Below, piece after piece: positions 1-64,000 of a stretch of 64,000 nt of DNA. Origin of the DNA: Actinomycetota bacterium (GTDB lineage: Bacteria > Actinomycetota > Acidimicrobiia > Acidimicrobiales > Ilumatobacteraceae). Under the pieces are notes generated by a model that searched no databases, was not told where the DNA came from, and was given only the letters and a program-made list of their open reading frames with translations. The DNA is taken from the NCBI GenBank assembly GCA_009703125.1, contig WLGS01000002.1, positions 1-64,000 on the forward strand. The letters are read 5' to 3'. The stretch's first letter is position 1. The number at the start of each line of letters is the position of its first letter. The position numbers and the translations under genes are program-made.

Positions 1-331
1 CAACTCCGCCGGTGGCGATGATGAGACCGTCATATGTGATGGTCTCCCCTGTTGCCAAGGTGAGTGTGGAGTCATTGGTGTTCAGTGCGGTTGCCGCAGC
101 CCCCAGTTTCCACGTGAGTTGAAGTTCTTCTAAGGCTTCTGGTTTACGCAGTGCAATGCGATCTGTGTCCCATTCGCCAGCGAGAAAGTTCTTCGACAAT
201 GGCGGGCGATCATAGGGCTTGTGGGGTTCATCGCCCACCATGGTGATGGTCCCAGTAAAGCCTTCGGCGCGCAGTGTTTCCGCGGCTCGTGTTCCGGCCA
301 ATGAGGCTCCGACAATAACGATGTTATGCAC
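1..331 (-). CDS. FAD/NAD(P)-dependent ferredoxin-reductase-type oxidoreductase (3' part cut off)
   Basis: The N-terminal 110 residues are visible and the rest runs off the window start. The protein opens with a Rossmann FAD-binding stretch (HNIVIVGASLAG) and continues through YDRPPLSK, the signature of rubredoxin/ferredoxin reductases of the rhodocoxin-reductase type, to a second motif (LIIATGG). By family, such proteins pass electrons from NAD(P)H to a small iron-sulfur partner; the partner is not in view. I chose the GTG at 331 because an in-frame TAG lies three codons upstream. The gene begins 22 bases after the purU stop and is probably co-transcribed with it. The substrate is unknown. 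Confidence 0.85.
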   Translation of the reverse strand, partial: MHNIVIVGASLAGTRAAETLRAEGFTGTITMVGDEPHKPYDRPPLSKNFLAGEWDTDRIALRKPEALEELQLTWKLGAAATALNTNDSTLTLATGETITYDGLIIATGGV

Positions 332-353
332 GAGTACAGACTACGAAGTTTGA

Positions 354-1208
354 TTAGCCAAAGACGACTGTTCGGTTACCAAACGTGAGAACTTTATGTT
401 CCACATGGGCGCGCACTGCGCGTGCAAGAACCACCGTCTCCAAATCACGGCCTTTGCGTGTGAGATCTGCAACGTCATCGCGATGGGTGACAGCAGTGAC
501 GTCTTGGGCGATGATCGGTCCTTCATCCAACACATCTGATACGTAGTGCGCGGTGGCGCCAATCACCTTCACACCGCGATCGTGTGCTTGGCGATAAGGA
601 TTTGCGCCAATGAATGCAGGCAAGAACGAATGGTGAATGTTGATCATGCGGCCTGACCATGGCTGCACCAAAGATGGTGGCAACACCAACATGTAACGCG
701 CAAGCACGACGAGATCAACGTTCAGTGTGTCGAGTAATTCTGCAACGCGCGCTTCTTGTTGTGCACGAGCATTTGTACCATCGCCGACGGGAACATGGTG
801 AAAAGCAAGATCAAAAGATTGCGCAAGAGGTTGTGCGTCTGTGTGGTTAGAGACAACTGCTGCAATATCTAGACCGAGATCGCCATATGTAGTGCGCGAC
901 AATAAATCGGCAACGCAATGCAATTGTTTGGAACACAACACCGCAGTGCGTGCACGACGTGGAATGGGATTCAATGTGAAGTGCATATCCCAGTTAGTGG
1001 CAACTGAAGTGAAGCCGGCAGTAAGAGTGGCGAGCGAAGTGCTGTCGTTGTATTGGAATTCCACGCGCTGGAAAAACATGGCGTCGGTGGTGTCAGTGTG
1101 TTGTTCGGCGTGCACGATGTTGCCGCCGACAGATGCAATCCATGTAGCAACAGCTGCCACGATGCCCGGCTTATCGGGACATGAGATGAGAAGAACCGCA
1201 CTATTCAC
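354..1208 (-). CDS. purU: Formyltetrahydrofolate deformylase PurU
   Basis: About 284 residues. It hydrolyses 10-formyltetrahydrofolate to formate and tetrahydrofolate, balancing one-carbon pools and feeding formate to PurT-type purine synthesis where present. The N-terminus is an ACT-like regulatory domain (LLISCPDKPGIVAAV). The C-terminal half is a formyltransferase-fold domain with NIHHSFLPAF, the GATAHYV segment and LDEGPIIAQD, which carry the expected Asn, His and Asp catalytic set. An open frame continues upstream to a TTG at 1232, but the GTG at 1208 sits right before the ACT domain and clears the tRNA-Ala gene better. Neither start has a convincing ribosome site. The FAD oxidoreductase follows on the same strand. 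Confidence 0.92.
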   Translation of the reverse strand: MNSAVLLISCPDKPGIVAAVATWIASVGGNIVHAEQHTDTTDAMFFQRVEFQYNDSTSLATLTAGFTSVATNWDMHFTLNPIPRRARTAVLCSKQLHCVADLLSRTTYGDLGLDIAAVVSNHTDAQPLAQSFDLAFHHVPVGDGTNARAQQEARVAELLDTLNVDLVVLARYMLVLPPSLVQPWSGRMINIHHSFLPAFIGANPYRQAHDRGVKVIGATAHYVSDVLDEGPIIAQDVTAVTHRDDVADLTRKGRDLETVVLARAVRAHVEHKVLTFGNRTVVFG

Positions 1209-1241
1209 AGGCGAGGAAGGGTAATGGCGCAAAAACCGAAA

Positions 1242-1317
1242 TGGTGGAGACGATGGGAATCGAACCCACGACCTCCTGCTTGCAAAGCAGGCGCTCTACC
1301 AATTGAGCTACGTCCCC
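1242..1317 (-). tRNA. tRNA-Ala (anticodon TGC)
   Basis: A 76-base cloverleaf reads on the minus strand with acceptor GGGGACG pairing CGTCTCC. It includes the G3:U70 wobble pair that defines alanine tRNAs. The anticodon loop is CTTTGCAAG, and the T-arm is GTGGGTTCGATTCCCAT. The terminal CCA is encoded in the genome. Together with tRNA-Ile at 7846 it matches the actinobacterial habit of placing tRNA-Ile and tRNA-Ala just after gyrA. Here protein genes separate the two tRNAs from each other and from gyrA. Confidence 0.97.
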
Positions 1318-1334
1318 GAAAGGCAGGCTTCAGA

Positions 1335-1859
1335 CTATCGGCGCGACATGCGAACTGCCTCGGGTCCATACCCGATTGCTGGCGGGCCCCCTTGGGGCTC
1401 AAACCCACGCTGGGCCCAATAACCCGTGGAGTTCTGGACGGCCACCAAGGAATAGGTCTCGATGCCATATCGGTTTGCCGAGTCATAGAGGTGGACGAGC
1501 AACACATCGCCCAGGCCTGTCTTGCGGCGCTCCGGATGGACGGCGAGGTCGTGGATATAGAGCACTTGGGCCTTGCCCATGGGGGTGGACTGGAGATCGG
1601 TGCTGTTCAGATGGAGTGGTTCATCGCCCGAGAGCGGGACCGCGACCAGATAGCCCACGAGTTGACCCTCGAACCAGGCCCCAAAGCAGGTCTCGGGGCC
1701 GGCTGCAATCTTGACGGTGAAGCTGTCGGCAGATTCCAGGTAGTACCCGGCATAGGCCAACTCTTGAAGTTCAAGAATGTGATCAACATCCGTCGCAATA
1801 AGGGGCCGAATGACAAGTGTTGGTGTGCGCGGAATACGACGGAGGGGTAATTGCGGCAC
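1335..1859 (-). CDS. GNAT-family N-acetyltransferase
   Basis: 174 residues forming a single Gcn5-related acetyltransferase domain. Visible elements are LVIRPLIATDVDHILELQ at the start, the central strand VLYIHDLAVHPERRKTGLG with its acetyl-CoA pyrophosphate-binding R-x-x-G-x-G-like turn, and a C-terminal NSTGYWAQRGFEP segment typical of GNATs. The acceptor substrate cannot be read from sequence. The open frame extends to 2159 but would overlap the divergent MgtE_N gene. I chose the GTG at 1859 because AAGGTG precedes it at suitable spacing and the domain begins directly after it. The intergenic space to the divergent gene is only about 30 bases. Confidence 0.85.
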   Translation of the reverse strand: MPQLPLRRIPRTPTLVIRPLIATDVDHILELQELAYAGYYLESADSFTVKIAAGPETCFGAWFEGQLVGYLVAVPLSGDEPLHLNSTDLQSTPMGKAQVLYIHDLAVHPERRKTGLGDVLLVHLYDSANRYGIETYSLVAVQNSTGYWAQRGFEPQGGPPAIGYGPEAVRMSRR

Positions 1860-1892
1860 GTGCGTCACCTTAGTGAGAAGTACCCTTGCACT

Positions 1893-3119
1893 ATGGCAAG
1901 TGACCTTATTTATGCATTTCGAGTGATGCGCTTGCCATTGCTGGATGCCGGCGGTGCGCCCATTGGCCGCATTGACGACATTGTGGTGGTTCCAGGCCGC
2001 AGTGGCACTGCCCCACGCGTCACGGGTTTCGTGGCAACCAGCCAGCGTCGTCGCATATTTGTGAACGCCAACCGAGTGGTGTCCCTGGACCCCGAAGGTG
2101 CACGCTTGCGCAGTTGGGACGTGGACTTGAACCCATTCAAGGCTCGCGATGGTGAGCACCTGTTGGCTGCAGACATTATTGACAAGCGCGTCAATGGTGA
2201 GACAGTAAGCGACGTTGCACTACGCCCTACCTTGAGTAACCGCGAGGCCGGCTGGGATGTTGCCAAAGTGCGTCTCACCCGTAACGGCATATTTGGTCGT
2301 CGCAGTACATACCGCTTGGCCGAATGGAATGAAGTAGGTGGCTTGTTTGCTGTTGCTACCGAAATGGCAGCCGAGGCTGCGCGTTTGCGCGATATGCACC
2401 CAAGCGACGTGGCTGCCATTGTGCGTGCATTGCCACTTGCGCAACGTCAACTTCTCGCCACTGAGATGGAAGATGATCGTCTTGCGGACTTGTTGGAAGA
2501 GTTGCCAGAGAGCGAACAGTTGTCATTGATTGCCACACTCGACATGGAGCGCATGATTGACGTGTTGGAAGAAATGGAATTCGACGACCTTGCAGACTTG
2601 TTGGCAGAGATGCCCGCACAACAACGCTCCCGTGTGTTGGAAGCAATGGACGACGAAGATGCAGACGTGGTGCGTACGTTGTTGTCGTATGCACCAGGCA
2701 CTGCAGGTGCATTGATGACACCTGAGATCATCATCATGGGCCCGAACGCCACAGTGGCAGAAGCCTTGGCACAAATTCGTGACCCTGAATGGTTGGTCTC
2801 TATTGCTGCGCAAGTGTTTGTGACCCAAGCACCGTTTAGGGCGCCTACCGGAAACTATTTGGGTGTGGTGCATATGCAGCGTTTGTTGCGTGAGCCACCC
2901 AGCACCGAGTTAAGCCGTTGCTTGTCGAATGAACCCACCGTGTCACCGGAGTTATCCGATCGTGAAGTGGCAGAGTTCTTGGCCTCATACAACTTGTTGG
3001 CTGTTGCAGTGTGTAACAAAGCCGGCCATCTGTTGGGCGCAATTACCGTGGACGACGTGTTAGACCGCATGCTTCCTGCTGACTGGCGTCAGCGCCGACG
3101 ACAGGCGGCACAACAATGA
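1893..3119 (+). CDS. MgtE N-terminal domain and CBS domain protein
   Basis: About 408 residues and no membrane segment. Two beta-rich PRC-barrel-like modules (about residues 10-80 and 85-155) precede an MgtE intracellular N-domain with the alpha-helical repeats LADLLEELPESEQ and LADLLAEMPAQQR (about 165-270). A pair of CBS modules follows to the C-terminus. These are the cytosolic Mg2+-sensing parts of MgtE magnesium channels without the transmembrane pore, so a sensor or regulatory role is inferred rather than transport. The ATG at 1893 begins right before the PRC-like domain; an open frame upstream lacks supporting signals. The stop overlaps the start of the DUF1003 gene by four bases (ATGA), indicating translational coupling. 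Confidence 0.85.
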   Translation: MASDLIYAFRVMRLPLLDAGGAPIGRIDDIVVVPGRSGTAPRVTGFVATSQRRRIFVNANRVVSLDPEGARLRSWDVDLNPFKARDGEHLLAADIIDKRVNGETVSDVALRPTLSNREAGWDVAKVRLTRNGIFGRRSTYRLAEWNEVGGLFAVATEMAAEAARLRDMHPSDVAAIVRALPLAQRQLLATEMEDDRLADLLEELPESEQLSLIATLDMERMIDVLEEMEFDDLADLLAEMPAQQRSRVLEAMDDEDADVVRTLLSYAPGTAGALMTPEIIIMGPNATVAEALAQIRDPEWLVSIAAQVFVTQAPFRAPTGNYLGVVHMQRLLREPPSTELSRCLSNEPTVSPELSDREVAEFLASYNLLAVAVCNKAGHLLGAITVDDVLDRMLPADWRQRRRQAAQQ

Positions 3120-3625
3120 AGCGGCGCGGAGATCTCACAACGCCACGACATCATCGTCGAGTGGGCGTGCATTACGACCCCGATGCATTCGGTCAGTTCA
3201 GCGAAACCATTGCGCGTTTCTTAGGCACGGGCCGTTACTTGGTAATGCAGACAGTATTGGTGGGCTGCTGGGTGACAGTCAATGTGTTGAACATTGCCCC
3301 GTTTGATGATTACCCATTTATCTTTTTGACATTGATCTTGTCGCTACAGGCTTCTTATGCGGCACCTTTGATTCTTCTTGCACAAAATCGTCAAGAGGAT
3401 CGTGCACGTGAGCAACTGCAACGCGACCGCGAGATGGCTGCACGCACACAGGCCGATACTGAGTATTTGGCACGCGAATTAGCAGGTGTGCGTTTGGCAC
3501 TTGCCGATGTGGTGACGATGGAAGACATTCGTGATCACATCGAGAGAATCTCTGAGGTGCTGGATCGTTTGGAGTCTGGCGCTAAGCCAAGCGAGTCGCA
3601 ACGCTCTCCAGGCAACGACGCGTAA
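3116..3625 (+). CDS. DUF1003 membrane protein
   Basis: 169 residues. Two membrane segments near residues 42-62 (LVMQTVLVGCWVTVNVLN) and 70-92 (FIFLTLILSLQASYAAPLIL) are followed by a charged, probably coiled-coil tail. The FxxLxLxLSLQAxYAAPLIL pattern is characteristic of the DUF1003 family, whose function is unknown. Its start overlaps the stop of the MgtE_N/CBS gene, a pairing that is common in actinobacteria and suggests a joint role in divalent-cation homeostasis (inference). The 3' end overlaps the convergent hydrolase gene by 44 bases. Confidence 0.9.
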   Translation: MKRRGDLTTPRHHRRVGVHYDPDAFGQFSETIARFLGTGRYLVMQTVLVGCWVTVNVLNIAPFDDYPFIFLTLILSLQASYAAPLILLAQNRQEDRAREQLQRDREMAARTQADTEYLARELAGVRLALADVVTMEDIRDHIERISEVLDRLESGAKPSESQRSPGNDA

Positions 3626-4451
3626 GGTCAGAAAACTCACGCGGCATCTGCATAGATGCAAAATGGTCGCCGTGTAACTCGAACACTTCGGCACGTAATG
3701 CATCTGCGAAGGCGCGTTGTTTCACTGGTGGTACACCGGAGTCTTGTGTGGTGACAAGAAAGGCTGTGGGTACATCAACTTGTGGGGCAAGTGTGCGGGC
3801 ATCGAATTTGGAGAGTGCTTGGCCTGCTTGTTGCACCAACCACGGATCATTGCGACGCACTTCGCCCAACACCCATGGCAGATAACGGCGCATCTCATGA
3901 CCCCGTGGAATTGTCTTGCGTAACAACGCGCCAAGAAAACGCGGTGTAGTGATGTTGCGAAACACAAAGCCAAAGAACTTTCCCACTGTCCAACGCACAC
4001 GCTCTGCACGCGTGGAGTTCCAATCCATTGCTGTTGCCTGTAACACCATGCCGCGCACTAAGTCTCTATGGCGTTGCCACACCAAAGAACTAATGGGCCC
4101 ACCCATGGAATAACCCAAAGTGATCACCGATGTTGCACCCAGATGACGTGCAACTGCTGCTGCATCATCGGCGCAATCTTCCAAGGTGAACTTGGGTGCA
4201 ATGCGCAAACCGCGACCATGACCGCGGTGATCAGTACCAATGAGAGAGAAATGTTGTGCAAGTTCTTCATACACAGTGAAGAACTGGGTATCTACAGATG
4301 CTGTCCACCCATGCAACAACAACACGGTGGGACGTGTGGGATCTGGGTGTTGATGATGACGCACAAAGAATTCACCACGCCCGTCAATGTGCACCACGCG
4401 CCCAGGCAACAGGGGCGGAATGATCTGTGTGGTGTCGTGTGTTAGCGACAT
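3582..4451 (-). CDS. Alpha/beta-hydrolase
   Basis: 289 residues with an alpha/beta-hydrolase fold. HGWTASVDTQF forms the oxyanion region. The nucleophile elbow is GYSMGGP with Ser as nucleophile. The acid is probably in TTQDSGVP, and the catalytic His is in LHGDHFAS. The cap region is helical. The substrate is unknown; an esterase or lipase-type role is typical. I prefer the ATG at 4451 because AGGAG lies 10 bases upstream; the ATG at 4460 lies one base from that site. The start falls inside the last codons of the Fur-family gene, so the two are probably co-translated, and the 3' end runs into the convergent DUF1003 gene. Confidence 0.85.
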   Translation of the reverse strand: MSLTHDTTQIIPPLLPGRVVHIDGRGEFFVRHHQHPDPTRPTVLLLHGWTASVDTQFFTVYEELAQHFSLIGTDHRGHGRGLRIAPKFTLEDCADDAAAVARHLGATSVITLGYSMGGPISSLVWQRHRDLVRGMVLQATAMDWNSTRAERVRWTVGKFFGFVFRNITTPRFLGALLRKTIPRGHEMRRYLPWVLGEVRRNDPWLVQQAGQALSKFDARTLAPQVDVPTAFLVTTQDSGVPPVKQRAFADALRAEVFELHGDHFASMQMPREFSDLTRRCLESVATRLA

Positions 4452-4915
4452 GATTTGCATACTCCTACGACGTCGAGTCGGTGATGGGCCATTTGGAAAC
4501 CTGCCTTTGCTGCCACGCGCGCGAGTGCTGCGTCGAGTTCGTGTTCAATCTCATCGGGAATGCGCACGTCATCTACAAAGCCGCACGAGTGACACACCAT
4601 GTGATGGTGGTGACCGGTGATGTCTTCACTCAACTCGAAGCGCGCCCATTCATCAGTGGAGGTCACTCGCACCACGACGCCTGCGTTTTCCAACACAGTG
4701 AGATTGCGATACGCCGATGATTGAGCAAGGCCTGTGTCTTCGAGAATTTCTGGAATAGACAAGGGGCGTTGAGCGGCAGTGAGCGTGGTGACAATGGCAC
4801 GACGATTGGATGTGAAGCGTTGACCAATAGCTGTCAACTGGGTAGCCACGTGATGTGCAATATCGGCGACATCAACAGATCCGTGATGATGAGAGCCGCC
4901 AGACATGTCGTTCAC
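4442..4915 (-). CDS. Fur-family metal-responsive repressor (Zur/Fur type)
   Basis: 157 residues. An N-terminal winged helix (about residues 20-95, with RFTSNRRAIVTTL and the recognition region AQSSAYRNLTVLENAGVV) is followed by the metal-binding and dimer part with HHHHMVCHSCG and a C-terminal CKSC. The two Cys-x-x-Cys pairs form the structural zinc site of Fur/Zur/PerR proteins. A short His-rich N-tail (SGGSHHHG) is an additional possible metal ligand. Which metal it senses cannot be decided from sequence; Zur is plausible given the His content. Translation can begin at GTG 4915 or ATG 4906. A Fur-box-like inverted sequence lies immediately upstream and suggests autoregulation. Confidence 0.88.
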   Translation of the reverse strand: MNDMSGGSHHHGSVDVADIAHHVATQLTAIGQRFTSNRRAIVTTLTAAQRPLSIPEILEDTGLAQSSAYRNLTVLENAGVVVRVTSTDEWARFELSEDITGHHHHMVCHSCGFVDDVRIPDEIEHELDAALARVAAKAGFQMAHHRLDVVGVCKSCR

Positions 4916-4921
4916 ACTATC

Positions 4922-4943
4922 GAGAATGAGTGAGAATCATCTC
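4922..4943. promoter_or_regulatory. Possible Fur/Zur operator
   Basis: The sequence GAGAATGAGTGAGAATCAT followed by CTC has the repeated GAGAAT/ATTCTC character of Fur-family boxes. It lies 7-28 bases upstream of the GTG start of the Fur-family gene and overlaps the stop codon of the upstream gene. The match to the classical 19-bp box is partial, so this is suggestive only. Confidence 0.3.
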
Positions 4944-6160
4944 TCTAGTGCGCGCAGTGCTTGCCGGACAAGATCATCCACAAGCGATACAGATTCACTA
5001 ATCGAACTGGGGTCAAAGACAAACCTGCCGTCATCGTTTTGCGTAGCTATGGGGCGAACGCGCGGACCTGCACCGAAAGTGCGCGCGGCCCGAGATGTGT
5101 ATTGCCCCCAACCCAACAAACGATGCACAGCAGAACTCTTTTCCCGTTGCGTCAGCGGTTCTGGTGCTTCCAATACAGAAAGAGCAACCAGCGCAAGGCG
5201 TGCACCTTGTTGTGCAGCACTCACCCACGGCTCTAACTGGGGATCGTCCACCGACATCTGCGTCACCGATTCCCACCATTGTCGCGAGGGAGATTCGCCG
5301 GGCCAATGATCATCCCCTCTATATGCAGTGGCTTGGGCAAGCAGCATGAGGCCGTGTTGCTCGACATACTCACGCCACGCCGCAACACGATCTTGCCCTT
5401 TGAACCATGCACTTGCAGACGTCAGTGTTGCAAGCGATGCGCGGAACTCTTCCATGGGATTTATAAGAACACCAGAACAGACATCGCGTAGTGCTTCCTC
5501 GCGACCCATGTAGGGGCCAATATGCAAATGCCCGCGCATACGTGCATCATTTACAGGAGTGTTGTCCCACAAAAGCGGAGCGCGATTGCCTGCGACAATT
5601 TTTCTCGCCTCAGCTTCGGCAACAGTAATTGTGTCCGTCACCACTGCATTACCCGTCCACATCACTTCAATGGAAGGATCAAGGCCTTCACACAAGCGTT
5701 GTAAATACCCAGATGATGTTGTGCCTGCATAGTGTGTCGGCACAATCCACACCGGGAGTTGCAATGTGTGGAGCACTTCATGAGCGAGATGTTGATGTTG
5801 TGCGGCTGCATCTAGTACCGGTAGATCATCAAACGACAACACAATCACTGAACAGCCCGCGTCACGCGCAGGTTGGAGTTTGTTAATCAACTGGTGTGCC
5901 GTTGCCTCATCGCCAGGTGTAATACCTACAGCAAGTTGCACTGCGGAAGAACGACCAGCAAGTTGTGCAAAGCCTTCCCTTTCATCGTGAGTAAATGGCT
6001 CACTCCATTGATCACGATGCCGCGGTTCTTGCTTGGCAGCCCAGACATAGGTATTGCCACCAGATTGTTCAAGGAAATCAATGCACGACAGTCGCTCCTC
6101 GTGAGACCACGGTGGTCCGTAAAAGCCTTCAATAACACCGAAGATTTTTTCGGCAGTCAC
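4937..6160 (-). CDS. GH84-type beta-N-acetylglucosaminidase
   Basis: 407 residues. The protein begins with IFGVIEGFYGPPWS, the opening of NAGidase (glycoside hydrolase 84, the O-GlcNAcase/hyaluronidase family), and holds the adjacent catalytic Asp pair in SFDDLP (residues 111-112). Later family segments are WTGNAVV and LLWDNTPVND. The family cleaves beta-linked N-acetylglucosamine by substrate-assisted catalysis. There is no signal peptide, so the enzyme should act in the cytoplasm, perhaps on imported amino sugars or wall fragments (inference). It starts with GTG at 6160, overlapping the stop of the dehydrogenase-like gene, and ends 21 bases before the Fur-family gene, so all may be one transcript. 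Confidence 0.88.
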   Translation of the reverse strand: MTAEKIFGVIEGFYGPPWSHEERLSCIDFLEQSGGNTYVWAAKQEPRHRDQWSEPFTHDEREGFAQLAGRSSAVQLAVGITPGDEATAHQLINKLQPARDAGCSVIVLSFDDLPVLDAAAQHQHLAHEVLHTLQLPVWIVPTHYAGTTSSGYLQRLCEGLDPSIEVMWTGNAVVTDTITVAEAEARKIVAGNRAPLLWDNTPVNDARMRGHLHIGPYMGREEALRDVCSGVLINPMEEFRASLATLTSASAWFKGQDRVAAWREYVEQHGLMLLAQATAYRGDDHWPGESPSRQWWESVTQMSVDDPQLEPWVSAAQQGARLALVALSVLEAPEPLTQREKSSAVHRLLGWGQYTSRAARTFGAGPRVRPIATQNDDGRFVFDPSSISESVSLVDDLVRQALRALER

Positions 6161-7083
6161 TATTCAGTACCTACGAATTGATGCAGCTCGATGCCCGAGT
6201 TCGTCACCGCATCCAAAATGTCTGCGTTCGGGAGAGCTAGTTCGCCAAGCGTGTGCACACCGGGCGCGATGTTGTTGTGCGCAAGCGCATGTGCCGTGTG
6301 TGCAGCAACAACACCTGCCACCGTGGCCACTCGATCCACGATGCCCACAATTTCTACATGTCGACGACCATTGCGCACGCCACGCACTTCCACGCGCAGC
6401 GCGCCTTCCAAACCTTCGGCGTGTGGTTTACGCAACATAGGCAAGCGAGCAGTGAGGCGGTCGCGTCGTGTGGCCGACACACGAGCGGTAATGCGATGAA
6501 GTTCTGGCGTCATGCGTTGCATCAATACAGGCTCTGGGCTTGCAAAGCGATAGCAATCACGAGCACCTACGGGATCGGGAAACCAACACAGTTCACGTCC
6601 GCTTCCTGCGGGTCGTTGTAGCCATTCCCCATCGTGCCAACCCACTGAAATACCGCCGAGTGAATCATGGTGTTGACGTGCACACATGGGGCCACCTGTG
6701 CCATGCACTGCTGTGTGCACTTCATCAATGGACTCGAATGCGCGCGCCATGTGACGTACCAACAAACCCGACATGCCAGGTGAACATGCAGCACCTGCAA
6801 CCACCACGCTGTTGTTGTTCTTTGCCGATGCATCGAGATCTGTGAGTGCAAGTACATCTGCCAAGTTGTCACTTGCGGACACCACTGAGACACCTTGTGC
6901 AACAAATGAAGACACCAGTAGTGCATGAGGCGAGCCATTGGCCATGATCACTACTTTGCAATCGAAGAGTTCCGTGGCATTGCGCACATGTGTAATGCGT
7001 GGTGTGATGCCAGCGGTGTGGAGTACTGCGGCTGCGCGTTGGCTGGTAATGCCGTGGCCAATAATGCCGATGGAAGAATTCAT
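6160..7083 (-). CDS. Saccharopine-dehydrogenase-like NAD(P)-binding protein
   Basis: 307 residues. The Rossmann motif is IGIIGHGITSQRAA at residues 5-18. The middle segment, with GAACSPGMSGLLVRHMA and HGTGGPMCARQHHDSLGG, resembles the catalytic half of saccharopine-dehydrogenase-like or homospermidine-synthase-like proteins. The substrate is unknown and the neighbours do not settle it. The open frame reaches 7182, but the ATG at 7083 begins exactly before the Rossmann fold and sits four bases after the stop of a 43-codon ORF, implying coupling with it. The end overlaps the GH84 start by one base. Confidence 0.75.
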   Translation of the reverse strand: MNSSIGIIGHGITSQRAAAVLHTAGITPRITHVRNATELFDCKVVIMANGSPHALLVSSFVAQGVSVVSASDNLADVLALTDLDASAKNNNSVVVAGAACSPGMSGLLVRHMARAFESIDEVHTAVHGTGGPMCARQHHDSLGGISVGWHDGEWLQRPAGSGRELCWFPDPVGARDCYRFASPEPVLMQRMTPELHRITARVSATRRDRLTARLPMLRKPHAEGLEGALRVEVRGVRNGRRHVEIVGIVDRVATVAGVVAAHTAHALAHNNIAPGVHTLGELALPNADILDAVTNSGIELHQFVGTE

Positions 7084-7087
7084 TGCG

Positions 7088-7219
7088 CTAGCGCTGAGGG
7101 GTGACCTTTTGCCACCCACCTTGTTGAGTTGCAGCAACGCCTTTCGTGCGACGACGCAACACGCCAGCGACCATGCCTGCAATGGAAACAGCGAGAATAA
7201 CTTGACGAATAAATCTCAC
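7088..7219 (-). CDS. Small single-pass membrane peptide (43 aa)
   Basis: A short ORF with GTG start at 7219 and TAG stop at 7088. The peptide begins with RFIRQ, then has an uncharged helix VILAVSIAGMVAGVL of membrane length, then a basic stretch RRRTKG and a polar tail rich in Gln. This positive-inside layout suggests a small inner-membrane protein. It sits four bases upstream of the dehydrogenase-like gene on the same strand. The purine-rich stretch GGGAAAGGGAA before the GTG may act as a ribosome site. Function unknown, family not recognised. Confidence 0.55.
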   Translation of the reverse strand: MRFIRQVILAVSIAGMVAGVLRRRTKGVAATQQGGWQKVTPQR

Positions 7220-7265
7220 GGTTCCCTTTCCCTACGTGTGGTGCAATACGCGCCTGAGACGAAGC

Positions 7266-7787
7266 CTACCTGTTGGGTAAATCCAAAATTGCTCGTGCCT
7301 GTACAACCACAATGTCGAGATGTTTCATGACGTCACTGTCACGCGTGAACTCATCGGGTGCAAAAATGCCGTTCTCTATTTGACGCAGGGCAATCGTTTT
7401 CGCTGATGTCAATTGTGTGCGTAGTTGGTCAAGCTCGGTGCGAAACGTAGGAAAGTAAAGATCAAATAACGTGATGGCATACCAAGCTGCATTCATTGCA
7501 TCGTCGGCAATGCGATTCTTTTCGCGCGCGTCATAGTGAACCGAGGGTTGTGCTGCCAAAGCCGCCCAGCCGAACCAGTAGCCCCGCGCATATTCAACTT
7601 TTTCTCTCATCTGCACCAAGGCTTCTAGGCGCTTGTCGTTAATGACGTTCTTTCTTTCGGTCTGTGCAAGAAAGTATTGAACGACAAAGGCACCCACCGT
7701 TGAAAAGGTGGCTGCGCCTATCGCGATGAGAATATTTGTCTGAAGATCGCTTGTACTGCTGGCTGCCAAGAGTGCTTGTATGTGCAT
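7266..7787 (-). CDS. Hypothetical membrane-anchored protein
   Basis: 173 residues. One N-terminal membrane segment (NILIAIGAATFSTVGAFVVQYFL, about residues 18-40) is followed by a soluble, helix-rich, charged domain with many Trp, Tyr and Phe residues (ARGYWFGWAALAA). I recognise no family. Several in-frame ATG codons lie at 7802, 7793 and 7787. The last is preceded by AGGA at seven bases, so I chose 7787. It stands alone between tRNA-Ile and the small membrane peptide, and nothing nearby suggests a role. Confidence 0.65.
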   Translation of the reverse strand: MHIQALLAASSTSDLQTNILIAIGAATFSTVGAFVVQYFLAQTERKNVINDKRLEALVQMREKVEYARGYWFGWAALAAQPSVHYDAREKNRIADDAMNAAWYAITLFDLYFPTFRTELDQLRTQLTSAKTIALRQIENGIFAPDEFTRDSDVMKHLDIVVVQARAILDLPNR

Positions 7788-7845
7788 GGACATTTCCTTC
7801 ATGGCTACCGACTAGCGCGACCCGATGGCACTATTTCAATCAAAA

Positions 7846-7922
7846 TGGTGGGGCTAACAAGAATCGAACTTGTGACCTCATCCTTATCAGGGATGCGCTC
7901 TAACCGACTGAGCTATAGCCCC
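7846..7922 (-). tRNA. tRNA-Ile (anticodon GAT)
   Basis: A 77-base cloverleaf on the minus strand. Acceptor GGGGCTA pairs with TAGCCCC, the D-arm contains AGCTCAGTCGGTTAGAGC, the anticodon loop is CTGATAA, the T-arm contains GTTCGATTC, and CCA is encoded. It reads isoleucine codons ATC and ATT. Its position on the gyrA side of the origin, with tRNA-Ala farther out, is the usual actinobacterial arrangement. Confidence 0.97.
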
Positions 7923-8043
7923 ATTACGGGAATTAGGAGTATACGGTGACACCGCACGATGTATTCCTCAATCTGAAATTCTGCCCAATGGTCCTACCTG
8001 CGGGGCACGCCCGCTGAGATAGGCAAATGGGGCCACTGGTGGC

Positions 8044-10071
8044 CTATGCCGCCTCTGGCTTACCTTTCAACCGGCGGCGGAATGCTTCTCCCACAGCGAC
8101 CAACACCAAGATCGCTACTGCGATAATCCACCAGGGGAACGACGTTCCGCTCTCGCTCACGGTGGTGGCCAGATCAGTTCTCACCTCTTCCATTGCCGCC
8201 TGGGCGTAGGCCTCATTGACCGAATCGCGGGTGAACACTGCCGCCATAGTGACGGGCTCACCGTTGGTGGGAGTAACACGAACCCGTACTGAGGTTGCAG
8301 TAAGTGGTGCAATGAACGAGCCATTGGTTGAGACTTTCTCGAAGTCTCCTTCACCGAAGGCGATCTCTACCGTGCCGCTCGTAACTCCCGCACGTGTGAG
8401 CAACGAATCGATGCACGCCTGGTTACATGTCAACACAGACGTTGTGCCTGGAACTGCCACAACTGGCACTTCTGGACTTGCAGCACGTGGGTCAGCAGGC
8501 GATTCAGTAATAGAGGGATCAAAAATGGCCGTAGGGAAAAGTGTGACTGCGTTTGTTGGCGTGTTATCGGATGGCGCTGTGTAGGTCACTTCAATCCAAC
8601 CAGCATCACCCACTGTCATCCATTCTTCGCCAACATTGGCTCGGGTGACATGACGCAGATACACCTTGTACGTGCCTTCACCGAACATCTGAATGAGATC
8701 GATATGCCCAAAATCCGATGCCATGTAGCCATTGAAAACTTGTGTGCGTTCCTCGCCGACCAACTTGTCGACAACTACTTTCAACGTAGTGATGCCGTCG
8801 CACGTTGAAGTTGCTGTGAACGTGCCACCTTCGAGTTCTGGTTCCCATAACCCTTCTGGGGCCTTCCCTTCGCAGGGATCGCTGACTGATGGATCACGAA
8901 CAATCACGGTGACAATCGATGCATCCGTTAAATAGCGGAAGGGCGACATCTCGTACACATAAAAATGCAGTCGGGAAGTTCCTACATTCGGAAAACGAAC
9001 GTTGAACAAAGTAACTCCACCTTCGTCGGTATATCCAATGAAGTCAGTGTCATTCCAGTCATCAGAGTTGGTTGCAATTGCGGTCAACGGCCCACACAAA
9101 TCAAATGTGAGGTCAATCACATCGCCTTTATTGACAACGAAATATTGTCCTTCGCGCGGCACCGGCACATTACATGGGATTGTCTCAACGGAACTTGTGG
9201 TCGGAGGAGATGCGATTGATGTTGGGGGCGCCTGTGTGCCGGGAGCGGTCAACTCACCTGATACTTCAATTGTGTAGGTCTGTTTGAACCCCTCCTCTGA
9301 AGTTGCAGGATCGATATGGAACAACTCAATTTCGTGTGTTCCTGGCACAATCGCCTGCAACGTCCACACAAATTCGCGATCATTCTGTGATGGAACCGAG
9401 GAGAGCCCATCGGGCACCGTGATGACACCTTGCAAGTTGCCGCACTTGATGATGCCTACATTGGTGATCTCACCCACCTTGAGAGAGTTCTGCATCACAT
9501 ACGACTGACTACACCAGGGATCATCAATGCCAAGTGAGCCCGTACTGCCTCCTTGTGAGGTGGGCGTGGTGGTGGGAGATTCTGTTGTTAACTGAGTGGT
9601 TTCTGGCGCCAATGTTGACTCGCCACACAAGGGCTTACTTGATTCTTGCGACATTTGTTCGTTCAAGAGGGAGAGACTGTTGACTCGCTCTGACAGAGCC
9701 TTCCAAGTGTCGTAGGCAGCGTTGGCCCTCTCTTTATCCTCGGCATACTGATCAAAAGCTGAAGTCCAATCATCTTGTTGCGCTGCCGTATTTAAATAGG
9801 CCTCGTAGGACACTTGCACCGCTTGAGCTGCGGCGGTGTATTCGTCATTGGCAGCCCCAATCTCGCCGGCTGCTTTCGTGGCTTCGGCGATCTGTGCGCC
9901 AAGTGTTGTCAAAGCCTCGTCTTTGGCCTGTTGGGTAATCCAGCAATTCGACTGATCAATCGCCGCATTACGAGTGCGAGAATCATTGTCTCCCCCGCCA
10001 CAGGATGCCAACAGCATCGCCCCGGCCATGGTGAAACTAAATGTCTTGACGAGAATGTTTCTGTGAGCCAC
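8044..10071 (-). CDS. Large surface lipoprotein with a C-terminal transmembrane anchor
   Basis: About 675 residues. A lipobox LASC at residues 21-24 ends a signal sequence. A helical segment rich in Ala, Glu and Gln follows (about 35-150), then a Thr/Pro-rich linker, several beta-rich Ig-like modules with scattered cysteine pairs, another Pro-rich linker, and finally a membrane helix (WWIIAVAILVLVAVGEAF) with the basic tail RRRLKGK. Having both a lipid anchor and a stop-transfer helix is unusual. I chose the GTG at 10071 because GGGAGG precedes it by four bases; the ATG at 10089 has no ribosome site. It is divergent from the iron importer. No known family recognised; a surface adhesion or scaffold role is a guess. 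Confidence 0.8.
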   Translation of the reverse strand: MAHRNILVKTFSFTMAGAMLLASCGGGDNDSRTRNAAIDQSNCWITQQAKDEALTTLGAQIAEATKAAGEIGAANDEYTAAAQAVQVSYEAYLNTAAQQDDWTSAFDQYAEDKERANAAYDTWKALSERVNSLSLLNEQMSQESSKPLCGESTLAPETTQLTTESPTTTPTSQGGSTGSLGIDDPWCSQSYVMQNSLKVGEITNVGIIKCGNLQGVITVPDGLSSVPSQNDREFVWTLQAIVPGTHEIELFHIDPATSEEGFKQTYTIEVSGELTAPGTQAPPTSIASPPTTSSVETIPCNVPVPREGQYFVVNKGDVIDLTFDLCGPLTAIATNSDDWNDTDFIGYTDEGGVTLFNVRFPNVGTSRLHFYVYEMSPFRYLTDASIVTVIVRDPSVSDPCEGKAPEGLWEPELEGGTFTATSTCDGITTLKVVVDKLVGEERTQVFNGYMASDFGHIDLIQMFGEGTYKVYLRHVTRANVGEEWMTVGDAGWIEVTYTAPSDNTPTNAVTLFPTAIFDPSITESPADPRAASPEVPVVAVPGTTSVLTCNQACIDSLLTRAGVTSGTVEIAFGEGDFEKVSTNGSFIAPLTATSVRVRVTPTNGEPVTMAAVFTRDSVNEAYAQAAMEEVRTDLATTVSESGTSFPWWIIAVAILVLVAVGEAFRRRLKGKPEAA

Positions 10072-10228
10072 GAGGCCTCCCTTGTTCATGACTGAATCTA
10101 GTTTCAGATATGCAGGGGGGCAATAGATGCCAGTGTTCTATGGTGATGGCGGCGCGACACGTACGATCGATACAAGAATCTTTGTCGTTTTGTTTGGCAT
10201 CCCTAACATCAGGTGTTAGGTTTGCCTT
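10072..10228. other. Divergent promoter region between lipoprotein and iron importer
   Basis: 157 bases that must hold the promoters of both outward-facing genes. The only clear structure is the inverted repeat at 10202-10220 next to the importer start. I see no ORF or RNA in it. Confidence 0.6.
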
Positions 10229-10229
10229 A
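10202..10229 (+). promoter_or_regulatory. Candidate iron-repressor (DtxR/IdeR-like) operator at the iron importer
   Basis: A perfect inverted repeat CCTAACA-TCAGG-TGTTAGG (19 bases) at 10202-10220 ends nine bases before the start codon of the substrate-binding protein. The overlapping stretch TTAGGTTTGCCTTA (10216-10229) also resembles the TTAGGTTAGCCTAA core of DtxR/IdeR boxes. Repression of iron uptake by an iron-loaded DtxR-family protein is the expected logic. No dtxR gene is in the window. Confidence 0.45.
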
Positions 10230-11257
10230 TGCCCCAGAACAGCGTACTCAAGAAAACCCTCACAGCTCTTTCGTTGACCGCTTTCGTCAGTGGACTCGCC
10301 GCATGTGGCGGATCAAACAACACCGCGGACGGCACAAGCACGGTCACCGTCTACACGGGCCGTCACTATGGCATCGAAACGGTCTTTGAAGAGTTCACTG
10401 CCGAAACCGGCATTGAAGTGCGATTCACCACCGGGTCTGACCCCGAGTTGCGTGAGCGCCTCGCCGCCGAAGGTGCAAATACTCCAGCCGACCTGGTCAT
10501 GACAGCCGACGCCGCCAACATCGCACTTGCGGCCGAAGCTGGATTGCTCTCGCCAGTGGACAGCGAGATTCTCACGGGGGCAATCCCTGAGGCGCTGCGT
10601 GCCGCTGACAACACCTGGTTCTCACTCAGCCGTCGTCTTCGCGTCATCATGACATCGAGTGAGCGAGTCACCACACCACCGACAACATATGCAGAGGTGG
10701 GAGATCCCCAGTGGAAGGGTCGCTTGTGCTTACGTCCAAGCACGCATCCCTACACACAGTCACTCGTGGCTGGCCTGATCAATACCGTGGGTGCTGACAC
10801 AACACGCACCATTGTTGACTCTTGGGTTGCTAACGACCCGCTCTACATCAACTCTGATACCGACATCTTGAAAGCAATTCAGGCAGGAGACTGTGACGTG
10901 GCACTCGCGAACCACTACTACCTCGGTCGTCTGCTTGGTGAGACTCCTAATTTTCCCGTGACAATTACTTGGCCAGAACAGTCCGGTGTGGGTGCGCATC
11001 TCAATGTGAGTGCAGCCGCAGTGACAGCAAACGCACCGAACCGTGCAGCCGCCGTGAAGTTGCTGGAGTGGCTCGTTTCCAAAGGTCAAAAAACTTTTAG
11101 TGATGCAAACAATGAATACCCCGCCGACCCAACTGTTGAGCCAGGCGAGATCATCGCGGGCTTTGGTACTTTCAAGTCCGATGAAGCCTCGGTGCGAGAG
11201 TTGGGACGTCGTAACGCTGAAGCCGTCACTTTGTTATCGGAAGCGAAATACGAATAG
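10229..11257 (+). CDS. Ferric-iron ABC transporter substrate-binding lipoprotein
   Basis: 342 residues. The signal peptide ends in the lipobox LAAC (Cys 26). The mature protein opens with TVTVYTGRHYGIE, and NHYYLGRL near the C-terminus provides the adjacent tyrosines that bind Fe3+ in FbpA/FutA-type proteins. It would capture ferric iron outside the membrane and pass it to the permease encoded next. The ATG at 10229 follows the candidate operator. The stop at 11257 is immediately followed by the permease start, so the three genes form an operon. Substrates other than iron (for example thiamine or spermidine) are less likely given the tyrosine pair. Confidence 0.88.
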   Translation: MPQNSVLKKTLTALSLTAFVSGLAACGGSNNTADGTSTVTVYTGRHYGIETVFEEFTAETGIEVRFTTGSDPELRERLAAEGANTPADLVMTADAANIALAAEAGLLSPVDSEILTGAIPEALRAADNTWFSLSRRLRVIMTSSERVTTPPTTYAEVGDPQWKGRLCLRPSTHPYTQSLVAGLINTVGADTTRTIVDSWVANDPLYINSDTDILKAIQAGDCDVALANHYYLGRLLGETPNFPVTITWPEQSGVGAHLNVSAAAVTANAPNRAAAVKLLEWLVSKGQKTFSDANNEYPADPTVEPGEIIAGFGTFKSDEASVRELGRRNAEAVTLLSEAKYE

Positions 11258-12853
11258 ATGACTACTCTCGGCCTTGAGGCCGTGCGACGACCGGGAACGG
11301 TCCTGGGTTGGGCGACGATCATTGGGATCGTCGCCTTCGTCGCGTTTCCGATTGCAGTTCTGGCCTGGTCACTTGTTGATCCGTCGACGAATGTGTGGGC
11401 GGAGCTGTGGCGCACACGGCTGCCGGGAATGATCATCGACACCGTGACGCTTTTGCTCGCAGTGGTTCTTGGCGCAGTAATTCTCGGTACCGGACTTGCA
11501 TGGTTAGTCAGTGCTCATGCGTTTCGTGGCCGGCGCATCATTGGGTGGTTGCTGGTGACTCCATTAGCGATACCTGGCTATGTCGGTGGGTTCGTGTGGC
11601 TCGACACGTTGTCATCGGTAGTGGGTGCACGTGGTGTGCGCTCGCTGTGGTTGTGTGCAGCAGTACTTGTGTTGTCGTTGTATCCGTATGTGTACTTGTT
11701 TGCACGCGCAGCATTCGCCGATCAAGGCGCCGACACCTTGGCAGCTGCGCGCAGTCTTGGTGCAAGTCCCATCGCAACTTTTTTCAAAGTGTCGCTGCCT
11801 GCAGCGCGACCTTCAATTGCAGCCGGAGCCGCTCTTGTTGCGATGGAAGTACTCACTGACATTGGCACTGTGCGACTCTTCAACGTGAGCACCATCGCCG
11901 ATGGCGTGATGCGTGTGTGGTTCGGGACTGGTGATCGCGGTGCTGCGACCGAATTAGCTGGTGCATTGACAGGAGCTGCTCTTGTTTTGATCGCCATCGA
12001 GCGACTGTCGAGGCGTGGCGTGCGACGTTCGCGACGCGCAGCAGAAGCCACCATGACACCACGTGTGTTATCGCTGCCCGCACAAACATTTGCTATCGCT
12101 ACCTCTGTTGTAGTGCTTGCGATTGCCGTGGGTGTACCACTTGTGCGCCTCGTTGGTTGGAGTGTGGAAAGCGTGCGCAACAACACAGCGGTCACTGTTG
12201 CTGGCGGTGTGGGTCACCACGCCTTCAACACGTTATTGATGACTGCACTTGCCGCAGTGGTGTGCATTGTGTTGGGCATCGTGCTTGCGATCATGGTTGC
12301 GCACCGTGGGCGTGTAGCTCATGCACTTGGTCGATTGTCAACTGTGGGATATGCAATGCCAGGTCCTGTTGTTGCAGTCGGTGCGGTGGTCACACTTGCA
12401 GCCATCGATCGTCGATCTTGGTTACCCGATGGATTCTTGCTTGTGGGTTCTGTTGCGGGTCTTGTGTTCGCACTTGTGGTGCGGTTTTTCGCCGTGGGCT
12501 ATCAAGGTGTGGAAGCCAGTCTCGATCGCGTGCCGCCTGCTGCAGTGGAGAGTGCTCGTGTGCTGGGTGCAGGACCACTGCGCACATCGTTATCGGTGGA
12601 ACTTCCCGCCGCTCGCTTTGGCATCTTGGCTGCTGCTGCCCTTCTCAGCGTGGACATCATCAAAGAGCTGCCCATTACTTTGTTGTTGCGCCCATTCGGT
12701 GTGGACACATTGTCGGTATGGGTATGGCAAGCAACATCAGAGAGTCTCTGGGCGCAAGCGGCTGTACCCTCCCTCATCATGGTCGCAGTCGGCATGGTCG
12801 CAGTGGGAGCACTCCTCGTTGCCCTCGAACGTGGAGCCGAGGTGATCTCATGA
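11258..12853 (+). CDS. Ferric-iron ABC transporter permease (two fused permease units)
   Basis: 531 residues with about twelve membrane segments. It contains two copies of the binding-protein-dependent permease domain, each with an EAA-type loop (AARSLGASPIATFFKVSLPAARPS in the first half and ESARVLGAGPLRTSLSVELP in the second) that docks onto the ATPase. This two-in-one layout is the FbpB pattern. The gene abuts the substrate-binding gene and its stop overlaps the ATPase start by four bases (ATGA). Confidence 0.9.
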   Translation: MTTLGLEAVRRPGTVLGWATIIGIVAFVAFPIAVLAWSLVDPSTNVWAELWRTRLPGMIIDTVTLLLAVVLGAVILGTGLAWLVSAHAFRGRRIIGWLLVTPLAIPGYVGGFVWLDTLSSVVGARGVRSLWLCAAVLVLSLYPYVYLFARAAFADQGADTLAAARSLGASPIATFFKVSLPAARPSIAAGAALVAMEVLTDIGTVRLFNVSTIADGVMRVWFGTGDRGAATELAGALTGAALVLIAIERLSRRGVRRSRRAAEATMTPRVLSLPAQTFAIATSVVVLAIAVGVPLVRLVGWSVESVRNNTAVTVAGGVGHHAFNTLLMTALAAVVCIVLGIVLAIMVAHRGRVAHALGRLSTVGYAMPGPVVAVGAVVTLAAIDRRSWLPDGFLLVGSVAGLVFALVVRFFAVGYQGVEASLDRVPPAAVESARVLGAGPLRTSLSVELPAARFGILAAAALLSVDIIKELPITLLLRPFGVDTLSVWVWQATSESLWAQAAVPSLIMVAVGMVAVGALLVALERGAEVIS

Positions 12854-13806
12854 CCTCGAACCATGCTGCAGTAGCGGTGAGCGGGCTTCGTCGCAAGCTT
12901 GGTGACCGTGATGTGTTGAATGGTGTGGACCTTGAAGTTGCGCCTGGAGAATTGATCACATTGGTCGGCCCTAGCGGATGCGGAAAGTCCACAATGCTGC
13001 GCGTGATTGCAGGCCTTGAAGGACTCGATGAAGGCCATGTCACACTCGATGGTGTCGACGTCACGCACACTCCACCAGAAAAGCGTCGCATTGGTTTGGT
13101 CTTCCAAGACAATGCACTTTTTGGTCATATGCGCGTAGAGAAAAACATTGCGTTTGGTCTGCGCCACCTGTCGCGCACAGAACGCAAGAAGCGCACAGCT
13201 GAAATGCTTGAAGTTGTCAAGCTCGGCCACCTTGCTCGCCGTTACCCACATCAACTCTCTGGCGGTGAACAACAACGTGTTGCGCTTGCCCGCGCACTTG
13301 CACCACGCCCGGCAGTGGTGTTACTTGATGAACCATTTGGCGCACTCGATGAAGTGCTGCGCGAAGAACTTGGTTGGGATGTGAAGGCAATTCTCACCGA
13401 ACGCAACACCGCTGCAATTCTGGTGACCCACGATCGCCACGAAGCAATCACACTCGGTGACCGCGTGGCTGTAATGGACAACGGATTGATTCTCCAATGC
13501 GAAGCTCCGCGCACCGTCTATGACCACCCTGCAACGCGCTTCGTTGCGGATTTTCTTGCAGTGTCGTCATATGTGTCGGGTGCTTCGGGTGACAAAGTGT
13601 TGGTGCGTCCGCACCAACTACGTGTCTCCGCCGATGGTCCACACACTGTGATGCGCGTGGAATTCCTTGGGGCTACCCACCGCTACACGATCCGTGCCGA
13701 CGACGGATCAACCTTGGTGTCAGATGTTGGCCCCACCGAACCACTGGCCGTGGGATCCAATTGTGCCGTCGCGGTGATTGACGGCGTTACATCCCCAGGT
13801 CGTTAA
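12850..13806 (+). CDS. Ferric-iron ABC transporter ATP-binding protein
   Basis: 318 residues. Walker A is GPSGCGKST (about residues 40-48), the Q-loop is FQDNALFGHM, the signature is LSGGEQQR, Walker B is VVLLDEPFGALD and the switch His is in VTHDRHE. A C-terminal TOBE-like domain (about 230-318, KVLVRPHQLRV) is typical of FbpC/PotA-group ATPases. The frame is open far upstream, but the ATG at 12850 overlaps the permease stop and gives the normal family length. The end overlaps the convergent DUF3566 gene by four bases. Confidence 0.92.
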   Translation: MTSNHAAVAVSGLRRKLGDRDVLNGVDLEVAPGELITLVGPSGCGKSTMLRVIAGLEGLDEGHVTLDGVDVTHTPPEKRRIGLVFQDNALFGHMRVEKNIAFGLRHLSRTERKKRTAEMLEVVKLGHLARRYPHQLSGGEQQRVALARALAPRPAVVLLDEPFGALDEVLREELGWDVKAILTERNTAAILVTHDRHEAITLGDRVAVMDNGLILQCEAPRTVYDHPATRFVADFLAVSSYVSGASGDKVLVRPHQLRVSADGPHTVMRVEFLGATHRYTIRADDGSTLVSDVGPTEPLAVGSNCAVAVIDGVTSPGR

Positions 13807-14219
13807 TTCGTTCGTTCTGTCGAAGGGCGCGCGACCACTTCTTCTTCAAGCACGGTGACCCGAATGCCCCCCACCAATTCTGTGATGAGGTTGAAAACCA
13901 AGGCCCCGAGAACCCATAAGCCCGTGCCGCCCACAATGGCAAAGATGCCAAAGATGGCCATGGACTGAAACAACTCAGCCCCTTTAAAGGTGAATGAATC
14001 CCAGCCGAAGGATTCCAGGAATTGCTCGATGTTGTCGATAGTGCCTGTTGCGCTGCCCACATTCCACAACAACACACCCGACAGCAACAACACCACGTAC
14101 AGCGCTGCGTGAAAAATGATGCCCACCTTGAACACGCTCCACACATCAATGTCGCGCAAGATGCGCGAGACCCGGCGCACGCGACGGCGCTGATCGGGCA
14201 TGGGTGCAGAAGAAGCCAT
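13803..14219 (-). CDS. DUF3566 transmembrane protein
   Basis: 138 residues. A basic cytoplasmic N-terminus (RRRVRRVSRILRDID) leads into two membrane segments (about residues 31-52 and 85-115), ending in an acidic-then-polar tail. The family is actinobacteria-specific and is conserved just downstream of gyrA, as in Mycobacterium (Rv0007 region). Its function is not established; the position suggests a housekeeping role. Position and topology both fit, so the family call is firm. Confidence 0.88.
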   Translation of the reverse strand: MASSAPMPDQRRRVRRVSRILRDIDVWSVFKVGIIFHAALYVVLLLSGVLLWNVGSATGTIDNIEQFLESFGWDSFTFKGAELFQSMAIFGIFAIVGGTGLWVLGALVFNLITELVGGIRVTVLEEEVVARPSTERTN

Positions 14220-14255
14220 ATGTTGAGACTAATGAGCCCACGGCCTCGCGCGAGG

Positions 14256-14606
14256 TCAACCCGCAGAAGATGTGGCCGTGAAGTTGTCTGCGTGCACCAC
14301 CACAGTGATGAAACCGTTGGGATCTGTAGATGCAGAGGTGATGGACACACCAAGGACTAGGGCAAGTTGTTCTGCGGATGCGGCTCCGTGGTCGGCATAC
14401 GCAAGCGCAACTGCATCGGCAACACCTTGGGCATGACCACGCAACAACGTGGTGTGGGTTCCTCGCACAATGGCAACACAACCCAACACGGTGAGTGCGA
14501 ACCACATCAACGACAACACCGTGATGTTGCCGCGAGTGCTGAATGGGTTATTCGTCGTCGGTGGACAAGATGGGCGCAACAGAGGCAACAACGGCTCCAT
14601 CATCAA
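14256..14606 (-). CDS. Small TadE/TadG-like secreted or membrane protein
   Basis: 116 residues if translated from 14606. The segment RGNITVLSLMWFALTVLGCVAIVRG resembles the start of TadE-like proteins from actinobacterial pilus/secretion neighbourhoods: a Gly-x-x-Thr-Val motif, one membrane helix, then a domain that often begins with Ala-rich helices. No other pilus genes are nearby, so a Tad system cannot be claimed. The 5' part overlaps the end of gyrA by 59 bases in another frame, and the true start is uncertain. Function unknown. Confidence 0.5.
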   Translation of the reverse strand: MMMEPLLPLLRPSCPPTTNNPFSTRGNITVLSLMWFALTVLGCVAIVRGTHTTLLRGHAQGVADAVALAYADHGAASAEQLALVLGVSITSASTDPNGFITVVVHADNFTATSSAG

Positions 14607-16989
14607 GGTTCATTAGGCGCACACCTGTTGCTGCACGACCCTGACTGGAGATCTGCTTGACCTCGGTACGCATAGTGACACCGTTAGAAGCGATAGCCAC
14701 GATTTCATCTTCAAGACCCACCATGAATGCAGCTACTACGCGGCCCTTCTTGCTGGTGATCTTGACGCCAATAACGCCTTGTGTTCCGCGACCCTTGCGT
14801 GGGAAGTGCGCAATTTGTGTGCGCTTTGCATAACCCGCATCGGTCACAATCAACAACGCATCGTCGTCGCGACCAGGATCGGCCGATACCACTTCATCGC
14901 CTGCGCGCAACTTCATGCCGCGCACACCTGCTGCGGTACGACCCATGGGACGCACTTCTTTTTCGTTGAAGCGAATGACTTGTCCTGCTTGGCTTGCAAT
15001 AAAGATGTCGTCATCACCAGAGGTCTCAATAACGCGTACGAGTTCGTCGTCGCCCTTCAAGTTCAACGCAATAAGGCCATCGCGACGGCTGGAGTTATAC
15101 GCATCGAACGCAGTCTTTTTCACTTGGCCGCTCTTAGTCACAAAGAACAAGAAGCGTTCGCCTGGGAATTCGCGCGTATCGATAATTGCCTGAATTGTTT
15201 CGCCTGCTTGCAGCGGCAACAAGTTGACTATGGGAATGCCCTTTGCGGTGCGTTCACGTTCTGGAATATCTGCGGACCGCAGTTTGTACACGCGTCCACG
15301 GTTAGAGAAGAACAACAGATACGCATGCGCTGTCGTGAAGATGACGCGCCGAACAAGATCGTCTTCTTTCAGCGTTGCACCCTTGACTCCACGACCACCA
15401 CGAGCTTGTGCACGGAATGAACTTGCGGGCACAGCTTTTACGTATTGGGCTTGTGTCATCACGATGACGAGTTCTTTGTCATCAACGAGATCTTCAAGTG
15501 CCATTTCGCCAGAGTCATTGATGATCTTGCAAATACGGTCTGTTGCAAAAGTCTTCTTTACATCGGCGAGTTCGTCTTTGATGACGCCACGCAATTTCGG
15601 ATCAGAAGCAAGAATTGATTCGTACTCTTTGATCCGCTCTTGTACATCGGCGAGTTCTTTTTCCAAGTCAATGCGTGACAAACGTGTGAGTTGACGCAAT
15701 TGCATGTCCAAAATATCTACTGCTTGACGCTCGGAGAATTCATATGGCTTCTTCATCAATGCATCTTTCGCAGATGCTGCATCTTCGCTTTCGCGAATGA
15801 GCTTGATGATCTTGTCGATGACATTGAGCGCCTTGATGCGGCCTTCAAGGATGTGGCCGCGATCGCGTGCTTTGTCGAGACGGAATTGTGTGCGACGTGT
15901 AACAACTTCAATTTGGTGACGCACATAGCCATTGAGTGCATCTGCCAAGTTGACTGTGCGAGGCACGCCATCTACCAAGGCCACCATGTTCACAGGGAAG
16001 CTTGACTGGAGCGACGTCATCTTGAACAAGTTGTTGAGAACAACATTTGCGTTTGCATCGCGCTTCAACAACACCACAAGGCTGGTCTTGCCACCCGATG
16101 ATGCATCATTCACGTCGGCAATGCCTTCAAGTTCGCCGCCGTCGACAAGTTCTTGAATACGCGCAGCAATAGATGAGCAGCTTGTCTGGTACGGCAATTC
16201 AGTGATCTGAATTTCCATGCGGCCACTGCGGTTTTCTTCAATGACTGCTTTGGCGCGTGTCTTAATGCTTCCGCGGCCCGTGCGATATGCATCTTGAATT
16301 CCTGCGCGACCCAAGATGAAACCACCGGTCGGGAAATCAGGACCGAGAACAAACTTCATCAGGTCTTCTGGAGTTGCCTCGGGATTATCGATGAGGTGCA
16401 TGGTGGCATCAATAACTTCACCCAAGTTGTGCGGCGGGATGCTGGTAGCCATACCCACGGCAATTCCCTGGCTGCCGTTGACCAACAAGTTGGGGAAACG
16501 TGCAGGAAGAACTTCAGGTTGTTCTGATGTGCCGTCGTAGTTCGGAATCATGTTGACGGTGTTTTCGTCAATACCATCCAACAAACGCATGGCTAGTGAA
16601 TGCAAACGTGCTTCGGTGTATCGCGCAGCAGCAGGACCAAAGTCTGGTGAGCCATAGTTGCCGTGGAAATCAATGAGTGGGTGACGCAATGAGAATGGTT
16701 GGGCCATACGCACCAATGCGTCGTAAATGGCGCCGTCACCGTGTGGGTGATAACGCGCCATGGTGTCACCAGTAACGCGTGCGCACTTTACGAATGGGCG
16801 ATCGGGGCGGAAACCTTGTTGTTCCATGTCCCAGATAATGCGGCGGTGTACGGGCTTTAGTCCGTCGCGCACATCGGGTAGTGCGCGCGACATGATGACC
16901 GACATCGAATAATCGAGGAAGGATCTCTCCATCTCATCTTGCAAAGGGATGGGTTGGATTTGATCGAACAGATTTGGGTTGTCACTCAT
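14548..16989 (-). CDS. gyrA: DNA gyrase subunit A
   Basis: 813 residues. The N-terminal breakage-reunion domain carries the catalytic Tyr 124 in AARYTEARL, and the C-terminal beta-pinwheel includes the GyrA-box-like QARGGRG. With GyrB it introduces negative supercoils ahead of replication forks. The quinolone-resistance region reads [10 protein letters not shown]: the position of E. coli Ser83 is Gly 86 and Asp87 is kept as Asp 90. The gene starts 18 bases after gyrB and is co-oriented with it. No intein is present, unlike in some mycobacteria. Confidence 0.98.
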
Positions 16990-17007
16990 GGGTGGATCCT
17001 GTTCGTA

Positions 17008-18978
17008 CTAGAAGTCGAGGTTGCGCACATCACGTGCGTTGGTGGTGATGAATTTCTTACGACTGTCGACGTCATCGCCCATAAGAACGCTGACGACTTC
17101 ATCAGCAATTGCTGCTTCTTCAATGGTGACTTGCAACAAGGTGCGCGTCATTGAATCCATTGTTGTGCTCTTCAGTTCTTCCCAGTCCATTTCACCCAAG
17201 CCCTTAAGGCGTTGGAATTCTTTTTTGTGATTGGGCTTTTCCTGAAGGAATGCGTCTTTGGCTACGTCGTCTTTGAGATAGATCTTCTCTTTGCCCACTT
17301 CAGTGGAATACAACGGCGGTTGTGCAATGTAGACATAACCGGCTTCCACCATTGGGCGCATCTGTCGATAGAAGAACGTGAGCAACAACGTACGAATATG
17401 GCTGCCGTCCACGTCGGCGTCTGCCAACGCGATGATCTTGTGATAGCGCGCTTTGGTGACATCGAATTCGTCGCCTACTCCGCCACCAATAGCTGTGATG
17501 AGTGCTTGGATTTCGTTGTTCTTGAGCATTTTGTCGAGACGTGCACGTTCGACGTTCAAGATTTTTCCGCGGATCGGCAAGATTGCTTGAGTGCGTGGAT
17601 CGCGCGCATCTACTGCGGTGCCACCTGCAGAGTCACCTTCCACAATGAACAATTCGCTCTCGTCGGGTTTACCGCTTGAGCAGTCCTTCAACTTGTCGGG
17701 CATACCCGCGCCTGCCAAAGCAGTTTTACGGCGCACCGCGTTACGCGCATTTTTTGCAGCGAGTCGAGCTTGTGCAGCAGCAACTGCTTTTTTCACAACT
17801 TTGTTGGCCTCGGTGGGGTTTTCTTCAAACCATTCGGCCAAGTACTTGTTGGTGCTCTTTTGTACGAAGGAACGCATAGGCACGTTGCCAAGTTTTGCTT
17901 TGGTCTGGCCTTCGAACTGTGGCTCGCGCAACTTCACCGCGATGATTGCAGTGATGCCTTCGCGAATATCTTCGCCAAGCAAGTTGTCGTCTTTTTCTTT
18001 CAAAAGATTTTTCTCGCGCGCGTACTTGTTCATCACCGAAGTGAGAGCGGTCTTGAAACCTTCAACGTGCATACCGCCTTCTGTGGTGGAAATGCCGTTG
18101 GCATAACCATGAATGCCTTCGTAATACCCGGTGTTCCACTGAATGGCGATGTCGAGTTGCATGCCTTCGTCTTCATCTTCGTCTTCAAACGAGGCCACTT
18201 TGTTGAACAGTGACTCTTTGGATTGATTGAGATGCTTCACGAAGTCGACAATGCCGCCTTTGTATTGGAAAGTCTCATTGCGTTCTTTGCCTGCGCGTTC
18301 GTCTTCAAAGACAACTTCAAGGCTCTTGTTCAAGAACGCCATGGTTTGCAAACGCTCGGTGACAGTGCGCGCTACAAACTCCACACCTTCGGAAGCAAAG
18401 ATTGTGGGGTCTGGATAGAACGTGACTGAGGTGCCGGTCTTTCGCCCCTTGGCAGGAGTCTTGCCTGTTTTTGCCAACTTGGACTTCACTTTGCCACCAT
18501 CGGTGAATTCCATGGTGTAGCGGTCGCCACCACGATCAATTTCCACAATCACCTTGGTGGACAACGCGTTCACCACGCTGACGCCTACGCCGTGGAGACC
18601 GCCAGAAACCTTGTAGCCCTCGCCGCCAAACTTGCCACCGGCGTGCAACACGGTGAGCACCACTTCTGCGGCGCTTTTGCCCTTATGGGGTCCCGATGGA
18701 TAGGGATCAACGGGAATTCCGCGGCCATTGTCGTCTACGCGGCATCCGCCATCGGCCAACAATGTGATACCCACACGATCACAAAACCCTGCCATGGCTT
18801 CGTCAATGGAGTTGTCGACAACTTCCCAAATGAGGTGGTGAAGACCCGCCAGACCAGTGGATCCGATGTACATACCGGGTCGTTTGCGAACGGGGTCGAG
18901 GCCTTCGAGAACCTGAATATCTTTCGCACCGTAATCGGCGGATGGATTCTTCGCCGGAGCTTTTTTAGATGTTGCCAT
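17008..18978 (-). CDS. gyrB: DNA gyrase subunit B
   Basis: 656 residues. GHKL ATPase motifs are EVVDNSIDEA, DNGRGIPVD and GGLHGVGVSVVNALS. The transducer follows, then the TOPRIM domain with EGDSAGG and DADVDGSHI and a short C-terminal tail ending in RNLDF. It supplies ATP hydrolysis and metal-dependent cleavage chemistry to gyrase. The length is typical of actinobacterial GyrB without the gamma-proteobacterial insertion. It lies between the DUF721 gene and gyrA on the minus strand, the usual dnaA-dnaN-recF-DUF721-gyrB-gyrA order. Confidence 0.98.
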   Translation of the reverse strand: MATSKKAPAKNPSADYGAKDIQVLEGLDPVRKRPGMYIGSTGLAGLHHLIWEVVDNSIDEAMAGFCDRVGITLLADGGCRVDDNGRGIPVDPYPSGPHKGKSAAEVVLTVLHAGGKFGGEGYKVSGGLHGVGVSVVNALSTKVIVEIDRGGDRYTMEFTDGGKVKSKLAKTGKTPAKGRKTGTSVTFYPDPTIFASEGVEFVARTVTERLQTMAFLNKSLEVVFEDERAGKERNETFQYKGGIVDFVKHLNQSKESLFNKVASFEDEDEDEGMQLDIAIQWNTGYYEGIHGYANGISTTEGGMHVEGFKTALTSVMNKYAREKNLLKEKDDNLLGEDIREGITAIIAVKLREPQFEGQTKAKLGNVPMRSFVQKSTNKYLAEWFEENPTEANKVVKKAVAAAQARLAAKNARNAVRRKTALAGAGMPDKLKDCSSGKPDESELFIVEGDSAGGTAVDARDPRTQAILPIRGKILNVERARLDKMLKNNEIQALITAIGGGVGDEFDVTKARYHKIIALADADVDGSHIRTLLLTFFYRQMRPMVEAGYVYIAQPPLYSTEVGKEKIYLKDDVAKDAFLQEKPNHKKEFQRLKGLGEMDWEELKSTTMDSMTRTLLQVTIEEAAIADEVVSVLMGDDVDSRKKFITTNARDVRNLDF

Positions 18979-19034
18979 GGCTCTACCATCCTACCAATGT
19001 GAGTGTGTTGAGATAGGGAACCTCGTAAGTGTTC

Positions 19035-19358
19035 TCAACGGGTGCGTCGTACTTTGATGTGCAATGTGTCAACTTCGTCGCCCACATGTTCTTTCAATGT
19101 GGATAAAAGTTGCGATTCGAGGAACTTCAATTGTGTTGCCCATGCAGGGTCATCTACTTCGACTGTCAATGTTCTTTTTTCCAGTCGTTGAGGTGTGACG
19201 TGATCGGCGATTCCGTCACCCACAATTTGTCGCCAACTTGAAAACAGGCTGATTGCACTGGCCTCATCGGACATTTTCATGCGTCGCAATACCCTGCTCA
19301 ACACATCATTGAGTGGGCTCGGCGGTTTGCCTGGCGGAATGTCTTCGTGATCAGTCAT
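19035..19358 (-). CDS. DUF721/DciA-like protein
   Basis: 107 residues. The core LNDVLSRVLRRMKMSDE...WRQIVGDGIADHVTPQRLEKRTLTVEVDDPAWATQLKFLESQLLSTL is the DUF721 (DciA) domain, a KH-like fold that acts as the ancestral loader or partner of the replicative helicase DnaB in bacteria lacking DnaC/DnaI. I chose the ATG at 19358, which overlaps the recF stop in the pattern ATGACTGA; an ATG at 19379 is possible. A perfect DnaA box (19098-19106) falls within the coding sequence, probably by chance. Confidence 0.88.
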   Translation of the reverse strand: MTDHEDIPPGKPPSPLNDVLSRVLRRMKMSDEASAISLFSSWRQIVGDGIADHVTPQRLEKRTLTVEVDDPAWATQLKFLESQLLSTLKEHVGDEVDTLHIKVRRTR

Positions 19359-20436
19359 CGTGGGTGACCACTGTGCCATGTGCGATGTGGATGATGGTGT
19401 CGGGTTGCGCCGCAGGAGGCAAAGGTTGCGCGGTGGTTATCAACACTTGCCCCTCAGGCATGTGACGCAAAAGTGCCTCGCAGCGCTGTGGATCAAGTTC
19501 GCTCAACACATCATCGAGGATGAGAAGTGGTGCTGTGCCCACCACATCGGTCACTAAACGATGAATACCTAAGCGAAGCGCCAGGGCCAAAGTGCGACAC
19601 TCCCCCTGGGATGCATGAGATTTGGCCGACATCCCTTTCACATGGAGGACCACGTCGTCGCGGTGGGGCCCGACACTGGTGACTGCTCGTCGTACATCTT
19701 CGGCGCGAGATTCAGCCAAGGCCGCCGCCAAACCAGTGCGGCGCCATTCGGGCTCATAGACCACATCAATGGCGGTGGGTTCCCCGGCAAGCGATTCATA
19801 GGCCTCGCGGACATAGGGGCTCAAGCGGGCGATGAGTTTTGCGCGGGCTTCTCCCAGTTGGGCTCCCTTGAGGGCAAATTGGCTATCCCAGACGTCAAGT
19901 GTTGTTTCAATCTCTGGGGTCAGCCGACCCATTGCTTGTTTCAACAAGGAGTTGCGCTGGCGGATGATGCGATCAACTTCGCGGCGCAAAGCGTCATTGC
20001 GTGGAGCAAGTGCGGTGAGCGCATCGTCCATCATGTCGCGCCGCACTGCTGGGCCTTCATACACAAGCTGTAAATCAGTAGGGGCAAATACAGTGCAGCG
20101 CACTACTCCCAACAAGTCATGCACGCGCGCTAAGCGTTGCTTGTTGACAAGAACGCGATTGCGCCCTGCGCGATTAATTTCTGCTTCCACCAAAATCTCG
20201 CGGCCATCATCATGTGTGATGAGCGCACGTACATATGCAGTGTCGCAACCTTCTCGCACTAACGCATCGTTTTGCACGCCTCGAAAACTTCGCAACGTAG
20301 AGAGATAGCTCATTGCTTCCACAAGGCTTGTTTTGCCTTGTGCATTTTTTCCTACGACAGCCGTGACGCCTTCATGCAGTTCAATAACGCCGTGTTCATA
20401 CACACGAAAGTTTGTGAGCTCTATACGGCGGATCAC
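19351..20436 (-). CDS. recF: DNA replication and repair protein RecF
   Basis: 361 residues of the SMC-like ABC ATPase type. Walker A is GKNAQGKT (residues 29-36). The signature region SHASQGECRTLALALRLG and Walker B LLILDDVLSELD are intact. It loads RecA at single-stranded gaps together with RecO and RecR. The GTG start at 20436 follows the dnaN stop almost directly, and the 3' end overlaps the DUF721 gene. Confidence 0.97.
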   Translation of the reverse strand: MIRRIELTNFRVYEHGVIELHEGVTAVVGKNAQGKTSLVEAMSYLSTLRSFRGVQNDALVREGCDTAYVRALITHDDGREILVEAEINRAGRNRVLVNKQRLARVHDLLGVVRCTVFAPTDLQLVYEGPAVRRDMMDDALTALAPRNDALRREVDRIIRQRNSLLKQAMGRLTPEIETTLDVWDSQFALKGAQLGEARAKLIARLSPYVREAYESLAGEPTAIDVVYEPEWRRTGLAAALAESRAEDVRRAVTSVGPHRDDVVLHVKGMSAKSHASQGECRTLALALRLGIHRLVTDVVGTAPLLILDDVLSELDPQRCEALLRHMPEGQVLITTAQPLPPAAQPDTIIHIAHGTVVTHDD

Positions 20437-20437
20437 G

Positions 20438-21526
20438 TCAGAGACGTTGTGGCATCAACAAGTACAGATAGCCATCGTTGCCGACGGGCTGAATGATTGC
20501 AGGCTTGTTGGGAACGCTTGTAGAAATCGTGACTTCTTCTGATCCACACGCATCAACGCCGTTTGCAAGATATTCAGAGTTGAACGCAACCGTGATGTCT
20601 TCGCCGGTGAAACGCGCATCGAGATCTTCCACGCTGGTGGAACCATCGGTCAGTGTGACTGTGAGGCGCATTCCTTCCTCTGACATGCGAATGCGTACTG
20701 GTGTGGTATCTGATGCAAGAACGCGTGTGCGGCGCAGCGCATCCAACAATTCTTCACGATTCACAGTGGCTAAATTGCTGTTGTTTTTCGGGATGATTGT
20801 TTGATACGGCGGATACTCAGCATTAATCAATCGTGTCGACAAACTCATTGTCGGTGATTGGAACGTTGCATCCACTTCGTTAAAGCGAATAGTGATGTCA
20901 TCTGCAATATCGAGCAAGCGCTGCAACTCATTCAACGCGCGCGCAGGAATCAAAAACGAATCGCTTGACAGTCCGCTTGTTCCCTCGAGGTCACGCATTG
21001 CTAAGCGATAACCGTCGGTTGCAACAAGACGAATTCCTTTGTCGGTGGAAGTCATTAACACTGCCGACAAGTGATGCTTTTGTGGATCAGTACTTGCTGC
21101 TTGCACAACTTGTGCGAGCGCTGCTTTGAATTCGTTAGAAGAAATTGTGAACGGCTCACCGGTTGATGTTGCGGTGCGAGGAAACTCGACAGCGTTCAAA
21201 GTAGGAACCGTGAATTGTGAACGTTGCGCGGAAATTGTTGCGTTGTCGCCAGCGAACTCAACGGTGACTTTTCCGCTTGGCATTACTCGCACAATGTCGT
21301 TCAACATGCGTGCGCTTACTAGGCCTTGCCCGTCGGTGTCGCCACCAACAGACAAAGTGAACTGCAAAGCAATGTCTTGATCGGTACTGGATGCAGTCAA
21401 TGTGTCGCCAGTAAGAATCATTTTCACACCGGCGAGTGCTGGGGTGCCTGCGTTACGCGAGGATGCGATACGTGCCAATGCGCCAAGAGCCTCGGCAAGA
21501 ATTCCTTGTTCGCTTTTGAACTTCAT
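20438..21526 (-). CDS. dnaN: DNA polymerase III beta sliding clamp
   Basis: 362 residues forming three clamp domains (about 1-120, 125-240, 245-362). The conserved ending YLLMPQRL lines the clamp-binding pocket. The dimer encircles DNA and tethers polymerase and other partners. The ATG at 21526 is followed by MKFKSEQG. The gene lies downstream of dnaA, separated by a 285-base region with DnaA boxes, and is directly followed by recF. Confidence 0.98.
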   Translation of the reverse strand: MKFKSEQGILAEALGALARIASSRNAGTPALAGVKMILTGDTLTASSTDQDIALQFTLSVGGDTDGQGLVSARMLNDIVRVMPSGKVTVEFAGDNATISAQRSQFTVPTLNAVEFPRTATSTGEPFTISSNEFKAALAQVVQAASTDPQKHHLSAVLMTSTDKGIRLVATDGYRLAMRDLEGTSGLSSDSFLIPARALNELQRLLDIADDITIRFNEVDATFQSPTMSLSTRLINAEYPPYQTIIPKNNSNLATVNREELLDALRRTRVLASDTTPVRIRMSEEGMRLTVTLTDGSTSVEDLDARFTGEDITVAFNSEYLANGVDACGSEEVTISTSVPNKPAIIQPVGNDGYLYLLMPQRL

Positions 21527-21811
21527 GCTGCGTCTTTCAGTCGTGTGGGCTCAGTGTAAATGCTTGCGATTACCGAAGCCGTGAAGTGATGTATATAGAT
21601 AATGTTTGTAATAAGGGCTGTGGATTGTGGATGAACTACATCTAAGCCTTGTGGTTGGTGGAAAGACCATGTGCACGGCCAGGTGTGTGTTTTCACATCT
21701 TTCATCGGTGCAACTTGGTTGCTTGTGGAAGACAGGGGGTTTATGCCCTGTTCCTCACAAGTGCCCCACACCGATGTCCCCATGAAATTCACAGCCACAA
21801 TTCCTTGTTTT
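21527..21811. other. oriC: dnaA-dnaN intergenic region, origin candidate
   Basis: 285 bases without a gene. Two DnaA-box-like sequences on the minus strand overlap by two bases: TGTGGATTG (21619-21627) and TGTGGATGA (21626-21634; one mismatch to the consensus TTATCCACA read on the other strand). Just beside them is an AT-rich stretch at about 21585-21613 containing GTATATAGATAATG, which could be the unwinding element. A further weak box is at 21724-21732. This is the classical actinobacterial place for oriC, but the box number here is low. Confidence 0.5.
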
Positions 21812-23182
21812 CTATGAATTCTTGATGCGGCCGATGATGTCGGTCACTTGGTCGAATGTGGCTTTGTCCTCACGCATGAGGCGCTGGGTCTTCTCTACGG
21901 CATGAATCACGGTGGTGTGATCACGGCCTCCAAAGAGTCGAGCGATGGCGGGATAGCTCAACTCGGTCATGTCGCGGAAGACGTACATGGCGATCTGGCG
22001 AGCCGACACCAAGGGGCGCTGACGGGACTTACCCTTCAGGGCCTCCACCGTGAAGCCCACATATCCCGCGATCTCGGCGAGCATTTCCTCGTCGGTGCGG
22101 TGCTTAGGAGCTGTTGCGGTGAGAAGGTCGGCCAGTTGTTGTTCCGCCATGGTGATGGAAGGTGCTTCTCGGGTGAGGTTGGCATAGGCCGTCACTCGGA
22201 TAAGGGCACCCTCTAATTCACGGATGTTGGAGGTGATATTGGTGGCAATGAACTCCAAAACGTCATCTGGCAAGGGAGTGTTGTCCCTTTCGGCCTTATT
22301 TCTCAAGATGGCGAGGCGAGTTTCCATATCTGGGGGCTGAATGTCGGTAATGAGGCCCCAACGGAAGCGCCCGCGGAGTCGATCTTCGAGGGTGGGGATG
22401 GCATCTGGCATTCGGTCCGACGAGATAACGATCTGTTTGTTGGCTCCGTGGAGGGAGTTGAAGGTGTGGAAAAACTCCTCCTGGAGACCCTCTTTTCCTT
22501 CCATGAACTGAATGTCATCAATGAGCAAAACATCCACGTCTCGGTAGCGACGTTTGAACGCCGCGGTGGTGTTTGTGCGAATCGCGTCGACGTATTCGTT
22601 CAAGAAAGTTTCGGTGGAGACATAACGCACTTCGTAGTGCGCGTAGTGCGCATGCACGTACCAACCGATTGCTTGCAAGAGGTGTGTCTTGCCAAGTCCG
22701 GCTGAACCGTAAATGAACAGAGGGTTGTACGAACGCGCAGGAGTTTCGGCAACGCGCAATGCAGCCGCGAGTGCGAACTGGTTAGAGGCGCCCTTCACGA
22801 AGTTTTCAAAGGTGTAACGAGGATTGAGGCCAATCACGTTTCCCTTGCCGTTATTGGGTTGTACGGCTTTTTGAGGCGCTGTCTCCACATCGAGATCATC
22901 GATGTCGTCAAGAACTGTGTCGTCGGCTAACGCCACATCGCTGATGTCGATAATCAGCTCACGATCGCTCTCACCGATCTCGTCGAGAGCGTCGATAACG
23001 AGAGGTCTGTAGCGAGTCACGATGCGATCACGCACGTGTGCATTAGGAACTTGCAATCGCAAAGAATCGTCTTCACTTGTCACAGCGACAACGTCATTGA
23101 AAGTGGAGTACCAAACTCCCTCTGACACTTGTGCTTTGAGAAGTTGTGCCGTGGCATTCCACACTGCTTCGTGGTTGCTCAT
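21812..23182 (-). CDS. dnaA: Chromosomal replication initiator DnaA
   Basis: 456 residues. Domain I occupies about 1-85 and an acidic linker about 86-115. The AAA+ domain has Walker A GSAGLGKT (159-166) and Walker B LLIDDIQF. The C-terminal DNA-binding domain contains [13 protein letters not shown], the DnaA signature. The frame stays open far upstream, but the ATG at 23182 has a perfect AGGAGG six bases before it and gives the normal family start. DnaA-box groups flank the gene on both sides, suggesting autoregulation. Confidence 0.98.
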
Positions 23183-23435
23183 CTTGTGCCTCCTCAGATG
23201 TCGTCCACAACACAATCCACAGGGTGTGGATATGTGCTCCGGGCGAATTGCCCGGATAGACGAAAGTAGCAGTACCTGTGGATTGTGCAAATTTGAGCGT
23301 CTCAGGTGCCCTACGTTGCATTTCGTGGGGTGGCGCCCGTTAGCCTTGTGGAAGGTTTTCGTCTCGTGCCGCTGGCACAGGAAGACCTCCATAGACCTCG
23401 CGCTCCCTCGTGGAGCTTGTCCCATAGGAGCCGCC
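23183..23435. other. dnaA-rpmH divergent region with DnaA boxes, origin candidate
   Basis: 253 bases at the point where transcription diverges. DnaA-like boxes: TCGTCCACA (23201-23209, plus), CAATCCACA (23213-23221, plus), TGTGGATAT (23225-23233, minus) and TGTGGATTG (23277-23285, minus). Each differs from TTATCCACA by one or two bases. A 7-bp inverted repeat TCCGGGC-GAATT-GCCCGGA (23238-23256) sits between the third and fourth boxes. The region must also hold the dnaA and rpmH promoters. It may act as part of oriC or as the autoregulated dnaA promoter. Confidence 0.55.
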
Positions 23436-23570
23436 ATGAAGCGCACCTTTCAACCCAACAACCGACGCAAAGCACGCAAGCATGGCTTCCGTGCGCGCAT
23501 GAGCACTCGAGCTGGCCGGGCCATCTTGAAGTCGCGTCGGGCCAAGGGTCGTCACCGCCTCAGCGCTTGA
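23436..23570 (+). CDS. rpmH: 50S ribosomal protein L34
   Basis: 44 residues, starting [19 protein letters not shown] and ending GRHRLSA, the nearly invariant L34 sequence. It is a small basic rRNA-binding protein of the large subunit. AGGAG lies seven bases before the ATG. The stop codon overlaps the TTG start of rnpA by four bases (TTGA), coupling the two as in many bacteria. Confidence 0.98.
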
Positions 23571-23902
23571 TCGGTCGTATCCAGAACCGAGCAGCCTTCC
23601 TTCGGCTTCGCCAGGAGGGAATCCATGTTCGTTCCGGACCCCTGTCGTGCACCATGTTCGTTGACGCTTCTCTTCCCTCTCCCCAGGTGGGTTACGCCTT
23701 GGGTCGCCCCTTTGGGTCTGCCGTGCGCCGCAACAGATTGCGCCGCCAACTTCGTGAATTAGTGAAAACCCGTGAATCGGCGATGGTTGCCGGGGTATAC
23801 GTGTTTGGTGCATCTCGCCGTGCCGACGGCACAGAGTTCTCCGAACTGGCCAAGCACCTCGATCGCTTGCTGGCCAAGGTGTCAGAAAAGGTGGGGTCAT
23901 GA
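23567..23902 (+). CDS. rnpA: Ribonuclease P protein component
   Basis: 111 residues. It contains [20 protein letters not shown] at the start and the signature [21 protein letters not shown], which binds the RNA subunit during tRNA 5'-end maturation. I chose the TTG at 23567, overlapping the rpmH stop, because the domain begins right there. The frame is open farther upstream through rpmH, but no start codon or ribosome site supports a longer form. The stop overlaps the yidD start (ATGA). Confidence 0.95.
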
Positions 23903-24165
23903 GTTGCGCACACGACACACACCCCCCCGAGACACCCCGTATTCAAGGTGGGTTGCTTCGTGCAATTCATTGGTATCAGGTGGCCCGAGAGGGTCGACCC
24001 TCCCCTTGCCGGTTTTGGCCTTCTTGTTCTGAATATGCCGTGGAGGCTATTTCTGTCCATGGTTCTGGCCGCGGTACGTGGCTTGCTATCCGTCGGTTGT
24101 CCCGGTGTCGCCCGTTTGGGCCCTCCGGGGTTGACCCCGTCCCCGCCCCTAAAGGGCATGCCTAA
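23899..24165 (+). CDS. yidD: Membrane protein insertion efficiency factor YidD
   Basis: 88 residues. The core [27 protein letters not shown] with its conserved cysteines and [15 protein letters not shown] is the YidD (UPF0161) signature. The protein sits at the membrane surface and aids YidC-dependent insertion. The N-terminal leader of about 20 residues is polar and variable. It overlaps rnpA by four bases and ends 11 bases before yidC. Confidence 0.96.
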
Positions 24166-24176
24166 GAGAGGCTTTC

Positions 24177-25118
24177 ATGTTTGACGTATTTTTCCAATCA
24201 GCTGCATGGCTCATCGACACCTTCTATGACTGGGTGGGCGAATACACCGTTGCCATTTCGATGGTTTCGGTGGCAATCATGTTGCTCATCACGCCCTTGA
24301 CGCTCAAGAGCACCAAGGGAATGTTGGAGATGCAACGCCTCCAGCCCGAGATGAAGCGTCTCCAGAATGAATTTCGCGGAGATCGCCAACAGCTGAACCA
24401 AGAAATGATGAAGCTCTACCAGGAGCACAAGGTGAACCCCTTGGCTTCCTGCTTGCCATTGCTGGCCCAGATGCCGGTGTTCATCATCATGTTCCAGGTG
24501 CTCAGTGGCCTCACCCGTAAGGGCGCCGACGGCACTTTCGACCCCAAGTACATCCCTGAGGACACCGCCCTCTATCAATCGCTAGATAAGGCAACCGAGA
24601 TGTTGTCGTTCGGTTTGAACCTGGCGGTCACCCCTGCCGAGGCCATGGGAGACAACTTTGTGAAGGGCCTCCCCTACGCATTGCTGATCGTGGCGCTTGG
24701 CGGATTGTTTTTCGTCCAGCAGCGCATGGTGGCAAGCCGTGCGGTGAGCCCAACGATGTCGCCCATGCAGGCCAAGATCATGCAGTACCTGCCCGTGGCA
24801 TTTGCTGTGTTCCAAGTGTTTCTGCCCACCAGCCTTGTGGCGTATTACATGGTCCAGGCCATTTTCCGCATTGTGCAACAGGGCTACATCACCCGTCGCT
24901 TCTATGGCGAGAACGGTCTTGGTCGCGAAGCCCAAGAGGCAAGTGTCAAAGCCCGAGAGATTGGCAAGGACGACTCTGCTAAATCCAGCAAGCAGAAGAA
25001 TGAACAAAAGCAAGCACCTGCTCCTATTCAGAGCAAGCGTGTGACGCCAGGAAAGAATCGCCCCACCCCAAGTGGACGACCTGCTCGCCCGGTTCCACCG
25101 AGCAAGCGCAACAAATAA
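24177..25118 (+). CDS. yidC: Membrane protein insertase YidC
   Basis: 313 residues. A membrane segment near residues 22-42 leads into the conserved hydrophilic hairpin LKSTKGMLEMQRLQPEMKRLQNEF, then PLASCLPLLAQMPVFIIMFQ and further membrane helices (about 150-175 and 205-235). The C-terminal tail of about 70 residues is very rich in Lys, Arg and Pro and probably contacts ribosomes, as in other short actinobacterial YidC/Oxa1 proteins. No large periplasmic domain is present, as expected outside Gram-negatives. Confidence 0.97.
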   Translation: MFDVFFQSAAWLIDTFYDWVGEYTVAISMVSVAIMLLITPLTLKSTKGMLEMQRLQPEMKRLQNEFRGDRQQLNQEMMKLYQEHKVNPLASCLPLLAQMPVFIIMFQVLSGLTRKGADGTFDPKYIPEDTALYQSLDKATEMLSFGLNLAVTPAEAMGDNFVKGLPYALLIVALGGLFFVQQRMVASRAVSPTMSPMQAKIMQYLPVAFAVFQVFLPTSLVAYYMVQAIFRIVQQGYITRRFYGENGLGREAQEASVKAREIGKDDSAKSSKQKNEQKQAPAPIQSKRVTPGKNRPTPSGRPARPVPPSKRNK

Positions 25119-25170
25119 ATCGCGACTGTATTGAACAGACAGAACAGTCATCACAGAAAAAGAGGATCCC

Positions 25171-25956
25171 ATGCAGTGGGTTGAAACAACAGGGAACACC
25201 CTGGAAGAAGCAAAAGAAGCAGCACTTGACCAGTTGGGTGTAGCCGAAGACGACGCCGAGTTCGAAGTCGTTGACGAGCCCAAGCAGGGACTCTTCGGCC
25301 GTACTCGTGGAGAAGCTCGCGTACGCGCGCGCGTCAAGCCCACTAGCCCGCGCGGCAAAACCGGTGAACGTCGTCCCCGTCGTGAAAAGACAGGCGAGCG
25401 TCGTGAACAAAAGCCACGCAACGAAGGCCGTCAGCGCAACAACGACCGACCAGCCCGCGAGCCACGTGAACCCCGTGAACCCCGCGAAAAGGTTGAAGTC
25501 GACCCCGCTTTGGTGGGCCAAGCGGCAAGCGAGTTCTTGTCAGGATTGGCCACAGCTTTTGGCGTGCAGAGCACTGTGTCGGTGAACCGCGAAGAAGACG
25601 ACATCGAGGTACGCCTCGAAGGAAGCGACCTTGGACTCATGGTGGGCCCAGGTGGAGCGACCTTGTTGGCCATTCAAGATCTCACCCGCGTGGCAAGCCA
25701 ACGTCGTCTCGGAGATCAAGACACCCGCTTGCGCATTGACATTGCCGGATACCGCGAACGCCGCAAAGAGGCATTGAGCCGCTTTGCGCACAAGGTGGCC
25801 GCAGAAGTGAAGGAAACAGGATCGTCACGCATGCTCGAGCCCATGTCATCGGCTGATCGCAAGATTGTGCACGACACCTTGGCAGAGTTTGAGGGCGTCA
25901 CCACACGCTCTGAGGGCGATGACCCTCGCCGTCGTGTGGTTGTGGAACCTGCGTAA
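25171..25956 (+). CDS. jag: RNA-binding protein Jag/KhpB
   Basis: 261 residues. A Jag_N domain (about 1-50, VETTGNTLEEAKEAALDQLG) is followed by a long Arg-, Glu- and Pro-rich disordered linker (about 50-110), a KH domain (about 115-190, GLMVGPGGATLLAIQDLTR) and an R3H domain (about 195-255, RLRIDIAGYRERRKEAL...). KhpB proteins bind RNA and influence cell elongation and division in Gram-positives. It follows yidC as in nearly all relatives. A strong terminator lies directly downstream. Confidence 0.95.
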   Translation: MQWVETTGNTLEEAKEAALDQLGVAEDDAEFEVVDEPKQGLFGRTRGEARVRARVKPTSPRGKTGERRPRREKTGERREQKPRNEGRQRNNDRPAREPREPREPREKVEVDPALVGQAASEFLSGLATAFGVQSTVSVNREEDDIEVRLEGSDLGLMVGPGGATLLAIQDLTRVASQRRLGDQDTRLRIDIAGYRERRKEALSRFAHKVAAEVKETGSSRMLEPMSSADRKIVHDTLAEFEGVTTRSEGDDPRRRVVVEPA

Positions 25957-25978
25957 CGCATACAGCTTCAAGAGATTT

Positions 25979-26006
25979 GGCCCGCCGAAAGGCGGGCCTT
26001 TTCTTT
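25979..26006 (+). terminator. Rho-independent terminator after jag
   Basis: A perfect 8-bp stem GGCCCGCC-GAAA-GGCGGGCC with a stable GNRA tetraloop is followed by TTTTCTTTT. It separates the rpmH-jag operon from rsmG. Confidence 0.93.
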
Positions 26007-26025
26007 TGCCCACTACAGTCGAGGC

Positions 26026-26574
26026 GTGAATTCTCGCCGCACCGTTGCCGATGTCTTGCGGACCGCACAACGTGTGGGCACCTTGGGTGATCGCCCGATT
26101 GATGAAGTGATTGCCCATGCGCAGCAGTTTGTGGATGCACTAGATACAGCAGCGCACCGGGTCATTGACCTCGGCACAGGCGCGGGAGTTCCTGGCCTGG
26201 TGATTGCCGAGGCTCGTCCCGAGCTGGTACTCACCTTGGTGGACAGGCGCCAAACTCGAATGGATGCCCTGCGGATGGCGGTGAATGGTTTGGGATGGGC
26301 CGACCGAATTCAGGTGCTCACTGCCGAGGTGGAGTCTCTTGGCGAAGATGCGGACCACGCGGGAACCTATGACGCGGTGGTGTGCCGTGGGTTCGCCAAT
26401 CCGGAGACCACTGCCACCCTGGCGCGACCCTTCCTAAAAAACGGAGGAAGCCTGATCGTGTCCGAACCACCCGTTTTTGACCCTTCCAGATGGCCTATCG
26501 AGCTCTGCACTAAGGCCCATTTTGAGCCCCCCATTTTCCTTCCCGGAGTGGTTGTTTTGCGGGTTACCCCTTAG
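26026..26574 (+). CDS. rsmG: 16S rRNA (guanine-N7) methyltransferase RsmG
   Basis: 182 residues. The class I methyltransferase motif I is VIDLGTGAGVPGLVIA (about 46-61), followed by LVDRRQTRMDAL and the RGFANPE segment of the GidB/RsmG family. It methylates the G527-equivalent in 16S rRNA; loss gives low-level streptomycin resistance in other bacteria. It begins with GTG, 20 bases after the terminator, so it needs its own promoter. The parS cluster starts 18 bases after its stop. Confidence 0.95.
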   Translation: MNSRRTVADVLRTAQRVGTLGDRPIDEVIAHAQQFVDALDTAAHRVIDLGTGAGVPGLVIAEARPELVLTLVDRRQTRMDALRMAVNGLGWADRIQVLTAEVESLGEDADHAGTYDAVVCRGFANPETTATLARPFLKNGGSLIVSEPPVFDPSRWPIELCTKAHFEPPIFLPGVVVLRVTP

Positions 26575-26592
26575 AAAATAAGGGTCTGGGAA

Positions 26593-26608
26593 TGTTTCAC
26601 GTGAAACA
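26593..26608. other. parS site 1
   Basis: TGTTTCACGTGAAACA, an exact match to the universal ParB-binding 16-mer palindrome. Confidence 0.98.
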
Positions 26609-26632
26609 TTCCTCGTGTCAAAATCTTCCAAA

Positions 26633-26648
26633 TGTTTCACGTGAAACA
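26633..26648. other. parS site 2
   Basis: A second exact TGTTTCACGTGAAACA, 40 bases after the first. Confidence 0.98.
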
Positions 26649-26685
26649 TTGTGGGGCTACCCGAGATGGGGGCTCAGAGAAGTGA

Positions 26686-26701
26686 TGTTTCACGTGAAAC
26701 A
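26686..26701. other. parS site 3
   Basis: A third exact TGTTTCACGTGAAACA, 53 bases after the second and 85 bases before parA. Confidence 0.98.
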
Positions 26702-26719
26702 ATGACCCGTATCCACCAG

Positions 26720-26728
26720 TTGTCCACA
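26720..26728 (+). promoter_or_regulatory. DnaA box in the parA upstream region
   Basis: TTGTCCACA, the DnaA-box form favoured in actinobacteria, lies 19 bases after parS 3 and close to the likely parA promoter. It could let DnaA influence parAB transcription. Confidence 0.5.
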
Positions 26729-26786
26729 GGCTGCCCCTACACTGAGGACACCAACCACGACTCTCACGACCAGGAGCGAAAATCTT

Positions 26787-27581
26787 ATGAGCGCATCTGA
26801 CACAGTCGTTTTAGCCATCTCTCTCCAAAAGGGTGGGGTCGGAAAGACGACAACGGCGATCAACCTTGGCGCTGCCCTTGCGGAAATGGGCTTTCGCACG
26901 CTGATTATCGACTTGGACCCACAGGGCAATGCTTCGTCCGGCCTGGGTGTAAACATCCCTGAAGACGCCCCCACCATCGCTGAAGTTCTGCGTCGCGAGG
27001 AAACCCTCGACGCGATCGTGGAGCCCACTGCCGAGAAGAATCTCTTTGTTGCCCCCGCCCCGAAAGGCCAGCAACTCGCTGAAGTAGAAGCCCAGCTTGT
27101 AGCCGAGATGTTCCCCCAGCCTCGTTTGAAAGACGCCATTGACGCATGCCGTGAGGATTGGGACTACATCTTGATGGATTGCCCGCCTACCTTGGGTCGC
27201 CTCACAGTGAACGCCTTTATGGCAGCAGACGCCATTTTGGCTCCGGTGCAGTGTCAGTACTTCGCACTTGAAGGCCTGCGCGATCTCAGCGACGTAGTGC
27301 GTCAGGTGCGTTCCGCATTGAATCCAGATCTTGAAATTGCCCACTATTTGTTGACGATGTCGGAGTCTTCAAAGAAGTTGTCGCAAGAAGTGGAAGCAGA
27401 GTTGCGCACGGCGTTCACCGACAAGGTGTTCAAGAGCGTGATTCCCTACAACGTGAAATTGGCGGAAGCGCCATCGATGGAGATGTCTGTGTTGAAGCAC
27501 GCATCTACTTCTAAGGGCGCCAAGGCATATCGCGCAGTCGCAAAGGAGTTGAGCCATGGCAGAACGCCGAAAGCTAGGTAA
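26787..27581 (+). CDS. parA: Chromosome partitioning ATPase ParA (Soj)
   Basis: 264 residues. The deviant Walker A KGGVGKT (about 15-21), the switch LIIDLDPQGNASSGLG and DYILMDCPPTLG are intact. ParA forms ATP-bound dimers on the nucleoid, along which ParB-parS complexes move. The stop lies within parB, overlapping it by 26 bases in another frame. Confidence 0.97.
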   Translation: MSASDTVVLAISLQKGGVGKTTTAINLGAALAEMGFRTLIIDLDPQGNASSGLGVNIPEDAPTIAEVLRREETLDAIVEPTAEKNLFVAPAPKGQQLAEVEAQLVAEMFPQPRLKDAIDACREDWDYILMDCPPTLGRLTVNAFMAADAILAPVQCQYFALEGLRDLSDVVRQVRSALNPDLEIAHYLLTMSESSKKLSQEVEAELRTAFTDKVFKSVIPYNVKLAEAPSMEMSVLKHASTSKGAKAYRAVAKELSHGRTPKAR

Positions 27582-28476
27582 GGGTCTCTCTACCCTTATT
27601 CCTACAGAACGTACGGAGAATCCAGCACCAGCTCCCGCGGGCGCAACACCGGCTGCACCGGTGGCTGACCTTCCTGCATCTGCGTTACGTGATGTGCCCA
27701 CCGGCTCGATTGAGCCGAACCCGAATCAGCCTCGTGTGCACTTTGATGAGGACTCATTGAAAGATCTCGCCAACTCCATTAAGGAAATTGGCATCTTGCA
27801 GCCACTCCTCGTGCGTGAAGTGGGGCCAGGAAAGTATCAACTCATTGCAGGTGAGCGCCGTTGGCGTGCGGCCCAAAAAGCCAAGCTGACTGAAGTTCCC
27901 GTGGTGGTACGCGAGATTGACCAGCTCGGCTCCGTGGAACAGGCTCTTGTAGAAAATCTCCACCGTCAAGATCTCACGCCTTTGGAAGAAGCATCGGCGT
28001 ACCAACAACTGGCAGATGACTTTTCTCTCACACACGAACAAGTGGCAAAGCGAGTGGGGAAGAGCCGAGCCGCTGTCACCAACGCGTTGCGACTTTTGAC
28101 GTTGCCCGCAGCGGTGCAGGGATATTTGGCCGATGGCCGTCTCTCGGCAAGCCACGCTCGTGCTCTCTTGGGATGCGATACGTCCAAAGAGATGGAGAAT
28201 TTGGCCGCACTCGCTGTGAAAGAAAGCTGGTCTGTACGCCAGACAGAAGACGCTGTTCGCGATGGCGTCCCTGGCGCACCGGCAACTCAGCCCAAGTCCG
28301 CACCATCGAGCCCAAGTCTGAAACCCGCGGGATTATTGGAGCTAGAGAGCCTGCTTGCTGAGTTCCTCGACACCAAAGTGGGGGTCTCCATGGCGGGCAA
28401 GCGCGGGCGCATCTCCATTGAGTTTGCTGACCTGCTCGATCTTGAGCGGATTTATCGCCGCATGGCCGAGAAGTAA
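27556..28476 (+). CDS. parB: Chromosome partitioning protein ParB
   Basis: 306 residues. The N-terminal LGKGLSTLIP motif stimulates ParA. The CTPase/ParB-box region has GERRWRAAQKA and ENLHRQDLTPLEEA. The helix-turn-helix is LTHEQVAKRVGKSRAAVTNALRLL, and a C-terminal dimer domain follows. It binds the parS sites just upstream of parA and spreads as a CTP-dependent clamp. A Pro/Ala-rich linker follows the first 20 residues. Confidence 0.97.
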   Translation: MAERRKLGKGLSTLIPTERTENPAPAPAGATPAAPVADLPASALRDVPTGSIEPNPNQPRVHFDEDSLKDLANSIKEIGILQPLLVREVGPGKYQLIAGERRWRAAQKAKLTEVPVVVREIDQLGSVEQALVENLHRQDLTPLEEASAYQQLADDFSLTHEQVAKRVGKSRAAVTNALRLLTLPAAVQGYLADGRLSASHARALLGCDTSKEMENLAALAVKESWSVRQTEDAVRDGVPGAPATQPKSAPSSPSLKPAGLLELESLLAEFLDTKVGVSMAGKRGRISIEFADLLDLERIYRRMAEK

Positions 28477-28518
28477 TTTTTTCGGGTCAATTAGCCCCAA
28501 AATTTCAACGGTGTAATT

Positions 28519-28592
28519 TTTTCCACAGGATTCAACCACAACTGAAGGTTGAGGGTGAAAATTGTCCACATCTGTGGATGACCTGTGGATAA
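28519..28592. promoter_or_regulatory. DnaA-box cluster in the convergent parB/cwlM gap
   Basis: Four boxes in 74 bases: TTTTCCACA (28519-28527, plus), TTGTCCACA (28562-28570, plus, perfect actinobacterial form), TGTGGATGA (28573-28581, minus) and TGTGGATAA (28584-28592, minus, perfect). The genes on both sides end here, so no promoter needs DnaA at this place. Possible roles are an auxiliary origin element or a DnaA titration site. Confidence 0.65.
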
Positions 28593-29576
28593 CTAGGCCT
28601 CGCTAGTGGGATCGGCAAGCCATGCGGCCAGCGCCTGATCAATGGCCGCCGACAAGGCATTGGTCTTGAGAGCAACAACATCGCTTGGTCCCATGGAACA
28701 CAACACAGCGTGCATGCGCGTCTCGCGCAACACAGGATGCCGCACGCCTTGCACGTGCACAGATAATTCGGGAACGCGTGCGCGTATTGCAGATGCAATG
28801 TGATGTGCCAAGTTGCGACCACCCACACTTGTAAACGTGGGCACTTCATAGAAATAGATCGTGCAACTCGGCGCATCTGCATCTTCAACACCCACGTACA
28901 CATCTGCAGAAAATCGATTCGCTGTCATTGCTTGTGTGGATGCATCAGAGTCCACAGTGGTGGTGAGTGGATGTTGTTCACGTACGCGACGCGCAAGCGC
29001 ATGAGCTAGTGCTGCAACACCTGGGAAAAATCCCACCACGACGCGTGCGGCGTCTGTGTCGCTGTGAAGAGCCAAATCAATTGACTCACGCACAAGTGCA
29101 ACGCCGGGACCTTCGCCTGTTTGAGAACTCATGCGTTTGATGTGTTGCACAAGTTCTGGCGTGCAAATGCCATTTGCATCCACACCAATATTGGTTTGGA
29201 AATCAGAAATAGCATCCACTGTTAACGGGCCAAAAATGCCGTCAACACGCCCGCAATTAAAGCCCAATCTGTTTAAAAGCGTTTGTAATTCGGCAATATC
29301 GTCGCCACGAAGATTGGGCGTGCGCAAGAACAACAAACGCTCACCTAACACCCACGACGCTTCAATGAGTGCAGACCATGTCTGATCATCACATTCACCT
29401 GTGGTGCGTAGACCATAGGAATCTTGAAAAGCAACAAGTGCCGCATGCGTGCGCGCACAAAAGGTTGCATCTTCGGCGGCACCTGGTGCAAGGAAACCCG
29501 CTGCAGACAATTTGCGCTGCAGTTCATGTACCGCAGGACCGCGGTGCCCTGGACTTATGAGGAAGCGGGAAGAAAT
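28593..29576 (-). CDS. cwlM: CwlM-like protein: two peptidoglycan-binding domains and a degenerate amidase domain
   Basis: 327 residues from the proposed AUU start. Two PG_binding_1 modules (about 8-75 and 85-145; GHRGPAVHELQRKL and RGDDIAELQTLLNRLGF) precede an Amidase_3-like domain (about 155-320) recognisable by ANRFSADVYVG and HPVLRETRMHAVL. All expected zinc and catalytic positions are changed: no DPGHGG, GVEDAD where SIHAN is expected, and CSMGP where VELGF is expected. Mycobacterial CwlM at the same locus regulates MurA rather than cutting wall. No ATG, GTG or TTG precedes the first domain. AUU at 29576 has AGGAG eight bases upstream, inside trxA; the first ordinary start, TTG 29510, would cut the first domain. 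Confidence 0.8.
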   Translation of the reverse strand: MSSRFLISPGHRGPAVHELQRKLSAAGFLAPGAAEDATFCARTHAALVAFQDSYGLRTTGECDDQTWSALIEASWVLGERLLFLRTPNLRGDDIAELQTLLNRLGFNCGRVDGIFGPLTVDAISDFQTNIGVDANGICTPELVQHIKRMSSQTGEGPGVALVRESIDLALHSDTDAARVVVGFFPGVAALAHALARRVREQHPLTTTVDSDASTQAMTANRFSADVYVGVEDADAPSCTIYFYEVPTFTSVGGRNLAHHIASAIRARVPELSVHVQGVRHPVLRETRMHAVLCSMGPSDVVALKTNALSAAIDQALAAWLADPTSEA

Positions 29577-29893
29577 GGTGTGAGCTCCTGAACCATGCGA
29601 CCTTTAGGCATCGCGCCAACAATGCGTGTCTTCACATCGCCGTTGTCGAAAAGAATCATGGTGGGAATGCTCATGACATTGAAACGACCTGCGATGTCGC
29701 CGTAGTCATCAACGTTCAGTTTGGCGATGGTGATTTGTGAAGGCATCTCTGCAGCAATCTGCTCGAGGATCGGCGCAATTTGCTTGCAAGGGCCACACCA
29801 TTCGGCCCAGAAGTCCACCAAGATGGGGGTGGAAGAAGAGTTAACGGTTTCGTCAAATGTCGAACTTGTGAGAGTGATGATTCCTGCAGCCAT
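29555..29893 (-). CDS. trxA: Thioredoxin
   Basis: 112 residues with the active site WCGPC (Cys 33 and Cys 36), the cis-proline loop MSIPTMILF and the usual thioredoxin length. It reduces cytoplasmic disulfides with electrons from the TrxB reductase encoded two genes upstream. Its last codons contain the ribosome site and probable start of the cwlM homologue. Confidence 0.97.
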   Translation of the reverse strand: MAAGIITLTSSTFDETVNSSSTPILVDFWAEWCGPCKQIAPILEQIAAEMPSQITIAKLNVDDYGDIAGRFNVMSIPTMILFDNGDVKTRIVGAMPKGRMVQELTPFLPASS

Positions 29894-29934
29894 TGCGAAT
29901 CCTTTCGTAGGACTTCACTTTACTGTGGCAGCCC

Positions 29935-30462
29935 TCAAGATTGCGGAGGCCGCCATGCGCCAAGGGACTCAATCACATCCAAGCGGGGCCCTCCAATGAG
30001 ATCCACGCAATCGGGTACAGCAGGCATGACGGCGTCGAGACATTCCGCAATTGCCTTGGGGCTTCCCGGCAAGTTGATAATCAAGCTGGAGCCACGGATG
30101 CCTGCAAGTTGTCGACTCAAAATGGCAGTGGGAATGACTGCATGAGAGATGCGGCGCATAAGTTCCCCGAATCCGGGAATGATGCGTGAACAGATTGCTT
30201 CGGTGGCCTCGGGAGTGACATCTCGGGGTGCAGGCCCCGTGCCACCAGTGGTGAGAATGAGACAACAGTGATGTTCGTCGGCTAACTCCACCAAGGTGGA
30301 GGAAATGAGCTCAGTCTCATCGGGAATGAGACGGGCAACTATTTCGTGCGGGGTAGTGAGAGTGCGCGCGAGATATTCGACCATGGCAGGAGTTCCACGA
30401 TCTGCGTATTCGCCTGTTGAGGCACGATCAGAAACTGCAACCAGACCAATTCGCACCGTCAT
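29935..30462 (-). CDS. mog: Molybdopterin adenylyltransferase-like protein (Mog/MoaB family)
   Basis: 175 residues. The family motifs TTGGTGPAPRDVTPEA and LPGSPKAIAE are present, as is GLVAVSDRAS near the N-terminus. These proteins adenylylate molybdopterin to prepare metal insertion; Mog and MoaB are hard to tell apart by sequence alone. It is inserted between trxB and trxA, an addition to the usual trxB-trxA pair, and starts six bases after the trxB stop. No other molybdenum cofactor genes are in the window. Confidence 0.85.
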   Translation of the reverse strand: MTVRIGLVAVSDRASTGEYADRGTPAMVEYLARTLTTPHEIVARLIPDETELISSTLVELADEHHCCLILTTGGTGPAPRDVTPEATEAICSRIIPGFGELMRRISHAVIPTAILSRQLAGIRGSSLIINLPGSPKAIAECLDAVMPAVPDCVDLIGGPRLDVIESLGAWRPPQS

Positions 30463-30467
30463 GGTGT

Positions 30468-31412
30468 TTAGTGTTGTGACTCGAGCCAGCGCTCGGCATC
30501 GATCGCGGCCATACAGCCCGAGCCCGCCGCTGTGATTGCTTGGCGATAGGTGTGATCTTGCACGTCGCCGCAGGCAAAGATGCCCGGCACGTTGGTGTAG
30601 GTGGAACCTTCACGGGTCAACAGATAACCACTGTCTTCCATTTCCAAAATGTTGGTAAACAGCCCCGTGTTGGGTTTGTGACCAATAGCAATGAACAAGC
30701 CAGTCACATTGAGTGGGCGAGTTTCATTGGTGACGGTGTCGGTAATGGTGACACCACTTAATGACTGATCACCATGAATTTCACTGACACGTGAGTTCCA
30801 CAAGATTTCAATCTTCGGATTATCGAGTGCACGCTGCTGCATGATGCGGGAGGCGCGCAATGCATCGCGACGCACAACCAGGTACACCTTGCTTGCAAAC
30901 TTGGTGAGGAAACTGGCTTCTTCAATGGCGGAGTCGCCACCGCCCACAACCGCAATTTCTTGTCCGCGGAAAAAGAAACCGTCACATGTTGCACAAGTTG
31001 AAACGCCATGGCCGATGAGTTCATTTTCACGGGGAAGATCAAGCATCAAGGACTGTGCGCCAGTTGCCACGATGATGGATTCAGCGGTGTATTCAGTTTC
31101 GCGAATCCATACTTTGAACGGCTTCGACGAAAAATCAACTTTGGTGACTTTTTCGGTGACGAGTTCCGCGCCGAATCGTTCTGCTTGCGTACGAAAGTTG
31201 CCCATTAACTCTGGCCCCATGATTCCTTCGGGGAATCCGGGGAAGTTTTCCACTTCGGTGGTCAACATCAATTGGCCGCCGGGTTGATCAGAGGTGCTGC
31301 TGGGTTCGCCTTCAATAACAAGTGGCGCAAGTGATGCGCGAGCGGTGTAGATAGCCGCTGTAAGACCAGCGGGGCCAGAACCAATAATGATGACTTTGCG
31401 TGCGTTCGACAT
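30468..31412 (-). CDS. trxB: Thioredoxin reductase
   Basis: 314 residues. FAD-binding GSGPAGLTAA near the N-terminus, the redox pair CATC (Cys 140 and Cys 143), the NADPH-binding GGGDSAIEEA and the C-terminal FACGDVQDHTYRQAITAAGSG define low-molecular-weight thioredoxin reductases. It reduces TrxA with NADPH. Co-oriented with the sigma factor cluster, where thiol stress control is typical of the SigM/SigR-type loci. Confidence 0.97.
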   Translation of the reverse strand: MSNARKVIIIGSGPAGLTAAIYTARASLAPLVIEGEPSSTSDQPGGQLMLTTEVENFPGFPEGIMGPELMGNFRTQAERFGAELVTEKVTKVDFSSKPFKVWIRETEYTAESIIVATGAQSLMLDLPRENELIGHGVSTCATCDGFFFRGQEIAVVGGGDSAIEEASFLTKFASKVYLVVRRDALRASRIMQQRALDNPKIEILWNSRVSEIHGDQSLSGVTITDTVTNETRPLNVTGLFIAIGHKPNTGLFTNILEMEDSGYLLTREGSTYTNVPGIFACGDVQDHTYRQAITAAGSGCMAAIDAERWLESQH

Positions 31413-31415
31413 GAA

Positions 31416-31745
31416 TTAACTCTCTTGTTCAGGTGTGTATCGGCGGCGCATCAACACGATGCCGATGACGAGGAAAATTGCGCTCAAAATAAAATAGGAC
31501 ACCCACACTGAGACTTCATGTTCGAAGACAGCATCAAGTGCTGACTGCAAGCCACGAGACAGACCTATAAGTACCAGTACGAGTGCAACGGCAATACCAA
31601 ATCCGGCAAGAAGCCCAAAAACAATGCCACGAGCCACGATGATGAGTGGCTGAGTGGTGTATTTGCGAATTGATCCCACAATTCGGTCGATGAAATTGAC
31701 CGCTCTTGTTGCCCATTCTGGGTCATTGAGGGGATTGGAAGCCAT
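31416..31745 (-). CDS. Small two-pass membrane protein
   Basis: 109 residues from ATG 31745, which starts MASNPLNDPEW. Two membrane segments (about residues 37-60 and 77-97) are joined by a short loop, with a basic RRRYTPEQ tail. The pattern resembles small phage-holin-like or DUF1469-type accessory membrane proteins, but I cannot name a family. It is tightly packed between the anti-sigma gene and trxB, so probably co-expressed. Confidence 0.7.
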   Translation of the reverse strand: MASNPLNDPEWATRAVNFIDRIVGSIRKYTTQPLIIVARGIVFGLLAGFGIAVALVLVLIGLSRGLQSALDAVFEHEVSVWVSYFILSAIFLVIGIVLMRRRYTPEQES

Positions 31746-31782
31746 GGGAGTCAGCCTAACGGCGCATTGATGACCAAAAGGG

Positions 31783-32232
31783 TTAGTCAGCGCGGGGTGT
31801 GAAGTGGGTGATGTAGGAACAACTCCGTGTTTCAAGGATGATTGTCTCGCCGTTGGCATTCACAACGGCAAATTCCACATCATTGACTTCGTAGGTATGC
31901 ACGAGTTCGGCATCGCCATCAAATTGGTCGGTGCATGTGGGCAAGGCTGTTTTGGGAATCGATGTACTTGGTGCAGTGACGATGGGGGCAACTGGGTCTG
32001 ATGCAGTAGTGCGCCCGAGAGCAAAGCTTCCCACGAGAATCACAATGGCAGCTGCGGCAACGGCAACACTGCGTCCTATAGAACGCCGGGACGAGGTGGT
32101 TGCATAGGTAAAGGTGGAAGTAGAGGCTTGTTCAATTGCCGCGGCAATGTGGTTCTCACGCATGGCTGCATCCACGGGGGGAACATCACGCATTGCCTGG
32201 GCGAGTGTGGGGTCAAGTTCATCGTTATTCAT
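31783..32232 (-). CDS. Probable anti-sigma factor
   Basis: 149 residues. A short N-terminal cytoplasmic region (about 1-50) precedes one membrane helix (SVAVAAAAIVILVGSFALG, about 54-72) and an extracellular part with two cysteines. The start overlaps the sigma factor stop (ATGA), the standard layout of ECF sigma/anti-sigma pairs. No zinc-binding HxxxCxxC motif is present, so it is not a ZAS anti-sigma. The assignment rests on position and topology. Confidence 0.7.
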   Translation of the reverse strand: MNNDELDPTLAQAMRDVPPVDAAMRENHIAAAIEQASTSTFTYATTSSRRSIGRSVAVAAAAIVILVGSFALGRTTASDPVAPIVTAPSTSIPKTALPTCTDQFDGDAELVHTYEVNDVEFAVVNANGETIILETRSCSYITHFTPRAD

Positions 32233-32813
32233 GGGCGACCGTCCTTTGGTGGAAGTGCGTCGTCTGCACTGTTGTGACGTGTGGGCGAGGGGAATTGGTT
32301 CCCCACAATTTCAGAGAGTTGTGCACGACCTCTCGCCAAGCGCGAGCGCACGGTGCCGACCGGAATATCCAACACACTGGCAATTTCTTCGTAGTCAAGA
32401 TCGGCAACGTGTCGTAGAACTAGAACCACTCGGTATTCGGTTGCCACGCGGCCAAGTGCATGCGTGATCAAAATACGAGCATCAACTTCGCCGGTGGCAT
32501 CAGGCTGGGTGTGTTCCAATGCGGAATCTTCCGTGGGGATGGGGCGTCGACTGATGCGACGCAACTCATCAAGGGCTGCATTGGTGGCAATGCGGTAGAT
32601 CCAAGTGCTCAAGGAAGCACGGCGATCGAAAGAGGGAAGCGCGCGCGCCACAGAGATAAGAGCCATTTGGGTGGCGTCTTCGGCATCGGCGGAGTTAATG
32701 ACAATGCGATGACACACAGCGCGAATGGCGTCGTAATGATGTCGCAAGATTGCGTCTAGGGCGCCAGGGTCACCTTTTTGTGCGCGGGAGAGGACGAGAT
32801 CGTCGATGTTCAC
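32229..32813 (-). CDS. ECF RNA polymerase sigma factor (SigM-like position)
   Basis: 194 residues. Region 2 has ADAEDATQMALISVARALPSF and the DNA-melting STWIYRIATNAALDELRR. Region 4 has VVLVLRHVADLDYEEIASVLDIPVGTVRSRLARGRAQL. It would direct polymerase to a stress or cell-envelope regulon. The location between the kinase and the anti-sigma, with trxB/trxA downstream, equals that of sigM in mycobacteria. GTG start overlapping the kinase stop. Confidence 0.93.
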   Translation of the reverse strand: MNIDDLVLSRAQKGDPGALDAILRHHYDAIRAVCHRIVINSADAEDATQMALISVARALPSFDRRASLSTWIYRIATNAALDELRRISRRPIPTEDSALEHTQPDATGEVDARILITHALGRVATEYRVVLVLRHVADLDYEEIASVLDIPVGTVRSRLARGRAQLSEIVGNQFPSPTRHNSADDALPPKDGRP

Positions 32814-34513
32814 TTTGCAGAAGTGAAGGAAAGATCTGCGACGCGGCCCTTATAGGGGTTGGCATTGCTGCATGAATTGCTGCGGCCTACTTCGCGCAGA
32901 AGGAGCAACACATGGCGTGCGGGGGCATTGACCTCAAAAGTGGCCATGCCGGGGTCCTTGCTATACGCAGTTGCCACGCGGAGGCCCCACTCATCCACAG
33001 TTGCAGGAATAGTTTCGGCAGTGGAGACGAATACATCGGCACTGTACGGGCCGTTGGCGAAGTTAGCTGTCAGATCACCAAGGCCAATTCCCGACAAGGT
33101 AGCCACAACGCCCACGCCGGCCTTTGAGCCAAAGAATTGATTGCCGTAACACACGGTGGTCCATTCGGAGGCCGGATTGTTGTCCAGCAATGCAGGCAAC
33201 ATGTCCTCGTTTTCTACTTTGTCATCACCGTTGGGGTCGTAACTTTTCACTCCCACAAGATTCACTGCAGTGATTTCTACATTGTCGACAATCGTGGGCA
33301 ACGTGTCGGAACTTGTGTTTTGTAATCCGCGCCACAACATAAATGCCATCACTACTGCTGCGGTCAGCAACAACGCAATAGGAACGTAGCTGCGTTTGGT
33401 GGAAGTGCGTCGACGCGTGGGCAACGCGGCTTTGGTACGCGCATTGCCACGCGGAGTTGCATCTTTGGTTGCGCGTTCGGGTCGTGGCGCACGTGGTGTG
33501 CGAGGTGGCGTGTCATCGCGAGGTACCGAACTTAAGTTTCGCTGCGAAGTGTTGGCCATTAAAGGATCTAATGGAACGGGACGTTGGCGCGGAGCAACCG
33601 TGCCGCCAGGTTGTAGTCCACCTGCGGGCGTATCTGCATCATGCAAGTTACGCATTGCCTCATCGAGTGCAACGACTACTTCACTGCAATCTGCGTAGCG
33701 AGTTTCTGGTTTGCGGCGCAACATCTTGTGAATCACGTTGATGACCGTGGAAGGCACATCTGTGCGAATACCACCAAGAGGTGTGGGGTCACGTTCTAAT
33801 CGCGCAACAGCAGTTGCTTGATCGTTTTCCCCTTTAAATGGCGCTTTTCCAGCCAAACATTCATACAGCACGAGGCCAAGTGAATACATATCAGCACGAC
33901 CATCTAGTGGTCGTCCTTGTACTTGTTCGGGCGAAAGATATTTCACTGTGCCCATCATGATGTCGACACGAGTGAGGTCTGTGCCGTCATCTTCTGAACT
34001 CTTTAACGGTTTTGCAATACCGAAATCCGTGAGAAGAATTTCGCCCTTTGGCGTAATCAGAATATTTGCCGGCTTGATGTCGCGGTGCACAATATTTTCT
34101 GCATGCGCTTTAGCTAACGCTGCAGCAATTGATTTTCCGATGTGCACTGTGAGGTATACGCCAAGTTCTCCCGGCGCTGTTCCATCACCGGCTTCATCAA
34201 GCATGTCGCGAAGTGATTTTCCGTGAATGAGACGCATGACAAGCGCAACTTGTCCGTCATCTTCTTCGACGCAGTCATACACCGGAACAATGTTGGGATG
34301 AGTAAGACGCGCGAGCGATCGTGCTTCACGACGAAAACGTTCGACAACTGTTTTGTCATCAGCAACTGTTGCGCGTAAAAGTTTTACTGCTACTTCACGA
34401 CGCAATTGCAAGTCTGTTGCGCGCCATACGTCGGCCATACCACCCGATGCGATGGGACCATCGAGGCGATATCTACCGCCGATGAGGTCGTGGGTGGAAC
34501 GTGAAGCAGCCAT
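32810..34513 (-). CDS. Transmembrane Ser/Thr protein kinase with extracellular discoidin-like domain
   Basis: 567 residues. The kinase domain (about 12-290) is complete: glycine loop ASGGMADVW, Lys 44 in VAVK, HRDIKPAN with Asp 145, and DFG at 163-165. A Pro/Arg-rich juxtamembrane stretch, one membrane helix (about 377-396) and an extracellular domain (about 405-567) follow. The outer domain, with YDPNGDDKVENEDMLPALLDN and KAGVGVVATL, resembles the outer domain at the end of mycobacterial MviN/MurJ (Rv3910), whose kinase is catalytically dead. Here the kinase is separate and appears active. Its targets may include cell-wall regulators such as the CwlM homologue in the same cluster (inference). 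Confidence 0.9.
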   Translation of the reverse strand: MAASRSTHDLIGGRYRLDGPIASGGMADVWRATDLQLRREVAVKLLRATVADDKTVVERFRREARSLARLTHPNIVPVYDCVEEDDGQVALVMRLIHGKSLRDMLDEAGDGTAPGELGVYLTVHIGKSIAAALAKAHAENIVHRDIKPANILITPKGEILLTDFGIAKPLKSSEDDGTDLTRVDIMMGTVKYLSPEQVQGRPLDGRADMYSLGLVLYECLAGKAPFKGENDQATAVARLERDPTPLGGIRTDVPSTVINVIHKMLRRKPETRYADCSEVVVALDEAMRNLHDADTPAGGLQPGGTVAPRQRPVPLDPLMANTSQRNLSSVPRDDTPPRTPRAPRPERATKDATPRGNARTKAALPTRRRTSTKRSYVPIALLLTAAVVMAFMLWRGLQNTSSDTLPTIVDNVEITAVNLVGVKSYDPNGDDKVENEDMLPALLDNNPASEWTTVCYGNQFFGSKAGVGVVATLSGIGLGDLTANFANGPYSADVFVSTAETIPATVDEWGLRVATAYSKDPGMATFEVNAPARHVLLLLREVGRSNSCSNANPYKGRVADLSFTSAK

Positions 34514-34533
34514 TACTGGATGTTTACGCTAGT

Positions 34534-34542
34534 TGTGGATAA
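34534..34542 (-). promoter_or_regulatory. Perfect DnaA box upstream of the kinase gene
   Basis: TGTGGATAA (TTATCCACA on the minus strand) lies 21 bases upstream of the kinase start, in the gap after degV. A single site, so its meaning is unclear. Confidence 0.4.
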
Positions 34543-34564
34543 CCCCTCGATGGGGCGATACCCC

Positions 34565-35404
34565 TTAGGACTTCGTGCGAAATGCGACGCCGATGGTTCC
34601 TTCACCTGCGTGTGTTCCGATGACAGCACCAATGTCGCTGATAACAACTTCACCTGAATAGACACTCTTCACCGAAGCAACGAATGCATCGATGTCGGAA
34701 CACTGTGCATGCAGAACACTCATTCGCTCAATCTGACCGTCATATTTCTTGACGATGTCGGCCAAGAAAGAGAGAGCCTTTGTGCGCGTGCGTTGTTTGC
34801 CGGCTTCTTCAACCGCGCCATCTTTGATGGCAATGAGCGGCTTAATGGATAACGCTGTGGCCAACATTGCCTTGGCGCCACCAATACGACCACCTTTTTT
34901 GAGATTGTCCAACGTGTCGAGAGCTGCATAGACGTGGGTGCGGGGAATCAATTGCCCCGCTAGAGCCACGATTTCTTCCACGCCAGCACCAGCTTTTGCC
35001 TTTTCGGCGCAATCCAACACGAGAAGGCCAAGACCCATCGATGCAGTACGGCTGTCGATGACACGCACGTCGATCTGGCCTGCGACACCCTTGGCTGCAA
35101 GTTCGGCACTTTGCATGGTGGCGGAAAGATCTGATGACAATGAAAGAACAACAATCGATGTTGCGCCTGCAGCAGCAAGATTCTTATAGGCCTGTTCAAA
35201 TGCACCAGGAGGCGGTGCAGCAGTTTCAGGCAATACCGGTGAAGCGGCGCACTTTTCCCAGAACTCACTTGCAGTAATGGTGGTGCGGTCGATGTATTCG
35301 GTATCGCCAAAGCGAACACTGAGAGGAACAATTGTGATTCCCAATTGGTCAGCAAGTTGCTGGGGAAGATCACAAGAGGAGTCGGTAACAATTCGTACGG
35401 TCAT
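34565..35404 (-). CDS. DegV family fatty-acid-binding protein
   Basis: 279 residues. VRIVTDSSCDLP at the start, SLSSDLSATMQSA (the ligand-binding Ser region), RTASMGLG and LKKGGRIGG are DegV hallmarks. The family binds fatty acids, in some bacteria as the FakB subunit of fatty-acid kinase; no fakA is nearby. The ATG at 35404 overlaps the DUF6049 stop; an upstream in-frame start inside that gene is less likely. It occupies the place where murJ is found in mycobacteria. Confidence 0.92.
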   Translation of the reverse strand: MTVRIVTDSSCDLPQQLADQLGITIVPLSVRFGDTEYIDRTTITASEFWEKCAASPVLPETAAPPPGAFEQAYKNLAAAGATSIVVLSLSSDLSATMQSAELAAKGVAGQIDVRVIDSRTASMGLGLLVLDCAEKAKAGAGVEEIVALAGQLIPRTHVYAALDTLDNLKKGGRIGGAKAMLATALSIKPLIAIKDGAVEEAGKQRTRTKALSFLADIVKKYDGQIERMSVLHAQCSDIDAFVASVKSVYSGEVVISDIGAVIGTHAGEGTIGVAFRTKS

Positions 35405-37377
35405 TAAGAAGAAACCGTAGTCGCCCGAGCAGCGGCAAGCTTGCCCTTTCGCCAATGGGACCACCACCAGGCACCCAAGACCAGCAATAAAGAGATGCTC
35501 ACGAGTTGGCCGTAGCCCGCGAGGGCGTTCACCCGTGCGGTAATGGTGGTGCGGGGGACCACATCTACATTTCCCGAAGGGGTGGTCACGGTCATGGAGA
35601 TAGGGAATCGCCCGTTGGAGAGGGCCTCGGCAGGAACCTCAATTTCGGTGGTGCTCTCTGGATTCAAAGTGACGAGGCGGTCGGGAGAATCGAGCTCCAA
35701 CTTTGCACTGGTGAGTTGAAGGCGAATGATCAATTCGGTGGCCGAGTTATTGCGCACCTGCAATCGGATGATGCTGTTGCGCCCCGACAACGTGATGGTG
35801 CCTGGGGTATTGATGGTGACTGCTTGGCGAGTGGCCAACAACAATGCCGAGAGGCCATCGAGGTATTGCTGGGCCGAGCTCACTCGCGAGGATTCACCCA
35901 CCGCAAGAAGGTGAGCCCAAAGGTCTCTGCGGACATCGGTTTCGCCGATCATCGAGGCGGTGGCATCGAGGTCACGTCGCACGGCAGATATTTGTCGCGC
36001 ACGATCTTGGGCATTGGTGGGGGCATTTGCGGAAAAGGTGGTGATGGGAGTTTGTGTGGTCACGAGATACGGACCAGACATGTCCACCACAGATAATCCA
36101 TTTGCACCCACAATGGCTCGCGCCGCCAAGGTGAGCGCATTGTTTGCACCCACTTCACCGGTTTGTGAGGACACCACGATGCGCACCTCATCGCTTGACT
36201 GTCCCGCAGCACGTAAATCATCTGCCAAGAGAGCAGCTTCGGCGGCACTGCGATACGCAGAAAGAGTTGCCGAAGTTTTCGAGGAAGTGCTGGAAAGCAC
36301 CGATGCAATATTTGGATCTACTTTCAAGATGGACATGTAATCAGTGGGACGACCTTCTGGGCGCGTCATCACCGATGGCGATCCTGCAGTAGAAGCATTG
36401 CGTTGTGCGTTGGGCATGAGTAGCAACGATGCGATGCCGGCTTTGCGCAAGAGTTGTGTCCCCGATGCAGTGATGGGGGCATCTGCAATCCATGAACTTC
36501 GTTGAATGGTGACATCGGGGAGGTATCGATTCAACGTTGATTCGCCAAGACGTAATTGTTCGATGAATTCGTCATCGAGACCCGTTGCTGCAAATAAAGA
36601 AACATCTGTTGAGGTGAAAGTAGATGTCACCACAGAGAAACGACGGAGTTGTTCACGAAGATTTGTCAGCAACTGGGCGTCTTCTGATTGTGTGGAGAGA
36701 GCAAGTGCCGAGAGAACCTCTGGCTCAATGCCAATGGTTAAAGGTGCTGAATATGTAGCTAAAAACGCAACAAAATCACGTACTTTTTGCCGTGTGTCTT
36801 CTGAAACCACAACAAGTCCTTCGGGCGACAATGAAGGCGTCGCGGTAAGGCGAATCAACGTAGTGATGGATGCAGGCGATGAAACTACATCTTGTCTCTT
36901 GTTGACAAACGTTAAGACTGACGCGATGACTTCATTTGTTTGGGAGTTCCGAATACTCAGTGTCACTGGGTACACGCCATCAAAAGCAAATGTCAACGAC
37001 GAGTTTGCTTCCGATTGCATACTCACTGTTGTATTGAGCACAAGTCGTCCTTCGGCATCGCGTGCAACATTGCGTAACGATGACGAGACAGTGTCGATGA
37101 CGCGGACACTTGCGTCTCCTGTTGCAATAGATTGGAGTGAATCACGAGTTGCAACACGACGATGTAGTTGCACATCAACAATGTTGCGAGTGTCAGCGAG
37201 CGCTTCTGGTGGGGCGGTGAAAACAAATCGCACCACACTTGGACCAGAGATGTTGAACGGCTGAGCAACAATTGTGATCGGCAAAACACCAGTAGGTGTG
37301 TAGGCGCGCACCGCAGTCTGTGGCCACGAGAGCGTCAACACGAGAAGCGCAAAAAGAAGCGATGCAATTTTTTTCAA
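35404..37377 (-). CDS. DUF6049 family secreted/membrane protein
   Basis: 657 residues. Signal peptide (LLFALLVLTLSWPQTAVRA), a large extracytoplasmic region of beta-rich and alpha/beta parts, and a C-terminal membrane helix (LVSISLLLVLGAWWWS) with a basic tail. This matches the DUF6049 family (Rv3909 in M. tuberculosis), which sits between pcnA and murJ in many actinobacteria and has no established function. A TTG start overlaps the GNAT stop (TTGA) behind AAGGAG. Confidence 0.85.
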   Translation of the reverse strand: MKKIASLLFALLVLTLSWPQTAVRAYTPTGVLPITIVAQPFNISGPSVVRFVFTAPPEALADTRNIVDVQLHRRVATRDSLQSIATGDASVRVIDTVSSSLRNVARDAEGRLVLNTTVSMQSEANSSLTFAFDGVYPVTLSIRNSQTNEVIASVLTFVNKRQDVVSSPASITTLIRLTATPSLSPEGLVVVSEDTRQKVRDFVAFLATYSAPLTIGIEPEVLSALALSTQSEDAQLLTNLREQLRRFSVVTSTFTSTDVSLFAATGLDDEFIEQLRLGESTLNRYLPDVTIQRSSWIADAPITASGTQLLRKAGIASLLLMPNAQRNASTAGSPSVMTRPEGRPTDYMSILKVDPNIASVLSSTSSKTSATLSAYRSAAEAALLADDLRAAGQSSDEVRIVVSSQTGEVGANNALTLAARAIVGANGLSVVDMSGPYLVTTQTPITTFSANAPTNAQDRARQISAVRRDLDATASMIGETDVRRDLWAHLLAVGESSRVSSAQQYLDGLSALLLATRQAVTINTPGTITLSGRNSIIRLQVRNNSATELIIRLQLTSAKLELDSPDRLVTLNPESTTEIEVPAEALSNGRFPISMTVTTPSGNVDVVPRTTITARVNALAGYGQLVSISLLLVLGAWWWSHWRKGKLAAARATTVSS

Positions 37378-38138
37378 TGCAACTCCTTCTGCAACACCGT
37401 GAGACGGTTGGGTAGTGAGACAAAACCTATTTTTTCATAGAGATGCTGTGCTGGCTGGTTGTTGATCTCAGTGTTCACCACAGTGTGTCGGCATCCCCTT
37501 CGCGAGCTCCACTGCACAGCTGCTGCTACCAAGCAACTGCCGACTCCCGCGCGATGTACGTGCGCATCAACCGCAAGCCGCTGCAGGTACCCCGTGCCAC
37601 CAGTGGCGCCCACTACTGCAAAACCTTGAAGCACTCCTTTATGACGGGCCACAAACACTTGCGACCGTTTAGTGGCTCGCAAGGCATCGGTGAATGCATC
37701 TCTATCGAGGGCCCATGTGTCGCCAAATGCACGAGCATCGAGGCGCAGCACGTCATCTCGTAGTGATGAGGAAATCCGGTTGCCCCACCGCACTGCCTTT
37801 TTGGGAGCGATGTCGGGAGCCAAAGAGAATTGCGGTGGGGTCCAATGCGACATTGACATCAGCATGAGGTCTTGGACGGGGGCAAAGCCCACCTCACGAA
37901 GGGCGCTGTCAGGGCGGGGAGATAGTGCACTTGTGCGCACTCGTGCATACCCCCATGACTTCAAAGTGGTGAGCCATTGCTCAATCGTCTCGGGGCCAGG
38001 AAAGGAGAAATTGTCGTCGTGGGCACCACTAATAATGAGGAATGCAGCCTCGGGGTCATGGGCGAGAGGACGGGCATGAACAACAGTGGGTCCGGACCAC
38101 AATGTTCCGCGCCGGGGGGCACGCTCGACCACGCTCAT
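37374..38138 (-). CDS. GNAT-family N-acetyltransferase
   Basis: 254 residues. The C-terminal GNAT domain has LQRLAVDAHVHRAGVGSCLVAAAV (acetyl-CoA loop R-A-G-V-G) and NTEINNQPAQHLYEKIGF. The N-terminal half (about 1-110) is a diverged second GNAT-like fold, giving a tandem layout. Substrate unknown. I chose ATG 38138; the open frame extends farther into the pcnA promoter but without signals. It stands where mutT4 lies in mycobacteria, divergent from pcnA. Confidence 0.8.
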   Translation of the reverse strand: MSVVERAPRRGTLWSGPTVVHARPLAHDPEAAFLIISGAHDDNFSFPGPETIEQWLTTLKSWGYARVRTSALSPRPDSALREVGFAPVQDLMLMSMSHWTPPQFSLAPDIAPKKAVRWGNRISSSLRDDVLRLDARAFGDTWALDRDAFTDALRATKRSQVFVARHKGVLQGFAVVGATGGTGYLQRLAVDAHVHRAGVGSCLVAAAVQWSSRRGCRHTVVNTEINNQPAQHLYEKIGFVSLPNRLTVLQKELH

Positions 38139-38270
38139 AGACCGCAACGGTAGTGCCCCGCAGGCACCAAGGGGTCGAGAGGGATCCCCGTTCTTGGCGT
38201 CTCGCGCCCACCATTGGTGCCTAGCCTTGAGCAGTCTTTGTGCGCACCATATGTATGGAGACCTTTTGCC

Positions 38271-39734
38271 ATGATCCCAGCCCGATTTGCCCCCATTTTT
38301 GAAGAGATGAGACCTCTCGCCGAGCGATTCAGCGCGGCGGGGCATCGTCTATTTCTCGTCGGTGGCACAGTGCGCGACCTTTTATTAGCGGGTAACAACG
38401 AGAGCCTCATCAGTGACGCGATGGACTTTGACGCCACAACAACCGCGCGACCCGACGAGATTAAGGCGCTCGTTGCCGACATTGCCGATGCAATCTGGAC
38501 TCAAGGGGAGCGTTTTGGAACCATTGGTCTCAAGATCGGCGAACGCGTCTATGAAATCACTACGCATCGTGCAGAGGCCTACTCACCCGATTCACGCAAG
38601 CCAGATGTGGTGTTTGCCGATGACATCGAAGCAGATCTTTCACGTCGCGACTTCACCATTAATGCAATGGCATTGGAGTTAACGAGTGACACTCCCACTC
38701 TTGTTGATCCATTCGGCGGCGCCGCAGATTTATTGACACGTCAATTACGTACACCGTTGTCGCCTGAAGAATCTTTTTCCGATGACCCGTTGCGAATGTT
38801 GCGCGCAGCACGATTCATTTCTCAATTAGAAGTTGCACCCGATCCTGCAATCACCAAAGCGGTGACTGCAATGGCAGAGCGTTTATCCATTGTGTCGCCC
38901 GAACGCATTCGCATTGAGTTCGACAAACTCATGGTCACACCACGACCAAGTTTCGGTTTGTGGTTTTTGGCGGACACATTATTGGTTGACCAATTTCTTC
39001 CTGAGTTGTTACTCATGCGTCTTGAGCAAGATCCCATTCATCGACATAAAGATGTGCTCACGCACACCTTGGCCGTTGTAGAGAATGTGCAAAAAGATGC
39101 CCGTGATGATTTTGATTTTCGCATTACGCGTTTAGCGGCGTTGTTTCACGACATTGGTAAACCACGCACTCGTGGATTCAAAGAAGGCAAAGGCGTGACC
39201 TTCCATCACCACGAAGCAGTGGGTGCACGCATGACGCGCGAGCGCATGAAAGCAATGAAGTATTCCAACGATGACATTGCTGCTGTGTCTGAACTTGTTG
39301 CAATCTCTGGTCGTTTCCACACCTATCAGATGGGTTGGACCGACAGCGCAGTACGTCGTTACGTGCGCGATGCAGGGGATTACTTGCCTGAGCTCAATGT
39401 GTTGACGCGATGCGACTGCACCACACGTAACGAAAAGAAAGCACGCATGTTGGCGCGCCGTATGGACGAGATGGAAGCGCGCATTAATGAGTTAATGGCA
39501 AGTGAAGAACTTGCAAGTCTTCGTCCCGAACTTGACGGTCAACAAGTAATGGACTTGTTGACTGTGCCGGCCGGACCCATCGTGGGCGCTGCCATGGAAT
39601 TCCTCATGGATATTCGTCTCGAAGAAGGCTTACTGGGCGAAGAACAGATTGTGGCGAGACTACGCATGTGGTGGGAGAGCAATAAAGACAATGCGTCCTC
39701 GTTGCGGCCCACGCGCCGCATTAATCGCGGCTAA
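38271..39734 (+). CDS. pcnA: CCA tRNA nucleotidyltransferase / HD domain protein PcnA
   Basis: 487 residues. The head domain has LFLVGGTVRDLLL and the catalytic DFDATT (two Asp). Next come SRRDFTINAMAL and the RNA-binding region with DDPLRMLRAARFISQL. An HD phosphohydrolase domain (about 270-380, LFHDIGKPRTR) follows. The enzyme adds or repairs the 3' CCA of tRNAs. GGAG lies ten bases before the ATG at 38271. Position next to DUF6049 matches Mycobacterium Rv3907c. Confidence 0.95.
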   Translation: MIPARFAPIFEEMRPLAERFSAAGHRLFLVGGTVRDLLLAGNNESLISDAMDFDATTTARPDEIKALVADIADAIWTQGERFGTIGLKIGERVYEITTHRAEAYSPDSRKPDVVFADDIEADLSRRDFTINAMALELTSDTPTLVDPFGGAADLLTRQLRTPLSPEESFSDDPLRMLRAARFISQLEVAPDPAITKAVTAMAERLSIVSPERIRIEFDKLMVTPRPSFGLWFLADTLLVDQFLPELLLMRLEQDPIHRHKDVLTHTLAVVENVQKDARDDFDFRITRLAALFHDIGKPRTRGFKEGKGVTFHHHEAVGARMTRERMKAMKYSNDDIAAVSELVAISGRFHTYQMGWTDSAVRRYVRDAGDYLPELNVLTRCDCTTRNEKKARMLARRMDEMEARINELMASEELASLRPELDGQQVMDLLTVPAGPIVGAAMEFLMDIRLEEGLLGEEQIVARLRMWWESNKDNASSLRPTRRINRG

Positions 39735-39737
39735 AAA

Positions 39738-40358
39738 CTACGAGCCAAGCTTGCGGGCGCGTACAACCAAAATGGATGGCGCCACAGCATTGGGTTGATG
39801 TAGCGAGACCAGTTCATGCATCACATCAATAGAAAAGTTTGCACGTTGCAACGCCATTGTTAACTCGCCAATCGTGGGAGTAGTCGCACCATAGCGACGT
39901 CGTGCGGTGGGGTCATTGCCATCAAAGACTGCCGACATGGGATGCGGTACAGCAAATACAAAACCCGCTTCGGGTCGCAACACACGATGTACTTGACGGA
40001 ACAAGCGAGCGATATCGGTGTTCATATCTATTTGATGCACGCACACCACAAGGTCAACAACGGCATTCATCAAAAAGCCAAGATCAGCGAGATCTGCTTC
40101 GTGGAATTCCACGGCAACTTCGGCGTTTGTGGCCGCTTGTCGTGCGCGCTGGATGACATCTCTGTGTGGATCAACCGCGATGGAACGTGCTCCCTTTTGA
40201 GCCATGGTGATCGAGTTAGGAGTGGTGCCAAAGATGCCTAACTCCAGTACGCGCTTGCCGCGCACATCTCCACAGACCCGCAATTCGTCGTCCCCATACA
40301 CCGTGGGTCCAAAAGAAATTGTGCGGCCATCGGTCACAGTCCATCGCGCGTCTGACAT
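39738..40358 (-). CDS. Class I SAM-dependent methyltransferase
   Basis: 206 residues. Motif I is VLELGIFGTTPNSITMA (SAM-binding), followed by SIAVDPHRDVI and an acidic ADLADLGFL turn. It resembles small-molecule methyltransferases of the Methyltransf_11 type; the substrate is unknown. It converges on pcnA with a three-base gap and diverges from the DUF5318 gene. Confidence 0.82.
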   Translation of the reverse strand: MSDARWTVTDGRTISFGPTVYGDDELRVCGDVRGKRVLELGIFGTTPNSITMAQKGARSIAVDPHRDVIQRARQAATNAEVAVEFHEADLADLGFLMNAVVDLVVCVHQIDMNTDIARLFRQVHRVLRPEAGFVFAVPHPMSAVFDGNDPTARRRYGATTPTIGELTMALQRANFSIDVMHELVSLHQPNAVAPSILVVRARKLGS

Positions 40359-40388
40359 ATGCGAATCTTATGGCTAACTTGTGGCGTA

Positions 40389-40799
40389 ATGAGTTTCTCT
40401 GTGGACATGTTGCGCGGTGGCGCCGGAGTAGTTGATCATCAACTTTCTCGGCGCGCGCTCATCAACGAAGTGAAACGTGGTCGCATCAGTAAAGACTCTG
40501 TATGTGATGCCCATCCCGAGCTCATTCGTGCCGCACGCAATATTGGGGAGCCTTCCAAGACTCTGTGTCCCATCTGTGAAGAGGTCAATGTGGCGCTGGT
40601 GACCTATGTATTTGGTCATGGTCTGCCCAAGAACGGAAAGTGCGTGACGGATCGACGCGACATCATGAAATTGCAACGCACCTCACATGAGTATGCGGCC
40701 TATGTGGTGGAGGCCTGCCCCCAGTGCCGCTGGCACCATCTTTTGCGGGTCTTGCCGATTGTGGGCCGAGGCCGGCGCCGCGCTGCCCAAGAGGGATAA
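40389..40799 (+). CDS. DUF5318 protein
   Basis: 136 residues. It contains two Cys pairs (TLCPICEEVN and EACPQCRWHHLL), suggesting one zinc ribbon. The sequence VVDHQLSRRALINEVKRGRISKDSVCDAHPELIRAARNIG matches DUF5318, an actinobacterial family found upstream of rpsF (as Rv0049 in M. tuberculosis). Function unknown. I favour the ATG at 40389 over an upstream in-frame start at 40359 since the latter abuts the divergent methyltransferase. Confidence 0.85.
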   Translation: MSFSVDMLRGGAGVVDHQLSRRALINEVKRGRISKDSVCDAHPELIRAARNIGEPSKTLCPICEEVNVALVTYVFGHGLPKNGKCVTDRRDIMKLQRTSHEYAAYVVEACPQCRWHHLLRVLPIVGRGRRRAAQEG

Positions 40800-40988
40800 A
40801 GCTTTCCTGATTGGGTGAGCCGAGGTGCACTTGTGCCCCATGACTGCCCGTCGAGAGAAACTGGAGTACCTGGCCACACCCCTGTGGGATGGTGTTTTTT
40901 GTCAGATACGCTCGCAGGGCACATATTCACCCTGCTCCGTCAAGGGGCCCCGAGGTCGTAACTCGGGTCCGAAGGGAGGTCACACGCT
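40800..40988 (+). promoter_or_regulatory. rpsF leader region with possible S6:S18 autoregulatory hairpin
   Basis: 189 bases without a gene. A hairpin CCCGAG-GTCGTAA-CTCGGG (40949-40967), extended by flanking G-C pairs, is followed by TCCGAAGGGAGG, the last part being the rpsF ribosome site. The known S6:S18 leader motif features a CCG next to a stem; a CCG occurs at 40969-40971, so a feedback site is possible but not proven. Confidence 0.4.
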
Positions 40989-41315
40989 ATGCGTGCTTAC
41001 GAACTCATGATCATTATCAGCGGCAAGCTCGAAGAGAGCAATGCCCATGCCTGGTTGAAGACCATCTCGGCTTCCATCACGGCAGCCGGTGGCACAGTCC
41101 ACGGCAACCCTGATTGGTGGGGCAAGCGCCGTCTTGCCTATCCCATCTTGAAGCAAGAAGAGGCCTACTACGCCGTATTCAACGTGGTGGCACCCGGAGG
41201 CGCACTCGACGAAGTAGAGCGCAACTTCCGTCTCTCCGATGACGTGTTGCGCCACAAGCTCATTCGTCTTCCCGACGATGAAGCCGCCCGCCGCGGAATG
41301 GTTTCTGCGGCCTAA
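40989..41315 (+). CDS. rpsF: 30S ribosomal protein S6
   Basis: 108 residues. MRAYELMIIISGKLEE and NPDWWGKRRLAYPI are conserved S6 features. It binds S18 and the central domain of 16S rRNA. GGGAGG precedes the ATG. First gene of the rpsF-ssb-rpsR-rplI set. Confidence 0.97.
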   Translation: MRAYELMIIISGKLEESNAHAWLKTISASITAAGGTVHGNPDWWGKRRLAYPILKQEEAYYAVFNVVAPGGALDEVERNFRLSDDVLRHKLIRLPDDEAARRGMVSAA

Positions 41316-41371
41316 GCCGCTCTATCGAGCACTGACGCTCCGCACACTCTTTTTGTAAAGGACTCATCACA

Positions 41372-41815
41372 ATGGCCGACAACTCCATCACTCTTGTAGG
41401 AAATCTCACACGTGATCCTGAATTGCGCTTTACGACCGGCGGTCGTGGAGTTGCATCATTTGGCATCGCCGTGGGTCGCCGCTACCAAGTCAACGGCGAA
41501 TGGCAAGAACAAACCTCTTATTTCAACATCGTGGCATGGGGCCAGTTGGGCGAAAACGCTGCATCAAGCCTCACCAAGGGAATGCGTGTAGTGGTCTCTG
41601 GCCGCTTGGAACAGCGCGAGTACCAAAACCGCGAAGGCGAAAAGCGCACCGCAATTGAAATCAATGCCGATGAAATTGGACCCAGCCTTCGTTGGGCAAC
41701 TGCATCAGTAGAGCGCAACCCACGTGGTGAAGGTGGTCAAGGCGGCGGTCGTGCACCAAGTGCGGGCGGCCAAGGCGGCGGCGATTACTTCCCAGCCGAC
41801 GAAGAACCGTTCTAA
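41372..41815 (+). CDS. ssb: Single-stranded DNA-binding protein
   Basis: 147 residues. OB-fold (about 1-110, ITLVGNLTRDPELRFT...SYFNIVAWGQLGENAA), a Gly/Gln-rich linker and the acidic tip ADEEPF that recruits replication partners. Placed between rpsF and rpsR as usual in actinobacteria. Confidence 0.97.
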   Translation: MADNSITLVGNLTRDPELRFTTGGRGVASFGIAVGRRYQVNGEWQEQTSYFNIVAWGQLGENAASSLTKGMRVVVSGRLEQREYQNREGEKRTAIEINADEIGPSLRWATASVERNPRGEGGQGGGRAPSAGGQGGGDYFPADEEPF

Positions 41816-41867
41816 CCCATCACATTCCATTTAGACCCTTTTACTTCCCTGACATAAGGAACACATC

Positions 41868-42296
41868 ATGACTAGCAAGAAGAACAAAATCCGTAACGCG
41901 CGCGAGGCCAATCGCAAGTTCAAAAAGAAGGCCAATCCACTCGCAGCTGAGAAAGTGGTCTTTATCGACTACAAAGACGTCAGCTTGTTGCAGCGCTTTA
42001 TGACCGACCGCTCCAAAATTCGTGGTCAGCGCATGAGTGGTGCCAACGTGCAACAACAGCGTGAACTCGCGAATGCAATTAAGAATGCTCGCGAAATGGC
42101 ACTGTTGCCCTACACCAAGCGCACAGTATCTACCCGTGCACCTCGCGTGGGCCGTGATGATCGTGAAGACGAGTCAACCCTAGAAATGCCAGAGCAGACA
42201 ATTACTTCTGCATACGCAAACGTGGATGCCGATGATGCTGTAGAGAACGACAACGTTGTTGCGACTGAGGTCGTAGAAGCTGAAGTGGAGGCCTGA
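41868..42296 (+). CDS. rpsR: 30S ribosomal protein S18 with long acidic C-terminal extension
   Basis: 142 residues, against about 75-90 for usual S18. Residues 1-84 are a normal S18 (FIDYKDVSLLQRFMTDRSKIRGQRMSG, ending at LLPYTKR). The last 55 or so residues are an added tail rich in Asp, Glu, Val and Ala (DDREDESTLEMPEQ, later VVEAEVEA). The stop is one base before the rplI start, so the frame is real and not a readthrough. What the tail does is unknown. Confidence 0.95.
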   Translation: MTSKKNKIRNAREANRKFKKKANPLAAEKVVFIDYKDVSLLQRFMTDRSKIRGQRMSGANVQQQRELANAIKNAREMALLPYTKRTVSTRAPRVGRDDREDESTLEMPEQTITSAYANVDADDAVENDNVVATEVVEAEVEA

Positions 42297-42297
42297 G

Positions 42298-42741
42298 ATG
42301 AACGTGATTCTTCGTGAAGATATTGCTGGCGTAGGACGTCGTGGTGACATTGTCACTGTTGCCGATGGCCATGCACGTAACTACTTGTTGCCACGCGGAC
42401 TTGCACTTGTTGCAACCGACGGCGCAGTGAACCAAGCCAATGCAATGCGTCGCGCACGTGATTTGCGTGAAGCAAATGATCGTGAGTCCGCTCGTACCGT
42501 GGCAGAAACTCTTACCGCAAAGACATTTACGGTGAAGGCAAAGTCAGGCAACGAAGGCCGTTTGTTTGGTTCGGTCACAACTGCAGATATTGCAGCTGCT
42601 TTGGTCGCACAAGCAGGTGTGTCACTCGATCGCAAAAAGATTGTGGCTCAGCCCATTCGCACCACCGGATCACACAGCGCAATCGTGCGTCTGCATGCCG
42701 ATGTGGAATGCACCGTCAAGCTTTCCGTGGTCGCTGGCTAA
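42298..42741 (+). CDS. rplI: 50S ribosomal protein L9
   Basis: 147 residues. MNVILREDIAGVGRRGDIVTVADGHARNYLLPRGLA is the canonical N-terminal rRNA-binding domain. A connecting helix leads to the C-terminal domain (about 75-147). It begins one base after rpsR and ends 125 bases before dnaB. Confidence 0.97.
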   Translation: MNVILREDIAGVGRRGDIVTVADGHARNYLLPRGLALVATDGAVNQANAMRRARDLREANDRESARTVAETLTAKTFTVKAKSGNEGRLFGSVTTADIAAALVAQAGVSLDRKKIVAQPIRTTGSHSAIVRLHADVECTVKLSVVAG

Positions 42742-42762
42742 TCGCCCGCTCATACTGCACAG

Positions 42763-42837
42763 TTATCCACAAGAGCCCAGTGCTATCCCCAGCACAATCC
42801 ACAAGGATTTCGCAGGGTTATCCACTAGCAATCCACA
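42763..42837 (+). promoter_or_regulatory. DnaA-box array upstream of dnaB
   Basis: Four boxes on one strand in 75 bases: TTATCCACA (42763-42771, perfect), CAATCCACA (42795-42803), TTATCCACT (42818-42826) and CAATCCACA (42829-42837). A weaker CTATCCCCA lies at 42783-42791. They fill the rplI-dnaB gap, so DnaA probably binds here and may control the helicase gene. Confidence 0.7.
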
Positions 42838-42866
42838 GCCATTTACAGGCAAGGTAGAGGTCTTCT

Positions 42867-44243
42867 ATGACTGACTATTCCGACCGGCCTGAACGGACTT
42901 CGAATCGACCTGCGCCGCGTACCGATAGTCGTACTCCACCGCACAACCTTGATGCAGAAGCGTCTTTGTTGGGAGCGATGTTGTTGGACGAAACCCCAGT
43001 GGGCTTGGCCATTGAACGTCAACTGGATCCCAAGGATTTTTACAAGCCCGCACATGGTCATGTGTATGCCGCTATCAAATCGTTGTCCTCTATTGGTGAA
43101 GCGATTGATGCAGTCACAGTGTCAGAAGAATTGCGACGCAGCAATCTTCTCGATGACATGGGCGGATTGAACTTCCTTCTCGATCTGCAAAATGCAACTC
43201 CTTCTATCTCGAGTGCAAGTCGCTATGTCAGCATTGTGCGTGACACTGCAACGTTGCGGCGACTCATTAAAGGCGCAAGTGAGATTGCCGACCTTGGTTA
43301 CTCTGCACCAGCTGAGATTCGCAATGCCATCGATAAAGCAGAACAAATAGTTTTCGACATTGGTGATGAACAACTCACCGACTCATTGAAGAAACTTCAT
43401 GAGTTAACTTCGGAAGTCACGGCCATTCTTGAAGCGCGTTTCGATTCGGGTACAGATATCACGGGTGTGCGTACTGGTTACACCAAACTCGACAAATTGC
43501 TCTCAGGTATGCAACCAGGAACTTTGAACATTGTGGGTGCGCGACCTGCAATGGGTAAGTCGGCATTTGCACTCGGTATGGCTGTTACTGCTGCACGTAC
43601 AACCAATCGCCCAGTGATGTTTTTCTCGCTGGAAATGTCGAATGTAGAACTCACACAGAGAATTTTGTCTGCAGAAGCGCAAGTGGATTCGGACCGTATG
43701 CGTTCAGGGCGATTGCAAGAGTCGGACTGGACAAAAATCACACATGCGATGAACCGCTTGGAGATTCCTCTTTATATTGACGACACACCACAGATCACAG
43801 TGATGCAGATTCGTCAGAAACTTCGCCGTGTGGCAGTTGCCGACGATCGCCCAGCGATGGTCGTTATTGACTATCTGCAACTCATGGGTGGTGGCAACAA
43901 TGAAAATCGCCAACTCGAAGTTGCCGAGATCAGCCGTGGCTTGAAGATGTTGTCACGTGAATTCAATATTCCGGTCGTGGCCTTGAGCCAGTTGAGTCGC
44001 GGTATTGAGCAACGCCAAGACCGTCGCCCTGTGATGTCGGACCTTCGTGAATCAGGCTCACTGGAACAGGACGCCGACGTGGTGATGTTCTTGTATCGCG
44101 AAGAGGCTGCGAACACTGAAACAAAACTCAATGATCAAGGCTTCGCCGACGTCATTGTGTCCAAGCATCGTTCTGGTCCAACTGGCACGTTGCGATTGCT
44201 TTTCAACAAGGCCTACACACAATTTGTCGATGAACCCGAGTGA
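42867..44243 (+). CDS. dnaB: Replicative DNA helicase DnaB
   Basis: 458 residues. N-terminal DnaB domain (about 25-130, PPHNLDAEASLLGAML), a linker, and a RecA-like C-terminal domain with Walker A GARPAMGKSA (about 224-233), Walker B MVVIDYLQLM and SDLRESGSLEQDAD. It unwinds DNA at the fork. No intein, in contrast to M. tuberculosis DnaB. The DUF721 protein near gyrB is a likely loading partner. Confidence 0.97.
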   Translation: MTDYSDRPERTSNRPAPRTDSRTPPHNLDAEASLLGAMLLDETPVGLAIERQLDPKDFYKPAHGHVYAAIKSLSSIGEAIDAVTVSEELRRSNLLDDMGGLNFLLDLQNATPSISSASRYVSIVRDTATLRRLIKGASEIADLGYSAPAEIRNAIDKAEQIVFDIGDEQLTDSLKKLHELTSEVTAILEARFDSGTDITGVRTGYTKLDKLLSGMQPGTLNIVGARPAMGKSAFALGMAVTAARTTNRPVMFFSLEMSNVELTQRILSAEAQVDSDRMRSGRLQESDWTKITHAMNRLEIPLYIDDTPQITVMQIRQKLRRVAVADDRPAMVVIDYLQLMGGGNNENRQLEVAEISRGLKMLSREFNIPVVALSQLSRGIEQRQDRRPVMSDLRESGSLEQDADVVMFLYREEAANTETKLNDQGFADVIVSKHRSGPTGTLRLLFNKAYTQFVDEPE

Positions 44244-44313
44244 GATATCTGCGGTGTCGTTAGGATTTGTTTCCGGATAGCCGGGAAGTCTGGTCGGCAC
44301 GACACAACGCTCC

Positions 44314-46617
44314 ATGTTTGTACTTTTATTTGCTCACTTCATCGTTGCCACGGCAGCCCTCACGGTCCTCAAGTCCCGACCCCGTGTCAGTGCCGTATTG
44401 GGCATCTGTGTTTTCGTCGCCACGATTATCGCGACATTGCAGTGGGGCCGTACTACTGACGGTGTTCGGGAGGTCAGCTTTAACTGGATCGGAGATTTAG
44501 GTCTCAGCCTCCATCTACGGCTGGATTCTTTCGCCGTCATGATGGTGCTGATTATTTCGGTGCTCGGGGCCTTGGTATTGGCCTATTCGCTGGCCTATTT
44601 CGACCCCGATGAGACCACCGCCCGATTCACAGGCTTTTTTATTGCCTTTGCAGGGGTGATGAGTGGTCTGGTGATGAGCGCGGATCTCTTCACCATGTTT
44701 GTGTTCTGGGAATTGACCTCGGTGTTGTCATTCCTATTAATAGGTCTCCATTCTGAATCGGGACATGCACGGGCCTCTGCCTTGCGGGCCTTGTTGGTGA
44801 CGGGGGCCGGTGGGCTCTGCCTGTTGGCGGGCGTGGCCCTGTTCCAAGTAGAGCTGGGCACTACGTCGTTTCAAGAACTAGCCAATATGGCACCCACGGG
44901 GACAGTGATCACCGTGGCCGCAATTTTGGTATTGCTCGGAGCATTCACCAAGTCCGCACAGTTCCCGTTCCATTTTTGGTTACCTGGGGCAATGGCAGCA
45001 CCCACTCCGGTGAGTGCCTACCTGCATTCGGCCACCATGGTGAAGGCCGGCATTGTGTTGATGGCTCGTATGTCGCCAATTTTTGGTGACCTTGATGTGT
45101 GGCGCTGGATGGTTGTGGTGGCTGGCGGCATCACGATGGTGTTGGGCGGCGTGCGCGCAATGTATGCAACGGATGCAAAATTGCTTCTCGCCCATAGCAC
45201 CGTGTCGCAATTAGGTTTTCTCGGAATTCTGGCGGGTATCGGAATTCCTGGTGCGACGTATGCAGCAGTCGTGCACTTGGCTGCACACGCAGTCTTTAAG
45301 GCTGCATTGTTCTTGTCCGTAGGTGCAGTAGATCATGCAGTTGGCTCTCGCGATATTCGCACACTCAGTGGCGTGGGTCGTCAGATGCCATTGGTTGCAA
45401 TTCTTGCCACATTGTCTGCTGCATCAATGGCAGGAATTATTCCTTTGTTTGGGTTTGCAACAAAAGAAAAAGCGCTGGCAGTGTTATTGAAAGCAGATGA
45501 CAAAGTAGGCGCAGTAGGAAATGTGGCACTTGCGTTTGTTGTTGTAGGCGCCGTGTTGTCCACCGCATACAGCGTGCGATTTGTACGTGGAGTATTTGGC
45601 ACCAAAAAAGATTGCGCCCCTTCACATGTGCACCATGCCCCAAGTTTCTTGTTGGTGGCACCAGTAGTTCTGTTATCGAGTGCATCACTCATCGCAGGGT
45701 TGTTTGCGAAGCAGACAGGTCATTTGTTCGATGCTGTTGCAACAACGTTGAGTCCTGAAGCGACGGGCAAATTGGCATTATGGCCAGGCGTCAACACAGC
45801 ATTGATTGTGTCTGTGATTGTGGTCGCAGTTGGCGCAGCTATTGGATATGTCTTTCCGCTGGCGGCAACAGCAAGAGAATTACCCGTCACGGGCGACAAG
45901 GTGTATCTGTCTTTGTTGCAAGGAATTTTGACTGGCTCTAAGAAAATTACGAAGTACACCCAAAACGGTTCATTACAGACATACGTCGTGGTGACGATGG
46001 GTGTGGTGATTGCAACACTGATGTATTCGTTGGCAACAGATCAATTACCGCATTTCGACAACATGGTGATCGCCGATTCACCCTTGCAATTCGGTGTTGT
46101 GGTTCTATGCATTGTGCTCACTGGCGTGGTCACATTTACAGCGCACAGATTTGTTGCGGCTCTTCTTCTGGGTGGCGTGGGATTTGCCATTGCGGTAATT
46201 TTTGCTCTCTTCGGTGCCCCCGACCTTGCCCTGACACAAATCCTGGTGGAGACAATTGTCCTCGTCGTATTTCTATTGGTGCTCCGCCAACTTCCTTCTA
46301 AGTTCGAACGTTCGATAAAGGGGTCTGCGCGTACTGCACAGATTGTTTTTTCTGTTTCAGTGGGTCTTGTTGTCGCATTGTTTGCATTGCTTGTGGGCAA
46401 CTCTCGACAAGCACCATCTGTGGGTGAGGAATACATCACACGTTCATCGCCTCAAGGTGGTGGCAACAATGTGGTCAACGTCATCTTGGTGGACTTCCGC
46501 GGGGTGGACACTATGGGTGAAATCACAGTGCTTGCCGTGGCTGCATTGGGTGTGGCAAATCTCGTCAATATGGCGAGGCGTCAACGTAAACCGAAAGTGG
46601 TAGAGGCATCACAATGA
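44314..46617 (+). CDS. mrpA: Na+/H+ antiporter subunit A (MrpA, with MrpB-like C-terminal part)
   Basis: 767 residues, about twenty membrane segments. The proton-pumping module homologous to complex I NuoL/NuoM occupies about residues 60-420 (MFVFWELTSVLSFLLIG, FPFHFWLPGAMAAPTPVSAYLHSATMVKAG). The C-terminal region (about 590-767) carries the MrpB/MbhD-like domains. Part of the seven-subunit Mrp antiporter used for sodium and pH homeostasis. No clear ribosome site precedes the ATG; its stop overlaps the mrpB start (ATGA). Confidence 0.95.
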   Translation: MFVLLFAHFIVATAALTVLKSRPRVSAVLGICVFVATIIATLQWGRTTDGVREVSFNWIGDLGLSLHLRLDSFAVMMVLIISVLGALVLAYSLAYFDPDETTARFTGFFIAFAGVMSGLVMSADLFTMFVFWELTSVLSFLLIGLHSESGHARASALRALLVTGAGGLCLLAGVALFQVELGTTSFQELANMAPTGTVITVAAILVLLGAFTKSAQFPFHFWLPGAMAAPTPVSAYLHSATMVKAGIVLMARMSPIFGDLDVWRWMVVVAGGITMVLGGVRAMYATDAKLLLAHSTVSQLGFLGILAGIGIPGATYAAVVHLAAHAVFKAALFLSVGAVDHAVGSRDIRTLSGVGRQMPLVAILATLSAASMAGIIPLFGFATKEKALAVLLKADDKVGAVGNVALAFVVVGAVLSTAYSVRFVRGVFGTKKDCAPSHVHHAPSFLLVAPVVLLSSASLIAGLFAKQTGHLFDAVATTLSPEATGKLALWPGVNTALIVSVIVVAVGAAIGYVFPLAATARELPVTGDKVYLSLLQGILTGSKKITKYTQNGSLQTYVVVTMGVVIATLMYSLATDQLPHFDNMVIADSPLQFGVVVLCIVLTGVVTFTAHRFVAALLLGGVGFAIAVIFALFGAPDLALTQILVETIVLVVFLLVLRQLPSKFERSIKGSARTAQIVFSVSVGLVVALFALLVGNSRQAPSVGEEYITRSSPQGGGNNVVNVILVDFRGVDTMGEITVLAVAALGVANLVNMARRQRKPKVVEASQ

Positions 46618-47069
46618 TCGGGCGTCGTTCTGTAATTCTGACTGAAGCCGATCGCTGGCTCTTTCCCGTCGTGTTATTGGTATCTGTGTACATCACCTTC
46701 CGAGGCCACAATGCGCCCGGTGGTGGTTTTATTGGTGGCCTTATCGCAGGGGCTGCATTCATTATTCGTTACCTTGCCGGAACCCCACTGACAGATAGAT
46801 GGCATCGTGCGCTGAATCCCACCACCTACATCGGTGCTGGTTTAGTCATCGCTGTGGTCACCGCACTCGTACCCCTTGCTTATGGCGACACGCTTTTGGA
46901 ATCAGCAATATGGAAATGGAATGTGCCAGCGATTGGTGAAGTGAAACTGGTGTCATCTTCAATATTTGACCTTGGTGTGTATTTCCTAGTCATTGGCGTG
47001 GTCTTGTTATCGTTGATGTCGCTAGGTGCAGATCCAGTCCACGACGAAGAAGTGGGAGAGGAATCATGA
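46614..47069 (+). CDS. mrpB: Na+/H+ antiporter subunit B (MrpB/MnhB)
   Basis: 151 residues, four membrane segments. LLVSVYITFRGHNAPGGGFIGGLIAGAAFIIRYL is the MnhB signature. Overlaps its neighbours by four bases on both sides. Confidence 0.94.
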   Translation: MIGRRSVILTEADRWLFPVVLLVSVYITFRGHNAPGGGFIGGLIAGAAFIIRYLAGTPLTDRWHRALNPTTYIGAGLVIAVVTALVPLAYGDTLLESAIWKWNVPAIGEVKLVSSSIFDLGVYFLVIGVVLLSLMSLGADPVHDEEVGEES

Positions 47070-47449
47070 GCGCTGCACTCATTGTTCTGATAGGTGTGTT
47101 GTTTGCATCCGGAACGTTTCTTCTTTTGCAGCGTTCGCTCACACGCATCATTTTGGGCGTGGGAATAATGGCCAACGCTGTGAACGTGCTCATCTTGAGT
47201 ATTGGTGCGCGTGCCGGCGAGGCTCCCATCATTGGTCGAGACGGAGAATTCACAGATCCTGTTCCACAGGCTCTTGTTCTCACGGCAATCGTTATCGGAT
47301 TTGGTATTACTGCTTTTCTGCTCGCCCTCGCATGGCGCGGCTGGACAATTGACGGCAACGACGACGTGGAAGACGATGATGAAGACAAGCGTGTCGCATC
47401 AGCAAAGCCACTTCTTGGTGGCACCGAAGTTCCAGGTGATTACCAATGA
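47066..47449 (+). CDS. mrpC: Na+/H+ antiporter subunit C (MrpC)
   Basis: 127 residues, three membrane segments in the NuoK-like pattern (GVLFASGTFLLLQRSLTRIILGVGIMANAVNVLIL, then ALVLTAIVIGFGITAFLLAL) and an acidic C-terminal tail. Overlaps mrpB and mrpD. Confidence 0.94.
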   Translation: MSAALIVLIGVLFASGTFLLLQRSLTRIILGVGIMANAVNVLILSIGARAGEAPIIGRDGEFTDPVPQALVLTAIVIGFGITAFLLALAWRGWTIDGNDDVEDDDEDKRVASAKPLLGGTEVPGDYQ

Positions 47450-48927
47450 ACATCGCTCTTGCTCTTCCGATAGCTGCACCATTGTTGGGCGCTGCCTTAT
47501 CGATGTTGGTGAAGCAGTTGTTTATTCAGCGCATCATCAGTTTTGTTGCGCTGGGTATTTCGCTTGCATCCAGCATTGTGGTGGTGGCAAAGGTGGTTAC
47601 CGATAATGACATCTTGGTAACACGCTTGGGCGGTTGGCCAGCACAAATCGCTATCACCTTGGTGGCGGATCGCTTCGCTGCCCTCATGTTGATTGTGTCC
47701 ATTTCGATTATGGCCTTGGTGTTGATCTACTCCATTGGTCAACAAGCATCGGATGAACATTCAACGGCCTATCACCCCGTGTACTTAGTGTTGGCAGCAG
47801 GTTTGGCGCAAGCATTCTTGGCAGGTGATCTCTTCAACTTGTTCGTGGCATTTGAGATGATGCTAATGGCCAGTTACGTACTTCTCACTTTGGAAGGAAC
47901 GAATAAACAAATTCGATCCGGAGTGACTTACGTGGTCCTCAACGTGGTGGAGTCCACCATTTTGTTGTTGGGAATCGGTTTAGTGTTTGCTGCAACTGGC
48001 ACTGTGAGCATGGCTGAGTTGCCCGAGCGTCTCGCTGCACTTCCCGATGGTGTACAGATGGGTCTCAACTTGTTGTTGTTAGTGGCTTTTGGCATCAAGG
48101 CTGCAGTGTTCCCGTTGTACTTCTGGCTACCCGACTCATATCCCTCGGCGCCATCGTCAATGACCGCTGTCTTTGCAGGTCTGCTCACCAAAGTGGGCGT
48201 GTACACAATTATCCGCACAGAGACCTTGTTATTCCCGGGCGGGCAATCCACGTTGCTGATTGTGGTTGCGGGCTTCACCATGATTGTCGGAGTAGTAGGC
48301 GCAATTTCACACACGCAGATGAAGCGCGTGTTGAGCTTTCATATTGTGAGCCAGATTGGCTACATGATTCTTGGAGTGGGCCTAGGCACACAAGCAGCAC
48401 TAGCCGCGACTGTGTTCTTTGTACTTCATCAAATTCCTGTCAAGACATCGATCTTCCTGGTGGAAGGAATCATTGAAAAAGAGACAGGGTCAAGTGCATT
48501 TGATGACATTGATGGCTTAGCCAAGCGATCGGGTCTCTTGGCGGTGTTCTTTATGCTGCCTGCGTTAAGCCTTGCTGGTCTTCCTCCGTTCTCTGGCTTT
48601 GTTGCCAAGCTGGGCATTTTGAGAGCCGGCTTCGATAACGGCAGCTATGTGATTACTGCAGTCGCAATTTTCGGAAGTCTGTTGACCTTGATTTCGATGA
48701 TCAAAATCTGGATGGGTCTGTTCTGGGGAGAAGTGCGTCCCACTCCTCCCGCTGGGCGAGTAGGCATCATGCGACATCACAAGATCATGTCCACAACCAG
48801 CATCACGTTGGTGGGTGTGACCTTGGCGATTGCTGTTCTCGCTGGTCCGTTATATGACTATTCGGTACAAGCCGCAGAACAATTGTTGAACCCCATGCAA
48901 TATGTGAAGGCGGTATTGGGATCATGA
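47446..48927 (+). CDS. mrpD: Na+/H+ antiporter subunit D (MrpD)
   Basis: 493 residues, about fourteen membrane segments. Second NuoM/NuoN-like proton channel subunit, with NLFVAFEMMLMASYVLLTLEG and FPLYFWLPDSYPSAPSSMTAVFAGLLTKVGVYTI. Overlaps mrpC and mrpE by four bases. Confidence 0.95.
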   Translation: MNIALALPIAAPLLGAALSMLVKQLFIQRIISFVALGISLASSIVVVAKVVTDNDILVTRLGGWPAQIAITLVADRFAALMLIVSISIMALVLIYSIGQQASDEHSTAYHPVYLVLAAGLAQAFLAGDLFNLFVAFEMMLMASYVLLTLEGTNKQIRSGVTYVVLNVVESTILLLGIGLVFAATGTVSMAELPERLAALPDGVQMGLNLLLLVAFGIKAAVFPLYFWLPDSYPSAPSSMTAVFAGLLTKVGVYTIIRTETLLFPGGQSTLLIVVAGFTMIVGVVGAISHTQMKRVLSFHIVSQIGYMILGVGLGTQAALAATVFFVLHQIPVKTSIFLVEGIIEKETGSSAFDDIDGLAKRSGLLAVFFMLPALSLAGLPPFSGFVAKLGILRAGFDNGSYVITAVAIFGSLLTLISMIKIWMGLFWGEVRPTPPAGRVGIMRHHKIMSTTSITLVGVTLAIAVLAGPLYDYSVQAAEQLLNPMQYVKAVLGS

Positions 48928-49418
48928 TCGGCCAGTTGCTTTCACTCATCATTATTTGGATTGCTCTGTGGGGAGAGCTCAGCGTGGCCAACCTTGCCTC
49001 AGGCGTAGTGGTGGGTCTTGTGATTATCTTGCTGTTTCCCACAATGTTGAAATCGCAACATCAGATACACCCAGTAGGTGCCGTGAAGTTTGTGGTGCGA
49101 CTCTTGGGTGACTTGGTGACATCATCATGTGCAGTAGTGGTCACAGTCTTACGCCCCACACCCGTTCGACTCCAGACAAAAGTGGTGTCTGTGCAGTTAG
49201 CAACACAGTCAGCACTCATTGCGTCACTAGTGGGGAACTCATTGACATTGACCCCGGGAACAATGACAGTCAGCGTGGACGAAGAAACCTTCACGCTCCG
49301 GGTGCACGTATTGGGTGACGTTGATGATTCTGCTTTTGTGCAACAAGTGCGCACCCTTGAAGAACGATTGAATCGTGCAGTATCCGTGAGGTCTCACAAC
49401 AAGAAGGATGCACTATGA
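48924..49418 (+). CDS. mrpE: Na+/H+ antiporter subunit E (MrpE)
   Basis: 164 residues. Two N-terminal membrane segments, then a soluble domain with SLTLTPGTMTVSVDEETFTLRVHVL, diagnostic of MnhE. Overlaps mrpF by four bases. Confidence 0.93.
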   Translation: MIGQLLSLIIIWIALWGELSVANLASGVVVGLVIILLFPTMLKSQHQIHPVGAVKFVVRLLGDLVTSSCAVVVTVLRPTPVRLQTKVVSVQLATQSALIASLVGNSLTLTPGTMTVSVDEETFTLRVHVLGDVDDSAFVQQVRTLEERLNRAVSVRSHNKKDAL

Positions 49419-49675
49419 ACAATGTTCTTTGGATCTTTATTGCAGCGTTGTTTGTTGCTGGTGCACTCACCACATGGTGGATTGCTCGTCCCAACTCATT
49501 AGCGAATCGTGCAATCTCCATTGATGTATTGGCATCGGTGATTACATGTGGTCTTCTGGTTGGTGCAGCAATTTCCGGTGATGGATTGCTATTGGACTTA
49601 GCCATTGTGTTGGGTCTCTTAGGTTTCCTCACAGCAGTCACAGTTGCTCGCTTTATTGAAAGAACAGGCCAATGA
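49415..49675 (+). CDS. mrpF: Na+/H+ antiporter subunit F (MrpF)
   Basis: 86 residues, three membrane segments; ARPNSLANRAISIDVLASVITCGLLVG matches the MrpF RxxxxPxxxxRxxxxD region. Overlaps mrpG by four bases. Confidence 0.92.
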   Translation: MNNVLWIFIAALFVAGALTTWWIARPNSLANRAISIDVLASVITCGLLVGAAISGDGLLLDLAIVLGLLGFLTAVTVARFIERTGQ

Positions 49676-49974
49676 GTACTGCACGCGATATTGCCTCAGT
49701 GGTGTTCTTTTTTGTGGGTGTATCTATGGCAGTGATTGCTGCAGTCGGATTACATCGATTGCAGCACACCACAAGCCGTATGCATGCAGCAACAAAGCCC
49801 GCAACGTTGGGAGTGTTGTGTTGCGCAATCGGTGCTGCTGTGCAGATGGACAATCTCAGTTCCATCACAAAAATTGCAGTCGTGGTTGCATTCCAATTCA
49901 TTACTGTGCCTATTGGTGCGCATATGTTGGCCAGAGCCATTACAAGAGATGGCACCACTGAGGCATCCGAGTAG
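49672..49974 (+). CDS. mrpG: Na+/H+ antiporter subunit G (MrpG)
   Basis: 100 residues, three membrane segments; GLHRLQHTTSRMHAATKPATLGVLCC is the PhaG/MnhG signature (RMHAATKPATLG). Last gene of the complete A-G operon. Confidence 0.93.
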   Translation: MSTARDIASVVFFFVGVSMAVIAAVGLHRLQHTTSRMHAATKPATLGVLCCAIGAAVQMDNLSSITKIAVVVAFQFITVPIGAHMLARAITRDGTTEASE

Positions 49975-49983
49975 CCTTCTCAT

Positions 49984-50193
49984 ATGTTCCTTGGCGAAAA
50001 CATCCTCATCTACTTGGTACTGGCCTTGGGAGGAGCACTTGCGTTCGGAAACTTGTTTGCCATCGTGCGTCCGCCACAACGTGAACGTACTGAGGGCGAT
50101 TTAGAGAAAGCACCAGTTGTGCGCAGCCTCTTTATGGGGATCATCGGACTCGTTGCTGCTGTGTGGGCAATTGCCAGCTTGATCTCTCAGTGA
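49984..50193 (+). CDS. Small two-pass membrane protein
   Basis: 69 residues. Two membrane segments (about 6-27 and 47-66) flank a charged loop (RPPQRERTEGDLEKAP). It follows mrpG by nine bases and is probably in the same transcript. No family recognised; a link to the antiporter is only positional. Confidence 0.7.
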   Translation: MFLGENILIYLVLALGGALAFGNLFAIVRPPQRERTEGDLEKAPVVRSLFMGIIGLVAAVWAIASLISQ

Positions 50194-50218
50194 CCGACCC
50201 CATCACTACGGTGGTGGT

Positions 50219-50575
50219 ATGGCATTTGGACAACCCTCGGGACCGCCGGCATCGGCCAAGCAGATTCAAGAACTCTTAGCCCTGCTCAATGCCGCTGGGC
50301 ACTCAGACTTTCGAGATGCACGCGGGCCCATGCAATTCACCCAGCGCCAAGCGGGCGGCAAATTCACTCGGGACGAAGCCGATGCCTTTATTGCTCAACT
50401 TCAAGAATGGGCCGAGATTGCTGAAAATGCCGGTGCGACCCCAGAACCCGCCCCGCCCCGTATTCAACCCACATCTCCCAAGGTGACCGCTGCGGAGAGA
50501 TCGCTGAAGTCTGTGCCCTCCGAGGTGCTGGCGGCCGAGTTACAAAAACGCGGATGGGTCGTCCTCGAACCGTAA
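50219..50575 (+). CDS. Conserved hypothetical actinobacterial protein
   Basis: 118 residues, soluble. A helical N-terminal part (AKQIQELLALLNAAGHSDFRDARGPMQFTQRQAGGKFTRDEADAFIAQL) is followed by a Pro-rich linker and a short C-terminal helix (EVLAAELQKRGWVVLEP). I have the impression of a family seen in other actinobacteria but can give no name or function. It starts 25 bases after the small membrane gene. Confidence 0.7.
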   Translation: MAFGQPSGPPASAKQIQELLALLNAAGHSDFRDARGPMQFTQRQAGGKFTRDEADAFIAQLQEWAEIAENAGATPEPAPPRIQPTSPKVTAAERSLKSVPSEVLAAELQKRGWVVLEP

Positions 50576-50613
50576 GTACAAGATTGTGCGTTTGTGAAGT
50601 TGTGATATGGCGC

Positions 50614-50629
50614 CTTACCTATCGGTAAG
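50614..50629. promoter_or_regulatory. Inverted repeat in the opp upstream region
   Basis: CTTACC-TATC-GGTAAG, perfect 6-bp arms, about 76 bases upstream of the candidate -35 box of the opp operon. It could be an operator; the regulator is unknown. Confidence 0.35.
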
Positions 50630-50704
50630 AGCCGACCCTTGCATAGTGCAATAAAAACGCCACAAATTCCTTATTTCACAAGCGAAAACTTCTTGTCGCT
50701 ACCT

Positions 50705-50733
50705 TTGATTCACATGTGCACCTGTGACATACT
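50705..50733 (+). promoter_or_regulatory. Candidate promoter of the opp operon
   Basis: TTGATT (50705-50710), a 17-base spacer, then CATACT (50728-50733). Both hexamers match the housekeeping consensus at four of six positions, and the start codon is 32 bases downstream. Confidence 0.5.
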
Positions 50734-50764
50734 GCACAGATGACCAAGGGGGAGGACATGAGCG

Positions 50765-51850
50765 GTGAACACATCTTTGCCTGACACACCATTGCTTGAA
50801 GTTGAAAATTTGAGCACCACTTTTATGACTCCGCGCGGCCCGCTAACTGCTGTTAACGGAGTGAATCTCACTTTGCAAAAAGGTCAGACATACGGACTTG
50901 TAGGAGAGAGCGGTTCTGGAAAGACCGTGTTTTCTCGTTCGATGTTGCAACTCAATGTGTCGTCCAATGTGCAGACAACTGGCAGCGTGAAATTTCAGGG
51001 CGAAGAATTGCTTACGAAGACGCGCAAAGAAATGCAATCTATTTGGGGCAAAGAAATCTCGATGGTGTTCCAAGATCCCATGACATCCCTGAATCCAGTG
51101 ATGAAGGTGGGAACTCAAGTCATCGAACACATTCGCCATCACCTGGGATTAGGAAAGAAAGAAGCACGCGAGCTCGGCATTGAATTGTTGCGCAGCGTGC
51201 AGATTCCCGAACCAGAAGCACGCATGGATGTATATCCACACGAATGTTCCGGTGGTATGCGCCAGCGTATTTGTATTGCAATTGCGTTGGCATGTGGATC
51301 GAAATTGCTGATTGCAGACGAACCCACCACCGCACTCGACGTGACAGTGCAGCACCAAATTCTGAACTTGCTCGACTTCCAACGTCGCGATCGTGACATG
51401 TCCATGGTGTTGGTCACGCACGACCTCGGTGTTATTGCCGGTCGTGCAGATCATGTTGCTGTGATGTATGCAGGTCGCTTGGTAGAAGTTGCGGACACAA
51501 AGACATTGTTCGCAGCACCCAAAATGCCCTACACCGAAGCTTTGTTGCGTTCGATCCCACGCATGGATCAACCTGCACACACTCGCTTGCTGTCCATCTC
51601 TGGTCGCCCACCCGATCTGGCGAATCCGCCAAAGGGATGTGCCTTTGCTCCACGTTGTGCATACGCACAAGAACAGTGTGAAAACGAACAGCCACCGATC
51701 ACCACTCATGCAGATGGAAGTCAGTCGGCATGTTGGATTCCGCTGGGTACTCCCGCATCACGCGATGCCCTCCAGAAGAATTTGTCTGCAGGTCGCCCAC
51801 AGACACTTGCGATGCACAATGTCGCTTCAACTACAAGTGAGGTGAAATAA
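50765..51850 (+). CDS. Oligopeptide/dipeptide ABC transporter ATP-binding protein (OppD-like)
   Basis: 361 residues. Walker A GESGSGKT, Q-loop FQDPMTSLNP, signature SGGMRQR, Walker B LLIADEPTTALD and the C-terminal oligopeptide extension with a Cys cluster (CAFAPRCAYAQEQC), which in OppD/DppD proteins can bind an Fe-S cluster. GTG start with GGAGG nine bases upstream; a nearby out-of-frame ATG leads only to an eight-codon frame. It pairs with the following ATPase. Confidence 0.93.
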   Translation: MNTSLPDTPLLEVENLSTTFMTPRGPLTAVNGVNLTLQKGQTYGLVGESGSGKTVFSRSMLQLNVSSNVQTTGSVKFQGEELLTKTRKEMQSIWGKEISMVFQDPMTSLNPVMKVGTQVIEHIRHHLGLGKKEARELGIELLRSVQIPEPEARMDVYPHECSGGMRQRICIAIALACGSKLLIADEPTTALDVTVQHQILNLLDFQRRDRDMSMVLVTHDLGVIAGRADHVAVMYAGRLVEVADTKTLFAAPKMPYTEALLRSIPRMDQPAHTRLLSISGRPPDLANPPKGCAFAPRCAYAQEQCENEQPPITTHADGSQSACWIPLGTPASRDALQKNLSAGRPQTLAMHNVASTTSEVK

Positions 51851-52840
51851 ATGGCTGGTACAGGTAAAGCACATTTGCGCGGAGAAGGCGCTGTGCTCAC
51901 GGTCGAAGATCTCACCGTTGAGTTCCCCGTAGGTGGTGGCCGCAAGGTGCACGCCGTGAGCGGCATCAGCATCGATCTCATGCCGGGGGAAACTTTGGGA
52001 ATTGTGGGCGAGTCTGGTTGCGGCAAATCCACCACTGGTCGTGCAATCTTGCAGCTTCCGCGTCCTACAAGTGGTTCGGTCGTGCTCGATGGCGTAGATC
52101 TCACCAAGTTGAATGATGCAGACATGCGCGAACAGCGCACCGACATTCAAATGATTTTCCAGGATCCGATTTCATCGTTGAATCCTCGTCGCCGTATTAA
52201 AGATGTAGTTGCAGAACCATTGCGCGTGTGGGGACCAAAAGACAAAGACGAGCAATACAAGATTGTGCGCGAAACCCTCGAGGCTGTGGGGCTTGATGCC
52301 GATCTTGTGGGCGAGCGTCGTCCGCACGAATTCTCTGGTGGTCAGTGCCAACGCATTTCTATTGCACGTGCTTTGGTGTTGAATCCCAAAGTCATCATTT
52401 GTGATGAGCCAGTGTCGGCCCTTGACGTATCGGTGCAAGCACAGATCTTGAATCTTCTGGAAGATCTCAAGAAGAAGTACGGCATCACCTTGATCTTTAT
52501 TGCTCACGACTTAGCAGTGGTGAAGAACGTGAGCGATCGCGTAGCAGTGATGTATTTGGGCAAGATGTGCGAAGTGGCAACCAGTGAAGACTTGTACGCC
52601 AAGCCCGCACACCCCTACACAAAGTTGTTGTTGGGTTCGGTCCCCGTGGCAGATCCCACACAAGCACCAGATACCAATGCGGAATTGTCGGGGGATCTAC
52701 CTTCGCCTACGGCGCCTCCAAGTGGCTGCCGATTCCGCACCCGTTGTCCTATCGCAACAGATCGTTGCGCACAGGAAGAACCACAACTGCAAGAAGTAGC
52801 AGTTGGTCATTATGTCGCGTGTCATTACCCACAACAGTGA
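51851..52840 (+). CDS. Oligopeptide/dipeptide ABC transporter ATP-binding protein (OppF-like)
   Basis: 329 residues. Walker A GESGCGKST, Q-loop FQDPISSLNPR, signature SGGQCQRISIARAL, Walker B VIICDEPVSALD and a Cys-containing extension (CRFRTRCPIATDRC). Starts directly after the OppD-like stop. Confidence 0.94.
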   Translation: MAGTGKAHLRGEGAVLTVEDLTVEFPVGGGRKVHAVSGISIDLMPGETLGIVGESGCGKSTTGRAILQLPRPTSGSVVLDGVDLTKLNDADMREQRTDIQMIFQDPISSLNPRRRIKDVVAEPLRVWGPKDKDEQYKIVRETLEAVGLDADLVGERRPHEFSGGQCQRISIARALVLNPKVIICDEPVSALDVSVQAQILNLLEDLKKKYGITLIFIAHDLAVVKNVSDRVAVMYLGKMCEVATSEDLYAKPAHPYTKLLLGSVPVADPTQAPDTNAELSGDLPSPTAPPSGCRFRTRCPIATDRCAQEEPQLQEVAVGHYVACHYPQQ

Positions 52841-52895
52841 GATGACACACCAAGGTCGGGAAATACCCGAAAACACAACCCAGGAGGGGGATCAA

Positions 52896-54572
52896 ATGAG
52901 AAAGCGGACTACAAAGCAGTTCGTTGCTGCTCTCATCGGCTCCGCGGCGCTGCTTTTGGCAGCCTGTGGCGGCGGTGATGGCGGATCCAGCGGTGGTGGT
53001 GATGGAGATGAAGGCAAGCCAGTAATTGGCGGGTCTATCAGTGTCGGTCTTGAGGCCGAAGCTACTGGTCTCCGTCCGTGGGAGGATTCGTGCTCGGCTC
53101 CTTGCTACACCATCATGACAACTGTCTTCGACAAGTTGATGGAAGGCAGCAGTGAGGGCGGTTATGCACCGTTCTTGGCAGAGTCACTCGAGCCCAATGC
53201 GGAACTCACTGAGTGGACATTGAAGTTGCGCGAGGGAATCAAGTTCCACAACGGCGTGGACGTGACATCACAGACACTCGTCGACATGTTTGAAATTCAG
53301 AAGACCGGTGCGGCATCAGCAGCGGTTATCACATCCAACGGTTTGACATCGGTGGAAGTAGTGGATGATTTGACAGTTGTTTACAAACTGTCGAAGGCAT
53401 ATGCCTCATTCCCTGCTGACCTCGAGCGTGCACCTCTTGGAATGGTATTTGAGCCTGCAGCAGCAGCTGCTGACTCAGAAGGCTTCAGCCGCGCACCAGT
53501 AGGAACTGGTCCATTCACAATGCAGACACGTGACCCAGACAACCAAACAGTTGTGGTGAAGAATGCTGACTACTGGCGTGAAGACGCTGATGGCAACAAG
53601 CTTCCTTACCTTGACCAAGTGACCTTCCGTCCAATTCCGGATGAAGGAACACGTTTGGACTCCGTTGCTTCGGGAACAGTGAATCTTGCTCAGACACTTC
53701 GTCAGGCAACAATTCGTGACGCACGTGCAACCGCAGGTGTAACAACTGTTGAATTCCAAGGCAACAACACCGGTGGTGGTTTCTTCAACACGAAGAAGGC
53801 TCCATACGATGACGTGCGCGTGCGCATGGGTCTCAACATGGCAAACAACCAAGAAGCAGTGATTGTTGCATTGGGTGGCGAAGGCATTAGTGCCGCCGCA
53901 ACACAGTGGTTCAGCCCAGATAGCCCTTGGTACTCACAAAAGGCCGCAGATGCGTACCCCAAGTACGACATTGCTGCTGCAACTGCGAAGTTGAAGGAAT
54001 ACATTGACGATCCTGCACGTAGTGACGGAAAGCCAGTGGGCTCCAACATTGCAGTGACACTTTCTTGCCCACCAGACCCCACATTGATTGCAGCAATGCA
54101 AGTGGTATCTGAAGGTTGGAAGGCAACTGGATTGGTTGATGTTGAATTGACACAGTTCGACCAGGCCACACACATCAACAACGGCATTCAGGACAACACT
54201 GATGCACATTGTTGGCGTTGGGGCGGCGAAGGCGACCCACAAGCTGGTATTGCAGGATTCCTTGCAGACCCAGCAAAAGCTGTGGGCAACTTCACCAACT
54301 GGGAAGGCGAATCAGCCGCTGTAGCAATTGCTGCAAAGGAAGAAGCAGGAAAGACCATCGATCCTGCAGTTCGCAAAGCTGCATTCGAAACAGTGATGAT
54401 TGAAATGAACACCAATGCAGTGACCTGGTACTCCGGTCACACCGCAACGGCATTCATTACACAGCCAACCATCAAGGGACTCACCTCATGGACACTGCCA
54501 AGCGGCGTTCGTGGTGTGGGCTTGCCTGGTGGCGAAGGCCGTATCTGGGGCGTGTGGGTCGCTGCTTCCTAA
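52896..54572 (+). CDS. Peptide/nickel-type ABC transporter substrate-binding lipoprotein (OppA-like)
   Basis: 558 residues. The signal peptide ends in a lipobox LAAC followed by a Gly/Ser/Asp linker. The mature domain is of the SBP_bac_5 family (LEPNAELTEWTLKLREGIKFHNGVDVTSQ, APVGTGPFTMQ). It should bind peptides outside the membrane. The ATG at 52896 has AGGAGG nearby; a longer in-frame ORF starting within the upstream gene lacks support. A strong hairpin follows 36 bases after the stop. Confidence 0.93.
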   Translation: MRKRTTKQFVAALIGSAALLLAACGGGDGGSSGGGDGDEGKPVIGGSISVGLEAEATGLRPWEDSCSAPCYTIMTTVFDKLMEGSSEGGYAPFLAESLEPNAELTEWTLKLREGIKFHNGVDVTSQTLVDMFEIQKTGAASAAVITSNGLTSVEVVDDLTVVYKLSKAYASFPADLERAPLGMVFEPAAAAADSEGFSRAPVGTGPFTMQTRDPDNQTVVVKNADYWREDADGNKLPYLDQVTFRPIPDEGTRLDSVASGTVNLAQTLRQATIRDARATAGVTTVEFQGNNTGGGFFNTKKAPYDDVRVRMGLNMANNQEAVIVALGGEGISAAATQWFSPDSPWYSQKAADAYPKYDIAAATAKLKEYIDDPARSDGKPVGSNIAVTLSCPPDPTLIAAMQVVSEGWKATGLVDVELTQFDQATHINNGIQDNTDAHCWRWGGEGDPQAGIAGFLADPAKAVGNFTNWEGESAAVAIAAKEEAGKTIDPAVRKAAFETVMIEMNTNAVTWYSGHTATAFITQPTIKGLTSWTLPSGVRGVGLPGGEGRIWGVWVAAS

Positions 54573-54608
54573 TCGGAGCTGACTCTTTCATCCCATAAAC
54601 CTGGTGGT

Positions 54609-54642
54609 CTGTGGGTCGTACCCATTTCGGTACGACCCACAG
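54609..54642 (+). terminator. Strong hairpin between the binding protein and permease genes
   Basis: A perfect 14-bp stem CTGTGGGTCGTACC with loop CATTTC pairs to its complement. A T-run (TTTTTT) begins only about 13 bases after the stem. It fits a partial terminator or an mRNA-stabilising stem that gives more binding protein than permease. Confidence 0.7.
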
Positions 54643-54702
54643 CACCCGCCACATTTTTTATTCACACAACTTTTAGACACTCTTGAATAGGGGGGCACCC
54701 GA

Positions 54703-55662
54703 ATGGTGAAAACACTTGGACTCCGACTTGTGCGGCTGTTGGCAACGGTGTTTGCCGTGTCCTTCCTCACCTTTTTTATGACAAGTTTGTTGCCAGGTGA
54801 CCCAGTGGACACGATTATTCCACCGGGTATTGGCGAGCGCGACGAGGTACTTGTTGCACAAATTCGTGAAGAACTTGGTCTTAATGATCCGTTCCTTGTT
54901 CGTTACGGCAATTGGATTGGCGACGTTGTCCAAGGTGACTTCGGCAAGTCCTATGTCACGGATCAACCAGTTCTGAGCGAGATCACTGCTCGACTTCCTG
55001 TCACCGCCGAGCTCGCAATTGTTGCGGTCTTGATGTCGGTCTTTCTTGCAATTCCGCTGGGTATTGCAAGCGCCTACAAACAAGGCAAAGCAGTCGACAA
55101 CTCCATTTCAGCTGTCGTGCAATTTCTTCTTTCCGTGCCACCTTTCGTGGTCGGTATCTTTCTTATTTGGGGTCTCGCCCTTCAAGCAGGCGTATTGCCT
55201 GCTACAGGATGGGTGAGACTTACCGAAAGTCTGACGGGCAATATTGAGTCCGTCATTTTGCCGGCTTCGGCATTGGCATTGTCACAGTTGGCAGTGTTCA
55301 CACGCTTGGTACGTGCAGACATGATTTCTACCTTGCAAGAAAACTATGTGTTATCTGCACGGGCAAAGGGACTCACCGATGGATACGTATTGTTCCGCCA
55401 CGCATTCCGCCCTAGCTCATTGAGTTTGATCACGGTGGTGGGTTTGAACATTGGTGCGCTTCTTGGCGGCACCGTTGTTATCGAACAACTCTTTGCGGTA
55501 CCGGGTCTTGGCCGCAAGCTTCTTGAGGCCATCAACACTCGCGACATCATCGTGGTGCAGGGAATCGTTCTCTTCATCTCGGCGATCTACGTCATTATCA
55601 ATACTGCGGTCGACCTCATCTACATGGTGGTTGATCCACGAATCAGGGTGAAGTCAGCATGA
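54703..55662 (+). CDS. Peptide ABC transporter permease (OppB-like)
   Basis: 319 residues, six membrane segments. The EAA-type loop is YVLSARAKGLTDGYVLFRHAFRPSSL, and TSLLPGDPVD after the first helix is typical of OppB/DppB. Overlaps the next permease by four bases (ATGA). Confidence 0.94.
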   Translation: MVKTLGLRLVRLLATVFAVSFLTFFMTSLLPGDPVDTIIPPGIGERDEVLVAQIREELGLNDPFLVRYGNWIGDVVQGDFGKSYVTDQPVLSEITARLPVTAELAIVAVLMSVFLAIPLGIASAYKQGKAVDNSISAVVQFLLSVPPFVVGIFLIWGLALQAGVLPATGWVRLTESLTGNIESVILPASALALSQLAVFTRLVRADMISTLQENYVLSARAKGLTDGYVLFRHAFRPSSLSLITVVGLNIGALLGGTVVIEQLFAVPGLGRKLLEAINTRDIIVVQGIVLFISAIYVIINTAVDLIYMVVDPRIRVKSA

Positions 55663-56531
55663 AATTTCTGAAGAATCCATTTCCAGCAATGTGGCGTCTG
55701 TATCGCTCGATGCCGTTGACAGTGAAGTTGGGAACAATCTGGATTGTTGCCATTGTGTTCGCTGCAATCTTTGCGGACTTCTTGCCCTTGAAAGACCCGA
55801 ACTATCAAGGCTTCATCATGGGTGAGTCCAAGGTAAATGAAGGCCCATCTTTGAAGCACCTCTTGGGTACCGATGACCTCAGCCGTGACCTTTTCTCTCG
55901 CATCATCTACGGAGCCCGTGTCTCGCTCACCGTGTCGTTTGTTGCAGTGGTGGCTGGATCTGCCATTGGTGGTTTCTTAGGTGCGCTGGTGGGTTACACA
56001 CGCGGCAAAGTAGAAGCCGCAGTGATGGCAACTGTCGACGTCATCTTGGCCTTCCCGGGCTTGGTGTTGTTGCTTGCCTTGGTCACCTTCATGCAGACAC
56101 GCAGCCTTTTCGTTATCTCGGTCATTGTGGGTTTCTTGTCTATTCCGCCATACACACGCGTGGCACGTGCCAACAGCCTTTCCATTTCTCGCCGCGAGTT
56201 TGTTCTCGCTGCGCGCGCCATTGGAACACCTCGACGCACTGTGTTGTTCCGTGAAGTGATTCCCAATGTGCTTCCCAGCATCATGGCCTATGCCTTGGTT
56301 GCTGCAGCGGGCGTCATTGTGTTGGAAGGCTCCTTGGCGTTCCTTGGTTTGAGCGTGCAGCCACCTACACCAACGTGGGGCGGCATGATTAACCAGGCAC
56401 GTAAAGACATCAAGCTGACGCTGTTCCCCGTACTTGTGCCTTCAGGTGCCATGGTGTTCACCGTGTTAGCCCTGAACACAGTGGGTGACTGGGTACGCAA
56501 GCGCGGTCAAGTGCGCGGAGCTGCTCTGTAG
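55659..56531 (+). CDS. Peptide ABC transporter permease (OppC-like)
   Basis: 290 residues. LLGTDDLSRDLFSRIIYGARVSL is the OppC/DppC hallmark, followed by membrane segments and the EAA loop REFVLAARAIGTPRRTVLFREVIPNVLPS. Forms the channel with the OppB-like subunit. Confidence 0.95.
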   Translation: MKFLKNPFPAMWRLYRSMPLTVKLGTIWIVAIVFAAIFADFLPLKDPNYQGFIMGESKVNEGPSLKHLLGTDDLSRDLFSRIIYGARVSLTVSFVAVVAGSAIGGFLGALVGYTRGKVEAAVMATVDVILAFPGLVLLLALVTFMQTRSLFVISVIVGFLSIPPYTRVARANSLSISRREFVLAARAIGTPRRTVLFREVIPNVLPSIMAYALVAAAGVIVLEGSLAFLGLSVQPPTPTWGGMINQARKDIKLTLFPVLVPSGAMVFTVLALNTVGDWVRKRGQVRGAAL

Positions 56532-56543
56532 ACATTTGCCCCT

Positions 56544-56903
56544 ATGGCACAACTACATCTCGAAGGCGACCACATTGTCGTGCGCATGGGCGTGTTCGAC
56601 ACAATGCTGAGCGTGCGTTCTACCATTCGTGTTCCATTGACATCAGTAGTTCGCGTCTTTGTTGATCCCTTTGTGGCCGATGAACCACGTGGCTTTAAAG
56701 CCCCGGGCACGCATTGGCCGCGCCTAGTAACAAAGGGAACGTTCCATGCAGAAGGCGTCAAGACCTTTTGGAATGTTTGGCGTGGGGAGAACCCAGTTGT
56801 CGTCGAACTGCGAGATGCAAAGTTTGATCGGCTCGTGATTCAACAAGACAATCCCGAAGCGATAGTCGAGGAGATCACGCGGGCACTCGAGGCTCTTTCA
56901 TAA
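56544..56903 (+). CDS. Conserved hypothetical beta-rich protein
   Basis: 119 residues without signal or membrane segment. The alternation of short beta strands (HIVVRMGVFDTMLSVRSTIRVPLTSVVRVFVDP) with a C-terminal helix (PEAIVEEITRALEAL) suggests a PH-like fold. It follows the opp operon by 12 bases. Function unknown. Confidence 0.7.
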   Translation: MAQLHLEGDHIVVRMGVFDTMLSVRSTIRVPLTSVVRVFVDPFVADEPRGFKAPGTHWPRLVTKGTFHAEGVKTFWNVWRGENPVVVELRDAKFDRLVIQQDNPEAIVEEITRALEALS

Positions 56904-56908
56904 TCAAT

Positions 56909-57067
56909 TCATTGCAGAGCGGGTGCGGTATCTGCTGAATCCATTGACTCATCGGAACAATGACATATCTGCTCCGCGCTGTAGCCAGCCAATGCTTGTT
57001 CAATATGCATGCCGCATCCTGCCCAGGTGACTTTTTCGCAATCTGGACATCTCACTGTTGAACACAT
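56909..57067 (-). CDS. Small cysteine-rich protein (52 aa)
   Basis: 52 residues. CPDCEKVTWAGCGMHIEQAL and QICHC give a five-cysteine pattern C-x2-C-x8-C with a His, probably a zinc-binding knot seen in small actinobacterial proteins. AAGGAG precedes the ATG. The gene overlaps the end of the membrane protein gene by 16 bases, so both probably belong to the CsoR-type-operator-controlled unit. Confidence 0.7.
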   Translation of the reverse strand: MCSTVRCPDCEKVTWAGCGMHIEQALAGYSAEQICHCSDESMDSADTAPALQ

Positions 57068-57567
57068 GAGTTCTCTCCTTCTGAAGTGGGTGTGTTGTGG
57101 GGAACTATTGGGGAAAGGGCACATGAGCCCGCATTCTTGAGACGACGCATAAACGCCCATGTAAGAAGAAGTAAGCCTGCAAATGCTAGATACGGCTGAA
57201 TGGGCCCGAAGTAATTGATGGCGCCTGTGGTGCCAAGTGCAATGAGAACCAGTTTGTTACACACAGGACAACCGATAGCAAAAAATGACAATGCCCCACC
57301 AATAGTGCCCATCTTGGCGGTGGAGTCAAAAACAGAAACACCTACATAAGTAGCTGCGAGTAATCCGGAAAGAATGGCGGTGGCAATGAGAACCGGCATG
57401 GACCACGGGGTGCTCTCAATAGATCTTCCAAAGACGCGGTTATTCACCACGTCGGTGGGTACTCCCAAAAGAAAATATGTGGCGATTCCTGCAAGAGCAG
57501 CAACGGTGAAATGCACACCTGTCCATTGGCGAAGTGGAGACACATAAGAAGGCAAGGAAAAACTCAC
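57052..57567 (-). CDS. Membrane protein with GCPVCNK motif
   Basis: 171 residues, about four membrane segments. The third is followed by FAIGCPVCNKLVLIALG: two cysteines in the C-x2-C form at a membrane border, suited to thiol redox or soft-metal binding. The GTG start lies eight bases from the palindromic operator, so the mRNA may be leaderless. Function unknown; role in copper or sulfur stress is inferred from the operator. Confidence 0.75.
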   Translation of the reverse strand: MSFSLPSYVSPLRQWTGVHFTVAALAGIATYFLLGVPTDVVNNRVFGRSIESTPWSMPVLIATAILSGLLAATYVGVSVFDSTAKMGTIGGALSFFAIGCPVCNKLVLIALGTTGAINYFGPIQPYLAFAGLLLLTWAFMRRLKNAGSCALSPIVPHNTPTSEGENSCVQQ

Positions 57568-57574
57568 CCCCTCA

Positions 57575-57598
57575 GTATATACCCCCTAGGGTATATAC
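57575..57598. promoter_or_regulatory. CsoR/CstR-type operator
   Basis: Palindrome GTATATACCC-CCTA-GGGTATATAC (10-bp arms). The core TACCCCCTAGGGTA matches operators of the copper sensor CsoR or the persulfide sensor CstR. It overlaps the promoter region of the GCPVCNK membrane protein gene. Confidence 0.7.
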
Positions 57599-57744
57599 CC
57601 ATCGACTTGCTGTATGTCAAAGGAAGGCGAGTTGCCCTCGAGATCGACCTCAGATAGTCAAAATTCGGGGCAAAGCATCGCAAATTCAAGAAATCCCCAA
57701 ATGGCCCCCGTTAGAACGGGGGCCATTTGACTAGGGTTTGCACC
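57599..57744. other. Intergenic region before dcd with strong inverted repeat
   Basis: 146 bases without a gene. The inverted repeat at 57699-57728 (AAATGGCCCCCGTT paired to AACGGGGGCCATTT) is the main feature. It may end a short transcript or regulate dcd; no clear T-run follows on the plus strand. Confidence 0.4.
57699..57728. terminator. Inverted repeat upstream of dcd
   Basis: Perfect 14-bp arms with a two-base centre (in practice a TAGA-type loop), GC-rich core and A/T ends. The dcd start is 16 bases downstream. The direction of action is unclear. Confidence 0.45.
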
Positions 57745-58308
57745 GTGATTCTTTCCGACAAAGACCTGCGTGCCGAGCTCTCCGCTGGCCGCATCATTAT
57801 TGAACCCTATGACGACACCTGCGTGCAGCCCAGCAGTATCGACGTCAAAGTGGCGCCGTATTTTCGCGTGTTTCGTAATCACAGCGCTGCAGTGTTGGAC
57901 GTGAAGCAGGATCTCACAGGTCTTACAGAATTAGTAGAAGTTCCCATGGATGGTGTGTTCATGTTGCACCCAGGCGAGTTTGTTTTGGGTTCTACTTTGG
58001 AGCGCGTCGCAGTCCCCAATGATTTAGTCGCTCGTGTGGAGGGCAAGAGTTCACTTGGACGTTTGGGATTGCTGATTCATTCCACCGCTGGTTTTGTGGA
58101 CGCTGGTTTTGATGGTCACATCACGTTGGAGTTAGCCAATGTTGCTAACTTGCCCATCACGTTGTATCCAGGCATGAAGATTGGTCAAGTCAGCTTTATG
58201 AAGATGACGTCACCAGCAGAAAAGCCCTATGGATCTGGTGCACAAGGTTCCAAGTACCAAGGCCAGCGCGGCCCTACTCCGAGTCGTTACTTCGAGAATT
58301 TCCAATAG
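57745..58308 (+). CDS. dcd: dCTP deaminase
   Basis: 187 residues. [11 protein letters not shown] at the start, [32 protein letters not shown] and DGHITLEL (with the catalytic Glu) identify the family. Actinobacterial versions are often bifunctional deaminase/dUTPase giving dUMP directly. I chose GTG 57745, which begins as in homologues; an upstream in-frame start overlaps the inverted repeat. Confidence 0.95.
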
Positions 58309-58310
58309 CC

Positions 58311-59537
58311 ATGGATGGCGATATTCAGCAGTCCAAGAAACTGAGCAATGTGCTCTATGACATTCGTGGACCTGTCTTAGTTGAAGCGAAGCGCCTTGAA
58401 GAACAAGGCCATCGCATCATGAAGCTGAATATTGGCAATCCTCACCCATTTGGTTTTGAGGCACCTCCAGAAATTTTGGTGGACGTCACTCGACACCTTC
58501 AAGAATCACAGGGCTATTCAGATTCGCAAGGTATTCGTTCTGCCCGCACAGCTGTCGTACAGCATTACCAGGATCGTGGCATCGACATCACCAACCCTGA
58601 TGATGTGTGGTTGGGCAACGGAGTGAGTGAGCTTATTCAGTTGGCACTTAATGCTCTTTTGGATGAGGGCGATGAAGTTCTCATTCCGGCTCCTGATTAT
58701 CCATTGTGGACTGCGTCAACAAGTCTTGCGGGTGGTCGCCCCGTGCATTATCTCTGTGATGAAGACGACGATTGGAATCCCAACATGGATGACATTCGTG
58801 CAAAAATCACAGCGCGCACTCGCGCCATTGTGGTGATCAACCCAAATAATCCCACTGGTGCGGTGTACAGCCAGAAAGTGTTGCGGGACATTGCAGATCT
58901 TGCACGTGAAAGAAATCTTGTGGTGTTTGCTGATGAGATTTACGACAAGATTTTGTATGACGATGCTGTGCATCACACATTTGCGGCTTTAGCCCCCGAT
59001 GTCTTGACGTTTACTTTCAACGGATTGTCGAAGGCCTACCGCCTGGCGGGTTTTCGATCGGGTTGGATGGTGGTGACTGGTCCTCGTACACATGCCGAGA
59101 GCTACATAGAAGGCATCAACATGTTGACCAATATGCGACTGTGTGCAAACGTGCCCGCGCAGCATGCGATTCAGACTGCGCTAGGTGGCCGTCAGAGCAT
59201 TAAGGATCTCATTCTTCCTGGTGGGCGTTTGCTTGCCCAGCGCGACGCAGCAATTGAGGCACTGGAAAAGATTCCCGGCGTAACTTGTGTGAAGCCCAAG
59301 GGTGCGTTGTATGTGTTCCCCAAACTTGACCCAGAGATGTACCCCATTGCGGACGACCGTCGATTTGTGCTGGATTTTCTTCGCGCAGAAAAAGTGTTGG
59401 TTGTGCAGGGAACAGGCTTTAACTGGCCCAAGCCTGATCACTTGCGCATCGTGACATTGCCTTGGGCAAAAGATCTGACGGAAGCGATTGGCCGTTTGGG
59501 CAATTTCTTGTCCACCTGGACACCGCCTAAAGATTAA
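58311..59537 (+). CDS. Pyridoxal-phosphate aminotransferase (AlaA/AspC-like)
   Basis: 408 residues, fold-type I. NPNNPTGAVY, the PLP-lysine motif FNGLSKAYRLAGFRSGW and RIVTLP near the C-terminus are present. Related to AlaA (glutamate-pyruvate) and Rv0337c. Starts two bases after dcd and lies tail-to-tail with the Fe-S gene, an association also seen in mycobacteria. Confidence 0.93.
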   Translation: MDGDIQQSKKLSNVLYDIRGPVLVEAKRLEEQGHRIMKLNIGNPHPFGFEAPPEILVDVTRHLQESQGYSDSQGIRSARTAVVQHYQDRGIDITNPDDVWLGNGVSELIQLALNALLDEGDEVLIPAPDYPLWTASTSLAGGRPVHYLCDEDDDWNPNMDDIRAKITARTRAIVVINPNNPTGAVYSQKVLRDIADLARERNLVVFADEIYDKILYDDAVHHTFAALAPDVLTFTFNGLSKAYRLAGFRSGWMVVTGPRTHAESYIEGINMLTNMRLCANVPAQHAIQTALGGRQSIKDLILPGGRLLAQRDAAIEALEKIPGVTCVKPKGALYVFPKLDPEMYPIADDRRFVLDFLRAEKVLVVQGTGFNWPKPDHLRIVTLPWAKDLTEAIGRLGNFLSTWTPPKD

Positions 59538-59558
59538 AAATCCTTAGACGAGTTGTAG

Positions 59559-61832
59559 TTATTCGCCAGGGCTAGCGGCGAGCGGCGCTTCTTGTGCGGC
59601 AAGAGCTTTCTCACCGTTCTCGAGTGCTTCAAGTACGTGGATAGCAATGTCTGCAACCTTTACTTGATCCTCTTCAGCACCTGCTGCCTTCACGCCGTCG
59701 TCAAGCATGATGTAGCAGAACGGACATGCCGTAGCGACACGACCGGCACCGGTAGAGATTGCCTCTTGTGCACGCTCATCGTTGACCTTGACGCCAATGG
59801 ATTCTTCCATCCACATACGTGCACCACCTGCGCCACAGCACATTCCCTTGGTGCCGTTGCGTGGCATCTCCACAATCTGGAGACCCTTAATGGATCCCAC
59901 AACTTTTCGTGGTGCCATGTAGACATCGTTGTGACGGCCGAGATAACACGAGTCGTGGTAGACGATGCGATCTTCGAGTGATGCACTGCGCATATCCAGT
60001 TGACCCGAATCAATCAGGTGCTCGAGGAATTCAGAGTGGTGTACTACTTCGTAGTTGCCGCCGTACTGCGGGTACTCGTTCTTCAATGTGTTGAAACAGT
60101 GTGGGCACTGCGTGATGATCTTCTTCACGCCCATGCCGTTCATCATTTCAATATTGGGCATCGCCAACATTTGGAACAGATACTCATTGCCTGAGCGACG
60201 AGCAGAGTCACCGGTACACATTTCGCTTGGGCCCAAAATTGCTACGTCGACGCCTGCGCGCTCGAGCAGCTTGGCCATTGCTTGGGTGACCTTCTTGTTC
60301 TTGTCATCGAATGAGCCAGCACAGCCCACCCAGTAAAGGTATTCATGGTTGAACGGAGAACCAGGATCAACCACTTCCACGTTCATGTCCTTTGCCCATT
60401 CGGCACGGTCGCCTTGGCTCATGCCCCAAGGGTTTCCTTGGTTTTCCATGGCGCGGTATGCATTGCCGAGTTCTGCGGGGAAATTACTTTCCATCAACGA
60501 CAAGTAGCGACGCATGTCGAGAATCTTGTCGAGAATTTCAATATTGACCGGACAGATCTCATCACATGCTTTACATGTGGTGCAGGACCACACTTCTTCA
60601 GCAGTGATGCGCTCAAAAATGGAGTTCACACCAATGGTGATTTCAGAATCAACAGAAAGTGGCGGTGAAACTTTTCCGCCTGGTGCATGTGATGCAGTTG
60701 CAGCCATTACTTCACCGGTCTTCAACACAATCTCGCGTGGGTCAAGTGGCTTACCCGTTGCGTGAGCGGGGCACACGCTGGTGCAACGGCCACACATTGT
60801 GCACGCATCTGTATCGAGCAATTGCTTCCATGTGAAGTCTTCGACCACAGAAGCACCGAATGTTTCCAAACCTGTTTCGGTGAGATTTGGCATTGCACGC
60901 ATTGCGCCTTTTGGACGATCACGATCTTTGAGGTACATGTTCAACGGTGAGGTGAAGATGTGGCGCAACATGGTGATGGGCAAGATTGCCAAGAACGCAA
61001 TGAATGTCACTACGTGAGCAACCCACCAACCTTGGTGCCATATTTCCAACGTTCCCAAGCTTGCGCCATCTACCAAGGTGGACAATGGGTAACCAATGAA
61101 CGACCACTTCTCGAAAGACATGTCTTTGCCGCTTGCGGTAGAAGCAGCAATGCGGAACATCTCAGCGCCGTAACCAGTGAGACTGATGGCAAGTAGCACA
61201 CCCAAGATGACACCGTGTTCGGCTTTGGTCTTGATGCGAATGCGATATGGCTGTTGAACGTAACGACGAACAATTGCCCAAACCACGCCAATGGTGAAGA
61301 TAAGGCCACCAAAGTCACCTACGAATGCATATGCCTGGTACACGCCTCCGTGCAAGAACTTGAGCGACGGTGGCAAAACATGGTCGACTTCGAGTGTTGT
61401 CGTAACACCCAGCAAGATGAGGAATCCGAAGTACATCATGGAGTGCATGAGGCCTGCTGCACTGTCGCGCAACAGTGTGCGCATGTACACACCTGCGCGG
61501 TAATCAGCAAGACGACGCTTCACATTTTTTGGAGTGGTGCGACGACGATCAGGTGCACCGCGCTCCCAGTTACGAATGCGATCTGCAAAACGGAAAGAAC
61601 CCCAAATGAGCATGACGGGGATGACGGTGTAGAAAGCGATCTTCATTGGACCTGGAATGCCACCAAAGACATCACGGTGAATCTCAGACGTGCTCTTCCA
61701 TCCGGTCACTGTGGAAAAGATGCCAGAGAACATGGCGAAGGTACCCACGCCCACGCCAAGGGCGATGGACAACTGGTACGGGCGAAGGCGCTTTGGCCCC
61801 TTCTCTGTTGCAGGTGCTGCGTTCGTGCTCAT
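59559..61832 (-). CDS. Membrane-bound heterodisulfide-reductase-like Fe-S oxidoreductase
   Basis: 757 residues. An N-terminal part with about six membrane segments (haem-binding NarI/HdrE-like) precedes a 2x[4Fe-4S] ferredoxin module (CTMCGRCTSVCP and CTTCKACDEICP) and two CCG domains (CPHCFNTLKNEY and CCGAGGARMWMEE). It resembles Rv0338c, an essential protein of unknown exact role that presumably links quinone to a disulfide-type substrate. The ATG at 61832 precedes STNAAPATEK; the open frame extends upstream without support. Confidence 0.92.
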   Translation of the reverse strand: MSTNAAPATEKGPKRLRPYQLSIALGVGVGTFAMFSGIFSTVTGWKSTSEIHRDVFGGIPGPMKIAFYTVIPVMLIWGSFRFADRIRNWERGAPDRRRTTPKNVKRRLADYRAGVYMRTLLRDSAAGLMHSMMYFGFLILLGVTTTLEVDHVLPPSLKFLHGGVYQAYAFVGDFGGLIFTIGVVWAIVRRYVQQPYRIRIKTKAEHGVILGVLLAISLTGYGAEMFRIAASTASGKDMSFEKWSFIGYPLSTLVDGASLGTLEIWHQGWWVAHVVTFIAFLAILPITMLRHIFTSPLNMYLKDRDRPKGAMRAMPNLTETGLETFGASVVEDFTWKQLLDTDACTMCGRCTSVCPAHATGKPLDPREIVLKTGEVMAATASHAPGGKVSPPLSVDSEITIGVNSIFERITAEEVWSCTTCKACDEICPVNIEILDKILDMRRYLSLMESNFPAELGNAYRAMENQGNPWGMSQGDRAEWAKDMNVEVVDPGSPFNHEYLYWVGCAGSFDDKNKKVTQAMAKLLERAGVDVAILGPSEMCTGDSARRSGNEYLFQMLAMPNIEMMNGMGVKKIITQCPHCFNTLKNEYPQYGGNYEVVHHSEFLEHLIDSGQLDMRSASLEDRIVYHDSCYLGRHNDVYMAPRKVVGSIKGLQIVEMPRNGTKGMCCGAGGARMWMEESIGVKVNDERAQEAISTGAGRVATACPFCYIMLDDGVKAAGAEEDQVKVADIAIHVLEALENGEKALAAQEAPLAASPGE

Positions 61833-61910
61833 AACGGATACAACGCTAGTGCGATATGGGCCCAGACCCCCGACCCATCGGGTCAAACTTGGTCAGTTTG
61901 ATGTGAAAAA

Positions 61911-62336
61911 TCAGCCGTAGTGGGCGCGATCAAGTTCACGAACTCGGGTAGCGAGACCCTTGAGCAACTTGGTCGAGATGGCGGGGATGTTTTGGATCGC
62001 ACCTTTGAGGGCGCGGTCGGTCACAACCAACAAACGCACATCAGTTTCTGCAATCACGGTGGCGGTGCGAGGGCCTTTGTCGAGCAGTGACAATTCACCA
62101 ATGACGGAACCTGCAGATGCAGTGCCAATCTTTTTGCTGTTGCGCTTAATGGTGGCGGTGCCTTCAAGAATCACGTAGGCCTCAAGACCTACGCGACCTT
62201 GTTCCATAATCACAGTGCCGGCTTTCAACACGCGCTCAGTCGAGTTGTCAACAACAAGACCCAGTTCCTTTGTAGAGCATTCAGAAAAGAGTGCAATGTT
62301 GCGGAGATGATCGACGGAAGACTTTTTTGATGCCAT
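61911..62336 (-). CDS. Single cyclic-nucleotide-binding domain protein
   Basis: 141 residues. A Crp-like beta-roll with the phosphate-binding cassette GELSLLDKGPRTATV; no DNA-binding domain. The PRTAT sequence suggests true cNMP binding. It may act as a soluble cNMP receptor, target unknown. Confidence 0.87.
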   Translation of the reverse strand: MASKKSSVDHLRNIALFSECSTKELGLVVDNSTERVLKAGTVIMEQGRVGLEAYVILEGTATIKRNSKKIGTASAGSVIGELSLLDKGPRTATVIAETDVRLLVVTDRALKGAIQNIPAISTKLLKGLATRVRELDRAHYG

Positions 62337-62426
62337 AAGGGCAAGTGTAATCACACTTGGAGACCCTGTTTTCCGCTTCTGTCACACGAATGCAACCGAA
62401 CGAGAGAAACACTCAAATAACTGGAT

Positions 62427-63176
62427 TTAGTGGCCTTTTGCCTGGTTCGCGACACCTTCGATGGCGGCTCGAATGGCGTCTTGGTCACCGAGATACGACA
62501 CTTCGGCAACCTCGAGTGAGTCCGTTAATGAATAGAGACGGGGAACTCCTGTGGGGATGTTCAACTCTGCGATGTCATCTTCTGGAATGGATTCCAGTGC
62601 CATCACGAGGGCCCGCAGTGAATTGCCGTGTGCCGCAACCAGGACATTCATGCCTGCACGTAACTGAGGTACGACCACTTCATGAAAATGGGGGACAACA
62701 CGGGCAACAACATCCTTTAGGCATTCGGTGGCAGGCAAAAGATCCGGGTTAATCAACCGATAGCGGGGATCATTCACCGGATGTTCTGGACTGGTGCGCT
62801 CCACGGGGGGAGGTGGGATATCGAAACTGCGGCGCCACAGCTTGGTTTGGGCTTCACCATGGGCCTCAGTGGTGGCCTTTTTGTCCAAACCCTGGAGGGC
62901 GCCGTAGTGGCGTTCATTCCATTTCCAGTGGCGCTCCACGGGAAGCCACACTTGGTCCATCTCGTTGAGGGCCAGATGGCAGGTCATGCAGGCCCGCGTT
63001 AGTAAAGAGGTATGGGCAATGTCGAAGACCAGCCCGGCCTCTTTCATGGTGCGCCCTGCTGCCCCTGCTTCCTGGGTGCCTTGGGCGGAAAGGGGCACAT
63101 CGTGCCAGCCAGTAAAGAGATTGAGTTCGTTCCAGGTGCTTTGACCATGGCGAAGGAGGACAAGTTTTCCGAGCAC
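62427..63176 (-). CDS. gpmA: 2,3-bisphosphoglycerate-dependent phosphoglycerate mutase
   Basis: 249 residues. LVLLRHGQSTWNELNLFTGWHDVPLS carries the catalytic His; the second His is in VAAHGNSLRALV, and ERHYGALQGLDK is conserved. Interconverts 3- and 2-phosphoglycerate in glycolysis. GTG start, divergent from dnaK. Confidence 0.96.
   Translation of the reverse strand: MLGKLVLLRHGQSTWNELNLFTGWHDVPLSAQGTQEAGAAGRTMKEAGLVFDIAHTSLLTRACMTCHLALNEMDQVWLPVERHWKWNERHYGALQGLDKKATTEAHGEAQTKLWRRSFDIPPPPVERTSPEHPVNDPRYRLINPDLLPATECLKDVVARVVPHFHEVVVPQLRAGMNVLVAAHGNSLRALVMALESIPEDDIAELNIPTGVPRLYSLTDSLEVAEVSYLGDQDAIRAAIEGVANQAKGH

Positions 63177-64000
<824 letters not shown>

Follow-up and report, generated by a model that had tools for sequence, protein, structure and literature searches.

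A conserved three-box DnaA array at the 3' end of parB in Acidimicrobiales: a candidate satellite DnaA-sequestering site

What would DnaA do at a junction where two genes end and neither begins? The question is raised by a stretch of 64,000 nucleotides from an Ilumatobacteraceae genome of the order Acidimicrobiales (contig WLGS01000002.1, positions 1 to 64,000; hereafter the window). A preliminary description had placed four DnaA boxes at 28519-28592, two perfect and two near-perfect and in facing orientation, at a convergent junction near parS and parB, and had proposed an origin submodule, a datA-like titration site or a DARS-like element. We confirmed the positions of the boxes and their directions (> > < <, where > is forward and < is reverse). 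The count of perfect boxes holds against the Escherichia coli consensus TTWTNCACA (two of four perfect, two one-off), whereas against TTATCCACA one box is perfect and three carry one mismatch.

The box cluster and its surroundings

In this region gyrA, gyrB, recF, dnaN and dnaA lie on the minus strand, followed on the plus strand by rpmH, yidC, jag, rsmG, three parS sites, parA and parB, and again on the minus strand by the genes for a CwlM-like protein, trxA and trxB. Such a gene order is the usual actinobacterial origin neighbourhood. The DnaA encoded in the window has the canonical domains (Pfam). Because the cluster sits between the parB stop codon and the end of the CwlM-like gene, the junction is indeed convergent; parB is directly upstream and the three perfect parS sites are 1.9 kb upstream. 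The features of the junction are as follows.

26593..26701, plus strand: three perfect parS sites (26593, 26633 and 26686), by sequence match
27556..28476, plus strand: parB (Pfam ParB_N, HTH_ParB), the upstream neighbour, which by synteny stays linked to the array
28519..28527, plus strand: outer DnaA box D, TTTTCCACA, found in many genus members, not order-wide
28562..28592, plus strand: core three-box DnaA array, ><< with 2-nt spacers, TTGTCCACA-tc-TGTGGATGA-cc-TGTGGATAA
28562..28570, plus strand: DnaA box A, TTGTCCACA, genus column identity 0.889
28573..28581, minus strand: DnaA box B, TCATCCACA, genus column identity 0.933
28584..28592, minus strand: DnaA box C, TTATCCACA, perfect, adjoining the stop codon of the downstream gene, genus column identity 0.956
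28593..29510, minus strand: gene for the CwlM-like protein, the convergent neighbour, with two peptidoglycan-binding domains (Pfam PG_binding_1)

Boxes with at most one mismatch numbered 27 in the window, compared to 11.3 expected. The four boxes within 74 bp are its densest cluster, and 200 Markov-shuffled windows never placed more than two boxes in such a span. A chance origin was rejected on the box excess, the shuffled windows and the control windows described below. The conserved part of the cluster is its last three boxes (28562-28592), which form a regular array spaced by one turn, with one forward box facing two reverse boxes; the preliminary description had missed this regularity.

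Other motifs were observed in the window. At genus junctions a genus-conserved motif, CAACGGYGTAR, precedes box D (approximately 28503-28518 in the window). A lone TTGTCCACA box lies at 26720-26728, just 3' of the parS sites and before parA. Just upstream of dnaB, at 42763-42837, are four co-oriented boxes (TTATCCACA, CAATCCACA, TTATCCACT and CAATCCACA), which may mark a DnaA-controlled promoter.

Conservation of the array at parB

We located ParB in genomes sampled at five ranks (genus, family, order, class and phylum), extracted the stretch past its stop codon, and scored 392 three-box layouts (eight orientations, each spacer from 0 to 6 nt) without preference. In the genus, the best layout was ><< with spacers 2,2, at a mean of 4.6 mismatches of 27 versus a layout average of 11.6. 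For both the family and the order, ><< with spacers 3,3 was the best of the 392, and it was again the best in 40 held-out order genomes (8.4 mismatches versus an average of 12.7). The layout test gave no array at the parB 3' end in 20 held-out genomes of other orders.

An array was called at no more than 7 mismatches over the 27 box positions with spacers of 2 to 3 nt. Positive junctions amounted to 19/21 in the genus, 39/42 in the family and 43/60 in the order, in total 101 of 123 order sequences. Since three family genomes were read twice, this corresponds to 98 of 120 Acidimicrobiales genomes, a count inflated by kinship, although the order sample spans some 50 families; the mismatch score is a crude proxy for affinity, and several of the genomes are incomplete. 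About one-fifth of the order genomes had no clear array. With the same cut-off, none of 60 other actinobacteria had an array at the parB 3' end, and only 2 of 1,140 control windows passed; the sister orders have the convergent parB junction and lack the array. Among named relatives (Ilumatobacteraceae and other Acidimicrobiales, a set overlapping the main sample), 73 of 80 carry it. The preliminary description had asked whether the boxes might be absent from related genomes, and in most of the order the three-box array is kept.

Within the genus, boxes B and C (identity 0.93 and 0.96) are better conserved than the coding ends on either side, 0.84 for the final codons of parB and 0.74 for those of the next gene. 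Base use fits the tolerance of DnaA boxes, with a nearly fixed CACA end and more variation at positions 3 to 5. The window's array has spacers 2,2, and 3,3 predominates among relatives. With a profile built from the parB arrays of other genomes, the parB junction was the best or second-best match in the whole genome for 11 of 12 other-genus genomes scanned (all but G222); the profile scored the junction of the genus itself lower because the spacers there are 2 nt.

The array is kept where the CwlM-like gene is absent and trxA follows (e.g., loci L060, L090 and L092), and also ahead of an apparently co-directional gene (L091; in genome G197 the large open frame that follows points the same way as parB). 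Regulation of the downstream gene was rejected, as the array outlasts loss of the CwlM-like gene and is kept beside an apparently co-directional neighbour. No match to a promoter-like site was found at the parB junction. Together with the order-wide conservation, these observations fit the earlier view that a transcriptional role is unlikely, and they give good sequence support to the junction as a putative DnaA-binding locus distinct from a promoter.

An RNA hairpin or terminator was also rejected: pairing between boxes A and B was at the level of shuffled partners (0.729 versus 0.729), and no terminator-like site was found at the junction. RNA pairing is possible, but a hairpin is not what is kept, because the facing boxes A and B do not covary. 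A plasmid-borne element was rejected as well, there being no similar DNA in plasmids. Several public metagenome-assembled contigs titled 'Bifidobacterium breve' (L240-L242, L254, L260, L266) encode close relatives of this ParB and look mislabelled. Our search of the literature on Acidimicrobi* oriC and DnaA found no earlier description of the parB-side array.

The same trio at dnaA and crgA, and the probable place of the origin

Exact cores of boxes A to C in the array layout occur at exactly two sites in the genome, the parB junction and the front of dnaA. Among the remaining strong genome-wide matches of the profile, several clustered at an additional location, the 3' end of crgA (Pfam CrgA).

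21585..21634, plus strand: probable oriC unwinding element in the dnaN-dnaA gap, an AT-rich trio-like stretch followed by boxes, gataatgtttgtaataagggc and then TGTGGATTGTGGATGA
21812..23182, minus strand: dnaA (Pfam Bac_DnaA, Bac_DnaA_C)
23201..23233, plus strand: mirror-image array >>< before dnaA, TCGTCCACA-aca-CAATCCACA-ggg-TGTGGATAT
L334, about 1578-1610 (in the genome of the window, G000:C74 near 55089): crgA-side trio >>< with spacers 3,3, by layout scan

The array in front of dnaA, >>< with spacers of 2 to 3 nt, was present in 12/13 family genomes, 14/18 order genomes, 14/17 genomes of other orders in the class and 15/20 genomes of other classes. It is thus conserved across Actinomycetota (L054-L133), and in the window it lies close upstream of the dnaA ribosome-binding site. 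The boxes upstream of dnaA resemble the parB array in trio geometry, as its mirror image, and in the 2- to 3-nt spacers. They differ in that they front the dnaA start codon and are found phylum-wide, whereas the parB array fronts no gene and is specific to one order.

At the crgA site, >>< with spacers 3,3 was the best layout in the order (26 genomes) and in nine class genomes of other orders. This satellite trio is seen across class Acidimicrobiia (L339-L374), including orders without the parB array. A trpG/pabA-type gene and the gene for a PASTA protein are beside it, with a thiolase gene adjoining, and it lies tens to hundreds of kilobases away. In a Streptomyces genome, several boxes lie behind crgA and a cluster lies between serS and pheA (L321, about 1440-1790; L369, 873-1118); these may be published Streptomyces clusters.

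The preliminary description had looked to GC skew for the exact origin, but the skew within the 64-kb window is too flat to place it. A repeat of the trio type beside boxes is what one would expect of a DnaA-trio unwinding element, and class-wide the dnaN-dnaA gap has a TAGTAGTAATAAG-type repeat followed by TGTGGATTGTGGA. By eye, we saw no unwinding element or DnaA-trio at parB junctions. Because the trio-like stretch and its boxes are in the gap, the sequence places core oriC most likely there, approximately 7 kb from the parB array. The gap thus appears to be the origin proper, and the proposed origin submodule at parB is unsupported as core oriC.

Candidate roles of the parB-side array

Boxes beyond chance expectation, conserved and outside oriC make the parB array a DnaA-box cluster of the general kind known outside oriC, to judge from sequence. 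The best explanation, which we hold with moderate confidence, is that it serves as an origin-proximal satellite site for sequestering DnaA, with a function like that of datA or of the Bacillus and Streptomyces clusters. Spaced by about one helical turn, and with the first opposed to the second and third, the three boxes would accommodate a small cluster of DnaA molecules some 7 kb away from the unwinding element; binding of DnaA here is predicted from the boxes. Since it adjoins oriC, the array would be copied right after initiation, and its doubled sites would therefore withdraw free DnaA and help prevent a second initiation, a mechanism already proposed for datA and for the Bacillus and Streptomyces clusters. 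The promoter-free intergenic gap would keep the DnaA complex away from regulated transcription. In this way the array would probably help set the frequency of chromosome replication.

For titration, sites close to oriC are favoured (PMC12371093). DnaA-box clusters outside oriC hold back initiation in both B. subtilis and S. coelicolor (PMC5742627, PMC13220808). Those clusters (Okumura 2012; Smulczyk-Krawczyszyn 2006, cited in PMC5742627) lie outside oriC and their deletion affects initiation; a fixed trio geometry or a conserved position at parB is not known for them. E. coli datA resembles the parB array in being a cluster of DnaA boxes in non-coding DNA, located in the origin-side part of the chromosome. 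Its essential boxes, however, run in one direction and it needs IHF (PMC5742627), which binds between its boxes; in the compact parB array box A opposes B and C, and the 31 bp leave no room for such a site. The earlier datA-like proposal is therefore plausible as a function, that is, sequestration near the origin, and not as to box directions. Against sequestration, three to four boxes are a weak sink unless binding is cooperative, and the array is not clear in one-fifth of the order genomes. The fixed orientation and spacing suggest more than passive titration alone.

A rival reading is reactivation of the DARS kind, in which ADP-DnaA molecules bound to the opposed boxes A and B would meet head to head, lose their ADP, exit as apo-DnaA and reload ATP. 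The hallmark of a DARS core is box I opposed to boxes II and III (PMC5742627, PMC8682772, PMC10380432). When we measured DARS1 and DARS2 from the E. coli K-12 record, both were ><<, the orientation of the parB array, with spacers of 5 and 3 nt; like the array they have three boxes and are not promoters, and the second spacer is that of most order members. The first spacer differs, 5 nt versus 2 to 3 nt here, which alters distance and helical phase, so by spacing the array is not a DARS although its orientation matches. E. coli DARS also lie far from oriC, whereas some 7 kb separate the parB array from the dnaN-dnaA gap. Relocating DARS1 to a place beside oriC raised the origin number in E. coli, while datA works near oriC (PMC5010248). 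Since the array adjoins oriC, sequestration or inactivation is favoured over reactivation. The same trio before dnaA further suggests a general DnaA platform. Of the earlier DARS-like proposal, the box orientation thus stands, and the spacing between boxes I and II and the distance from oriC do not; we consider reactivation unlikely.

The mirror-image arrays flank the dnaA-parB segment, approximately 5.3 kb apart, and DnaA bound at both could pair through domain I and loop the origin together with parS. Domain I of actinomycete DnaA dimerises and may link distant clusters, but its self-affinity is weak (PMC13270200), and the similar crgA array lies far outside the segment; such bridging seems quite unlikely. 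We find it equally improbable that DnaA forms a roadblock that ends transcription and shields each convergent gene from the other. Nearly every junction is convergent, with no intrinsic-terminator match, and the crgA array is also at a gene 3' end. Conversely, G197 keeps the array with the next large open frame running parB's way, the same geometry is found before dnaA, and sister orders have the convergent junction without an array. Very unlikely, in our view, is a split oriC with the parB array as its outlying half, assisting the loading of DnaA at the unwinding element. Split origins do occur in some bacteria, and the array is close to oriC, but sequence resembling an unwinding element was seen only in the dnaN-dnaA gap, whose layout the sister orders share without the parB array.

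Satellite sequestration accordingly remains our preferred account. In actinobacteria, as in other bacteria that lack the E. coli set of DnaA regulators, the means of limiting initiation are a largely open question in the field. A deeply conserved array of fixed geometry, found beside dnaA and crgA and, in a single order, beside parB, offers defined sites for tests of DnaA titration and nucleotide exchange, and sister orders with the same gene order and no parB array provide a natural experiment. A broader idea, to which we give little credence, is that one standard three-box platform serves Actinomycetota as a movable regulatory unit, placed at dnaA, at crgA and, in Acidimicrobiales, also at parB, changing the nucleotide state of DnaA in a DARS-like manner and tying initiation to segregation and division genes. 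If true, this would make it the first switch of its kind beyond Proteobacteria.
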